Assembly: GCA_944327365.1 (NCBI GenBank)
Contig: CALVHI010000008.1
Span: forward strand, 1 to 37,591
Direction of reading: 5' to 3'
Length of the DNA stretch: 37,591 nucleotides
From: an uncultured Bacilli bacterium
GTDB taxonomy: Bacteria; Bacillota_I; Bacilli_A; RF39; UBA660
Positions 1 through 37,591 of the stretch are shown in pieces. The notes beneath the pieces are model-generated. The model was not told the origin of the DNA, made no database searches, and saw only the letters and a program-made list of their open reading frames with translations. The number at the start of each line of letters is the position of its first letter. Position 1 is the first letter of the stretch. The translations under genes and the position numbers were made by a program.

Positions 1-977
1 GCAAGATTAATCATTATGATGCCTTATTTGTTTTAGAAAATTCCTTTACAAGTATGGATAGTAGCATAACTTCCAGATTAGCAAATGATAATATTAGTGA
101 ATACATGCCAATCTATCAAGCATCATTTACTTTTGAAGCCAAAGATTTAAGTCATGATGTCTATTTAATAGCGGTATCAAATACGGAAGAAATAGATAAA
201 TTTATCACCTTTAATAGTAAAGTAAATGATGAGTTTACATTCCCAAATGATGGAGTTGTAATTAGTGAAAAAATGGCTGATTTATTAGATGTAAGAATAG
301 GCGATTTTATTAAAGTAAGAAACAGCAATAACGAATTAGCTGTCTTACCTGTATCGGAAATAGTAGAAAACTATACCATGCACTACATTTATATGAATAA
401 AGAAACCTACGAAAAATATTTTGAAACAGAATTAAAATACAACATGCTTATGGCCAATCTAAATGAGGATATCAATCATGATGAACTAGCTAGAAAGTGG
501 ATGGATGCAGGGCTTATTAGTACCATCAATTTTACGGAAGATAATATAGAAGTATTTGATAATATGGTAGGAGGATTAAACTTAATTGTTTTGCTGATTA
601 TTGGTGCCTCATGTATGTTAGCATTTATTGTTTTATATAACTTAACAACGATTAATATTGCCGAACGCATAAGAGAAATTTCAACACTTAAAGTACTAGG
701 CTTTTATGACAAAGAAGTATCAAGCTATGTTTATAGAGAAACGCTATTTTTAACGATATTTGGCATTCTCTTAGGACTAGTTGCCGGAATATTCTTACAT
801 ATGTATGTGATTAATGTAGCAGAAACAGACAACATTTTATTCTTACATGATATTTTATGGCCAAGTTATATATATTCATTCTTAATTATCGTCTTCTTTA
901 CGATTATTGTTCAAATAATAACCAATAAAAGATTAAAGAAAATAGATATGGTCGAATCATTAAAATCAGTTGAATAG
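1..977 (+). CDS. ABC transporter permease, FtsX/MacB type (5'-truncated)
   Basis: This is the C-terminal part of an FtsX-family permease, a membrane subunit of ABC systems that export lipids or peptides or act on the cell envelope. The frame is open from base 3 with no start, so the gene began before the window; the first Met (base 54) is internal. The visible part has an extracytoplasmic domain of about 180 residues and then three hydrophobic helices near residues 175-200, 225-255 and 272-292 counted from that Met. Between the first two is the family signature IREISTLKVLGF, a cytoplasmic loop that contacts the ATPase. The ending, KIDMVESLKSVE, is typical of the family. The substrate cannot be told. 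It is host chromosome outside the prophage. Confidence 0.88.
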   Translation, partial: KINHYDALFVLENSFTSMDSSITSRLANDNISEYMPIYQASFTFEAKDLSHDVYLIAVSNTEEIDKFITFNSKVNDEFTFPNDGVVISEKMADLLDVRIGDFIKVRNSNNELAVLPVSEIVENYTMHYIYMNKETYEKYFETELKYNMLMANLNEDINHDELARKWMDAGLISTINFTEDNIEVFDNMVGGLNLIVLLIIGASCMLAFIVLYNLTTINIAERIREISTLKVLGFYDKEVSSYVYRETLFLTIFGILLGLVAGIFLHMYVINVAETDNILFLHDILWPSYIYSFLIIVFFTIIVQIITNKRLKKIDMVESLKSVE

Positions 978-999
978 GTGGCAAAAGCCATCTATTTTT
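977..999 (+). terminator. Rho-independent terminator of the permease gene
   Basis: GGTGGC and GCCATC (one G-U pair) enclose an AAAA loop and are followed by TATTTTTC, immediately after the permease stop codon. Confidence 0.6.
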
Positions 1000-1009
1000 C
1001 AATAAAAAA

Positions 1010-1025
1010 AGATGGTGACCCATCT
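1010..1025. terminator. Bidirectional hairpin terminator
   Basis: AGATGG-TGAC-CCATCT is a perfect 6-bp stem. Read on the minus strand it is followed by seven T, so it should end the minus-strand gene whose stop codon lies in its right arm. It can also back up the permease terminator on the plus strand. Confidence 0.6.
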
Positions 1026-1404
1026 AATCCTTTTTAAAATTTTTATAAGCACTATGTAAATAATAATAAGGAAATATTAAGAAAACAATATTAACAATAA
1101 TAAAAGGAATGTTATCATCTGTATGAATAAATTGAATTAATTGGGGAATAAATAAAAGCAATCCTAAAATAACGGTAAATAAAGATTTCTTTTTAGCAAG
1201 TATCAAACCAAACAAACCGGCAATAATTTGAAATGCTGAAGCTCCATATGTAAGCATTAGTTCTTTAAAAGCTTGTTCTCCGCTAATACCTGAAGCTAGT
1301 ACATCCCCTTTGTCTAGCAAAAAATAAGCAAGAGCAATAGTACCTATACCAAGAATAATTTGAATAATACTAGCAATTCTTAAATGCTTCGTTCCTTTTC
1401 TTAT
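1024..1404 (-). CDS. Small multi-pass membrane protein, start codon probably mutated to ATA
   Basis: I do not recognise the family. The first acceptable start codon (TTG at 1318-1320) gives 98 residues with hydrophobic helices near residues 30-45, 48-65 and 70-85. The frame stays open upstream and encodes RKGTKHLRIASIIQIILGIG, a typical N-terminus of small four-helix membrane proteins. A strong ribosome site (AAAGGAGGA, 1408-1416) and a TATAAT (1427-1432) lie just ahead. The codon where ATG is expected, 1402-1404, reads ATA. Either ATA is used as a rare start, expression from TTG gives a shortened protein, or an ATG-to-ATA mutation has silenced the gene. Coordinates given are for the longer form. 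Role unknown. Confidence 0.5.
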   Translation of the reverse strand: MRKGTKHLRIASIIQIILGIGTIALAYFLLDKGDVLASGISGEQAFKELMLTYGASAFQIIAGLFGLILAKKKSLFTVILGLLLFIPQLIQFIHTDDNIPFIIVNIVFLIFPYYYLHSAYKNFKKD

Positions 1405-1483
1405 AAGTCCTCCTTTTTCTATATCTATTATATCAAAATGTTAAATAAGTATAAAGGATTTTTTAATTTGCGCTCTTTTTATC

Positions 1484-1513
1484 TTGACGTAATTAGCGAA
1501 CATATGTTACAAT
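1484..1513 (+). promoter_or_regulatory. Sigma-A promoter of the dinD remnant
   Basis: TTGACG at 1484-1489, an 18-bp spacer and TACAAT at 1508-1513, followed by the ribosome site AGGGGAGGA ahead of the ATG at 1548. Confidence 0.6.
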
Positions 1514-1547
1514 TAAGCTATAAAAATAATTCAGGGGAGGAATTAAA

Positions 1548-2262
1548 ATGAATGAATTAGAAAAATATACAGAAAATAATTTTGAAGAAATTAAACATAC
1601 GGATGAATTTGGTGAAGAATATTGGAGTGCAAGAGAACTTATGAAAGTACTTGAGTATTCTAAATGGGAAAATTTTAGCAAAGTAATTGATAAGGCAAAA
1701 ACTAGTTGTAGACTTAGTGGTTATAATGTAAATGATTGCTTTCCTGAAGTCGGGAAGACAATAACTAGTGGTAAAGGCAAACAAGAATTAATTGAAGATT
1801 ATCATTTAACACGTTATGCTTGTTATCTTATTGCCCAAAATGGTGATGCAAGAAAAAAGGTGATTGCCCTTGCCCAAACTTATTTTGCTATTCAAACAAG
1901 AAAGCAAGAACTAACGGAACAAGAATATTGTAATTTAACGGAAGATGAAAAAAGGTTATATCAAAGAAATTTAACGAAAAAGGGCAATTATTCCTTAAAA
2001 TCGTGAAGATATATTAGATAATATGGGAAGTGATGAATTAATTGCTAACCTCTTTAGAATTTCTCAAACTGAACAAAAATTAAAGAAAGATAACATAAAA
2101 GGAGAAACCGAATCATGTACCGTTCACTATAATATAGGGAAAAATATTAGGGAAGTAATCCAAAAAAATGGTGGAACAATGCCCGAAGACCTACCAACAC
2201 CTGAAAAAAGTTTAAAAGAAATCGAAAAAGAAAATAAAAACAAACTACTAAGAATAGATTAA
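1548..2262 (+). pseudogene. dinD: DinD-like DNA-damage-inducible protein, broken
   Basis: Two pieces of a DinD homologue lie in different frames. Piece one (1548-2006) has the N-terminal BRO-N-like part (GEEYWSARELMKVLEYSKWENF, then YHLTRYACYLIAQNGD) and ends after LTKKGNYSLKS. Piece two covers the family C-terminus: ILDNMGSDELIANLFRISQT is readable from about 2005, with an ATG at 2023, and it ends in PEDLPTPEKSLKEIEKE. Compared with intact DinD as I know the family, about 40 residues that should join the pieces are missing, so an internal deletion plus a frame change is likely. In E. coli DinD is LexA-regulated and binds RecA filaments. The promoter and ribosome site are intact, so a truncated N-terminal protein may still be made. 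Confidence 0.75.
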
Positions 2263-2277
2263 GAAAGGAAAAGAACA

Positions 2278-2910
2278 ATGTTAGATAAAATTGAAGTATT
2301 ATGTCATAGTAGCATTAAAATAAACAAAGGATTAATTATTTATTTTGACCCTTTTAAAATAGATAAAGAATATCATGATGCCGATATCATTTTTATAACT
2401 CACAGTCATTACGACCATTATTCTGAAGAAGATATAAACAAGGTAAGAAAAGAGAATACCCAAATAGTAGCACCACTAGACTTACTAGACAAGCTATTAA
2501 CATTAGACTTTACAAAGGACAGTATAACGCTTGTAAAGCCTAATGAAAACTATACTGTAAAGAAATTATCATTCAAGACTATTCCTGCTTACAATACCAA
2601 TAAAAACTTTCATCCCAAAGAAAATAATTGGGTAGGATATTTAGTAACTATTGATAATATTACCTACTATATTGCTGGTGATACAGATATAACTGAAGAA
2701 AATAGAGAAGTATCCTGTGACGTTGCCTTTATTCCAATTGGTGGAACCTACACAATGGATTATAAAGAAGCAGCAGAATTAATTAATGAAATAAAACCTA
2801 AAATAGCGATACCAACCCATTATGGTGAAATAGTTGGAAATATAGGTGATGGCCAAAAATTCACAAAATTAATCAACAAAGAAATAAAATGTAAAGTCTT
2901 TATAAAATAA
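2278..2910 (+). CDS. MBL-fold metal-dependent hydrolase, UlaG-like
   Basis: This is a metallo-beta-lactamase-fold hydrolase of 210 residues. The metal-binding motif HxHxDH is complete (His42, His44, Asp46, His47 in ITHSHYDHYS). Further ligands are the Asp in YIAGDTDIT and the His in PTHYGE. Length and motif order match the short, UlaG/YtkL-like hydrolases, which are cytoplasmic; the substrate cannot be assigned. The ribosome site AAGAAAGGAAAAG precedes the ATG by a normal distance, and the gene starts 15 bases after the dinD remnant, so the two may be cotranscribed. It is the last host gene before the attachment site. Confidence 0.85.
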   Translation: MLDKIEVLCHSSIKINKGLIIYFDPFKIDKEYHDADIIFITHSHYDHYSEEDINKVRKENTQIVAPLDLLDKLLTLDFTKDSITLVKPNENYTVKKLSFKTIPAYNTNKNFHPKENNWVGYLVTIDNITYYIAGDTDITEENREVSCDVAFIPIGGTYTMDYKEAAELINEIKPKIAIPTHYGEIVGNIGDGQKFTKLINKEIKCKVFIK

Positions 2911-2930
2911 AAATAAAATCATTTAAATAG

Positions 2931-2964
2931 AAAGAATTGCAATGGAATTCTATGCAATCTTTTA
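2931..2964 (+). terminator. Hairpin terminator after the MBL hydrolase
   Basis: AAAGAATTGCA (2931-2941) pairs with TGCAATCTTT (from 2953) with one unpaired base, followed by TTTTA. Confidence 0.55.
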
Positions 2965-3005
2965 TATTATAGTGATTTTTCAAATATTAGTGAATTAAGA
3001 TATAT

Positions 3006-3030
3006 AAAAACTCGAACTATAAAGTTCGAG
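3006..3030 (-). terminator. Terminator of a minus-strand tRNA (host side of attL)
   Basis: CTCGAACT and AGTTCGAG form a perfect 8-bp stem (3011-3030) with a 4-base loop. Only on the minus strand does a T run follow (five T opposite 3006-3010). It lies 12 bases beyond the CCA end of the tRNA remnant at 3043, exactly where a tRNA terminator is expected. Confidence 0.55.
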
Positions 3031-3042
3031 CAGATTTCCCAA

Positions 3043-3058
3043 TGGTGCCTGTGGTGGG
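3043..3058 (-). other. Putative attL core: 3' end of a tRNA gene
   Basis: Read on the minus strand this is CCCACCACAGGCACCA. It fits tRNA positions 61-76: T-stem CCCAC, acceptor CACAGGC, discriminator A, and CCA. The rest of a tRNA is absent; prophage DNA with the integrase begins instead. This is what a tyrosine integrase leaves when it inserts at a tRNA 3' end: the intact tRNA (acceptor GCCUGUG, seen in many tRNA-Leu genes) should be rebuilt at the other prophage end, beyond this window. The match may extend to 3061. Identification as att is inference, because the second copy is not visible. Confidence 0.5.
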
Positions 3059-3118
3059 CTCTTATATATATTATGAAATCCCTTAAATAAAGGGCTTTTA
3101 TTGTTTCTAATTTTTAAA

Positions 3119-3173
3119 TTACTCTTATTTTTACTCTCATTTTTTGTACTTGGGAGTAAAATGGGAGTAATTT
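3119..3173. repeat. Inverted and direct repeats next to the integrase (candidate arm-type sites or terminator)
   Basis: Four copies of a TTACTC(T/C)(T/C)ATTTT-like motif occur here, two on the plus strand (from 3119 and 3131) and two on the minus strand (3151-3162 and 3161-3173). Together they form an inverted repeat with arms of about 22 bp and few mismatches. Such paired repeats beside att can be integrase arm-binding sites. The same structure would also fold into a terminator for the integrase mRNA. Confidence 0.4.
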
Positions 3174-3175
3174 TT

Positions 3176-4330
3176 TTATATATATTTATCCGTTGCTTGA
3201 GCTAACTCCTTTCTAGTTTTATTTGATAGATGTCCATATATATCAATAGTAGTAGATATATTTTTATGACCTATACGTTTACTAAATAGATAAGCTTCTT
3301 TACCTTCTGCCATCATATTTGCAACATAAGTATGTCTTAAATCGTACATTCTTATTTTTGTAACATTCGCTTTGTTGCAATAATAATAAAAATGTTTTCT
3401 TAAAGTTACATCAGAATATGGCTTTTTGGTTTGATGATTAAAAAATATTAACATATCATCCGTTATATTATATCTAAGTTCTTTTTCTAAAAAAAGTCTA
3501 TAATCATTGATACTATTTATAAGTTTTTGGGAAATATCAATTGTTCTTTCAGACTCGTATGTTTTAGTGTTAGACACAAAATCATCAGATGTTCGATCAT
3601 AATTGATAGAGTGGAGTATACTTAAAGTTTCTTTTGTAACATCTATAGATCCAAAAGTTAAAGCTCTAGTTTCTCCAATTCTATCTCCTAAAGTGAATGT
3701 AATTTCTACAAGTGTTTTAGTTAAAAAAGCTTTAGCTTTTATAGATTTATTAGAAGAATTTAAATCTGATCTTACACACTCTAAAAAATTTTTTAATTCA
3801 TCTGGTGTCCAATATTTCATTTCTGATTTTGAAACTTTATATCTATTCACGTTATCCATAGGGTTATCAATTATATAGTTTTGATCCTTACACCAATTAA
3901 AAAAAGCTTTTAATTCTTTAATAACTTCATTCTTTTGTTTTACTGTAGTATTTAAATCATCTATAAAAGAACTCCAAAATAATTCATTAGTTTTGTTAAT
4001 ATTTTTACTTATTTTATCTTTAAAAAAGGAATTATATAATTTCTCTTTTTTCTGATTAGTATTATAAGCTAATCTTTCTATATTTTTACAGTAATTCATA
4101 TATTTTTCAAAAAGTTCATCAAACCCGCCGATTCTTTTAATATCTGTTTTTTTCTTTTTTCGGGCGTTATCACGAATGTTTATAGCTTCGTCTATATCAT
4201 ATATCTTTGCACCATCTATCTCTGCTATACTAGTCTTTTCAGGCTTACTAATTGATATAACATAGTTTTTATTTTTTATATGTTGATATATGTTTTGATA
4301 CCTTGTTTTTTTATATACTTTTAAATTCAT
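3176..4330 (-). CDS. int: Tyrosine site-specific integrase
   Basis: This 384-residue tyrosine recombinase integrates and excises the prophage. The N-terminal 60 residues look like an arm-binding domain, residues of about 70-170 a SAM-like core-binding domain, and 175-384 the catalytic domain. Catalytic residues are visible: Arg217 (LGDRIGETRAL), Arg332 in YDLRHTY (the usual first His of HxxR is Tyr, a common variant), His355 (RIGHKN) and the nucleophile Tyr365 (DIYGHLS). GGAGG stands ahead of the ATG. It is the outermost prophage gene and reads toward attL, the usual arrangement. Its leader overlaps a putative antisense RNA on the plus strand. Confidence 0.95.
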   Translation of the reverse strand: MNLKVYKKTRYQNIYQHIKNKNYVISISKPEKTSIAEIDGAKIYDIDEAINIRDNARKKKKTDIKRIGGFDELFEKYMNYCKNIERLAYNTNQKKEKLYNSFFKDKISKNINKTNELFWSSFIDDLNTTVKQKNEVIKELKAFFNWCKDQNYIIDNPMDNVNRYKVSKSEMKYWTPDELKNFLECVRSDLNSSNKSIKAKAFLTKTLVEITFTLGDRIGETRALTFGSIDVTKETLSILHSINYDRTSDDFVSNTKTYESERTIDISQKLINSINDYRLFLEKELRYNITDDMLIFFNHQTKKPYSDVTLRKHFYYYCNKANVTKIRMYDLRHTYVANMMAEGKEAYLFSKRIGHKNISTTIDIYGHLSNKTRKELAQATDKYI

Positions 4331-4347
4331 TTTCTAACCTCCAATTA

Positions 4348-4376
4348 TTGCTTTATTAATTTATTTTTGCTATAAT
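4348..4376 (+). promoter_or_regulatory. Promoter for the plus-strand small RNA over the integrase leader
   Basis: TTGCTT (4348-4353), a 17-bp spacer and TATAAT (4371-4376) make a near-consensus promoter that reads away from the integrase coding region. Its transcript would begin near 4383. Confidence 0.55.
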
Positions 4377-4382
4377 TAGAGT

Positions 4383-4470
4383 ACGTAAAAAAATAATTCT
4401 ATCGTGGGATTTTTTAATTTACGTACTGCTTATAGCAGGGGAGTTAGTGTTACAGCACTAGCTTTTTTTT
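4383..4470 (+). ncRNA. Putative antisense RNA to the integrase leader (about 88 nt)
   Basis: Between a near-consensus promoter (4348-4376) and a strong terminator (GTTAGTG 4443-4449, CACTAGC 4456-4462, then eight T) lies a short transcript without a convincing reading frame. Its 5' half is one arm system of a large imperfect inverted repeat: 4369-4394 against 4409-4436, both arms carrying GCTATAA followed by AGTACGTAAA. The right arm read on the minus strand gives TATAAG as a possible -10 for the integrase gene. The two transcripts would therefore converge and be complementary over their first tens of bases. Regulation of integrase translation or mRNA stability is inference. Confidence 0.45.
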
Positions 4471-4527
4471 ATTTGTTTAATTTTTCTTTTAATTCTTTTA
4501 TATATCTATCTGCTTCATCTTCATACT

Positions 4528-4887
4528 TTAATTGCCATATAATTGATAGCAATTATCTAAATCCTGTTGATATCTTTGCTCGATCCATTCAATAGTTCCG
4601 CTATTGCTAGGGATGGTACAACTTCCGTCTGTCTGTGTATCACAATTATTATTCCATAAATTTTCTCGCGATGTTTTTGCTTGAACGATACATACAGATA
4701 AATTTTCTTGTCTTTCTTTTTCAGCTTTTTCTTCATTCTCTAATTTTAAGTTAGTTTGCTCTTTTTCACTTTCTTCTTTTAAATAAGTATTATATGTTAC
4801 AAAACCACCGATTATAATTACTAAAACAATGATTGATAATGGAATGATTATTATTGGCTTTAAAAAAATTCTTTCTTTTGTTTTCAT
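4528..4887 (-). CDS. Membrane-anchored protein with coiled coil and Cys-containing C-terminus
   Basis: I do not recognise the family. The 119 residues show a positively charged N-terminus, one strong membrane helix (about residues 11-31, PIIIIPLSIIVLVIIIGGFV), a charged Glu/Lys coiled-coil stretch (37-62) and a C-terminal part with four Cys (near CIVQAK, NNNCDTQTDGSC, LDNCYQ) that could form disulfides outside the cell. GAGGT precedes the ATG. It lies nine bases after the lipoprotein gene, in one operon with the repressor, so it is probably expressed in the lysogen. The region between repressor and integrase often holds superinfection-exclusion or lysogenic-conversion genes; that role is inferred from position only. 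Confidence 0.7.
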   Translation of the reverse strand: MKTKERIFLKPIIIIPLSIIVLVIIIGGFVTYNTYLKEESEKEQTNLKLENEEKAEKERQENLSVCIVQAKTSRENLWNNNCDTQTDGSCTIPSNSGTIEWIEQRYQQDLDNCYQLYGN

Positions 4888-4896
4888 TTAAGTACC

Positions 4897-5208
4897 TCAT
4901 CTACTCGTATCTGTTAGGATATGTTCATTTATCCCTAATTCTTGTAATCTATTATTGTAATCTTCTGCTAATTCTACATAATTTTGCTTGTAAAATTCTT
5001 TATCGCTAACTAATACATCATTACAAGATTCTACATCTTCTATAAGAGCAGAGATATTTAATTCGTTATTGTAAGTATAGTCTGTTAGCAACTTTTCTTC
5101 TCCACATATGGAAATTTTTTGATTATCCAATTCCACGGTATAATTATTTTCGCTTTGACACCCAGTAACAGCCACCAAGAACAATAAAATTAACATATAT
5201 TTTTTCAT
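4897..5208 (-). CDS. Prophage lipoprotein (candidate superinfection-exclusion protein)
   Basis: The 103-residue product has a lipoprotein signal peptide: MKKYM, a hydrophobic core (LILLFLVAV) and the lipobox VTGC with lipidation Cys17. The mature part of about 87 residues is acidic and holds two more Cys (SICGE, ESCND). It would be anchored on the outer face of the membrane. I do not recognise the mature domain. Its place between the CI-like repressor and the integrase matches ltp of Streptococcus phage TP-J34, whose lipoprotein blocks DNA injection by related phages; that parallel concerns position and architecture, not sequence. It reads from the repressor promoter, 15 bases after the repressor stop. 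Confidence 0.75.
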   Translation of the reverse strand: MKKYMLILLFLVAVTGCQSENNYTVELDNQKISICGEEKLLTDYTYNNELNISALIEDVESCNDVLVSDKEFYKQNYVELAEDYNNRLQELGINEHILTDTSR

Positions 5209-5223
5209 AAATTCACACTTCTT

Positions 5224-5889
5224 TCATTTATTTCTTCTAATTTGCTTTACAATTCCTAATATTTCAATTGGCATTCTTTCTATATCTTCTTTAGAATAAA
5301 ATGTAGAAATAAAACCAGTTGAATTATTTTCGTTTAATGGTATTATCATAATCCCATTTTCTTGTTTTCTAACTCTTTTAAAAGTAGCATCGAAACCATT
5401 TATTCTAATACAGCAATCTTGACCGCTTTCACAATCATTGGCTTGTTTAAATATGACTATATCTTTATCTAAATAATCAGGCTCCATACTATCGCCCTCT
5501 AATTTTAAAGCAAAATACTTATTATTACCTTTTAGCCAATCCTTTGGTATATCGATAGTATCAACTGTATATTGGTCTTCTATAGCTTCTAATGGCATTC
5601 CAGCTGGTATTTTTCCTAATACTGGAATATGAACTACATCATTAATCATTGCAATCATTGTGGCGTTATCAAAGTTTAGACTTGATATTAATTCATTACT
5701 TTCGATAGATTTATCAACTGATAGCCCCAATGCTTTACACATTTTTATTACATTGCTAACATTAGAATTGTCAATACCTCTTTTTAATATGCTATCAATA
5801 GTAGTATAAGGAATATCAATTTTTAATGCAAACTGTCGAACAGAACCATATTTTTCAATTATCAGTTCTTTTATTTTTTCTTCCAACAT
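5224..5889 (-). CDS. CI/LexA-type prophage repressor with self-cleavage domain
   Basis: This 221-residue repressor keeps the lytic genes off. Residues 1-65 are a helix-turn-helix DNA-binding domain (YGSVRQFALKIDIPYTTIDSILKR). Residues 90-221 are a LexA/S24 peptidase domain. The cleavage bond is probably Ala96-Gly97 (GKIPAGMPLEA), and the catalytic dyad is Ser134 (LEGDSMEP) and Lys171 (DATFKRV). The Ser-Lys spacing of 37 equals that of E. coli LexA. Induction by RecA-stimulated self-cleavage after DNA damage is expected. It starts with AAAGGGG before the ATG and is read from a promoter whose spacer carries an operator-like site, so it probably controls itself. Confidence 0.92.
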   Translation of the reverse strand: MLEEKIKELIIEKYGSVRQFALKIDIPYTTIDSILKRGIDNSNVSNVIKMCKALGLSVDKSIESNELISSLNFDNATMIAMINDVVHIPVLGKIPAGMPLEAIEDQYTVDTIDIPKDWLKGNNKYFALKLEGDSMEPDYLDKDIVIFKQANDCESGQDCCIRINGFDATFKRVRKQENGIMIIPLNENNSTGFISTFYSKEDIERMPIEILGIVKQIRRNK

Positions 5890-5910
5890 AATAATTCCCC
5901 TTTCATTATT

Positions 5911-5939
5911 ATTATAATATGCAATTTACGAAAAATCAA
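5911..5939 (-). promoter_or_regulatory. Repressor maintenance promoter with operator-like site
   Basis: On the minus strand, TTGATT (5934-5939), a 17-bp spacer and TATAAT (5911-5916). An operator-like site, TTACGAAAAATCAAAC (5926-5941), overlaps the -35 and spacer. Confidence 0.65.
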
Positions 5940-5947
5940 ACATTTTT

Positions 5948-5963
5948 ATAAAAAATCATAAAT
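5948..5963. promoter_or_regulatory. Degenerate operator-like site
   Basis: ATAAAAAATCATAAAT resembles ATACGAAAAATCATAT at 5977 but lacks the CG step; it lies midway between the two divergent promoters. Confidence 0.35.
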
Positions 5964-5968
5964 TTATA

Positions 5969-5997
5969 TTGACAATATACGAAAAATCATATATAAT
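5969..5997 (+). promoter_or_regulatory. Lytic (PR-like) promoter with operator in its spacer
   Basis: TTGACA (5969-5974), a 17-bp spacer and TATAAT (5992-5997) form a full-consensus promoter for the early genes. Operator ATACGAAAAATCATAT (5977-5992) fills the spacer, so bound repressor would block polymerase. Confidence 0.8.
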
Positions 5998-6039
5998 GGG
6001 GGTGAAGTTAGAAAAATTAAATATTTTTTTAACAAACAT

Positions 6040-6055
6040 ATACGAAAATTCGTAT
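6040..6055. promoter_or_regulatory. Palindromic operator in the early leader
   Basis: ATACGAA-AA-TTCGTAT is a perfect 7-bp dyad around AA, the best of the four operator-like sites. It lies in the leader between the lytic promoter and the cro-like gene. Confidence 0.7.
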
Positions 6056-6074
6056 AAAAGATAGGAGGTGTAAT

Positions 6075-6296
6075 ATGTATAAATTAAAAATGCTTTTAGA
6101 TAAAGCAAATTTAACACAATCTGAAGTCGGAGATGCTTTAGGCATTAAGTCATTAAGTACAATTAATCTAAAACTTAATGGAAAGGCAGATTTCACTACC
6201 AAAGAAGCGAAAATTTTAAAAAAGATCATTAACGAAAGATTAAACACTAATTATTTGTTAGAGGATTTGTTCGATCAAGAAATAAAAGAAGAATAG
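6075..6296 (+). CDS. Cro-like XRE-family regulator
   Basis: The 73-residue protein is little more than a helix-turn-helix domain: LTQSEVGDALGIKSLSTINLKLNGKADFTTKEAKIL, where recognition helix and turn are evident. It is the first gene read from the lytic promoter, opposite the repressor, the position of Cro/antirepressor proteins in temperate phages. Such a protein would compete for the operators at 5926-6055 and shut off repressor synthesis. A strong ribosome site (AGGAGGTG) stands nine bases before the ATG. Specific binding to these operators is inferred from position. Confidence 0.82.
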   Translation: MYKLKMLLDKANLTQSEVGDALGIKSLSTINLKLNGKADFTTKEAKILKKIINERLNTNYLLEDLFDQEIKEE

Positions 6297-6312
6297 AACG
6301 GAGAATATACAA

Positions 6313-6465
6313 TTGAAAAAGATAGTTAATATTTTGGATAGTATTGAAGATTTTTTCTTAGAACATATAGTTATAGCTGAAATCGTCAAGTTCATATTGC
6401 CCATGTTAATTGGAATTCCCATCGGGATTGCAATCGCATATTATCTGTTGGGTTTCTTCAGCTAA
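6313..6465 (+). CDS. Small membrane protein (50 aa, TTG start)
   Basis: A short frame begins with TTG ten bases after GGAG and encodes 50 residues starting KKIVNILDSIEDFF. A C-terminal helix (about residues 27-48: FILPMLIGIPIGIAIAYYLL) should span the membrane. It follows the Cro-like gene by 16 bases and would be transcribed with it. Its last 60 bases overlap, in antisense, the end of the minus-strand gene that stops at 6406. Function unknown; a real but tiny early protein is more likely than chance because ribosome site, helix and spacing all fit. Confidence 0.5.
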   Translation: MKKIVNILDSIEDFFLEHIVIAEIVKFILPMLIGIPIGIAIAYYLLGFFS

Positions 6466-6822
6466 TTCATTATTTATAGAAGTCGTAATAATTGAAGTAA
6501 CTATTGCAGTTAATAACATTAATAGAATAGGTTGAAATTTTTTCCAAATTCTTAACTTATACTCTTTTATAAAATATAGTCCTTTTCTAGTGATATACAC
6601 ATTATCACTATTGACAATATATTTAGTATTTGTTTCGTTATTTGCTTCAACGTTTATTCCGTTGATAAAATTGTTATTACAAGCTTCTTCAATAATAAAA
6701 TTAACATAATTTTCTGAATAATTATACTTATTAAACAATATGGACTTACCCAATTCAAAACTAGCATAATTATCAATACATTTCAAAATTATATACATAT
6801 CTTTATCAAATTTTGTATACAT
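6406..6822 (-). CDS. YjcQ-like winged-helix protein with C-terminal membrane anchor
   Basis: The chosen start (base 6822) has AAAGGAG eight bases upstream; an ATG six codons earlier has none. Of 138 residues, about 1-88 resemble the small phage YjcQ-type winged-helix domain (YIILKCIDNYASFELGKSIL, then VNFIIEEACNNNFINGI and YITRKGLYFIKEYK). A membrane helix follows (about 97-116, ILLMLLTAIVTSIITTSI) and a short tail. It would be a DNA- or protein-binding domain tethered to the membrane, which is unusual for a phage regulator. It is the only gene between the switch and 7116 on the minus strand, so it may be expressed in the lysogen. The family call is tentative. Confidence 0.65.
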   Translation of the reverse strand: MYTKFDKDMYIILKCIDNYASFELGKSILFNKYNYSENYVNFIIEEACNNNFINGINVEANNETNTKYIVNSDNVYITRKGLYFIKEYKLRIWKKFQPILLMLLTAIVTSIITTSINNELAEETQQIICDCNPDGNSN

Positions 6823-6897
6823 AAACTCATCTCCTTTCAATGCAATATTGTAAAGGAGTGATAAGAAAAAATCAATAAAAGAAGAATAGGAGAGTAT

Positions 6898-7083
6898 ATG
6901 AAAGTAAAGATCGAAACAGATATAACAAGTTATGTTAGAGAAGATGCAGATAAAATAACAATAACTTTAAAAGAAAATTATAATAAAAAAGATCTAGAAC
7001 AAAAAATAGTTAATGATTTATGCAAAAAAGAAATATATAGTGCAGAAGATGTTGAGTTAATTAAATTAATATTAAAAGACTAG
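6898..7083 (+). CDS. Hypothetical early protein (61 aa)
   Basis: I do not recognise this protein. It is short, charged and predicted to be soluble, with a beta-like N-terminus (MKVKIETDITSYV) and two helices toward the C-terminus. The ribosome site AGGAG lies seven bases before the ATG. It follows the antisense gene 6406-6822 and reads in the early direction. Confidence 0.55.
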   Translation: MKVKIETDITSYVREDADKITITLKENYNKKDLEQKIVNDLCKKEIYSAEDVELIKLILKD

Positions 7084-7115
7084 ATAGTGCTAGTATCTAA
7101 TCTTTAGACTTTTCT

Positions 7116-7313
7116 TTAAATTACTTTGGGTTGCTCTATAAAAATGTCTTTTACTTGTTCTTGTGATTTCTTGTCTAATTCATCTAGTTTGTTAAATATT
7201 TTTTCAAAGGCATCTGGAACTAAATCAAGTCTTTCACTAGCAAGCATATTTGTATTAGACATTACAGAAACAATAATATCCTTAGTAATTAAGAATTTGT
7301 CTTTTGTACTCAT
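7116..7313 (-). CDS. Hypothetical minus-strand protein (65 aa)
   Basis: I do not recognise this protein. It is helical and soluble, ending in KLDELDKKSQEQVKDIFIEQPKVI. GAGGTG stands six bases before the ATG at 7313, better than any site for the opposing frame, so the minus strand is preferred. It is isolated among plus-strand early genes, and a minus-strand gene in this position may belong to the lysogenic programme. Confidence 0.55.
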   Translation of the reverse strand: MSTKDKFLITKDIIVSVMSNTNMLASERLDLVPDAFEKIFNKLDELDKKSQEQVKDIFIEQPKVI

Positions 7314-7423
7314 TATTTCACCTCACTTTCTAACTCTTTATTATAAATTAGAAAGCAAGGTAAATCAAATATTAGCAACTGTAATTGCTTAAAAATCTCA
7401 CGATAGAAAGAAGGTATAAACTT

Positions 7424-7639
7424 ATGAAATATTACACAGTAGAAGATGTTATGGAAATAACAGGAACTGGAGAAAACAAATCTTATGAAATTATAAGAAA
7501 ATTAAGGAAATCGTTTGAAAAAAAATATCCTGATGCAGTTAGCATTCAGGGAAAGATATTAAAATGGTATTTTGACGAAATGATGGGAATAAATGGAGGG
7601 GAACAAAATGAAACAGTTGAAGTTAAAAATATGGGTTAA
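7424..7639 (+). CDS. Excisionase-like helix-turn-helix protein (71 aa)
   Basis: The start at 7424 is chosen because GAAAGAAGG lies about eight bases upstream; the frame extends further without a ribosome site. The protein begins YYTVEDVMEITGTGENKSYEIIRKLRKSF, a compact DNA-binding domain like those of MerR/excisionase-type phage proteins, and ends with a conserved-looking WYFDEMMG. It may be an excisionase or an early regulator; the sequence does not decide. Confidence 0.65.
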   Translation: MKYYTVEDVMEITGTGENKSYEIIRKLRKSFEKKYPDAVSIQGKILKWYFDEMMGINGGEQNETVEVKNMG

Positions 7640-7709
7640 AGATTTGTTATGGGGTTCTACATTTGGAATAATGATTTATTTAATCATCATATTTGGGTTA
7701 GCAATATGA
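7608..7709 (+). CDS. Small membrane peptide (33 aa)
   Basis: A short frame has a very strong ribosome site (GGAGGGG) seven bases before its ATG, inside the end of the preceding helix-turn-helix gene (32-base overlap). It encodes KQLKLKIWVKDLLWG followed by one hydrophobic helix (STFGIMIYLIIIFGLAI). Coupled translation with the upstream gene is likely. Function unknown. Confidence 0.5.
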   Translation: MKQLKLKIWVKDLLWGSTFGIMIYLIIIFGLAI

Positions 7710-7815
7710 TAAAAAATAGCATAAAAAAAGAAAAATTAAGCACACAAAAAATTAATTTTTCTATCAAAAATTATAGCAAAATTAATCAAAAATGTCAAAT
7801 TAGGTGGTGTGATTC

Positions 7816-8040
7816 ATGAACAACATTAAGTCATTTACGTTTTTTAAAAGTTATGCTGAGGCAATGGAAGAACTTACAGAAAAAGAACAAAAAGAATTTT
7901 TACTAGCAATTGTCAAGTATGTTTTTTATGATAAAACCCCCGAATTTAAAGGAAAAATGAAACTAGCATGGGTTTTAGTAGAGCCAACCCTAACAAAATC
8001 CAAAAAAAAATCAAATCCAAATCAAAATGAAACCAAATGA
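7816..8040 (+). CDS. DUF6291-like replication-region protein (74 aa)
   Basis: SFTFFKSYAEAMEELTEKEQKEFLLAIVKYVF, then PEFKGKMKLAWVLVEPTLTKSKKKS, matches the N-terminal DUF6291 domain of phage replication proteins. In many phages this domain is joined by a low-complexity linker to a C-terminal DnaD or loader-type domain. Here the frame stops (TGA 8038-8040) inside an 11-bp repeat tract. The same frame contains further stops (8050, 8077, 8089, 8095) and then reopens as the next gene at 8101. The two may be halves of a formerly fused protein or independent partners. GGTGGTGTG precedes the ATG. Confidence 0.7.
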   Translation: MNNIKSFTFFKSYAEAMEELTEKEQKEFLLAIVKYVFYDKTPEFKGKMKLAWVLVEPTLTKSKKKSNPNQNETK

Positions 8041-8061
8041 AAATCAAATTGAAATCAAATC
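8008..8061 (+). repeat. Five tandem 11-bp iterons, AAATCAAATNN (candidate replication origin)
   Basis: Units begin at 8008, 8019, 8030, 8041 and 8052 (AAATCAAATCC, AAATCAAAATG, AAACCAAATGA, AAATCAAATTG, AAATCAAATC). The period equals about one helical turn, so identical faces would be presented to a protein. They span the 3' end of the DUF6291 gene just ahead of the loader-like gene. Phage origins often lie within the initiator gene, so an origin is plausible; a low-complexity linker is the alternative. Confidence 0.45.
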
Positions 8062-8078
8062 AAAACCATTTTCCTCTA

Positions 8079-8126
8079 GGAAAAGGAATAGGAATAGGAG
8101 ATGGATATGGATAAGGAGAAGGAGTG
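8079..8126 (+). repeat. Eight GGANNN hexamers
   Basis: GGAAAA, GGAATA, GGAATA, GGAGAT, GGATAT, GGATAA, GGAGAA and GGAGTG follow each other without gaps. In the frame of the next gene they read as an E-K-E-x-E-M-D-M-D-K-E-K-E linker with TAG at the two x positions, which suggests a decayed low-complexity linker; the tract also contains GGAG ribosome sites. Confidence 0.45.
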
Positions 8127-8427
8127 TGTGTTAAATAAATATATATTCGATAATTATTATAAGATGCTCTTATTAAATTACAACAAAAAGCACACACAAT
8201 CTTTGTACAAAATGTACTACGAATTTTTTAAAAATGAAACAGAAACTGATTTCAAAAATGCAGTTATGCAAGCAATTAGAAATGAAAAATACTTCCCAAA
8301 CATTGCAGAGTTAAGTAAATACTTACCAACGACAGAAGAAAAAAAATTACGTGATTGGAAAAATATTAAAGTAGAAACTGTAACTGAAGAAGAAGAAAAA
8401 GAACTAAAGGAGATGTTAAAGATATGA
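8101..8427 (+). CDS. Helicase-loader-like replication protein (108 aa)
   Basis: The protein opens with a linker-like MDMDKEKE and continues KYIFDNYYKMLLLNYNKKHTQSLYKMYYEFF, then FKNAVMQAIRNEKYFPNIAELSKYLP. This resembles the N-terminal domain of phage helicase loaders of the G39P type (about 126 residues), where a helical domain ends in FPPTIAEI-like sequence. It would deliver the host replicative helicase to the phage origin. It lies in the same frame as the DUF6291 gene, separated by in-frame stops over 60 bases. GGAG at 8097 is too close to the ATG at 8101; translation may use the second ATG at 8107. The family call is tentative. Confidence 0.6.
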   Translation: MDMDKEKECVLNKYIFDNYYKMLLLNYNKKHTQSLYKMYYEFFKNETETDFKNAVMQAIRNEKYFPNIAELSKYLPTTEEKKLRDWKNIKVETVTEEEEKELKEMLKI

Positions 8428-8684
8428 AATTATTTAGAAAAGATAAAGAGGCAATCTTAGATAGAATTGACCAAGTGGAAATTGCATTAATGCGAAAAAT
8501 TAACATGGCTCAAAGTGATAGAGAAAAACGATTAGAAGAAATGTACTTTAATGCAAAAGCACACAAAATAGCTGAATACGAAGATGCACTAAAGCTTAAA
8601 AATCAGCAATTAGAATGCAAAGATAAAGTGATAGAACAACAGCAAAAAAAGATTGAAAAATTACAAAAAAGGAGTGGAAAATGA
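8424..8684 (+). CDS. Coiled-coil protein (86 aa)
   Basis: I do not recognise the family. Almost the whole protein is predicted helix rich in Glu, Lys and Gln, ending in a clear coiled coil (KNQQLECKDKVIEQQQKKIEKLQ). It overlaps the preceding stop by an ATGA junction and the following start by four bases, so the three genes are translationally coupled. The context suggests a role in replication or recombination. Confidence 0.65.
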   Translation: MKLFRKDKEAILDRIDQVEIALMRKINMAQSDREKRLEEMYFNAKAHKIAEYEDALKLKNQQLECKDKVIEQQQKKIEKLQKRSGK

Positions 8685-9517
8685 TGGAAGAAAAATTGAA
8701 CTTAAATGAAATAGTAAAAATAGAGCAAATGCCGAAAGTATTTGAGCAACTAGAATTGATAGGTGAGTTTATAGACAATCAATTAAAAGACTTAGATAAA
8801 CTAGAATGCACAGAAGATAATAAACAAGAAGTAAAAAATAGAAGAACTGAAATTAGTAATACTTTAAATCTTCTTGAAGATAAAAGAAAAGAAATAAAAA
8901 ATAAGATTAATGAACCTTACGAAAATTTTAATAAAAAATATGAAGAAACAACGAAAACAAAGTTGCAGAATGCTTATAAGGTTTTAACAGATAAAATTAA
9001 TAAGATTGAAGATGAACAAAAACAAGTTAAGAAAAATAAAATTGAAAGTTACTTTAAAGAATATTGTGAATTTTTAAAAATTGATTTTGTAAAATTTGAA
9101 CAATTGAATTTAAACATTACTTTGAGTATTAGTGATAAAAAATTACAAGAACAAACGAAAGAATTTTTAGATAAAGTTAATGATGATTTAGCACTAATTG
9201 ATTCACAAGAACACAAAGAAGAAATCTTAATTGAATACAAGAAAAATCTAAATGTATCTTTAGCAATTACAACAGTAGTAAATCGATATAAAGAACTTGA
9301 AGAATTAAAGAAAAAGGAAGAAGAAAAACAAGCACAGAAAGACATAGAAATAGAGAATGTTCAAAAAATAGGGAAAATTTTAAATGCTCCAACAAAGGAA
9401 GTAATCGAAGCCGATAGAGAAGAAATTTATGAAATGACTTTCAAGGTTAGAGCTTCAAAGTTAAAACTAAAAGAATTAAAAAATTATTTAGAAAATGAGG
9501 GATACGATTATGAGTAA
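8681..9517 (+). CDS. DUF1351 protein of the recombination module
   Basis: The 278-residue protein is mostly long helices (about residues 15-125 and 185-230) and then a small C-terminal domain, TFKVRASKLKLKELKNYLENEGYDYE. This layout and ending match DUF1351 proteins, which in Bacillota phages sit directly upstream of RecT. Their biochemical role is unknown to me. AAAAGGAGTGG precedes two adjacent ATG codons. It overlaps recT by eight bases. Confidence 0.75.
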   Translation: MMEEKLNLNEIVKIEQMPKVFEQLELIGEFIDNQLKDLDKLECTEDNKQEVKNRRTEISNTLNLLEDKRKEIKNKINEPYENFNKKYEETTKTKLQNAYKVLTDKINKIEDEQKQVKKNKIESYFKEYCEFLKIDFVKFEQLNLNITLSISDKKLQEQTKEFLDKVNDDLALIDSQEHKEEILIEYKKNLNVSLAITTVVNRYKELEELKKKEEEKQAQKDIEIENVQKIGKILNAPTKEVIEADREEIYEMTFKVRASKLKLKELKNYLENEGYDYE

Positions 9518-10370
9518 TCAAGTCATGACAAAACCTAAATTTAGTGTTGCAATTCAAACAGATGCCTATCAAAAGCTAATTAATAACACTTTAGGAGACC
9601 AGGATAGAGCAAGAAGATTTATAGCAAGTATTTCTAGTGCAGTAGCAATCAATAGCGATTTACAAGAATGTGATGCAGGAACTGTGTTAAGTGGAGCATT
9701 ATTAGGTGAGGCATTAAATCTTAGTCCAAGCCCGCAATTAGGACAATATTACCTGGTTCCTTTTAAAGATAAAGTAAAAGGTAAAGTAGCAACTTTTATA
9801 CTTGGATATAAAGGGTATATTCAATTAGCAATTAGAAGTGGTAACTATAAAAAAATTAATGTTGTTGAAATAAAAGATGGAGAATTAGAAGAATTTAATT
9901 TGATGACAGAAGAAATTAAGGTAAATTTAATACAAGATGATGAACAAAGAGAAAATACTACAACTATAGGATATTATGCGATGTTTGAATATCTAAATGG
10001 ATTCAAAAAAGCAATATATTGGAGCAAAAATAAAATGATAAACCATGCTGATAAGTATGCTCCAGCATTTTCTAAAAAAGGATATGAATTACTTTTAGCA
10101 GGAAAAGTAAAACAAGATGATATGTGGAAATATAGTTCTCATTGGTATAAAAATTTTGATGATATGGCTAAAAAAACTATGCTTAGACAATTAATTTCTA
10201 AGTGGGGTGTAATGAGTATAGAAATGAGAGAAGCATTTGAAAAAGACGAAACAATCCAAAATACCGATGGTAGCTATAACTATATAACAGCTGATGAAAA
10301 AACAATAATAGAAACTAAAATAGAAGAAAATAATGAAGAAGTAAAAAGGGTAGACATCAATGAATTATAG
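9510..10370 (+). CDS. recT: RecT single-strand annealing protein
   Basis: RecT-family annealing proteins bind ssDNA and pair complementary strands during phage recombination. The 286 residues contain the family signatures: RFIASISSAVAINSDLQECDAGTVLSGALLGEALNLSPSPQLGQYYLVPF, where AL..EALNL and the QYYLVPF motif are diagnostic, then FILGYKGYIQLAIRSGNYKKI and WKYSSHWYKNFDDMAKKTMLRQL. The ATG at 9510 is chosen because GAGGG lies upstream and the frame before it belongs to the DUF1351 gene. The usual partner exonuclease is not present; an MBL-fold hydrolase follows instead, a pairing found in other Bacillota phages. Confidence 0.92.
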   Translation: MSNQVMTKPKFSVAIQTDAYQKLINNTLGDQDRARRFIASISSAVAINSDLQECDAGTVLSGALLGEALNLSPSPQLGQYYLVPFKDKVKGKVATFILGYKGYIQLAIRSGNYKKINVVEIKDGELEEFNLMTEEIKVNLIQDDEQRENTTTIGYYAMFEYLNGFKKAIYWSKNKMINHADKYAPAFSKKGYELLLAGKVKQDDMWKYSSHWYKNFDDMAKKTMLRQLISKWGVMSIEMREAFEKDETIQNTDGSYNYITADEKTIIETKIEENNEEVKRVDINEL

Positions 10371-11010
10371 AATTATTGAAAGTGGTAGTTTTGGAAATGC
10401 CACGATTGTTGAGAATATAATCTTGATTGATTGTGGTGTTTCTTTTAAGAAACTTAAAGATTACTATCAAGAATTAAAGTTAGTGTTACTTACTCATATT
10501 CATTCAGATCATTTTAACAAAACTACGTTAAAAAAGTTAGTAAAAGAAAGACCGACTTTAAGGTTTGGATGCTGTGAATGGCTTGTAAAGGATTTAATTG
10601 AATGTGGTGTTGATAAAAGAAATATTGATGTTTATGACAATATAAGCAGTTTTAAATATTCAGATAATTTAATAGTAACAATTTTTGATTTACAACACGA
10701 TGTATTGAACTGTGGTTATAAGCTATTTGTAAATGATAAAAAATACTTCTATGCAACAGACACAAATTCTTTAGAAAATATTGAAGCTAAAGATTATGAC
10801 ATGTATTTTATAGAGGGAAATTACGAAGATAAAAAGCAACTAGAAGAACGCAAGCAAAAACATATTGAAAAAGGAGAATATTATTACGAAGATAGAGTTG
10901 AAAAAACACATTTAAGTCAAGTACAAGCTACAGAGTGGCTAATGGAAAATATGGGCAGTAATTCGCAATATATATTCATGCATGAGCATAAGGAGAAGGT
11001 GGTTGTATGA
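10360..11010 (+). CDS. Phage MBL-fold hydrolase, recT-linked
   Basis: This 216-residue metallo-beta-lactamase-fold protein carries HxHxDH (His46, His48, Asp50, His51 in LTHIHSDHFNKT), Asp in FYATDTNS and a C-terminal FMHEH that can give the last ligand. It begins with SGSFGNATIV, a glycine turn common in this group. Its start overlaps the end of recT by 11 bases. Because it replaces the exonuclease position of RecE/RecT-type modules, it may be the nuclease partner of RecT; that is inference from genetic linkage. It is not closely similar to the host hydrolase at 2278. Confidence 0.85.
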   Translation: MNYRIIESGSFGNATIVENIILIDCGVSFKKLKDYYQELKLVLLTHIHSDHFNKTTLKKLVKERPTLRFGCCEWLVKDLIECGVDKRNIDVYDNISSFKYSDNLIVTIFDLQHDVLNCGYKLFVNDKKYFYATDTNSLENIEAKDYDMYFIEGNYEDKKQLEERKQKHIEKGEYYYEDRVEKTHLSQVQATEWLMENMGSNSQYIFMHEHKEKVVV

Positions 11011-11480
11011 CATTTACAGGTACTAAAATAGAAATACAACAATTCTTATATAAGCTAGATAAAAGCACAATATACGATTTAAAAATCGATAAACATCGAA
11101 ATAAACGCAGTTTAGATGCCAATAATTATGCTTGGCATTTAATTAACGAAATAGCGAATGCTTTAAGGCTTTCAAAAGAGGAAATATATTTTCAAATGTT
11201 AAAATCATACGGTCAACGAGATTATATAAGTATGTTGTCAAATGTAAATGCAAGTGATTATTTCAAATATTATGAAGAACAGGGAGTTTTCAAGAATAAC
11301 GGCAATACATTTAAAAGCTACTTAGTTTTTAAAGGCACTAGCCAATATGATAGCCGAGAAATGAGTGTTTTCGTAGATGGCTTAGTACAAGAAGCTAGAA
11401 ACCTGGGTATTGAAACTTTAGAGGATATAGAAATAGAAAATTTAATAAAGGAGATGGAAAAGAATGTACGAGTACGATAG
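11007..11480 (+). CDS. NinB-like recombination protein
   Basis: KHRNKRSLDANNYAWHLINEIANALRLSKEEIYFQMLKSYGQ is the conserved core of the NinB-like phage proteins, which act on ssDNA in recombination (lambda Orf/NinB). At 157 residues the length fits. A second typical stretch is FKGTSQYDSREMSVFVDGLVQEARNLGIETL. It overlaps the MBL gene by four bases (ATGA) and thus continues the recombination operon. Confidence 0.8.
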   Translation: MTFTGTKIEIQQFLYKLDKSTIYDLKIDKHRNKRSLDANNYAWHLINEIANALRLSKEEIYFQMLKSYGQRDYISMLSNVNASDYFKYYEEQGVFKNNGNTFKSYLVFKGTSQYDSREMSVFVDGLVQEARNLGIETLEDIEIENLIKEMEKNVRVR

Positions 11481-11685
11481 TAGTGATGCTTTAGGGGCAG
11501 GAAGTTATCCAAGTCCTATTGAGGAAGAAGAAAAACTGGTTACAGGAGAAGTAACAGTAACTTATCAAATTTATGATTATGTTCCGAAAAATTGGGATAT
11601 AGATCAAATCGAAGATGATATAAAAGAAAATTTAGACGAATACATAGATATTCGAGAATTTAAAGATATAGAAATTGATATTTAG
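11464..11685 (+). CDS. Acidic hypothetical protein (73 aa)
   Basis: I do not recognise this protein. It is strongly acidic, with a beta-like middle (GEVTVTYQIYDYVP) and an Asp/Glu-rich helix pair toward the end. AAAGGAGATGG precedes the ATG, and it overlaps the NinB-like gene by 17 bases, so coupled translation is likely. Confidence 0.6.
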   Translation: MYEYDSSDALGAGSYPSPIEEEEKLVTGEVTVTYQIYDYVPKNWDIDQIEDDIKENLDEYIDIREFKDIEIDI

Positions 11686-11696
11686 GAGGAATGAAA

Positions 11697-12119
11697 ATGA
11701 ATTGGTTAGATATTATAATGATAATTTTAGCGATTGCTATATTTGTTGGAGCAATTGCAACATTAATAATTGGCTTTGTAGAAGATGAGATTGGTGCTGG
11801 AATAATTTGTGCTATTGCGGTATTGTTTTTTGAAATAATACCAGGTATATATTTTGTTGTGATAGATAAAAATGCGGGAAGTACAATTGGAACAATAACA
11901 AGTGTAGATAGAGACTTTTTTGGAACAACATCAATATACATTAAAACTAGTGAAAATTCACAAGAACAATATTGCATTGAAGATGACGAGATAGTTAATC
12001 AAGCACATGAATTAATAGGTCAAGATGTAAAGATAAGTTATGGCACAAGAGTAGGTTTATATTCTACTAGCAAATGTCATAGTGCTCCAGTAGAGAAAAT
12101 AGAGGCAATAGATGACTAA
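11697..12119 (+). CDS. Two-helix membrane protein with small soluble domain
   Basis: The ATG at 11697 is chosen over the one six bases earlier, which is only one base from AGGAGG. The product of 140 residues has two membrane helices (about 5-27 and 33-55) and a beta-rich C-terminal domain (GTITSVDRDFFGTTSIYIKTS, then QDVKISYGTRVGLYS) that looks like a small OB- or SH3-like barrel. I do not recognise the family. It overlaps the next gene by eight bases. Confidence 0.6.
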   Translation: MNWLDIIMIILAIAIFVGAIATLIIGFVEDEIGAGIICAIAVLFFEIIPGIYFVVIDKNAGSTIGTITSVDRDFFGTTSIYIKTSENSQEQYCIEDDEIVNQAHELIGQDVKISYGTRVGLYSTSKCHSAPVEKIEAIDD

Positions 12120-12333
12120 AACCGCTAGAGATAGGGTTTTGGAACATTTAGAAGAACATGGCACGATTACAAGTTGGGAAGCAATACAAAATTATGGCAT
12201 CACACGATTAAGCGAATATATTAGACAATTAAGACTTGATGGCTATATGATTGCTAGCAACTGGACTGAAAATATAAATCGTTATGGAGATAAAGCAAGG
12301 TATGTAGTTTATGAATTGAAGGAGGGAAAATAA
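12112..12333 (+). CDS. Helix-turn-helix protein (HTH_39-like, 73 aa)
   Basis: RVLEHLEEHGTITSWEAIQNYGITRLSEYIRQLRLDGYMI is the winged-helix motif seen in many small phage proteins of the HTH_39 type, where I(T/S)xxEAxxxYGITRL is characteristic. A short beta wing follows (YVVYELKEGK). It probably binds DNA. It overlaps the previous gene and ends directly before the next ATG. Confidence 0.75.
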   Translation: MTKTARDRVLEHLEEHGTITSWEAIQNYGITRLSEYIRQLRLDGYMIASNWTENINRYGDKARYVVYELKEGK

Positions 12334-12750
12334 ATGGAATTAAAAGATATTTTAGATATGGAAGAATATTTGGAAAATAGATGTTATTGTCCAGGTGAAA
12401 TATATTCAGATGACGGATTCTTTTGCCAAATATTCGAGGCAACAAGTGAATGCAAAGTTATAGGTGAAAGAAACGATAATATATACAATTTTATAGCTGT
12501 TATTTCTAAACCTAAATCATTTAAAAATGAAGAACCAGAAGCTCAAATATTAATTATTTTTAGAAATAAAGATTTAACTATGATTGAAGATTCTGTTAGA
12601 TATGATGCGACCAATAACAACATTAAACTAGTAAAAGAAATAATTGCTGGTAAAAAAGATAAAGGTAATTTTGATGAGTATGAAAAAGGTGCCAATGCTA
12701 AATCACTAAAAGAAATATTCAATATAGCAGATGCTATTATGATTGATTAG
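12334..12750 (+). CDS. Hypothetical protein (138 aa)
   Basis: I do not recognise this protein. It is soluble and acidic with an alpha/beta look; three Cys lie in the first half (YCPGEI, FCQIFE, SECKVI). GGAGGGAAAATAA precedes the ATG, which follows the previous stop without a gap. Its neighbours are a DNA-binding protein and a MazG-like enzyme. Confidence 0.6.
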   Translation: MELKDILDMEEYLENRCYCPGEIYSDDGFFCQIFEATSECKVIGERNDNIYNFIAVISKPKSFKNEEPEAQILIIFRNKDLTMIEDSVRYDATNNNIKLVKEIIAGKKDKGNFDEYEKGANAKSLKEIFNIADAIMID

Positions 12751-12758
12751 GAGGAGTT

Positions 12759-13067
12759 ATGAAAGAAGATTTATTAAAGATAGTAGAGCATTATGGATTA
12801 CCTAAACAGCTTAAATATTTTCAAAGTGAAGTATTTGAGTTAAACGAGGCAATAATTGAAAGAGAAATTCGTTGGGGAGACGACACATCAGTACAAGACA
12901 TAAGACCGCTTGACAATCATATAGCAGAAGAAATAGCAGACTGTTACGTCATGTTAGAACAATTTAGGCAATATTACAATATATCAAATGAAGCTTTAAT
13001 GAATGTCATGGAGCTTAAAATAGAAAGACAATTAAGGAGGATAGAAGATGAAGAAGCAATTAACTAA
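12759..13067 (+). CDS. MazG-like nucleotide pyrophosphohydrolase
   Basis: The 102-residue protein shows the two metal-binding helices of the MazG/all-alpha NTP-PPase fold: SEVFELNEAIIERE (ExxE-type) and HIAEEIADCYVMLEQFRQYYNI (EExxD). Such enzymes cleave (d)NTPs to the monophosphate and pyrophosphate; phages use them to adjust nucleotide pools or to lower ppGpp. AGGAGG lies directly ahead of the ATG. It overlaps the next gene by 20 bases. Confidence 0.75.
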   Translation: MKEDLLKIVEHYGLPKQLKYFQSEVFELNEAIIEREIRWGDDTSVQDIRPLDNHIAEEIADCYVMLEQFRQYYNISNEALMNVMELKIERQLRRIEDEEAIN

Positions 13068-13599
13068 AGAAGATGCTTTAAAAAAGATTAAAGAACTAGA
13101 AGAGTATATTGAAAGTTTAGGTAAAGAACTAAAACTATACGACGTAGTAAAATACTGTAATCATGAATGGTATGTTATCAAGATTAAAAATGATACAGTT
13201 ACACTAATGTCAAAAGATATAATTGGAACTTGTACTTATAGTGATAGCAACAGCAATGATTTTGTAGAGAGTAATTGCATAAAGATATTAAACGATTTTA
13301 TTGAAAAGTTAAACATAGATGATTTAATGCTGATGAAAGTTAATTATGATGAAGATAGAGTTACTAACAGTATTATTAGAATACCAACAATTCGAAATAT
13401 AGAAGCTATGCCTATGAGTGTTAGAAATTGTAACCAAACTTATTGGACTATGACAAGTTCTTATGGAGTAAGTGAAGATTGCAGTCTTGCTCGCATGTTC
13501 TGTGTGCATTCAAGTGGCTTCCTCGTCAGCCTCTACGTGAATCTCGCGCGGGGTGTGCGCCCAGTAATAAAAATAAAGAGAGAAAGAATAGGAGAATAA
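13048..13599 (+). CDS. DUF6273 protein with DGR-type variable C-terminus (1)
   Basis: The 183-residue protein starts with a coiled-coil helix (residues 5-32). A DUF6273 domain follows, with the landmarks WYVIKIKNDTVTLMSKD, TYWTMTSSYG and the ending GVRPVIKIK. The domain is related in layout to the C-type-lectin/formylglycine-enzyme-like folds that DGRs diversify. The last 26 codons of the domain (13489-13566) are GC-rich and align without gaps to the same region of the next gene, with differences mainly at codon positions 1 and 2. This marks it as a probable DGR target. Its place among replication genes, not tail genes, is unusual, so the ligand may be an intracellular or host factor. GGAGG precedes the ATG. 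Confidence 0.8.
   Translation: MKKQLTKEDALKKIKELEEYIESLGKELKLYDVVKYCNHEWYVIKIKNDTVTLMSKDIIGTCTYSDSNSNDFVESNCIKILNDFIEKLNIDDLMLMKVNYDEDRVTNSIIRIPTIRNIEAMPMSVRNCNQTYWTMTSSYGVSEDCSLARMFCVHSSGFLVSLYVNLARGVRPVIKIKRERIGE
13489..13566 (+). other. Putative DGR variable region VR1
   Basis: These 78 bases have 46 G/C (59%) inside a much AT-richer gene. Encoded residues run A-R-M-F-C-V-H-S-S-G to G-V-R-P-V. Against VR2 26 bases differ: 12 at codon position 1, 10 at position 2 and 4 at position 3. The 3' end GGTGTGCGCCCAGTA is identical in both copies and could be the initiation-of-mutagenic-homing side. Confidence 0.65.
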
Positions 13600-13605
13600 A
13601 AGAAT

Positions 13606-14208
13606 ATGGCAAAGAATTTATTAAATAATTATGTAGAACTAAATAGAGAAGATAAAGAAAGTTTACTAAAACTGTTAAAAGAAGATTTAAGTAATATTGA
13701 TGAAAAAGAAAAGAAGAAATATGATGAGATAAGCATTGCTGGTAATATTTATTTCGTACTTGATGTTAATGCGGAAGAACACAAAATAACATATTGCATG
13801 AAAGATGTTTTATCAAGAAAAGAAATGCTAAAGTATTTTACAGACCCTTGGTATCAAGATAGTTCTGATTATTGTGTAGGATATAACTCTGATATTAGAA
13901 ACAACAAGTTTGAAGATAGCTATGTTTATAAAGTACTAAATAGCAGTTTTAAAGAAGATAAATTGGCTGGGCTTGATGTAGTGGGTGATATCAGGTTGCT
14001 TACTAAAGAAGAGGTAGAAGAACTCGACGAAGAACATCGAAATATAAATAAGTGGTATTGGACGATGACTCCTTACAACGATATGAAAAAATTAGAGTTT
14101 GGTTCTTATGCTAGCGTGTTCTATGTGGGTTCGGCTGGCAGCCTCAACTGGCACAGCGTGCATGACAGCTATGGTGTGCGCCCAGTATTCACGCTGAAGA
14201 CTGAATAA
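13606..14208 (+). CDS. DUF6273 protein with DGR-type variable C-terminus (2)
   Basis: The 200-residue protein is a paralogue of the preceding gene product. After a helical N-terminus it shows a DUF6273 domain (NIYFVLDVNAEEHKITYCMKD, VVGDIRLLTKEEVEEL, WYWTMTPY, YGVRPVFTLK). Outside the variable end the two proteins are only distantly similar, whereas 52 of 78 bases of their variable segments are identical, including the whole 3' end. That local excess of identity plus codon-position 1/2 differences points to copying from one template repeat. AGGAG lies ten bases before the ATG, and the gene follows its partner by six bases. No reverse transcriptase lies nearby. Confidence 0.8.
   Translation: MAKNLLNNYVELNREDKESLLKLLKEDLSNIDEKEKKKYDEISIAGNIYFVLDVNAEEHKITYCMKDVLSRKEMLKYFTDPWYQDSSDYCVGYNSDIRNNKFEDSYVYKVLNSSFKEDKLAGLDVVGDIRLLTKEEVEELDEEHRNINKWYWTMTPYNDMKKLEFGSYASVFYVGSAGSLNWHSVHDSYGVRPVFTLKTE
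14110..14187 (+). other. Putative DGR variable region VR2
   Basis: These 78 bases have 46 G/C (59%). Encoded residues run A-S-V-F-Y-V-G-S-A-G-S-L-N-W-H-S-V-H-D-S-Y to G-V-R-P-V. Many variable codons have the form NNC or NNT, as expected when AAC/AAT codons of a template repeat are mutagenised at adenines. Confidence 0.65.
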
Positions 14209-14219
14209 CTGTTATAGCT

Positions 14220-14241
14220 TTAAAATCTATACTGATTTTAA
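14220..14241. other. Hairpin downstream of VR2
   Basis: TTAAAATC and GATTTTAA form a perfect 8-bp stem with a 6-base loop, 32 bases after VR2. DGR variable regions can be followed by a hairpin that stimulates homing. Spacing and composition differ from the known case in Bordetella phage BPP-1, so this is only a candidate. Confidence 0.3.
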
Positions 14242-14259
14242 TTAGGAAGAGGCAAAAAT

Positions 14260-14628
14260 ATGAATATAGAATCAAAACAACCTTATACAGTATTTAGAAA
14301 TGACTATAACCAATATACATTTTATAAACTTGGAATATCTAAGAAAGATACAACAGGCAAATGGGTAAACGGTTACATTAAGTGCAAATTTAAGAAAGAC
14401 ACAGTATTAGAAAATAAAACTAGAATTTATATAAAAAATGCATGGTTATCTTTTGATTTAAAAGAAAAAGAAACAATACCATTTATCTTCGTTTCTGAAT
14501 TTGAAACAGCAGATGAAGTGATTGACAGCAGTAAAAAATCTGCAGAGACAGTGCAGAGCGAATCAGATGACCCATTTAAAGATTTTGGCGAAGAGATAGA
14601 AATTAGAGACGAAGATTTACCATTTTAA
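14260..14628 (+). CDS. Single-stranded DNA-binding-like protein
   Basis: The 122-residue protein has a beta-rich OB-like N-terminal domain (YTVFRNDYNQYTFYKLGISKK to IPFIFVSEF). A disordered acidic tail follows that ends DDPFKDFGEEIEIRDEDLPF. The DLPF tip is the hallmark by which SSB proteins recruit partner enzymes. It probably protects ssDNA during phage replication. AGGAAGAGG precedes the ATG. The OB-fold call rests on the tail, size and context, because the N-terminal domain is not a textbook SSB. Confidence 0.7.
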   Translation: MNIESKQPYTVFRNDYNQYTFYKLGISKKDTTGKWVNGYIKCKFKKDTVLENKTRIYIKNAWLSFDLKEKETIPFIFVSEFETADEVIDSSKKSAETVQSESDDPFKDFGEEIEIRDEDLPF

Positions 14629-14638
14629 TAAATTTAAA

Positions 14639-14708
14639 AGCTACTATCCATAACAATGGACACTTCCTTTACTATAAGCCGAGTTTGTGGTAGCGAGTTT
14701 GGGCTTTG
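14639..14708. other. Dyad-rich intergenic segment
   Basis: The gap holds TCCAT-AACA-ATGGA, a pair AAGCC/GGGCTT enclosing GTGGTAGC, GCTAC pairing with GTAGC, and a direct repeat GAGTTTG. It lies just ahead of the methyltransferase-like gene and may be a regulatory leader; no known riboswitch is recognised. Confidence 0.3.
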
Positions 14709-14724
14709 ATTTTAAGGAGGATAT

Positions 14725-15387
14725 ATGAAATATCATTGTTTTTTTGAACAAAGTGGGACATTTAAAAATGAATTCAAAAAATTAGGATATGAGGCATACG
14801 ATTATGATATATTAAATGATTTTGAAGAAACTGATTATCAAGTAGATTTATTCAAAGAAATAGAGAATGCTTATGATAATAAGAAAAGTATATTCGATAA
14901 TTTTAACAAAGATGAAGATTTTATTATAGCATTTTTCCCTTGTGTGAGATTTGAAGATCAAATTATATTATGTTTTCGAGGAGAAAATTCTGGTTATAAA
15001 AATTGGAGTATCGAAAAAAAATTAGAAAATGATTTAAAGTTGCATGATGAATTAAATCATAATTACAAAATAGTGACAAAATTAGTGTTGGTGTGTATTA
15101 GTAAAGGCATACCTTTAATTATTGAAAATCCATATTCAGAGCAACATTATTTAAAGAGATATTGGGGCTTAAAGCCAAAACTAATTGATAAAAATAGGCG
15201 AGAAAATGGTGATTATTATTCAAAACCTACACAGTATTTTTTTGTTAATTATGACCCTAAAAATAATATTTTATTTGAACCACTATCACACATTGAATAT
15301 AAAATTGTTGAACAGCAAAATAAAGTTGAAAGAAGCACGATAAGTTCGCAATATGCTAATCGTTTTATAAGAGAGTTTATATTATGA
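14725..15387 (+). CDS. DNA cytosine methyltransferase-like protein
   Basis: The 220 residues follow the order of small phage C5-methylase-like proteins: an N-terminal SAM-site-like loop (FFEQSGTFKNEFKKLGYEAYDYDILNDF), the catalytic-type Pro-Cys (FFPCVRFED), the ENV-like motif as IENPYSEQHYL, and a C-terminal KPTQYFFVNY. At this length the usual large target-recognition domain is absent. It may methylate phage DNA or be a relic with a regulatory role. AAGGAGG lies seven bases before the ATG. The exact specificity cannot be read from the sequence. Confidence 0.65.
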   Translation: MKYHCFFEQSGTFKNEFKKLGYEAYDYDILNDFEETDYQVDLFKEIENAYDNKKSIFDNFNKDEDFIIAFFPCVRFEDQIILCFRGENSGYKNWSIEKKLENDLKLHDELNHNYKIVTKLVLVCISKGIPLIIENPYSEQHYLKRYWGLKPKLIDKNRRENGDYYSKPTQYFFVNYDPKNNILFEPLSHIEYKIVEQQNKVERSTISSQYANRFIREFIL

Positions 15388-15457
15388 AAGGAGCATATTT
15401 AAGTATGGATGATGCTTATAAGATAGCAAATTTTGACAAACAAAGAGAAAAAACATA

Positions 15458-15604
15458 ATGTTAGAATCAGATAATAAGCTTTTGAAAGAAATTGTTAAAA
15501 ATAAAGATAAACATTATTTAAAGATTATAGATGAAAAGAACAAGAGAATTAAAGAACTTGAGGAAGAAAATTATCATTTAAAAAACAAGCAAATATCATT
15601 TTAG
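15458..15604 (+). CDS. Small coiled-coil protein (48 aa)
   Basis: A 48-residue frame begins LESDNKLLKEIVKNKDKHYLK and ends in a heptad-like helix (KNKRIKELEEENYHLKNKQ). The ribosome site is weak (AAAGAG). Early phage regions often carry such small coiled-coil proteins. Function unknown. Confidence 0.45.
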   Translation: MLESDNKLLKEIVKNKDKHYLKIIDEKNKRIKELEEENYHLKNKQISF

Positions 15605-15616
15605 AAATGGAGTAAT

Positions 15617-15874
15617 ATGATAAAGATAAAAGATAATGTAGATTCAAAAGAATTGGAAGAATATGGCTACATAAAACACAATAACAAAAAAGCGTTAGTT
15701 GATTATTATAAGTTTGGAAATAATTATGTAATAAATATATATAAAGATAAAACAGTACACATTTCTTTTTCAAGGCCATATAACGAAATGATTAAAGAAA
15801 ATGATGAAATAATATACAGCAAAATTAAGGATTTAATAGGAGCTAATTTAGTAGAAAAGAGTGATAATCAATGA
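15617..15874 (+). CDS. Hypothetical protein (85 aa)
   Basis: I do not recognise this protein. It reads as a small alpha/beta protein with beta strands in YVINIYKDKTVHISFSRPY and a C-terminal helix. GGAG lies a few bases before the ATG, and an ATGA overlap joins it to the next gene. Similar beta-rich small proteins are common in phage early operons but give no function. Confidence 0.55.
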   Translation: MIKIKDNVDSKELEEYGYIKHNNKKALVDYYKFGNNYVINIYKDKTVHISFSRPYNEMIKENDEIIYSKIKDLIGANLVEKSDNQ

Positions 15875-16023
15875 TTAAATTAACAAAAGAAGAAGAAATG
15901 CTAGAGAAAAAAGAAGATTTAGTATTTCTTTGGCTATATAAAAATGAAATTTCATTTAAAGAAATATCAGAACAATATGTTGAAATTTTAGAATGGAGAG
16001 AAATTACTTTAAATCTACGCTAG
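15871..16023 (+). CDS. Small helical protein (50 aa)
   Basis: The frame starts in an ATGA overlap with the previous gene and encodes IKLTKEEEMLEKKEDLVFLW and then ISFKEISEQYVEILEW. It looks like a pair of helices with a short helix-turn-helix flavour. It overlaps the next gene by 31 bases in another frame. Function unknown. Confidence 0.45.
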   Translation: MIKLTKEEEMLEKKEDLVFLWLYKNEISFKEISEQYVEILEWREITLNLR

Positions 16024-16187
16024 CAAAAAGTGATGTATATGTTGCAACGCTAATAGATGGAAAAAATAAAGAAATTGATTACCAAAGACCTTTTGCTATT
16101 GAGTATATGTTAAATAATAAAAGATTAGATGGAACTGAATGGTATTATAAATTAACAAATAGAAAAGGAGATGATGATAGAAATTAA
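15993..16187 (+). CDS. Hypothetical protein (64 aa)
   Basis: I do not recognise this protein. It is soluble and charged, with KSDVYVATLIDGKNKEIDYQRPF as its most structured stretch. The start lies inside the previous frame without a strong ribosome site, so translation may be coupled or start at a later codon. It overlaps the next gene by 17 bases. Confidence 0.5.
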   Translation: MERNYFKSTLAKSDVYVATLIDGKNKEIDYQRPFAIEYMLNNKRLDGTEWYYKLTNRKGDDDRN

Positions 16188-16566
16188 TGTAAAAGATAAG
16201 ATAATTGAAGTCAGTAAATTGTTAGATGAATTAGATAAATACGATGATAGCTTATCTAATCTATTGTCGAATGTTGATAGTAAAATATGTGATTTAATGC
16301 ATTTAATAGAAAATAATGTGCTAAGAACCAATCAGTGCTATAGAGTTATAAGAGAGCTACATAAATTAAGATTAGAGAGAAGAAAAATAAAGAATGATAT
16401 GGACTTAATACAAGTGTTCAAATTTGAAAAAAACAAATTGTTAAACATTGAAAATAGAAAGTTCTTATTAAGTGCAATTGGAAAAGAAAATAAAAGGCAT
16501 CAAAATGCTAAATACATTAATAGAGTTTATACAGAAGAAGAAATAAAAAAGCTAATAGGAGTGTGA
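16171..16566 (+). CDS. Helical hypothetical protein (131 aa)
   Basis: I do not recognise the family. The protein is mostly helical with a long amphipathic first half (KIIEVSKLLDELDKYDDSLSNLLSN) and a basic middle (VIRELHKLRLERRKIKNDMDL). The end, NRVYTEEEIKKLIGV, is typical of small phage proteins found before late regulators. GGAGATG precedes adjacent ATG codons at 16171 and 16174. Confidence 0.6.
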   Translation: MMIEINVKDKIIEVSKLLDELDKYDDSLSNLLSNVDSKICDLMHLIENNVLRTNQCYRVIRELHKLRLERRKIKNDMDLIQVFKFEKNKLLNIENRKFLLSAIGKENKRHQNAKYINRVYTEEEIKKLIGV

Positions 16567-16571
16567 TCTAG

Positions 16572-16757
16572 TTGGATAAATTAAAACAAAACTTAGCAAC
16601 ATTGAAAATAATAAACAAGTGCAATATTACTTATAATCCAGTATCAAAAGTAATAAAAATAAATAAATCAATTCGAGTTCAAGATTTAAAGTTGTTTAGA
16701 GCAATGCTTATTATAAATCATATCGATTATAAAGATATTGTAGTGGAGGCAAAATAA
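16572..16757 (+). CDS. Hypothetical protein (61 aa, TTG start)
   Basis: The start is TTG, preceded by AGGAGTG. The 61 residues are lysine-rich and suggest a beta-alpha-beta unit (NITYNPVSKVIKINKSIRVQ). I do not recognise it. It ends exactly before the ArpU-like gene, in one transcript with it. Confidence 0.5.
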   Translation: MDKLKQNLATLKIINKCNITYNPVSKVIKINKSIRVQDLKLFRAMLIINHIDYKDIVVEAK

Positions 16758-17192
16758 ATGGAACAACATTTAACTATTCGCGAAGTAAAGAATGAAATTA
16801 AAAAGCTAGAAAATGAATTAAATATTTATCTTACTAAAAAGAATATTAATTTGTTAAAAGTACAACCTAAAGCAATGCAAATAAAGGACATAGTAGTAGA
16901 TAGTTCCCACACTAATTTTGATAGTTTTCTAAATTATATTCAAAAATCTGAAGAATATGACACTAAAATATATGGCTTATTAGCATCTATTTATTCTTAT
17001 AAAGCATATATTGCAAACGAACTTAAAAGAATGGCAGAGTATGATGAGATAGGCTATATCGTTTATTTAAAAGAAGAAGAGAGAAGAAGTTGGCGAGAAA
17101 TTGACCGAATATTACACCATGGGGAAGGATATTCTAAATTAAAATATATTCGATATAAAAAGATAAAAAAAATTGGTGTCAAGAGTAATTGA
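16758..17192 (+). CDS. ArpU/RinA-like late transcription regulator
   Basis: The 144-residue protein ends with YIVYLKEEERRSWREIDRILHHGEGYSKLKYIRYKKIKK, a sigma-region-4-like helix-turn-helix. Short phage activators of the ArpU/DUF1492 group have this form: a helical N-terminus, a C-terminal HTH, and a location as the last early gene before the packaging genes. They switch on late transcription. Two tandem 10-bp repeats start at its stop codon and precede a TATAAT, a likely target. GGAGG lies about ten bases before the ATG. Confidence 0.75.
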   Translation: MEQHLTIREVKNEIKKLENELNIYLTKKNINLLKVQPKAMQIKDIVVDSSHTNFDSFLNYIQKSEEYDTKIYGLLASIYSYKAYIANELKRMAEYDEIGYIVYLKEEERRSWREIDRILHHGEGYSKLKYIRYKKIKKIGVKSN

Positions 17193-17232
17193 TACCGTTT
17201 GATACCGTTTTAAGTGGTATAATGTGTATAAT
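17189..17232 (+). promoter_or_regulatory. Putative late promoter with activator repeats
   Basis: TTGATACCGT occurs twice in tandem (17189-17198 and 17199-17208), followed by TATAAT at 17218-17223 and again at 17227-17232. Neither -10 has a good -35 at 17 bp, which suggests activator dependence, probably on the ArpU-like product encoded just upstream. ATACC and GGTAT also form a small dyad around the first -10. Confidence 0.5.
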
Positions 17233-17450
17233 GAGATAATTATACTTATCTCATAAACAAATACTCGAGATTGTTTGTTGGAGTTTTAGTGATAATCTCA
17301 AATTGCTTTTCAAAAGAACTGTGTGGAGAACCAACCGAAACAGTGTGAGGAAAGCAACATAGAGGTAGTGCCTCTTATATGCTAGTGTGGAGGTTATGAC
17401 TCCAATCTAGCTCCATTGACTAATAGATACATTAATTTGTATCTTTTTTT
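17233..17450 (+). ncRNA. Structured noncoding RNA of about 220 nt, family not recognised
   Basis: No reading frame fits here. Successive stems are visible: ATGAGATAA/TTATCTCAT (17231-17239, 17246-17254); GAGATT/AATCTC (17267, 17294); TTGCTTT/AAAGCAA (17303, 17351) enclosing ACTGT/ACAGT (17318, 17340); AGAGG/CCTCT (17361, 17371); and GCTAG/CTAGC (17381, 17407) enclosing TGGAG/CTCCA. It ends in a terminator, AGATACA/TGTATCT (17425, 17438), plus a run of T. Its GC content is higher than that of neighbouring genes. It sits between the late regulator and a tRNA, as large phage RNAs such as GOLLD and ROOL do, but it is too short for those as I know them. GAGGAAAGC recalls RNase P RNA, yet other RNase P landmarks are missing. 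Confidence 0.6.
17425..17450 (+). terminator. Terminator of the structured RNA
   Basis: AGATACA (17425-17431) and TGTATCT (17438-17444) form a perfect 7-bp stem with a 6-base loop, followed by six more T. Confidence 0.75.
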
Positions 17451-17594
17451 ATTAGGTTGTAGTTTTGATGCAGAAACGTTGAAGCAACTGCTAACTCAAT
17501 AGCACAACGAGATTAATAATAAACTATGTAAAAACTATAAGTGCGTATAGAATGTTTGGTTAACCCTTTACTATACAAATGTTTATCCTTTTAT
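17451..17594. other. Gene-free stretch between the structured RNA and the tRNA
   Basis: No reading frame or promoter stands out. Small stems are present (GTTG-AAG-CAAC, TGCTA-ACTCAA-TAGCA, TATAG/CTATA), so part of it may be a tRNA precursor leader or a second structured domain. Confidence 0.35.
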
Positions 17595-17670
17595 TGGCGA
17601 ATAACTCAATGGTTAGAGTTCTCGGCTTATATCCGAGCGGTTGTAGGTTCAAGTCCTACTTCGCCAACCA
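17595..17670 (+). tRNA. tRNA-Ile (anticodon UAU)
   Basis: All arms are complete: acceptor TGGCGAA/TTCGCCA, D-stem ACTC/GAGT, anticodon stem CTCGG/CCGAG with loop CTTATAT, variable loop CGGTT, T-stem GTAGG/CCTAC with loop TTCAAGT, discriminator A, and an encoded CCA. The anticodon TAT reads AUA. Most bacteria read AUA with a lysidine-modified CAU tRNA instead, so a UAU tRNA is an addition suited to this AUA-rich phage. Confidence 0.93.
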
Positions 17671-17672
17671 TG

Positions 17673-17786
17673 ATTTTTTATTTGAGAGTACAAGAACGCT
17701 CCTTTACTAACTAAAACAAAAACTAGTATAAACCAATAAGTCTTTTATTCATTTTATTCCGACTTGTACTTTCAAATAAGAAAAAA
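17673..17786. other. Long-range hairpin downstream of the tRNA
   Basis: TTATTTGAGAGTACAAG (17678-17694) pairs with CTTGTACTTTCAAATAA (17763-17779), 17 bp with one G-U pair. After a single bulged G, a run of T pairs with a run of A and extends the stem to about 23 bp. The 68-base loop is AT-rich without clear structure. It separates the tRNA from the HNH gene and may be an RNase III-type processing site or a structured leader. Confidence 0.5.
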
Positions 17787-17812
17787 CATAAAAATTGTCT
17801 GAGCGAGGTATT

Positions 17813-18232
17813 ATGAGAGAAATAACAAAAGAAATGATAGAGTATTACAAAATAATGAAGCTTGGCTATGACTTTATGGGTTATCCATCCTTAAAAAAGA
17901 ATACTCTTAGCTTTCACCATACCATAGTGCCTCGTAGGAATTGCAAGAGTATGGGATTAGGAGAAGGTTATTTATGGTGGAATGGAGCTATATTAAATCA
18001 ATCAACCTCTCATGAATATCTACACTTGATTGAAGCAAAGGACTATGACATGTTTTTAGTGATAACCAGTGAAATGATAGACCAAAATATCAAAGGCTAT
18101 TTAGATAGAGAGAATCTATTAAGAATTCGAGATATACTAGAGCAGTTCGAACGGGAGCATTGTTCGGACAGAAGTAAGAAAGGAAATCTATTAATAAAAG
18201 ATAGTTATTTAAGGAGAGTGAGGAAATTATGA
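17813..18232 (+). CDS. HNH-like nuclease of the packaging region
   Basis: The ATG at 17813 has GAGG six bases upstream and is preferred to an upstream TTG. In the 139 residues, LSFHHTIVPRRNCKSMGLGEGYLWWNGAILNQSTSHEYLHLIE has the His-His and Asn/His pattern of HNH-type nucleases. It is followed by DYDMFLVITSEMIDQNIKG, common to a phage family next to terminase genes. In several phages an HNH protein works with the terminase in packaging. The assignment is by motif resemblance and context. Confidence 0.65.
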   Translation: MREITKEMIEYYKIMKLGYDFMGYPSLKKNTLSFHHTIVPRRNCKSMGLGEGYLWWNGAILNQSTSHEYLHLIEAKDYDMFLVITSEMIDQNIKGYLDRENLLRIRDILEQFEREHCSDRSKKGNLLIKDSYLRRVRKL

Positions 18233-18522
18233 AAGTAATGATTAGTCAACCAATGAAAGGTAAAACAAAAGAAGAAATATTAAAAATAAGAAGTAAAATT
18301 ATTGAAGATACCAGTTTAGAAAAAAACGAAATTTTGAATAATCTGTTTGATTTTGAAAATAAATCATCACTTTATTATTTAGCAAAGTCGCTAGAAGTAA
18401 TGCCTGAAGCAGACCTAGTCTTATTTACTCATGATTGGGAGCAAGCACGTGGTTGTAGAATCGAATATGAAGTTGCTAAAGCGTATGGCAAAATGATTAT
18501 GATATTACCGAACGAAGATTAA
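18229..18522 (+). CDS. DUF4406 protein, nucleoside deoxyribosyltransferase-like
   Basis: MKVMISQPMKGKTKEEI opens the protein and AKSLEVMPEADLVLFTHDWEQARGCRIEYEVAKAYGK closes it; both are typical of DUF4406, a small Rossmann-like fold related to nucleoside 2-deoxyribosyltransferases. At 97 residues it is of normal length. It may act on nucleotides, but no reaction is established to my knowledge. It overlaps the HNH gene by four bases. Confidence 0.8.
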   Translation: MKVMISQPMKGKTKEEILKIRSKIIEDTSLEKNEILNNLFDFENKSSLYYLAKSLEVMPEADLVLFTHDWEQARGCRIEYEVAKAYGKMIMILPNED

Positions 18523-18540
18523 ATGAAAGGAAGTGAGCAC

Positions 18541-18921
18541 ATGGCTAGAGGAGCAAAGGTGGATAACCAAAAAATAGCAGAAATAGTAGCTAGTTTTGCA
18601 CTAACAAATAATTATAGTGAAACAGCAAGAGTAACTGGCGTGTGTGCTAATACTGTAAAGAATGTTATAGACAAACAAAAGAGTGAGAATGCGGAGGAAT
18701 ATGAGAAAGTTTGCGAAGAAAAAAAAGAAGAGTTTTCAGAGTTTGCAAACAAACTAATTCTTAAAGCTATGAAAAAGCTAGACAAAGAATTAGATAAAGA
18801 TAATATTCCTGTCAATAATTTAACGACCGTAATAGGAACATTATATGATAAAATGCGATTAGCTAATGGCGAAAGTACGGAAAATAATAAATTTGAAGTG
18901 GAAATAAAGGTAGTAGAATGA
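18541..18921 (+). CDS. terS: Terminase small subunit
   Basis: The ATG at 18541 follows GGAAGTGAG at a good distance. The 126 residues show an N-terminal helix-turn-helix (IAEIVASFALTNNYSETARVTGVCANTVKNVIDKQK) and then an oligomerisation-like helical region. TerS recognises the packaging site and loads the large subunit. Its place just ahead of TerL supports the call. A homing-type HNH gene now separates it from TerL, starting in its stop codon. Confidence 0.8.
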   Translation: MARGAKVDNQKIAEIVASFALTNNYSETARVTGVCANTVKNVIDKQKSENAEEYEKVCEEKKEEFSEFANKLILKAMKKLDKELDKDNIPVNNLTTVIGTLYDKMRLANGESTENNKFEVEIKVVE

Positions 18922-19502
18922 TGGAAGAAATTTGGAAAATAATAAACAACACAAATAACATGTTTTCAATTAGCAATTTAGGAAAGATAAGAAATAACAA
19001 GACAGGTAAAATTTTAAAGACACAAAAAAACAAAAAAGGATACCATATCGTTCGAGTAACAGTGAACCAACGTAAAACAACCTTTAGAATACACAGATTG
19101 GTTGCAGAATGTTTTGTGTCAAATGTTGATAATAAACCTCAAGTAAATCATAAAGATGGCAATAAAAATAATAATAAGTCTACCAATTTAGAATGGGTTT
19201 CTAACAAAGAAAATTGTTTGCACGCAATTAAAAATGGGTTGTGGGCTAATGTGTTTAATGCATCTAAATTAGCTAACGAAAAAAGAAAAACTCCAATTTT
19301 GGCAAAAAATATAGTTACTGGAAAAATCTATAAATTCGATTCTATTTGTGATGCAGAAAAGGCTCTAGGCACAAAACATATTAACGCAGTTATAAAAGGA
19401 GAACGTAGTCAGGCTAAAGGCTACGTTTTTAGATATTATAAAGGTGGTGGTGTACCGAATGAAGTTATCTATAACAAAGAAGCAAGAACAATTTATCAAT
19501 AG
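18918..19502 (+). CDS. Homing HNH endonuclease (NUMOD4-HNH-NUMOD1) inserted between terS and terL
   Basis: Of 194 residues, EIWKIINNTNNMFSISNLGKIRN is NUMOD4 (about 4-26). FRIHRLVAECFV and QVNHKDGNKNNNKSTNLEWVSNKEN form the HNH core (about 53-100). ILAKNIVTGKIYKFDSICDAEKALG to KGYVFRYY is a NUMOD1 DNA-binding repeat (about 128-175). Such free-standing endonucleases spread by cutting conserved genes in alleles that lack them. The last 14 codons run over the start of terL in another frame, so its C-terminus is made of reused terL sequence. It begins at the terS stop. Confidence 0.9.
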   Translation: MMEEIWKIINNTNNMFSISNLGKIRNNKTGKILKTQKNKKGYHIVRVTVNQRKTTFRIHRLVAECFVSNVDNKPQVNHKDGNKNNNKSTNLEWVSNKENCLHAIKNGLWANVFNASKLANEKRKTPILAKNIVTGKIYKFDSICDAEKALGTKHINAVIKGERSQAKGYVFRYYKGGGVPNEVIYNKEARTIYQ

Positions 19503-20834
19503 TAGCGCTTTTGAAACTTTATTCGGAGGTTAGGTGCTGCCGGTGGTGGAAAGTCATACGGACAGTTAGTAGATGCATTACTATATGCATTAAAGTATTC
19601 TAAAAGTAAACAAATTATATTTCGAAGTACTTTTGCGGATTTAGAGAAATCGCTAATACGTGTTAGTTTAGAAATATATCCATTATCAATAGCAGACTAT
19701 AACAGTTCTAAGCACACATGGAAGTTTCAAAACGGAAGTATTATAGATTTTGGATATATTCAATACGAGAAAGACGTATATCAATATCAATCTGCTGAAT
19801 ATGATGTAATTCGGTTTGACGAATTAACACATTTTACTGAATTTATGTATGCTTACATGATTTCAAGATGTCGTGGCGCTAATCCTTATCCAAAAAGAAT
19901 AAAGAGCTCTACCAACCCAGGTGGTGTAGGGCATGTGTGGGTAAAAGAAAGATTTATCGATATAGGAGAGCCTAATACAGTGCATACATGTAAATTAGAA
20001 ACAGGCCAAGAGGTAACGAGAATATTTATTCCTAGCCTGGTTACGGATAACAAATTCATGTTAGATTATGACCCGGATTACATAAAGCGATTAGATGCCT
20101 TACCAGAAAAAGAACGTAAAGCACTAAAATATGGTGATTGGGATATATATGACGGGATGTTCTTTCCTGAATTTAAGAGAAGAATACATGTAATAGAGCC
20201 ATTTCAAATTCCGGATACCTGGAATCGATATATTGCTATGGACTACGGACTAGATATGTTCGCAGTCCTTTTTATTGCGGTAGATACAAAAGGAAAGGCT
20301 TACGTTTATAATGAGATACATAAGTCGAATCTGATTGTAAGTGAAGCAAGACAAACATTAAAGAGTATCATGAGGCAATATAAATACAAGTTTATATATG
20401 CTCCACCAGATTTATGGAATCGGAATCGCGACACTGGAAAGAGTACTGCGGAGCTGTTCTTAAAAGGTGGTATTCATTTAACTAAAGCTAGCAATAATCG
20501 AATAGCGGGTTGGCTTAATGTAAAAGAATGGCTTAAAGTTAAAAAGGTAAGACATGAACAAACAGGAGAACTATACGAAGATAGCGATTTAAAGATATTT
20601 AGTAATTGTATCAATCTTATTAAATATTTGCCACAGCTACAACACGATGAAAAAGATCCTAATGATGTAACAACAGAACCACACGAGCCAACACATATTA
20701 CTGACGCGTTGAGATATTTTTGTGTAAGCAGAGTGGCACCAAGTAAGGAAATAGTAAATAAAGAAAAAACATTTAATTTTGATTTTGAAAGACCAGTTCA
20801 GAAAGACTGGGGAGAGGAGATAGTGATTATATGA
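19459..20834 (+). pseudogene. terL: Terminase large subunit, frameshifted at Walker A
   Basis: The gene starts at 19459 (GGTGG upstream) with KLSITKKQEQFINSSAFETLFGG and stops at TAG 19531. Five bases later the expected continuation, AAGGGKSYGQLVDALLY, is open from 19536 to 20834 in another frame. In relatives these join as LFGGAAGGGKS, so five extra bases (TAGGT, or a shifted equivalent) lie in the Walker A coding sequence. Downstream parts are intact: Walker B YDVIRFDELTHFTE, coupling motif STNPGG, nuclease-domain AMDYGLDMFAVLF and HITDALRYF. No good start exists in the second frame before 19845, so a full protein would need a -1 shift. TerL packages DNA; this prophage may therefore be defective. 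Confidence 0.8.
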
Positions 20835-21004
20835 AAAAGAAAATATATAGAGAAAGATATTATTATGGAGAGAAACAAGTTATTCCAAATGTAGCAGAAA
20901 CTATTAAGGTTGATACGAATATAGAAATTTCTGGTGCTGAACAAGTTAAGATAAAAAGTGTAAAAAAAACTAAAGATTATAGAAAAAAGAAGAGTGATAA
21001 ATAA
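20831..21004 (+). CDS. Basic small protein (57 aa) between terL and portal
   Basis: A 57-residue frame begins in an overlap with the terL stop (ATGA), with GGGGAGAGGAG just upstream, and ends at a TAATG junction with the next gene. It starts KKKIYRERYYYGEKQVIPNV and ends in a run of Lys. I do not recognise the family. Tight coupling on both sides argues that it is translated. Confidence 0.55.
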   Translation: MKKKIYRERYYYGEKQVIPNVAETIKVDTNIEISGAEQVKIKSVKKTKDYRKKKSDK

Positions 21005-21258
21005 TGATTGAAGTTATTGTGCTGTGTGCTGTGTTTGGTACTTTTGTTTTGATAGCATACAGTTTAGGTCTCAAAAATGGTCAAAAACTAAGAGATAACG
21101 AGAAAATAGAGTTGCCAAAATTTAAAGAGCCAATAAAAGAAATAATTAGAAGCACTAAGAAACATGATGATTTAGGATTAACTAAAGAAGAGCAAATAAG
21201 TTGGGATAATATCAATAATTATAATGGTTCATCAGAAAGTCAAAAACCGATTAATTAA
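21004..21258 (+). CDS. Single-helix membrane protein (84 aa) upstream of portal
   Basis: An N-terminal membrane helix (residues 3-22, EVIVLCAVFGTFVLIAYSLG) is followed by a charged soluble tail. Small membrane proteins are often found next to portal genes; their role is unknown to me. Its start overlaps the preceding stop by one base. Confidence 0.6.
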   Translation: MIEVIVLCAVFGTFVLIAYSLGLKNGQKLRDNEKIELPKFKEPIKEIIRSTKKHDDLGLTKEEQISWDNINNYNGSSESQKPIN

Positions 21259-21272
21259 AGTGAGGTGGAAAA

Positions 21273-22988
21273 GTGGATATAACTGATTTAAAAGAATTAG
21301 CGGAAACAGATATATGGCATTTATATGAAAAACATGCAATGTTTATGCGAAATAAAGGCTATTATACTAGTACAGACCAAAATTTTAAATTTTTTAACGG
21401 AAATCAATGGGAAAATGCAATTGTAAATAAAAATACTGAGCTTATTTCTATAAATTATATAAAACCAATTGTTAAATATAAAGTTGGTGTTGTTACGAGT
21501 ACGAATTATGCTGTTATATATAGTTCTGATAATTATGAATCTCAAGAATTTAGAGATGTAACCAAACGTGCTAGTGAGTTATTAACTAAAAAAATAGCTA
21601 AAATATTCGAAATAAATAAAATGGACTATCGAATCAAAAAAGCAGTTAGAAAAGCTGCAATCAATGGGGAGATAGTAGCTTATTGGTTTTGGGATACAAA
21701 AGATAATATTCCTAAAATGGAGTTAAAATCCAAAGTTGATGTTATGTATGGTAATGAGAATGATGATGATATACAAAGTCAACCATACATTTTAATTAAG
21801 AGACGTTCTAGTGTAATTAACGCAAGAGAATATGCGAAGAGCAAAGGATTAAGCGACGAAGAAATATTAAATATTCATGGAGATAATTTTACTCAAGATG
21901 AATCTGGGGAATCTGCAAAAGATGAAGTGGATGATATGACCACTATCATAACTTTTCTTTACAAGAAAGAAGGAACAGTGTATTTTTCTGAGTCAGTTAA
22001 ATACGTTACAATCACAAAAGACCAAGATACAGGGTTATCTTATTATCCAGTAGCCCATTTGAACTGGGAAGATTGTGAAGGAAATGCTAGAGGTGTTGGC
22101 GAAGTAGAACAACATATTACTAATCAAATTGAAGTAAACAAGACCGCAACTAGAAGAGCTTTTATTGCTAAAAATATTGCATATCCTTATAAAGTTGTTA
22201 ATGAAGATATGATTCAAAATCCCGAAGCATTGAACAAGGTTGGTGCAACTATTCGAATTAAAGATGGAAGTGCTGGAGATATAAGCAATTACTTTAGAAT
22301 TACTAATCCTGGAAGTATAAGTCCAGATATAGCTAATCTACAAAATGAACTTATAACAGTATCAAGAGAACTTGCTGGGGCTGGAGATATGGCAACTGGT
22401 CAAATAAAGCCAGATGAAGCAAGCGGTAAAGCAATACTGGCGGTTCAAAGAGCTTCAGAACAACCGCTTAACGAACAAAGTGCAAATGTACTCCAATTTA
22501 TAGAAGATATTGGGTTGATTATATTTGACATGTTAAAAACTTATTCAGAAAATCTAATTGTTTTAAATGAAAAAATTGATGCAGCGACAGGAGAAGTAAC
22601 CGAAGAATTGATAACAATTCCACAGCAAATTTTAGAATCATTAAAGTTAAATATTAAAATTGATGTAACTCCAAAAAGTGCTTTTGACAGATATGCACAA
22701 GAAGCATCAATTGAAAATTTAACGCAATCTCAATTGTTTTTGCCTCAAAATCAACAAATGCTTGAAGATTATGTTAGTTTACTTGATGATGACTCTACAA
22801 TGCCAAAAAATAAGCTATTAGAGTTAATTAAGAGGAGAAAAGAACGTTCACGTGCAATAGAACAAATGGAATTACAAGCACAGCAATTAAAATCCAAGAT
22901 GCAACAAGATATAGCTAATCAAATGGATATTGAAGCTATATCACAAATGGGAAATCAAATGATGAATCAAGCAACGCAAAATATGTAG
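21273..22988 (+). CDS. Portal protein
   Basis: The 571-residue protein forms the dodecameric ring through which DNA enters and leaves the capsid. It begins with GTG after GTGAGGTGG. Landmarks are the N-terminal FKFFNGNQWE, the central INGEIVAYWFWD and GNARGVGEVEQHITNQIEVNKTATRRAF (the connector/wing portion), RELAGAGDMATGQIKPDEASGKAILAVQRASEQPL, and a Gln/Met-rich C-terminal tail. Position after terL and ahead of scaffold and capsid fits. A terminator overlaps its stop codon, so downstream genes may need read-through or another promoter. Confidence 0.85.
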   Translation: MDITDLKELAETDIWHLYEKHAMFMRNKGYYTSTDQNFKFFNGNQWENAIVNKNTELISINYIKPIVKYKVGVVTSTNYAVIYSSDNYESQEFRDVTKRASELLTKKIAKIFEINKMDYRIKKAVRKAAINGEIVAYWFWDTKDNIPKMELKSKVDVMYGNENDDDIQSQPYILIKRRSSVINAREYAKSKGLSDEEILNIHGDNFTQDESGESAKDEVDDMTTIITFLYKKEGTVYFSESVKYVTITKDQDTGLSYYPVAHLNWEDCEGNARGVGEVEQHITNQIEVNKTATRRAFIAKNIAYPYKVVNEDMIQNPEALNKVGATIRIKDGSAGDISNYFRITNPGSISPDIANLQNELITVSRELAGAGDMATGQIKPDEASGKAILAVQRASEQPLNEQSANVLQFIEDIGLIIFDMLKTYSENLIVLNEKIDAATGEVTEELITIPQQILESLKLNIKIDVTPKSAFDRYAQEASIENLTQSQLFLPQNQQMLEDYVSLLDDDSTMPKNKLLELIKRRKERSRAIEQMELQAQQLKSKMQQDIANQMDIEAISQMGNQMMNQATQNM

Positions 22989-22998
22989 TTGCTTTTTT
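22969..22998 (+). terminator. Hairpin terminator at the end of the portal gene
   Basis: AAGCAAC (22969-22975) pairs with GTTGCTT (22988-22994), followed by a T run to 22998. It overlaps the portal stop codon and may reduce transcription into the scaffold and capsid genes. Confidence 0.55.
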
Positions 22999-23066
22999 CT
23001 TGTCTAACATATCGACGTAAAATGTATGGAATTTATAGTCGACGGACTTAAAGCGGGAGGAATTAA

Positions 23067-23930
23067 ATGGAAAATGAAGAAATGTTAGAACAAACTAACG
23101 AAACTGAAAACGTAGAAACTCAAACTACAGAAAATTTTGAGGACAAAGGTATAGAGCTAACTGATACCGCTGATACAGAAGAACAAGAAACTGCAAAAGA
23201 AAAAGAAGAAGTTAAGCAAACACTTAGAGAACTTTTAAAAAATAATCCTGATTATCAAGAAGAATTTAATTCATTAGTTAAAACTCGTCTTGATAGAAAA
23301 GATAGAGAGTTTGAAAGAGAGTTATCTAAATATAAAGACACTGAAAATGTATTAAAAAGTACACTAGGTGCAAATGACATTACAGAGGCTAACAAAAAGC
23401 TGCGAGAATATTACGAAAACGAAGGTATTAAGTTACCAGATGTTTATAAGCCTGGACTAAGTTCTAGAGAAAATGAAATACTCGGAAAAGCAGATGCACA
23501 AGACTTTATTAACGAGGGATATGATTCAATGCTTAATGAAGCTAATAGGTTAGCTGCTAAGGAGTATAAAAACTTAAATGAAAGGGAACGTTTTACATTT
23601 AACGTATTAGCCCAAGCATTAAATGAGGAAAATGAGAAACGTGAACTTTTAAAAATAGGTGCAAAAGAAGAAATCTTAAAAGATAAGAAATTTATTGATT
23701 TTAAAAACAAGTTTAATTCTAAAACACCTATTGGGGATATTTATAATCTTTATTTAATGCAAGATAAGAAAAAACCAGTTCTTATGGGGAGCATGAAAGA
23801 TACTACCGCTCAAAAGGAAATTAAAGATTATTATTCTCCAGATGATGTAAAAAAGCTAACTGATGAAGAATGGGCTAAACCAGGAGTGTTTGAGAAAGCT
23901 TTAGCATCAATGTCAAAATGGAAAAATTAA
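23067..23930 (+). CDS. Capsid scaffold protein
   Basis: The 287-residue protein is very acidic at the N-terminus (residues 1-50, many Glu and Thr). It then has long helices (LRELLKNNPDYQEEFNSLVKTRLDRKD) and a short basic end, ASMSKWKN. That layout, with position between portal and major capsid, is typical of scaffolds, which form the inner core of the procapsid and then leave. GGGAGGAATT precedes the ATG. Confidence 0.75.
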   Translation: MENEEMLEQTNETENVETQTTENFEDKGIELTDTADTEEQETAKEKEEVKQTLRELLKNNPDYQEEFNSLVKTRLDRKDREFERELSKYKDTENVLKSTLGANDITEANKKLREYYENEGIKLPDVYKPGLSSRENEILGKADAQDFINEGYDSMLNEANRLAAKEYKNLNERERFTFNVLAQALNEENEKRELLKIGAKEEILKDKKFIDFKNKFNSKTPIGDIYNLYLMQDKKKPVLMGSMKDTTAQKEIKDYYSPDDVKKLTDEEWAKPGVFEKALASMSKWKN

Positions 23931-23952
23931 AAAAAGAAGGGAATGATATTAA

Positions 23953-24918
23953 ATGAATGATGCACTTCAAACAATATGGCATCAAGGGTACGAACGTGCC
24001 TTAAGAACGATTACTTCGTTAAGAAATCACTGTGATTTTAAATACGAACGTGACACTAAAAATGCTAGGAAGGTTATAATTTTAAATGCTGATAGACCAA
24101 CCGTAAGAAAATATACACCAGGAGAATCAATTAAAAGAGATGCTGCTAGTGTAACTAAACAAGAATTTGAACTAGACCAAATGTATTATTTCAATGTTGG
24201 AATTGACCATGTGTATAAGGCTCAAAGTGTTCCTGGAGCACTAGAAGCCATTTGTGAGGAAGGAGCAATCGCATTAACAGAAGAAGGCGATAAATATGTT
24301 GCTAAAATGGTTAATGATGGTGTAGATGCAGGTAGTGTTGAAGTTATTGATGCAACTTCAGTAACCAAAACTACTGCTATTGAAAAGGTTGAAGATGGTT
24401 TTGCTAAACTTTATAGAAACAACGTTAAGCAAAAAACTGAACTATATCTTGAAACTGACCCTGGTTTCTTCACTAAAATTCGCCAAAATTTAACTGAATT
24501 ATATACTAACAATGTTGAAATGGCTAAGAAAGGATTTTTAGGCAAATATGGAAATGCTTTAATTTCTATTGAAAACTTATTACCTAAATTAAATCCAACT
24601 TATGCTTTAACGGAAGATACTGATATAGTTGAAGGTAAGACATATTATACACAAAGTGGTTCAGCTGGAAGCTATACTTATTCAGAAGTAGCAACTCCAA
24701 GTAAAGAATCTATTTCAACTTACTATGAAATAACTGGTTATGGTCAAGTTTTAAATTTCTTAAGAACCGGAAAGGCAGTTGCGTTTGCGGAGCAAATTGA
24801 AAAAGTAGTAAATTACGAAGTTCAAGATGGCTTTGAAACTGCTCAAAAAGGTTTATATGTTTATGGTGGTTTATTAGTTAGACCTAAAGAAATCATTTGT
24901 CTAAAGACTAGCATTTAA
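23953..24918 (+). CDS. Major capsid protein with an inserted YYT-type domain
   Basis: The 321 residues show an N-terminal helix (TIWHQGYERALRTITSLRN), AITEEGD-like capsid segments (EEGAIALTEEGDKYVAKMVNDG) and a conserved end (VEMAKKGFLG, then GLYVYGGLLVRPKEIICLKT), as in HK97-fold capsid proteins of podovirus-like phages. Residues of about 213-263 hold an insert, YALTEDTDIVEGKTYYT to STYYEITG. This small beta module recurs in phage structural proteins and is likely displayed on the shell. It lies between scaffold and connectors. A strong terminator follows the gene. Confidence 0.8.
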   Translation: MNDALQTIWHQGYERALRTITSLRNHCDFKYERDTKNARKVIILNADRPTVRKYTPGESIKRDAASVTKQEFELDQMYYFNVGIDHVYKAQSVPGALEAICEEGAIALTEEGDKYVAKMVNDGVDAGSVEVIDATSVTKTTAIEKVEDGFAKLYRNNVKQKTELYLETDPGFFTKIRQNLTELYTNNVEMAKKGFLGKYGNALISIENLLPKLNPTYALTEDTDIVEGKTYYTQSGSAGSYTYSEVATPSKESISTYYEITGYGQVLNFLRTGKAVAFAEQIEKVVNYEVQDGFETAQKGLYVYGGLLVRPKEIICLKTSI

Positions 24919-24922
24919 TTAT

Positions 24923-24943
24923 AGGAGCTTTTGCTCCTTTTTA
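24923..24943 (+). terminator. Strong terminator after the capsid gene
   Basis: AGGAGC-TTTT-GCTCCT with a T-rich tail, five bases after the stop codon. A second nested dyad (CGTGT/ACACG around TGTTAG/CTAACA) follows before the next gene. Confidence 0.75.
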
Positions 24944-25003
24944 TCGTGTTGATAGTTTTATGTTAGTGCAATTCTAACAAACACGACCAGAAAGGAAAAG
25001 AAT

Positions 25004-25390
25004 ATGAAAAAAATAGAATATTATACGTTAAAACCAAGTTTAAAACAATATTTTGGCAGAAAGGTTAATAAAGCATTAAAGTTTGATGAGTGGACGGAAG
25101 ATAAAAAAGTTCATCAAATTATGGAACAGGGAATTTTAACAACTTTTATCAAAGAAACAAGAAAAATAAAACTGCTAGCTGATGGAAGAGAAATGGAAGT
25201 AGAAAGTACAGAGGAAAGCAAAATAGTTCAAAAAATCCCAACTGGGGTAATTTTGATATGGGATGAATATCAAGGATATATTATTCCTCAATATCAAATG
25301 GCTACGTTAGAGGAAATTGAAGAAGATTTAATCGCTCTTAAAAATGCGTATAATGAGGTAAATAATGACTGCAAAAGAAATGAAAATTAA
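25004..25390 (+). CDS. Structural-region protein (128 aa), unassigned
   Basis: I do not recognise this protein. It is soluble, beginning KKIEYYTLKPSLKQYFGRKVNKALKFDEW, with a beta-rich middle (PTGVILIWDEYQGYIIPQYQMATLEE) and a C-terminal helix. Between capsid and connector genes it may be a head-completion or decoration factor. AAAGGAAAAG precedes the ATG, and it overlaps the next gene by 26 bases. Confidence 0.6.
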   Translation: MKKIEYYTLKPSLKQYFGRKVNKALKFDEWTEDKKVHQIMEQGILTTFIKETRKIKLLADGREMEVESTEESKIVQKIPTGVILIWDEYQGYIIPQYQMATLEEIEEDLIALKNAYNEVNNDCKRNEN

Positions 25391-25952
25391 AACGTTTTCC
25401 CTAATTGAGGAATACTACCCCGAACATAAAGAATTAGCAGACGACCAAGATGTAAAATATAAAATTAATGGTGTTATTAATTCAATAATGCTTGATTTAA
25501 TGAAATATCGCAAAGTACCTGCTAAATACTCTTTTGAAATAACAAAGGATAAAAACGTTCTTAAATTAAGCTCTATACCAGATTTTTATCAATTAGATAC
25601 TATTAAAGATATAGAATATATAATCATGGGTAATTTAGAAATTATATTTAATACAGAAGATATAGAATTTTCTAAAACCGTAGAAATCTACTATTATAAA
25701 TATCCAAAAACTATGCAATTAACGTTTAAAAGTGAAGATGAAAGTGCTTCATATGATGAAGAATTCGAGTTCGAACAAGAACTAGACATTTTAGAGATAA
25801 TGCCATATGGTATTGCTGCTGATTTATTAAAAATGGATATGATTAGTAATTATGGTCGCTATTTTGATGAAAAATATAGAGAATTAAAACAAACAATTGA
25901 TTCTAGAAAAACAAAAGGAACAGCGATAATTGTAGGTGGGGTTGATATTTAA
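25365..25952 (+). CDS. Head-tail connector/adaptor-like protein
   Basis: The 195-residue protein starts with a helical segment (KIKTFSLIEEYYPEHKEL, then KINGVINSIMLDLMKYR), continues with beta strands (VEIYYYKYPKTMQLTF) and ends in helices (IMPYGIAADLLKMDMISNYGRYFDEKYRELK). This helix-beta-helix build and place between capsid and tail hub match adaptor proteins that seat below the portal (gp6/gp4-type). The family is inferred from layout, not from a signature. Confidence 0.6.
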   Translation: MTAKEMKIKTFSLIEEYYPEHKELADDQDVKYKINGVINSIMLDLMKYRKVPAKYSFEITKDKNVLKLSSIPDFYQLDTIKDIEYIIMGNLEIIFNTEDIEFSKTVEIYYYKYPKTMQLTFKSEDESASYDEEFEFEQELDILEIMPYGIAADLLKMDMISNYGRYFDEKYRELKQTIDSRKTKGTAIIVGGVDI

Positions 25953-27703
25953 TGGCATTAACAGATTTAATTACAAGGAAATATAGCAATTTTAGAGGAG
26001 TAGATTTCACAAACAACAATGTAAACTATTATAGAAGTCCTGATACTTTAAACATGTGGAAGAATTATGCTGATGGCTCGATAGAAACAAGACCAGGTAT
26101 GAAATTACTAGATACGTTTAGTAATAGAATATATGGTCTATTTTTTTTGAATAAAGACGACGTATTACATGTTTTAGTTCACGCTGGTACAAAACTACTA
26201 AAGTGGACGAATTATCCTAATACACCTGCAGAAACAACGGAATTATATACAGGTATGAATGTCAGAGAAAGTAATAGTTTTGTATTTGATGAGACATTAT
26301 TTATCAAAGATGGCATTAATTACTTGGAATATGACGGTACAAATGTTAAACAAGTTGAAGGAACAATACCGATCACTTCGTATTGGAAGAATCCTGATGG
26401 CTCTACTAGTATTGATAGTGATACGGACACTGATTTAGTGTATCAAGCAGTAAATTGCTTGACCAATCTTCGCAAAAATCAATTTATTGCGGATGGAGAA
26501 AGCAAAAGCTATCAGTTAGATGCTACTGATTTAGATATGGCAAGCACATATTTAATGACTGCGACAGTAAATGGTGTAAATAAAACAGAAAATATTGATT
26601 TTAGTGTAGATAGAACGAAAGGGATAGTAACATTTAATGAAGCTCCAGCCGAAGGTGTGGAAGTAATGATTACTTACTCAAAAACAGGAAATGGTTATAG
26701 AGAAAGAATACTTAATTGTACATTAATGTGTGAGTTTGATAATCGTTTCTTTTTTGCCGGCAATCCTAATTATCCAAACGCAGTATTTCATTGCGAATTA
26801 AATGATCCTAGATACATTAGAGATACAGCGTATTATGAATGTGGTATAGATGATGCATTAATTAAAGCAATTATACCTGGAAATGGTGTATTATGGGTAT
26901 TAAAAGAGATTAATCAAAATTCAAGTAGTGTTTATTACATGACGCCAACTTTAGATAGCACATATGATAAGATTTATCCTAGTCAAAATGGCTCTATTTC
27001 GCTCGGTTGTGTGTCAACTGGTATAAACTTTAACGACGATATTGTTTTCTTCTCTAATCGAGGATTAGAGGGCATTTCTAGTAGCTCTATGTATAGTGAA
27101 CAAATACTTCAACATCGTTCTAGTTTAGTTGACGGAAGAATGATTTTTGAAAGCAATTATAAAAATGCAAAACTAGCAGAATACAAAGGATATTTACTAT
27201 GTTTGATAGGTTCACATGTCTATTTAGCTGACAGTAGACAAAAGTTTCAAAATAGTACAAACGACATTGAATATGAGTGGTATTATTGGGAATTTCACAA
27301 CAATATTACTTTTATTAAAGAATATCGCGGTAATTTGTACTTAGGAAATGCAACAGGAAGTTTATTTGCGCTAGATGGCACAAGTGATAATGGTATGGAT
27401 GTAGAAAGCTATTGGACTACTTATAAAGATGATTTTGGATATCCTAGTTATACCAAAACTACAAACAAACGAGGTAATGTAGTAAAACTTAAAGTAATGA
27501 ATAATGATAATATCAAAGTGGATACGATAGTAGATGGCGTTTTAAAAGAAAAAACAACATTTAGTGATGCTAAAGGCTATGCTTCATATCGAATCAAAGA
27601 TAAAAAGTTTAAAGATATACAATTAAAATTTAGTTCGAATAAACCATTCGGACTTTTTTCGTGTACGATGCAAGGCTTTGTAGCAGGTTATATAAAAAGG
27701 TAG
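25952..27703 (+). CDS. P22 gp10-like packaged-DNA stabilization/tail hub protein
   Basis: The 583-residue protein opens with KYSNFRGVDFTNNNVNYYRSPDTLNMWKN and ADGSIETRPGMKLL, the start typical of P22 gp10-like proteins. Many short beta repeats follow (YGLFFLNKDDVLHVLVHAGTKLLKW, and later YKGYLLCLIGSHVYLAD) that suggest a beta-propeller. In P22, gp10 plugs the portal after packaging and builds the short tail. This is the best evidence that the particle is podovirus-like. The gene overlaps its predecessor by one base. Confidence 0.8.
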   Translation: MALTDLITRKYSNFRGVDFTNNNVNYYRSPDTLNMWKNYADGSIETRPGMKLLDTFSNRIYGLFFLNKDDVLHVLVHAGTKLLKWTNYPNTPAETTELYTGMNVRESNSFVFDETLFIKDGINYLEYDGTNVKQVEGTIPITSYWKNPDGSTSIDSDTDTDLVYQAVNCLTNLRKNQFIADGESKSYQLDATDLDMASTYLMTATVNGVNKTENIDFSVDRTKGIVTFNEAPAEGVEVMITYSKTGNGYRERILNCTLMCEFDNRFFFAGNPNYPNAVFHCELNDPRYIRDTAYYECGIDDALIKAIIPGNGVLWVLKEINQNSSSVYYMTPTLDSTYDKIYPSQNGSISLGCVSTGINFNDDIVFFSNRGLEGISSSSMYSEQILQHRSSLVDGRMIFESNYKNAKLAEYKGYLLCLIGSHVYLADSRQKFQNSTNDIEYEWYYWEFHNNITFIKEYRGNLYLGNATGSLFALDGTSDNGMDVESYWTTYKDDFGYPSYTKTTNKRGNVVKLKVMNNDNIKVDTIVDGVLKEKTTFSDAKGYASYRIKDKKFKDIQLKFSSNKPFGLFSCTMQGFVAGYIKR

Positions 27704-27715
27704 GTGGAATAAAAG

Positions 27716-28945
27716 ATGGAAGATGAAAGATTATCAGTTATTAATCAGCAAAAGCAAGAAGCCATCAATCAAAGCAACAATATGTATGAAGGATTACTTA
27801 CTGATAACGAAAATATATATAATCAACAATTAGATTATGCAAATCAATATGAACAAACTCAAAATGAAGCATTAGATAAACAATTAGCTTTTCAACAAGA
27901 ACAAATCGAAAAGCAAAAACAAGAAGCACAGCAAATAAAAGAAACAGAAGCTAAAAAAGCTAAGAACGATTATACATCATTTGTTAATCCTTATGGCTAT
28001 CAAGCAGAGCGAATGGCTAGTCAAGGGTTAGCAAACAGCGGTGTTTCTGAAACAGCTAAATTAGGTAGTTGGAATACATATCAAAATAGGCTAGCTACAG
28101 CTAATAAAGCAATGCAAGATGCCTTTACCGAATACGATAACGCAATAAATGAAGCAAGGCTTAATAATGACGTTCAAAAAGCTCAAAATGCTTTAAACAA
28201 ATTACAAATGCAACTTGAATACGCTCAAAATTATTATTCTAACAAATCTACTATATCTCAAAATCAATTAAGCAATAATCAAGCATTAGATAGTGATTAT
28301 TATAATAGATATCAAACAGAATATAATAACATCCAGGCAGAGAAAGAAAGAGAAGAAGCTATTAGACAATTCAATGAACAATTAGCACTTCAACAACAAC
28401 AATTTGAATATCAAAAGACTCAAGATGCACTTGCACAAGAAAATTGGGAAAAAGAATATGCTTTAGCACAACAACAAGCGCGAGCTAGTTATGGTGGATA
28501 TGGATCATTAACAGATAGTAGCTCTTCAAGTAATTCGGAAGAATTGTCTGGAACAAAAGCTGACAATGGGCGAAATATTGTAGAAAACCCATATACAGGT
28601 ACTATAAATCCAGATACAAAATATGGAGTTTTTGAATGGAAAGACGGAAGCGGTTATCAACCAAATAATATAAATGGTAATAAATTATCTAAATCTGGAA
28701 AAACAGTAAGTGAAATGTTAGGCACAACCGGAAATACTGGCTCAACTGGAATAAACATAGATAAACAAAATGTATGGACTACCGGGGGAAAATATTATGT
28801 ATGGGATGGTAGCCAAGATAAATATATAGATATTACAAGTGAAATTCCGAGCAAAAGTGAAGATGAATATACTAAAACAGATTTGTATTTAGACACGGTT
28901 GAAAGGCAATTAACGAGCAGATTTCCATTTTCTTTGTTTAAATAA
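27716..28945 (+). CDS. Q-rich coiled-coil virion (ejection-type) protein
   Basis: The 409 residues are dominated by Gln/Asn/Glu-rich coiled coil: residues 1-90, 130-190 and 205-255 (FNEQLALQQQQFEYQKTQD). A loop with YGYQAERMASQGLANSGVSET and a Ser/Gly-rich C-terminal half carry GTINPDTKYGVFEWKDGSGY and YYVWDGSQDKYIDITSE. Position between the gp10-like protein and the giant polyvalent protein suggests an internal virion protein ejected with the DNA. Function unproven. Confidence 0.6.
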   Translation: MEDERLSVINQQKQEAINQSNNMYEGLLTDNENIYNQQLDYANQYEQTQNEALDKQLAFQQEQIEKQKQEAQQIKETEAKKAKNDYTSFVNPYGYQAERMASQGLANSGVSETAKLGSWNTYQNRLATANKAMQDAFTEYDNAINEARLNNDVQKAQNALNKLQMQLEYAQNYYSNKSTISQNQLSNNQALDSDYYNRYQTEYNNIQAEKEREEAIRQFNEQLALQQQQFEYQKTQDALAQENWEKEYALAQQQARASYGGYGSLTDSSSSSNSEELSGTKADNGRNIVENPYTGTINPDTKYGVFEWKDGSGYQPNNINGNKLSKSGKTVSEMLGTTGNTGSTGINIDKQNVWTTGGKYYVWDGSQDKYIDITSEIPSKSEDEYTKTDLYLDTVERQLTSRFPFSLFK

Positions 28946-28965
28946 AAAAGAGGGGAAGAGATAAA

Positions 28966-31900
28966 ATGGCTATTAACTTAGGACAAGTTGAGAAGAAAAA
29001 TAACGCAAAAAAAACCAATGGATTAAATTTAACAATTAATCGCCCACAAAACGCGCAAAGAAAAAAATGGTTTAGCTCAGGAGCATTTAATGATGGCTAT
29101 CAATTTGGAGATATTACTAAGACTGTTGCAAGTACAGCAACAGATGTAGGTTTAAATTTAGCACAAGGAGTTGTTAGAGCTGGCGAATCAATAGGAGATT
29201 TGGCAGCATATGGTGGTGCTCAAATTGTGGATTGGCTTGGAAATGAAAATTATGCAAATCAAGTAAGGCAAGCTGCCGCAGAAGATCTAACAGGGAAGAT
29301 TTTTAATAAGCCTAACGAAAATATAGATAAAAATTCTGTTTTAGGAGAAAAAGCGGATGATGTAATAAGCTCAATAGGAAATATGTATGCTCAAGGAGTT
29401 ACATCTACCAAGTTGTTAGGGACAAAAGGAAATATACCTTTAAATGTTGCAGGTAAGAAATTTAATATGCCAGTAACTTCTATTGTTAGTGGAGCCAGTA
29501 GTAATATGGCGGAAGCAGTGAATAAAGGCGCTGAAGATTGGCAAATATGGCTTAATGGAGTAACTGGTGGAATTTCAGAGGGTATCTCAGAAAGCTTATT
29601 CGGAACATTCGGAATAGGTGGCTCAGATTTAGATGATGCACTAGTCAAATCTATAACTGGTAAAATGAAAAATTCATTAGCTAAGAATCTCACCAAACTT
29701 GGCATTAAAGCAGGTGGTGAAGGAACAGAAGAAATAGTATCTTATTTATTAAATTATGCAACTAGTAATGCGATGGATTATGTTAAAAATAAAACTGGTT
29801 TAAAAGGACCAGATATCGCAGAAGAATTTAATAGTGAAGAATTATGGGATAATTTTATTGGTGGTGCTTTAGCTGCTGGATTTGGTGGCCTTCCTTCTAC
29901 GATAAATTCCATTAGAGATGTTAATAATAATTTAGATGTTACTGAAGGAACGAATCAATTTAATAATCAAAACAATAATTCAAACCAAGTAAACTTACCA
30001 CAAGCAAATTTGCAAGAATCAATAGTAAATGATGCAGTAAATGCAAGAATAGAACAAAATAATTGGCAATCAATGTTAAAAAATAATACCACTAGTGTAC
30101 CAATTAATAGCCAAAACGGAATTGTCAATGCTAATTCATATCGATACATACCAACGAGTAACATTAAGATAAATAATTTTAGAAAAAGTGCTAGTCAGTA
30201 TTTTAATAATTCCACGCAAACCCAAAACTTCTTAAATACTATTGAAAAAGTTATAGCTGATAAGGATTATGGTGTTGTATTTGATGACTCTATAGTCAAT
30301 ACAAGAGGCGAAAGTGTAAACGCACAAATATCTACTGAAAATGGCGAAACGATTATAAAACTTAATCCTAATTCTGATAGAGCAGGAGAGTTTTTACTGG
30401 TGCATGAAATCACTCACGCTATTGAAACTGATAGCATGAAACAATTAGTACTAGATTTTGCTAGCAAGAACCCAGAATTTAATCAAGCCTTAGAAAGTTT
30501 AAAACAGACTTATGGAACTAATGATGTAACCAGTGAAGTTGTTGCGGACATTTCGGGACAATTATTAGGCAATCAAGAGTTTATTAATAGCTTAACAACA
30601 CAAAATACGCCTCAATCAAAAAGCATTATAAGACAAATTTACGAAAGTATTAGAAGATTATTAAATAACTTAACCGAAAGTGGTAGATATAAGATTTTCG
30701 TTCAGGATTTGGAAGCAAAATGGAGAGAGGCTTATAGAACAACATCATCCGAGCAAACCATTAACAATTTAAATGATGGTACACAATATCATTTAAGCTC
30801 AACTGCTTTAAGCGAGGTTGTAGATACTCTACAAAATCCAAACACTGATATAAATTCGCTAGTAAAACTAAGAGATTATACTCCACAAATTTTAGTAGAA
30901 AATGGAGTAGCTGATTTACCAATGATGGTTAGAAAAGGACATTTAAGAGAAAATATATTAACAGAACAAGAAGCGCTAAACAGAGGTTTTAGTGTTAAAG
31001 GCAAACATTATCACGGGTTGGGTGTAAATATCTATTTACAAGCTATAGATTCTTTAGATAACCCTGTGGCGATTTATCAGTATACAAATAAAGGAAAATA
31101 TAATACTGATAATTATGTTGTTTTAACATCAGTGACTGACTCTAATGGCAATTATATTATAGTTCCTATTGAAATTAATAAAAGAGGTCAATATAATAGT
31201 GTGGAAATTGATATAAACAGAATTAAAACAGTATATGGTAGAGAAACCCAAAATTATTTTGATAATAAAGTTGCTAATAATGAGTTAAAAGAAATTTATT
31301 CACAAAAAAGAAGTGCTATACCTTCCGTGCAATTCGGAAGCCACAGCACTTCATCTGCTAATAATATACCACAATCAACACAAAATGTCAATTCCGATAC
31401 ATCTACTAGATATTCTATGCAAGAAGAACAAAATGATGTATCGTATCGTGGAGAACATCAACCAGATAGAATGGGTGTGGGATATGATTTAACTAGTGAA
31501 GGAATTATTGATGATAGTATTTATACTAACCCAGAATGGTATGTGGCAATGTCAGAAAAAAGTTACCAAGAAAGTTTTGAAGTCTTAAATCGTGTTAGAA
31601 ACAATCCGAACGCAGATGTAACAATATATCGAGCTACACCTAGTACTGAAATTAATCCTGGAGATTGGATTACACTATCAAAAACTTATGCTCAAGAACA
31701 TTTGGCGCGTAGTCTTGATAATAAAGGAAATGTAGTGGAAAAGGTTGTTAAAGCTAAAGATATACAATGGGCCGGCGATGATATTAATGAGTTTGGTTAC
31801 TTCCCAGACGGCGATATTCAAAATTCTATATCAAACAAAACATGGCAAGAACATCTAGAACAGAACTATCAATCTTCGGGAACTCGTATTAATATGCCAA

Positions 31901-34900
31901 ACATTAAAATCCCAACTCAACAAGATATTCAAAACACACAAAACAATAACATAAACTTACCTCCAGTTAATAGAGTATTAAACCCAGTAGAAATATCACA
32001 ATTAACTCCAGAAGATGCTAATACAAGGCCTTTCTTGCCAAAAGATCCGACTAGAGAAAGCTCATATGAAGATGCTAGTTTGGAAGAAATAGCACAGATA
32101 TTAGACGAAAAACCAGTTACTGAAAAACAAAAAGATAATAGAGCAAAAGTGTTCTTAACAACTAAGTTTTTAGATAAAGGATATTATGTTGATAAATTAG
32201 CTAGACAATACAAGAATAGAGAATTATCAGCTAAATATGACTATTCTTTACTACACAATGGAATTGCTAACGAAATAATTGGTAATGGCAGATATGATAG
32301 TGAAGGAAATAAAATTGGAAAGAGTTTATATGAAATCTTTGCACCAATAGAAGAATCCAATCTAACTGGGGAGTTTAGTGAATATTTGTATCATTTGCAT
32401 AATATTGACAGAATGAGCTTAAATAAAACTCATAGCGAGGATAATAAACCGGTTTTCGGAAAATCTGTAACTGCTGAAAGGTCACAAGAAATTGTAAACA
32501 AGTTGTTAAAGAAATATCCTGAATTTGAAGCATACGCTCAAGATATTTATGATTACAATAATGCGAATTTACAAATGCTTGTAGACAATGGAGTAATATC
32601 CAAAGAAGATATGGATTACTATAATAAGAAATATCCTCATTATGTTCCTATTATTAGAAATAACGCGAATACTCGAAATCAAATGATATATTTAGCTGGA
32701 AAGGCTGCTACTGTAGGAGTGCCAATAAAGAAAGCCAAAGGTGGAAATTCAGACATAATACCACTAAAAGAAGCAATGGCTATGAGGACTATGCAAACTG
32801 TTAATTCGGCATTAAAAAACGATTTTGGTTTAGAACTGCTCCATACGATTTACGGGGAGAATACAAACGAAGTTGTAGAAACGGCACAATCTCTTGACGA
32901 AACCATAGACGAAATGGATTCCGCAAAAATTGTAGAGCCAAAAACGTCAGATAGGGAAGCAACTTTTACTGTATATCAAAACGGCAAAAAAATAACCATG
33001 GAAATATCAGATGAAATATATGAAGCTTTAACTCCAAGAAAAACTGGAACTATTAAACCTTTACATGCGTTTAACAACTTTAGACGTGCTGTATTAACGG
33101 AATATAATCCTGCATTTGTGATTTCTAATATATTAAAAGACGTTCAAGACGGTTCTTATAACTCAAAACACCCAGCTCAATTTTTAAAAAATATTCCTGA
33201 AGCTACATCCCAATTAAAAAATAAAGGCAAGTTATATCAACTATATATAGCAAATGGCGGAGGGCAAGATACATATTTTAATTATGACAGCGGAACAAAT
33301 GTAAAAAGTAAGAGAAAATACGTTCCAACAGGAAATAAACTTTTGGATACAATAAAATTGCCATTGAAAATACTGGATAAAATTAGTGATATAAATCAAG
33401 CTGTTGAAATGACTCCGCGATTGGCGGAATTTATCGCATCATTAGAGGCAGGAGATAGTATCCAAACTGCCATGTATAACGCTCAAGAAATTACTACTAA
33501 TTTCAAACGTGGTGGTGATTTTACAAAAACGTTAGACAAAAATGGTGTAACATTCTTAAATGCTGGAACACAAGGTTTTTTAAAGCAAATAAGAAATGTA
33601 CAAGACGCTAAGGTCAATGGGCTTAGAGGCATAGCTAATTTAGGAGTAAGAGCATTGTTTTGGGGAACAAGTTGGATGCTACTTAACGATTTAATTTGGG
33701 GCGATGATGAAGATTACGAAGAACTGTCAGATTATGTAAAAAACAATTATTATATTATTGGAAAATATGGAGATGGAAACTTTATTAGAATACCAAAAGG
33801 AAGAGTTGTAAGTATCATTCAAAAGTCGTTTGAAGAGGTTTGGGATGGATTAACAGGAAAAGATGTTGATATAGACCAATTAGCAGATTTAGTACAAAAT
33901 CAAGTATTACCATCAGACCCAACCGAAAATAATATTTTTTCTCCATTGGTTCAAGCTTTCGGGAGTGAGAACGGAGAGGCGTGGTATGGCGGAGACCTAG
34001 TTCCTAGTAGATTGCAAGACTTACCAGTGGCAGAACAATATGATGAAAGTACGGATAGTTTTAGTATTTGGTTAGGAAATTTATTAAATGTAAGCCCCTA
34101 TAAAATAAATTATGTTTTAGACCAATATAGCGGAGTAATAGGAGACTTGACATTGCCATATCTTACAAAAGAAGCTGAGACTAGCGGAATAATCGCTCCT
34201 CTTAAAGATAAATTTACAACTAATAGTACACTCAACAATCAAAATGCTAGTGATTTCTATGATTTAAAGGATGAATTACAAAAGCAGTCAAACAGTTCTA
34301 AAGCAACTGATGAAGATAAGCTTAAATATAAATATATCAATTATATAAATTCTCAAACTAGTGAGCTTTATAAACAGAAAAGGGAAATTCAAAATTCTTC
34401 GTTATCTGATGATGAAAAAATGTCTAAAATTAAAGAAATTCAAAATCAAATCAATGACTTAACAAAGACAGGCATAAATAATTACGAGAATGTAGAAACC
34501 TTTGAAAATTACGGAAAAGTTGCTGATGTAGAATTTTACTTAAATTCCGAAAACGAATGGGAAAGAGTAAAAGAAGAGGAACAAGCAAAGTTGGAAAAGT
34601 TAAGATTGACATCAGAAGAAAAGAACACATATTTCGAAGCGAAAGTGGAATCTGGAATAATAAGAAATGATGATAGCAAAGACAGTACGGTAAAACATCA
34701 GGAAATTTCTAATGTAATACTCGGAACTGGATTTGATGATGAAAAAATAGCTTATCTATATTCAAGATATTATTCTTCCGAAGAAACACTCAATAATCTG
34801 ATAGAAATGCGAATTCCAATTAAAGAATTTATTAAATTCGATAGCCAAGAATTTGAAGGTGACTACAATACTAGAACAGGTCAAACAATTAGTGGATCAC

Positions 34901-35199
34901 GTAAGAATAAAGTTATTCAGTATGTTAATTCTCTAAATCTTAGCATACCTCAGAAGGCTATCTTAATCAAAATGGAGTACAATTCTTATGATAATTATAA
35001 TAATCAAATTGTAAATTATATTAATAATCTAGATAAAACAGCGAATGATAAAAAAGTGTTGTTGAAAACTATCGGCTTTGATAATTTTAATAAAGACGTG
35101 GTGGAATATATCAATTCTCAAAATATATCAATTGAAGAAAAAGAGGAAAAGTTGAAGGAATTAGGCTTTACAGTAAGGAACGGGAGAGTGTATTGGTAA
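28966..35199 (+). CDS. Giant polyvalent virion protein: protease, nuclease-like, ADP-ribosyltransferase-like and LPD38-like regions
   Basis: The 2077-residue protein is probably ejected with the DNA. Residues 45-330 have glycine/alanine-rich amphipathic segments. Residues 455-520 hold a metalloprotease motif (HEITH, 480-484). Residues 625-800 match the PBECR-type nuclease domains of phage MuF/polyvalent proteins (ILVENGVADLPMMVRKGHL, KHYHGLGVNIYLQAIDSLDNPVAIYQYT). Residues 825-951 look like an ART-PolyVal ADP-ribosyltransferase (DVTIYRATPSTEINPGDWITLSKTYAQEH to INEFGYFPDG). Residues 1045-1580 resemble large-polyvalent-protein domain LPD38 (FRRAVLTEYNPAFVISNILKD, TTNFKRGGDFTKTLDKNGVTFLNAGTQGF), followed by a hydrophobic helix. 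The C-terminal third is helical with short repeats (YVNSLNLS, YINNLDKT, YINSQNIS). Family names are from memory of the motifs. Confidence 0.75.
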   Translation: MAINLGQVEKKNNAKKTNGLNLTINRPQNAQRKKWFSSGAFNDGYQFGDITKTVASTATDVGLNLAQGVVRAGESIGDLAAYGGAQIVDWLGNENYANQVRQAAAEDLTGKIFNKPNENIDKNSVLGEKADDVISSIGNMYAQGVTSTKLLGTKGNIPLNVAGKKFNMPVTSIVSGASSNMAEAVNKGAEDWQIWLNGVTGGISEGISESLFGTFGIGGSDLDDALVKSITGKMKNSLAKNLTKLGIKAGGEGTEEIVSYLLNYATSNAMDYVKNKTGLKGPDIAEEFNSEELWDNFIGGALAAGFGGLPSTINSIRDVNNNLDVTEGTNQFNNQNNNSNQVNLPQANLQESIVNDAVNARIEQNNWQSMLKNNTTSVPINSQNGIVNANSYRYIPTSNIKINNFRKSASQYFNNSTQTQNFLNTIEKVIADKDYGVVFDDSIVNTRGESVNAQISTENGETIIKLNPNSDRAGEFLLVHEITHAIETDSMKQLVLDFASKNPEFNQALESLKQTYGTNDVTSEVVADISGQLLGNQEFINSLTTQNTPQSKSIIRQIYESIRRLLNNLTESGRYKIFVQDLEAKWREAYRTTSSEQTINNLNDGTQYHLSSTALSEVVDTLQNPNTDINSLVKLRDYTPQILVENGVADLPMMVRKGHLRENILTEQEALNRGFSVKGKHYHGLGVNIYLQAIDSLDNPVAIYQYTNKGKYNTDNYVVLTSVTDSNGNYIIVPIEINKRGQYNSVEIDINRIKTVYGRETQNYFDNKVANNELKEIYSQKRSAIPSVQFGSHSTSSANNIPQSTQNVNSDTSTRYSMQEEQNDVSYRGEHQPDRMGVGYDLTSEGIIDDSIYTNPEWYVAMSEKSYQESFEVLNRVRNNPNADVTIYRATPSTEINPGDWITLSKTYAQEHLARSLDNKGNVVEKVVKAKDIQWAGDDINEFGYFPDGDIQNSISNKTWQEHLEQNYQSSGTRINMPNIKIPTQQDIQNTQNNNINLPPVNRVLNPVEISQLTPEDANTRPFLPKDPTRESSYEDASLEEIAQILDEKPVTEKQKDNRAKVFLTTKFLDKGYYVDKLARQYKNRELSAKYDYSLLHNGIANEIIGNGRYDSEGNKIGKSLYEIFAPIEESNLTGEFSEYLYHLHNIDRMSLNKTHSEDNKPVFGKSVTAERSQEIVNKLLKKYPEFEAYAQDIYDYNNANLQMLVDNGVISKEDMDYYNKKYPHYVPIIRNNANTRNQMIYLAGKAATVGVPIKKAKGGNSDIIPLKEAMAMRTMQTVNSALKNDFGLELLHTIYGENTNEVVETAQSLDETIDEMDSAKIVEPKTSDREATFTVYQNGKKITMEISDEIYEALTPRKTGTIKPLHAFNNFRRAVLTEYNPAFVISNILKDVQDGSYNSKHPAQFLKNIPEATSQLKNKGKLYQLYIANGGGQDTYFNYDSGTNVKSKRKYVPTGNKLLDTIKLPLKILDKISDINQAVEMTPRLAEFIASLEAGDSIQTAMYNAQEITTNFKRGGDFTKTLDKNGVTFLNAGTQGFLKQIRNVQDAKVNGLRGIANLGVRALFWGTSWMLLNDLIWGDDEDYEELSDYVKNNYYIIGKYGDGNFIRIPKGRVVSIIQKSFEEVWDGLTGKDVDIDQLADLVQNQVLPSDPTENNIFSPLVQAFGSENGEAWYGGDLVPSRLQDLPVAEQYDESTDSFSIWLGNLLNVSPYKINYVLDQYSGVIGDLTLPYLTKEAETSGIIAPLKDKFTTNSTLNNQNASDFYDLKDELQKQSNSSKATDEDKLKYKYINYINSQTSELYKQKREIQNSSLSDDEKMSKIKEIQNQINDLTKTGINNYENVETFENYGKVADVEFYLNSENEWERVKEEEQAKLEKLRLTSEEKNTYFEAKVESGIIRNDDSKDSTVKHQEISNVILGTGFDDEKIAYLYSRYYSSEETLNNLIEMRIPIKEFIKFDSQEFEGDYNTRTGQTISGSRKNKVIQYVNSLNLSIPQKAILIKMEYNSYDNYNNQIVNYINNLDKTANDKKVLLKTIGFDNFNKDVVEYINSQNISIEEKEEKLKELGFTVRNGRVYW

Positions 35200-37469
35200 T
35201 GAATATTATGGATTCTAAAAAAGCAGTTACTGCTGAAGATTTAATACGTAGATATAATCTTGAAAATTTAAAGAGTGATAGAAAACTAATTCAAACAATC
35301 AAAGAAAATGAAAATAATACTAATAATCTCTTAAACAACTTCATAGAAGCAACTGTAGCAGATATACAGAGCCTCCAAGACCAAGTAGACGGAAATATAG
35401 CTACTTGGTTTTTTAGTGGGGTTCCAACGTTAGAAAATCTCCCAGCTATGGATTGGATTACTGATGAAGATAAAAACAATCATTTAGGTGATTTATATTA
35501 TGACAAAGATACAGGATATGCTTATAGATTTACATTAGATGCTACTACTTATTTGTGGATAAAATTAAGTGATAGTGATATTGCTGAGGCTTTAGCTATT
35601 GCCAATGCAGCTCAAGATACTGCAGATAGTAAAAGGCGTGTATTTGTAACTCAACCTACAACACCATATGACGTTGGAGATATTTGGATAAAAGAAGATA
35701 CGGATTTATATCGATGTCGTGCCAGCCGGAGTTCGGGGAATTTCAATGAAGTTGATTGGATTCTAGCAACTGATTATTCAAACGACGACTATGCTAAAAA
35801 TGTGGAGGCAGTGCTAAATCAATTTAAAAGCGAAGCAGAAGCCAATTATGCTACTAAGACGCAACTAGAAACAACCGCCGAAAGCATTGAGGCATCTGTG
35901 CAATCTATAACAACTTTAACAAAATATTTAACTCAAACTACTTATTTAATTATCGAAGATGGATACGAGTCAGACCTTCTAGGTTTTAGCATAATTGGTA
36001 ACATGAGTTTATTATATCCGTCGAACGATTTATATCCGAGTGATGATTTATATCCTCTTGACAGCTATCTCATAGTTGAAGATGAAGACGGAACGCAAAG
36101 CAAAATACATTTGCCTCTTAATTACTTAAATTATCTTGATGCTAATACCTATGACGAATTCATTGTAGAGAATGGACAAGCAAACATAATAAGGCGTGTT
36201 GGTGTAAGTGAAGGTGGCATTTTATATCCTTTAGAAACTGCAATTGTGGAATACAAAGGAATACTAACAATAGGAATTAAACAAGGGTATAATAAGATTT
36301 GGCTAGAGTCATTTTATGATTATGAATTAGAATATAGCGCAAAATATCTTTACCAAAGTGATTATACAACTACATTTGCTCCAAGAGTAGAAATGAATTC
36401 GGTAATAGAGCAAACAGCAGCCGGGATTAATTCGGAAGTTTCTAAAAAAGTTGGTAAAAACGAAATTATATCAACAATCAATCAAAGTGCTGAAAGCGTA
36501 ACAATAAATGCAGATAAGATAAATTTAACTGGCTATGTAACAACAAGCGATTTAAGTGGAACTGGGCAAACAGTAATTAATGGCTCTAATATAACAACGG
36601 GGACAATAGATGCAAGCAAAGTTGATGTAACCAATTTAAATGCAGATAATATAACATCAGGAAGCATAAGCGCCAATAAAATAAGCGGAGGAACTTTGAG
36701 TGGCGTAACAATAAGTGGTAATACTATAATAGGTGGTACAATTAAAAGCACAAATTATTCTTCAAATAATGGAACAGAAATTAATTTAAATACTGGCAAA
36801 ATTACTACTCATAATAACTTTGCATTAGATTCAAATAACGCTCAAATAAGTGAAGATGGAACTGCATCTTTTTCAAACATAACTATTGATGGTGGAGTAG
36901 TTGACATAGATACTAATTCTTTTACAAATGGGCTTATAACTAGGTCTTCAAACGCAAACACATTAGTACAGATGTTAGGAACTCAAATATTAGGTAAAAA
37001 TGGTAATAAAAACACTTTTACAATATCAGCATCGACAGGGCTTATATTTGGAAGCTCTTTAGCTGTGTCAGATACAATAGAGGTTGGTTTAGGTGGGGAG
37101 ATTAATTGCTTGGGAGATTTAAACGTTCAGGGAACTAAAAATAGAATTGTTACAACAGAAAATTACGGAAAAAGATTATTAAATGCCTATGAAACGGCAG
37201 TTCCTTACTTTGGAGATTTAGGAAGTAATAAGACAGATGAAAATGGATATTGCAAAATTCAGATAGAAGATATATTCAAAGAAACAATAGAATTAAATGA
37301 TTACAAAGTATTTATACAAGAATGTGGGGAGGGAAAGTTATATGTAAAAAAATACGATAATTACTTTGAAGTAATTGGAACAGCAAACTTAGATTTTGAC
37401 TGGGAAATAAAGGCTATCCAAAAAGGATATGCAAGTGTAAGATTAGCAGAAAGGAAAGAAGAAAAATGA
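35199..37469 (+). CDS. Tail spike/fibre protein
   Basis: The product of about 756 residues probably binds the host surface. The N-terminal 60 residues are helical. Then come two small beta modules (GDLYYDKDTGYAYRFTL and VGDIWIKEDTDLYRCRAS) known from siphovirus tail-tip proteins. Residues of about 430-520 form short beta-helix-like repeats (INGSNITTGTIDASKV, LNADNITSGSISANKI). The C-terminus NRIVTTENYGKRLLNAYETAVPYFGDLGS to WEIKAIQKGYASVRLAE is the typical ending of such spikes. The ATG at 35199 overlaps the previous stop; a TTG at 35193 is better spaced from GGGAG and may be the true start. Confidence 0.75.
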   Translation: MNIMDSKKAVTAEDLIRRYNLENLKSDRKLIQTIKENENNTNNLLNNFIEATVADIQSLQDQVDGNIATWFFSGVPTLENLPAMDWITDEDKNNHLGDLYYDKDTGYAYRFTLDATTYLWIKLSDSDIAEALAIANAAQDTADSKRRVFVTQPTTPYDVGDIWIKEDTDLYRCRASRSSGNFNEVDWILATDYSNDDYAKNVEAVLNQFKSEAEANYATKTQLETTAESIEASVQSITTLTKYLTQTTYLIIEDGYESDLLGFSIIGNMSLLYPSNDLYPSDDLYPLDSYLIVEDEDGTQSKIHLPLNYLNYLDANTYDEFIVENGQANIIRRVGVSEGGILYPLETAIVEYKGILTIGIKQGYNKIWLESFYDYELEYSAKYLYQSDYTTTFAPRVEMNSVIEQTAAGINSEVSKKVGKNEIISTINQSAESVTINADKINLTGYVTTSDLSGTGQTVINGSNITTGTIDASKVDVTNLNADNITSGSISANKISGGTLSGVTISGNTIIGGTIKSTNYSSNNGTEINLNTGKITTHNNFALDSNNAQISEDGTASFSNITIDGGVVDIDTNSFTNGLITRSSNANTLVQMLGTQILGKNGNKNTFTISASTGLIFGSSLAVSDTIEVGLGGEINCLGDLNVQGTKNRIVTTENYGKRLLNAYETAVPYFGDLGSNKTDENGYCKIQIEDIFKETIELNDYKVFIQECGEGKLYVKKYDNYFEVIGTANLDFDWEIKAIQKGYASVRLAERKEEK

Positions 37470-37591
37470 AAAAAATACTTGACACAATATTTCGTTTCGG
37501 TGTAAGCTTAAACGAAACGAAACGAAACGAAACGAAACGAAACGAAACGAAACGAAACGAAACGAAACGAAACGAAACGAAACGAAACGAA
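37466..37591 (+). CDS. Start of a gene dominated by a pentanucleotide repeat (3'-truncated)
   Basis: An ATG overlapping the tail gene stop, with AAGGAAAG upstream, opens a frame encoding KKILDTIFRFGVSL. The pentapeptide N-E-T-K-R then repeats to the window edge, 42 codons in all with no stop. What follows is not visible. Because five is not a multiple of three, gain or loss of one repeat unit would change the downstream frame, although the repeat reads as the same cyclic pentapeptide in all three plus frames. Position after the spike suggests an assembly, lysis or phase-variable accessory protein. Confidence 0.5.
   Translation, partial: MKKILDTIFRFGVSLNETKRNETKRNETKRNETKRNETKRNE
37510..37591 (+). 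repeat. AAACG tandem repeat, at least 16.4 copies
   Basis: Eighty-two bases of uninterrupted AAACG run to the end of the window, so the true length is unknown. A CGTTTCG complementary to the unit lies at about 37493-37499, just ahead of it. Assembly has probably stopped here because of the repeat. Confidence 0.95.

What the first reader, a model, noticed from the sequence alone, without database searches (positions are those of the whole stretch)
13489..14187. Two tandem DUF6273 genes carry DGR-type variable regions
Seen: 78-bp segments at 13489-13566 and 14110-14187 align without gaps. Of 78 positions 26 differ, 12 at codon position 1, 10 at position 2 and only 4 at position 3, the reverse of normal divergence. 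Both are 59% GC within an AT-rich region, and both end in GGTGTGCGCCCAGTA. Many variable codons are NNY, as expected from adenine mutagenesis of AAY codons. Known: DGRs diversify C-terminal lectin-like domains in this way. Inference: both genes are, or were, diversified from one template repeat. One stretch (GCG CGG against AGC TAT) includes changes that a single simple template does not explain.
Basis: partly seen in the sequence, partly recalled or inferred. Interest (0 to 1): 0.85.

Follow-up and report, generated by a model that had tools for sequence, protein, structure and literature searches.

The report
Prophage genes rewritten by host retroelement
Two neighbouring prophage genes end in hypervariable stretches that appear to be rewritten by a mutating reverse-transcription system belonging to the host bacterium, which unusually keeps many separate template RNA genes scattered (in sister species also in tandem arrays) around the chromosome instead of one template next to its reverse transcriptase.

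Summary
In detail: 26 of 78 differences, 12/10/4 by codon position, 59% GC. The DGR reading is supported, but the anatomy is not the textbook one. The window is a prophage contig of an uncultured Bacilli MAG (near Candidatus Caccenecus). The assembled prophage carries variable repeats (VRs) but no template repeat (TR) and no RT. The host genome carries about 15 surface-type genes with the same VR, one DGR-type RT on another contig, and four dispersed intergenic TR units. The TRs belong to an RNA family absent from Rfam: own promoter, a leader that base-pairs across the template with the 3' domain, 29 of 39 pairs covarying. Full-strength matches occur in 33 of 36 genomes of the genus (up to 25 copies, some in tandem arrays of up to 12). 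In outgroups the same RNA sits directly beside avd-RT. VRs differ from an idealised genus template at 56% of A sites and 6% of other sites. Homologous prophages in four sister species carry the same VR gene. Verdict: new variant of a known kind. No activity was measured, and avd is frameshifted in this MAG.

The parts
13048..13599 (+). Phage early gene 1, 183 aa, DGR target; upstream part conserved in prophages of sister species, C-terminal VR
   Evidence: homologues in G007, G003, G005 prophages (69/63/54% identity to gene 1)
13489..13566 (+). Variable repeat 1 (VR core, 78 bp; true 5' limit of the rewritten stretch unknown)
   Evidence: 3' part (from position 27) differs from own TR C2:25536 only at template A; one position (24) unexplained by any TR held
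13552..13566 (+). Invariant 3' end GGTGTGCGCCCAGTA of VR1 (IMH-like; TRs read CCAATA instead of CCAGTA)
   Evidence: position 76 is A in all 56 TRs and G in all 31 VRs compared; TR/VR were sorted by this base together with the downstream TCC, and the hybrid unit C2:25536 was counted as VR
13606..14208 (+). Phage early gene 2, 200 aa, DGR target with DUF6273-like C-terminus
   Evidence: DUF6273 24.0 bits; phrog_9958 5.7e-11; 45% identical homologue in the G004 prophage
14110..14187 (+). Variable repeat 2 (VR core, 78 bp)
   Evidence: own TR C7 gives the AGC TAT codons, a sister-species TR with AAC TGG AAC gives the rest with changes only at template A
14173..14187 (+). Invariant 3' end GGTGTGCGCCCAGTA of VR2 (IMH-like)
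14260..14628 (+). Single-strand-binding-like protein gene next to the VR genes; the neighbourhood recurs in the G004, G007 and G005 prophages
   Evidence: phrog_378, weak, E 0.0023
9495..11480 (+). Recombination operon: RecT (9495-10370), metal-dependent hydrolase (10360-11010), NinB/Orf (11007-11480); shows that the VR genes lie in the early, not the tail, region
3176..4330 (-). Phage integrase near the left border of the prophage
   Evidence: PF00589 1.3e-14

Best explanation
The two prophage genes are targets of a DGR that belongs to the host and works in trans. Shown by sequence: (1) the genome encodes one DGR-type RT with avd and MutS-like ORFs on another contig; (2) TRs are separate non-coding RNA genes with a -10-like element, a leader (GGTTAATCT) that pairs with AGATTAACC downstream of the template, and a conserved structured 3' domain; (3) the genus carries many such TR genes, dispersed or in tandem; (4) VRs in about 15 host surface-type genes and two prophage genes match template bases except at template adenines, and carry CCAGTA where TRs carry CCAATA. 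Inferred: RT-Avd copies a TR RNA with errors at A, and the cDNA replaces the VR of any gene, host or phage, that ends in the GTGTGCGYCCAGTA element. Different templates can serve different or the same targets, so templates are themselves a source of variety. The phage appears to carry only target genes and to rely on the host's RT and templates; the diversified C-terminus probably serves as a binding surface on a cytoplasmic early protein.
For: RT: RVT_1 68 bits; best solved-structure match is 8ub7 reverse transcriptase, 4.5e-22, ahead of group II RTs at 4e-12 (that 8ub7 is the BPP-1 DGR bRT is my recollection). Upstream ORFs in sister species: PF22296 bAvd 4e-09 (37.4 bits, just below its cut-off of 40) and PF01624 MutS_I 3.7e-05 (above cut-off). 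TR RNA: 63 units, 96.3% of pairs formed, 29 of 39 pairs change on both sides, covariation score 0.331 against 0.163 in shuffles (0/500 reach it) and at most 0.121 when slid; no Rfam match; -10-like element before 62 of 76 leaders against 16% of random places. Link to RT: in outgroup loci L118 (4 tandem units), L122, L123, L125 the same RNA lies beside avd/MSL-RT. Adenine specificity: 203/364 A sites against 38/686 other sites differ between 14 own VRs and an idealised template. Donor-recipient pairs within one genome: the G030 L285 VR has 0 non-A and 8 A mismatches over 45 nt to an own TR, and L285, L283, L268 (G030) and L284, L353 (G017) fit own TRs better than all 300 equal-sized sets from other genomes. 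Phage: no TR unit in the window or in stretches of four homologous prophages, only VR-type partial matches; G004's only RT is on C50 while its prophage VR gene is on C11.
Against: No activity was measured: no reads, no strains. avd has a 14-nt deletion and frameshift in this MAG, so the system may be inactive in this species unless this is an assembly error. The four TRs found here do not fully explain either window VR (positions 24; 14 and 42); the MAG is 86.5% complete, so templates may be missing. The prophage's right end is not assembled. RT presence and TR presence do not track perfectly across the genus. Many VRs in other genomes have no well-fitting TR among those I fetched.
Confidence: 0.82

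Rival explanations
1. A cis-acting phage DGR: the prophage has its own RT and TR in the part that is not assembled, and the resemblance to host VRs reflects shared ancestry.
For: The window ends inside phage genes at a tandem repeat; phage-borne DGRs are common (PMC11792537).
Against: The homologous G004 prophage lies on a 278-kb contig, yet the only RT match of that genome is on another contig. No TR unit in the window or the four homologous stretches. No viral contig of IMG/VR holds the TR 3' element.
Confidence: 0.06
2. The TR units are silent DNA cassettes that recombine into the VRs by ordinary gene conversion; no reverse transcription is needed.
For: Tandem arrays of 4-12 different cassettes, a hybrid unit at C2:25482-25740 with a TR 5' part and a VR 3' end, and template-specific non-A stretches found in VRs.
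Against: Gene conversion does not change template adenines preferentially (203/364 against 38/686). Covarying RNA structure around the template, and the same RNA adjacent to avd-RT in outgroups. It may still act in addition.
Confidence: 0.06
3. A DGR relic: the VRs were diversified in the past by this same system, but it is now inactive in this species. (This is a question of present activity and overlaps with the best explanation of what the VRs are.)
For: avd frameshift in this MAG; RTs broken by stops in G006, G008, G012; the TRs here have lost many adenines.
Against: The RT frame is intact (375 aa), three TR units are complete with structure, and sister species keep avd and MSL frames intact. 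A 14-nt deletion in a MAG can be an error.
Confidence: 0.3
4. Ordinary diversifying selection on a lectin-like C-terminus, without DGR.
For: Most changes are amino-acid changes.
Against: Third codon positions are conserved as C/T/G across paralogues while positions 1-2 vary, with GC of 51-59% against 26-31% in the rest of the same phage genes, and dedicated TR genes exist.
Confidence: 0.02

Closest known systems
Bordetella phage BPP-1 DGR (bRT, Avd, TR, VR)
   Same: RT closest to the solved RT 8ub7, Avd-like protein, TR with A at variable sites, VR at the C-terminal end of the target, TR/VR difference at the 3' initiation element
   Different: TRs are many separate RNA genes away from the RT; the template is enclosed by a leader-to-3'-domain helix; targets are many host genes plus prophage early genes
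Thiohalocapsa PB-PSB1 DGRs (PMC10907252)
   Same: Many targets in one genome; trans activity inferred for some loci
   Different: There 15 targets with 21 VRs are spread over nine DGR loci; here one close RT and many TR genes without neighbouring RT
DGRs with several VRs or TRs in genome surveys (PMC6642488, PMC8144416)
   Same: Multiple VRs and occasionally two or more TRs per DGR are known
   Different: PMC8144416 looked for repeats around the RT, so dispersed TRs would be missed; PMC6642488 reports 79.9% of multi-VR DGRs with one TR. No paper found here describes tandem or dispersed structured TR genes
Silent-cassette antigenic variation (pilS or vls type; from memory)
   Same: Arrays of different donor cassettes feeding expressed genes
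   Different: Here the donors are structured RNA genes, tied to an RT, with adenine-specific change

Membership tests
Diversity-generating retroelement | DGR-type reverse transcriptase | tested here: met
   RVT_1 68 bits; best PDB sequence match 8ub7 4.5e-22. No RT tree was built
Diversity-generating retroelement | Accessory protein (Avd; MutS-like in some) | tested here: met
   bAvd 4e-09 and MutS_I 3.7e-05 in sister species; avd frameshifted in this MAG
Diversity-generating retroelement | Template repeat that matches the VRs | tested here: met
   Four TR units in this genome, full-strength matches in 33 of 36 genomes of the genus
Diversity-generating retroelement | TR-VR differences concentrated at template adenines | tested here: met
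   203/364 against 38/686; single donor-recipient pairs
Diversity-generating retroelement | 3' initiation element with IMH/IMH* difference | tested here: met
   CCAGTA in VRs, CCAATATCC in TRs, adenines there not varied
Diversity-generating retroelement | TR next to the RT (usual, not strictly defining) | tested here: not met
   No TR on the RT contig here; met in outgroups L118, L122, L123, L125
Diversity-generating retroelement | RT-dependent mutagenic retrohoming observed | not testable with these tools
   Needs reads or experiments
DUF6273 | Pfam PF19789 above cut-off | tested here: inconclusive
   Gene 2 24.0 bits against 23.5; gene 1 no match

The most novel reading that the evidence does not exclude
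A two-tier hypermutation system: a chromosomal library of many structured template RNA genes, whose templates are themselves rewritten at adenines and multiply in tandem, feeds one RT that diversifies a whole set of surface proteins, and temperate phages plug their own early genes into the host's machinery by carrying only the target element.
Probability: 0.45. Interest if true: 0.92.

Novelty: new variant of a known kind. Interest (0 to 1): 0.82.

Why it matters
DGR surveys look for repeats near the RT, so a system with dispersed templates would be missed. This one gives a new structured RNA family that marks DGR templates by itself, suggests how one RT can serve many templates and targets, and offers a case where a phage uses a host diversification system for a cytoplasmic early protein, so the function of both host and phage targets becomes testable.

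Tried and rejected
Structure prediction of the phage and host targets gave unusable models (pLDDT 32 and 34), so no fold search was run. IMG/VR scans for the VR element gave 56 contigs without a VR-like upstream sequence, and none for the TR element. Protein searches for the phage genes in viral contigs and in the phage collection gave nothing. The RVT_1 hit inside the window integrase (19 bits, below cut-off) was taken as spurious. The Avd profile found no PDB match. The window rows W1 and W2 are out of register by one base and are not used; replace them. One family-wide RNA search failed and was repeated with fewer genomes.

Full report
OBSERVATION. The two 78-bp segments are as described: 26 differences, 12/10/4 at codon positions 1/2/3, 59% GC, common end GGTGTGCGCCCAGTA. 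The window is a whole contig (C8) of a 1.03-Mb, 56-contig MAG estimated 86.5% complete. It holds a prophage with integrase, RecT, NinB/Orf, SSB-like, terminase and portal genes. The two target genes lie in the early recombination region, not among tail genes. Only gene 2 passes the DUF6273 cut-off.

THE GENOME. The 78-bp unit occurs about 20 times on many contigs. About 15 copies end host genes; the complete ones encode 440-590 aa proteins, most with an N-terminal hydrophobic stretch (read by eye), and end in YWTMSP...GVRPVLNLDAG. Four copies are intergenic and rich in A at the variable codons: C2:5860-6126, C7:6192-6454, C9:441-704 and C2:25482-25740. The first three share a -10-like element, the leader GGTTAATCT and about 140 nt of conserved 3' sequence. 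The fourth has a VR-type 3' end and looks like a TR/VR hybrid.

REVERSE TRANSCRIPTASE. One RT lies on contig C27. Its best solved-structure match is 8ub7 (4.5e-22), which I recall as the BPP-1 DGR RT. In sister species the two ORFs upstream match MutS domain I (3.7e-05, above cut-off) and bAvd (4e-09, slightly below cut-off). Here the avd frame is broken by a 14-nt deletion. No TR unit lies on the RT contig. RT relatives at 74% identity or more, some as fragments, are in 24 of 36 genomes of the genus (my count). Named relatives are uncultured Bacilli MAGs and Candidatus Caccenecus avistercoris.

TEMPLATE RNA FAMILY. The 3' flank is found in 33 of 36 genomes at E below 1e-4, up to 25 copies each, with tandem arrays of 12 units in G030, 5 in G017 and 4 in G026 at 250-370 bp spacing. 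An alignment of 63 units supports six helices, one of which joins the leader to the 3' domain around the template. 96.3% of pairs form, 29 of 39 pairs change on both sides, no shuffle of 500 reaches the observed values, and slid versions fall to 34-51% paired. The structure was drawn from the same sequences, so the paired percentage leans towards it; the changes on both sides are the stronger evidence. Rfam has no match. In more distant relatives (RT 45-55% identical) the same RNA sits directly upstream of the avd or MSL gene and the RT, once as four tandem units with differing templates. This ties the RNA to the RT. In 68 other genera of the family, 10 sampled genomes have weaker matches, which may be TRs or VRs.

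TEMPLATE TO VR. Across 56 TRs and 31 VRs, VR positions vary where the TR consensus has A. Third positions stay C, T or G, and the 3' element is constant except A (TR) against G (VR) at position 76; that base, with the downstream TCC, was also how I sorted TR from VR, so its fixity is partly by construction, but the two classes also differ in context (intergenic against gene end). Against an idealised template (genus TR consensus with codon 5 set to AAT by me), 14 own VRs differ at 203/364 A sites and 38/686 other sites; sites are not independent, so the Fisher P of 5e-75 is only indicative. TRs themselves vary more at A columns (28%) than elsewhere (11%). Window VR1 follows the C2:25536 unit in its 3' part with changes only at A. 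VR2 needs C7 (AGC TAT) plus a template with AAC TGG AAC as in G008. In G030 and G017 some VRs fit a particular diversified own-genome template with 0-3 non-A mismatches over 45 nt, better than all 300 equal-sized template sets from other genomes. Other VRs have no good donor among the TRs I fetched.

PHAGES. Homologues of the window genes occur in G004, G007, G003 and G005. Those of G004, G007 and G005 lie next to an SSB-like gene, as here; all four stand among phage-type genes. All have GC-rich VRs in AT-rich genes, and differences within the gene-1 family switch from position 3 outside the VR to positions 1-2 inside it. No TR unit lies in these stretches or in the window; the matches there are the VRs themselves. 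In G004 the only RT match is on a different contig from the prophage. The simplest reading is that the phages carry only the targets and use the host system.

MECHANISM AND LIMITS. Shown: anatomy, RNA covariation, adenine specificity, donor-recipient pairs in sister genomes. Inferred: reverse transcription of TR RNA, retrohoming in trans, binding function of the products. Not shown: present activity, for which reads are needed; the avd frameshift may mean inactivity in this species. Literature: the open library holds reports of many targets (PMC10907252) and of multi-VR DGRs (PMC6642488), but I found none of dispersed or arrayed TR genes; subscription papers and preprints are mostly not covered.

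Noticed in passing
L003:7071-7370 (G000:C27): avd is frameshifted by a 14-nt deletion relative to sister species, leaving a 55-aa ORF
   Followed up: yes
G000:C2:25482-25740: Hybrid unit: TR promoter, leader and template core joined to a VR-type 3' end (GTATTAAATCTGGATGCTGG), as if a TR had been overwritten from a target gene
   Followed up: partly
L072, L079, L194, L198 (G001, G010, G009): Some TR units have GGTGACCTGTCAAGCGCCCAACAGGCAATATCC or a close variant instead of GGTGTGCGCCCAATATCC, i.e. an extra hairpin in the initiation element; no function assigned
   Followed up: no
L179 (G030:C20:21500-26118): Array of 12 TR units with 11 different templates that have lost most adenines, like a library of worn templates
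   Followed up: partly
G011, G013, G014, G003, G029: A second, more distant RT (44-46% identical) occurs in the genus
   Followed up: no
G006, G008, G012: RT copies broken by several stop codons, so the system is being lost in some species
   Followed up: no
window 37510-37591: AAACG tandem repeat at the contig end, where the assembly of the prophage stops
   Followed up: no
window 28966-35199: 2077-aa phage protein with MuF C-terminal and LPD38 domains (polyvalent protein)
   Followed up: no
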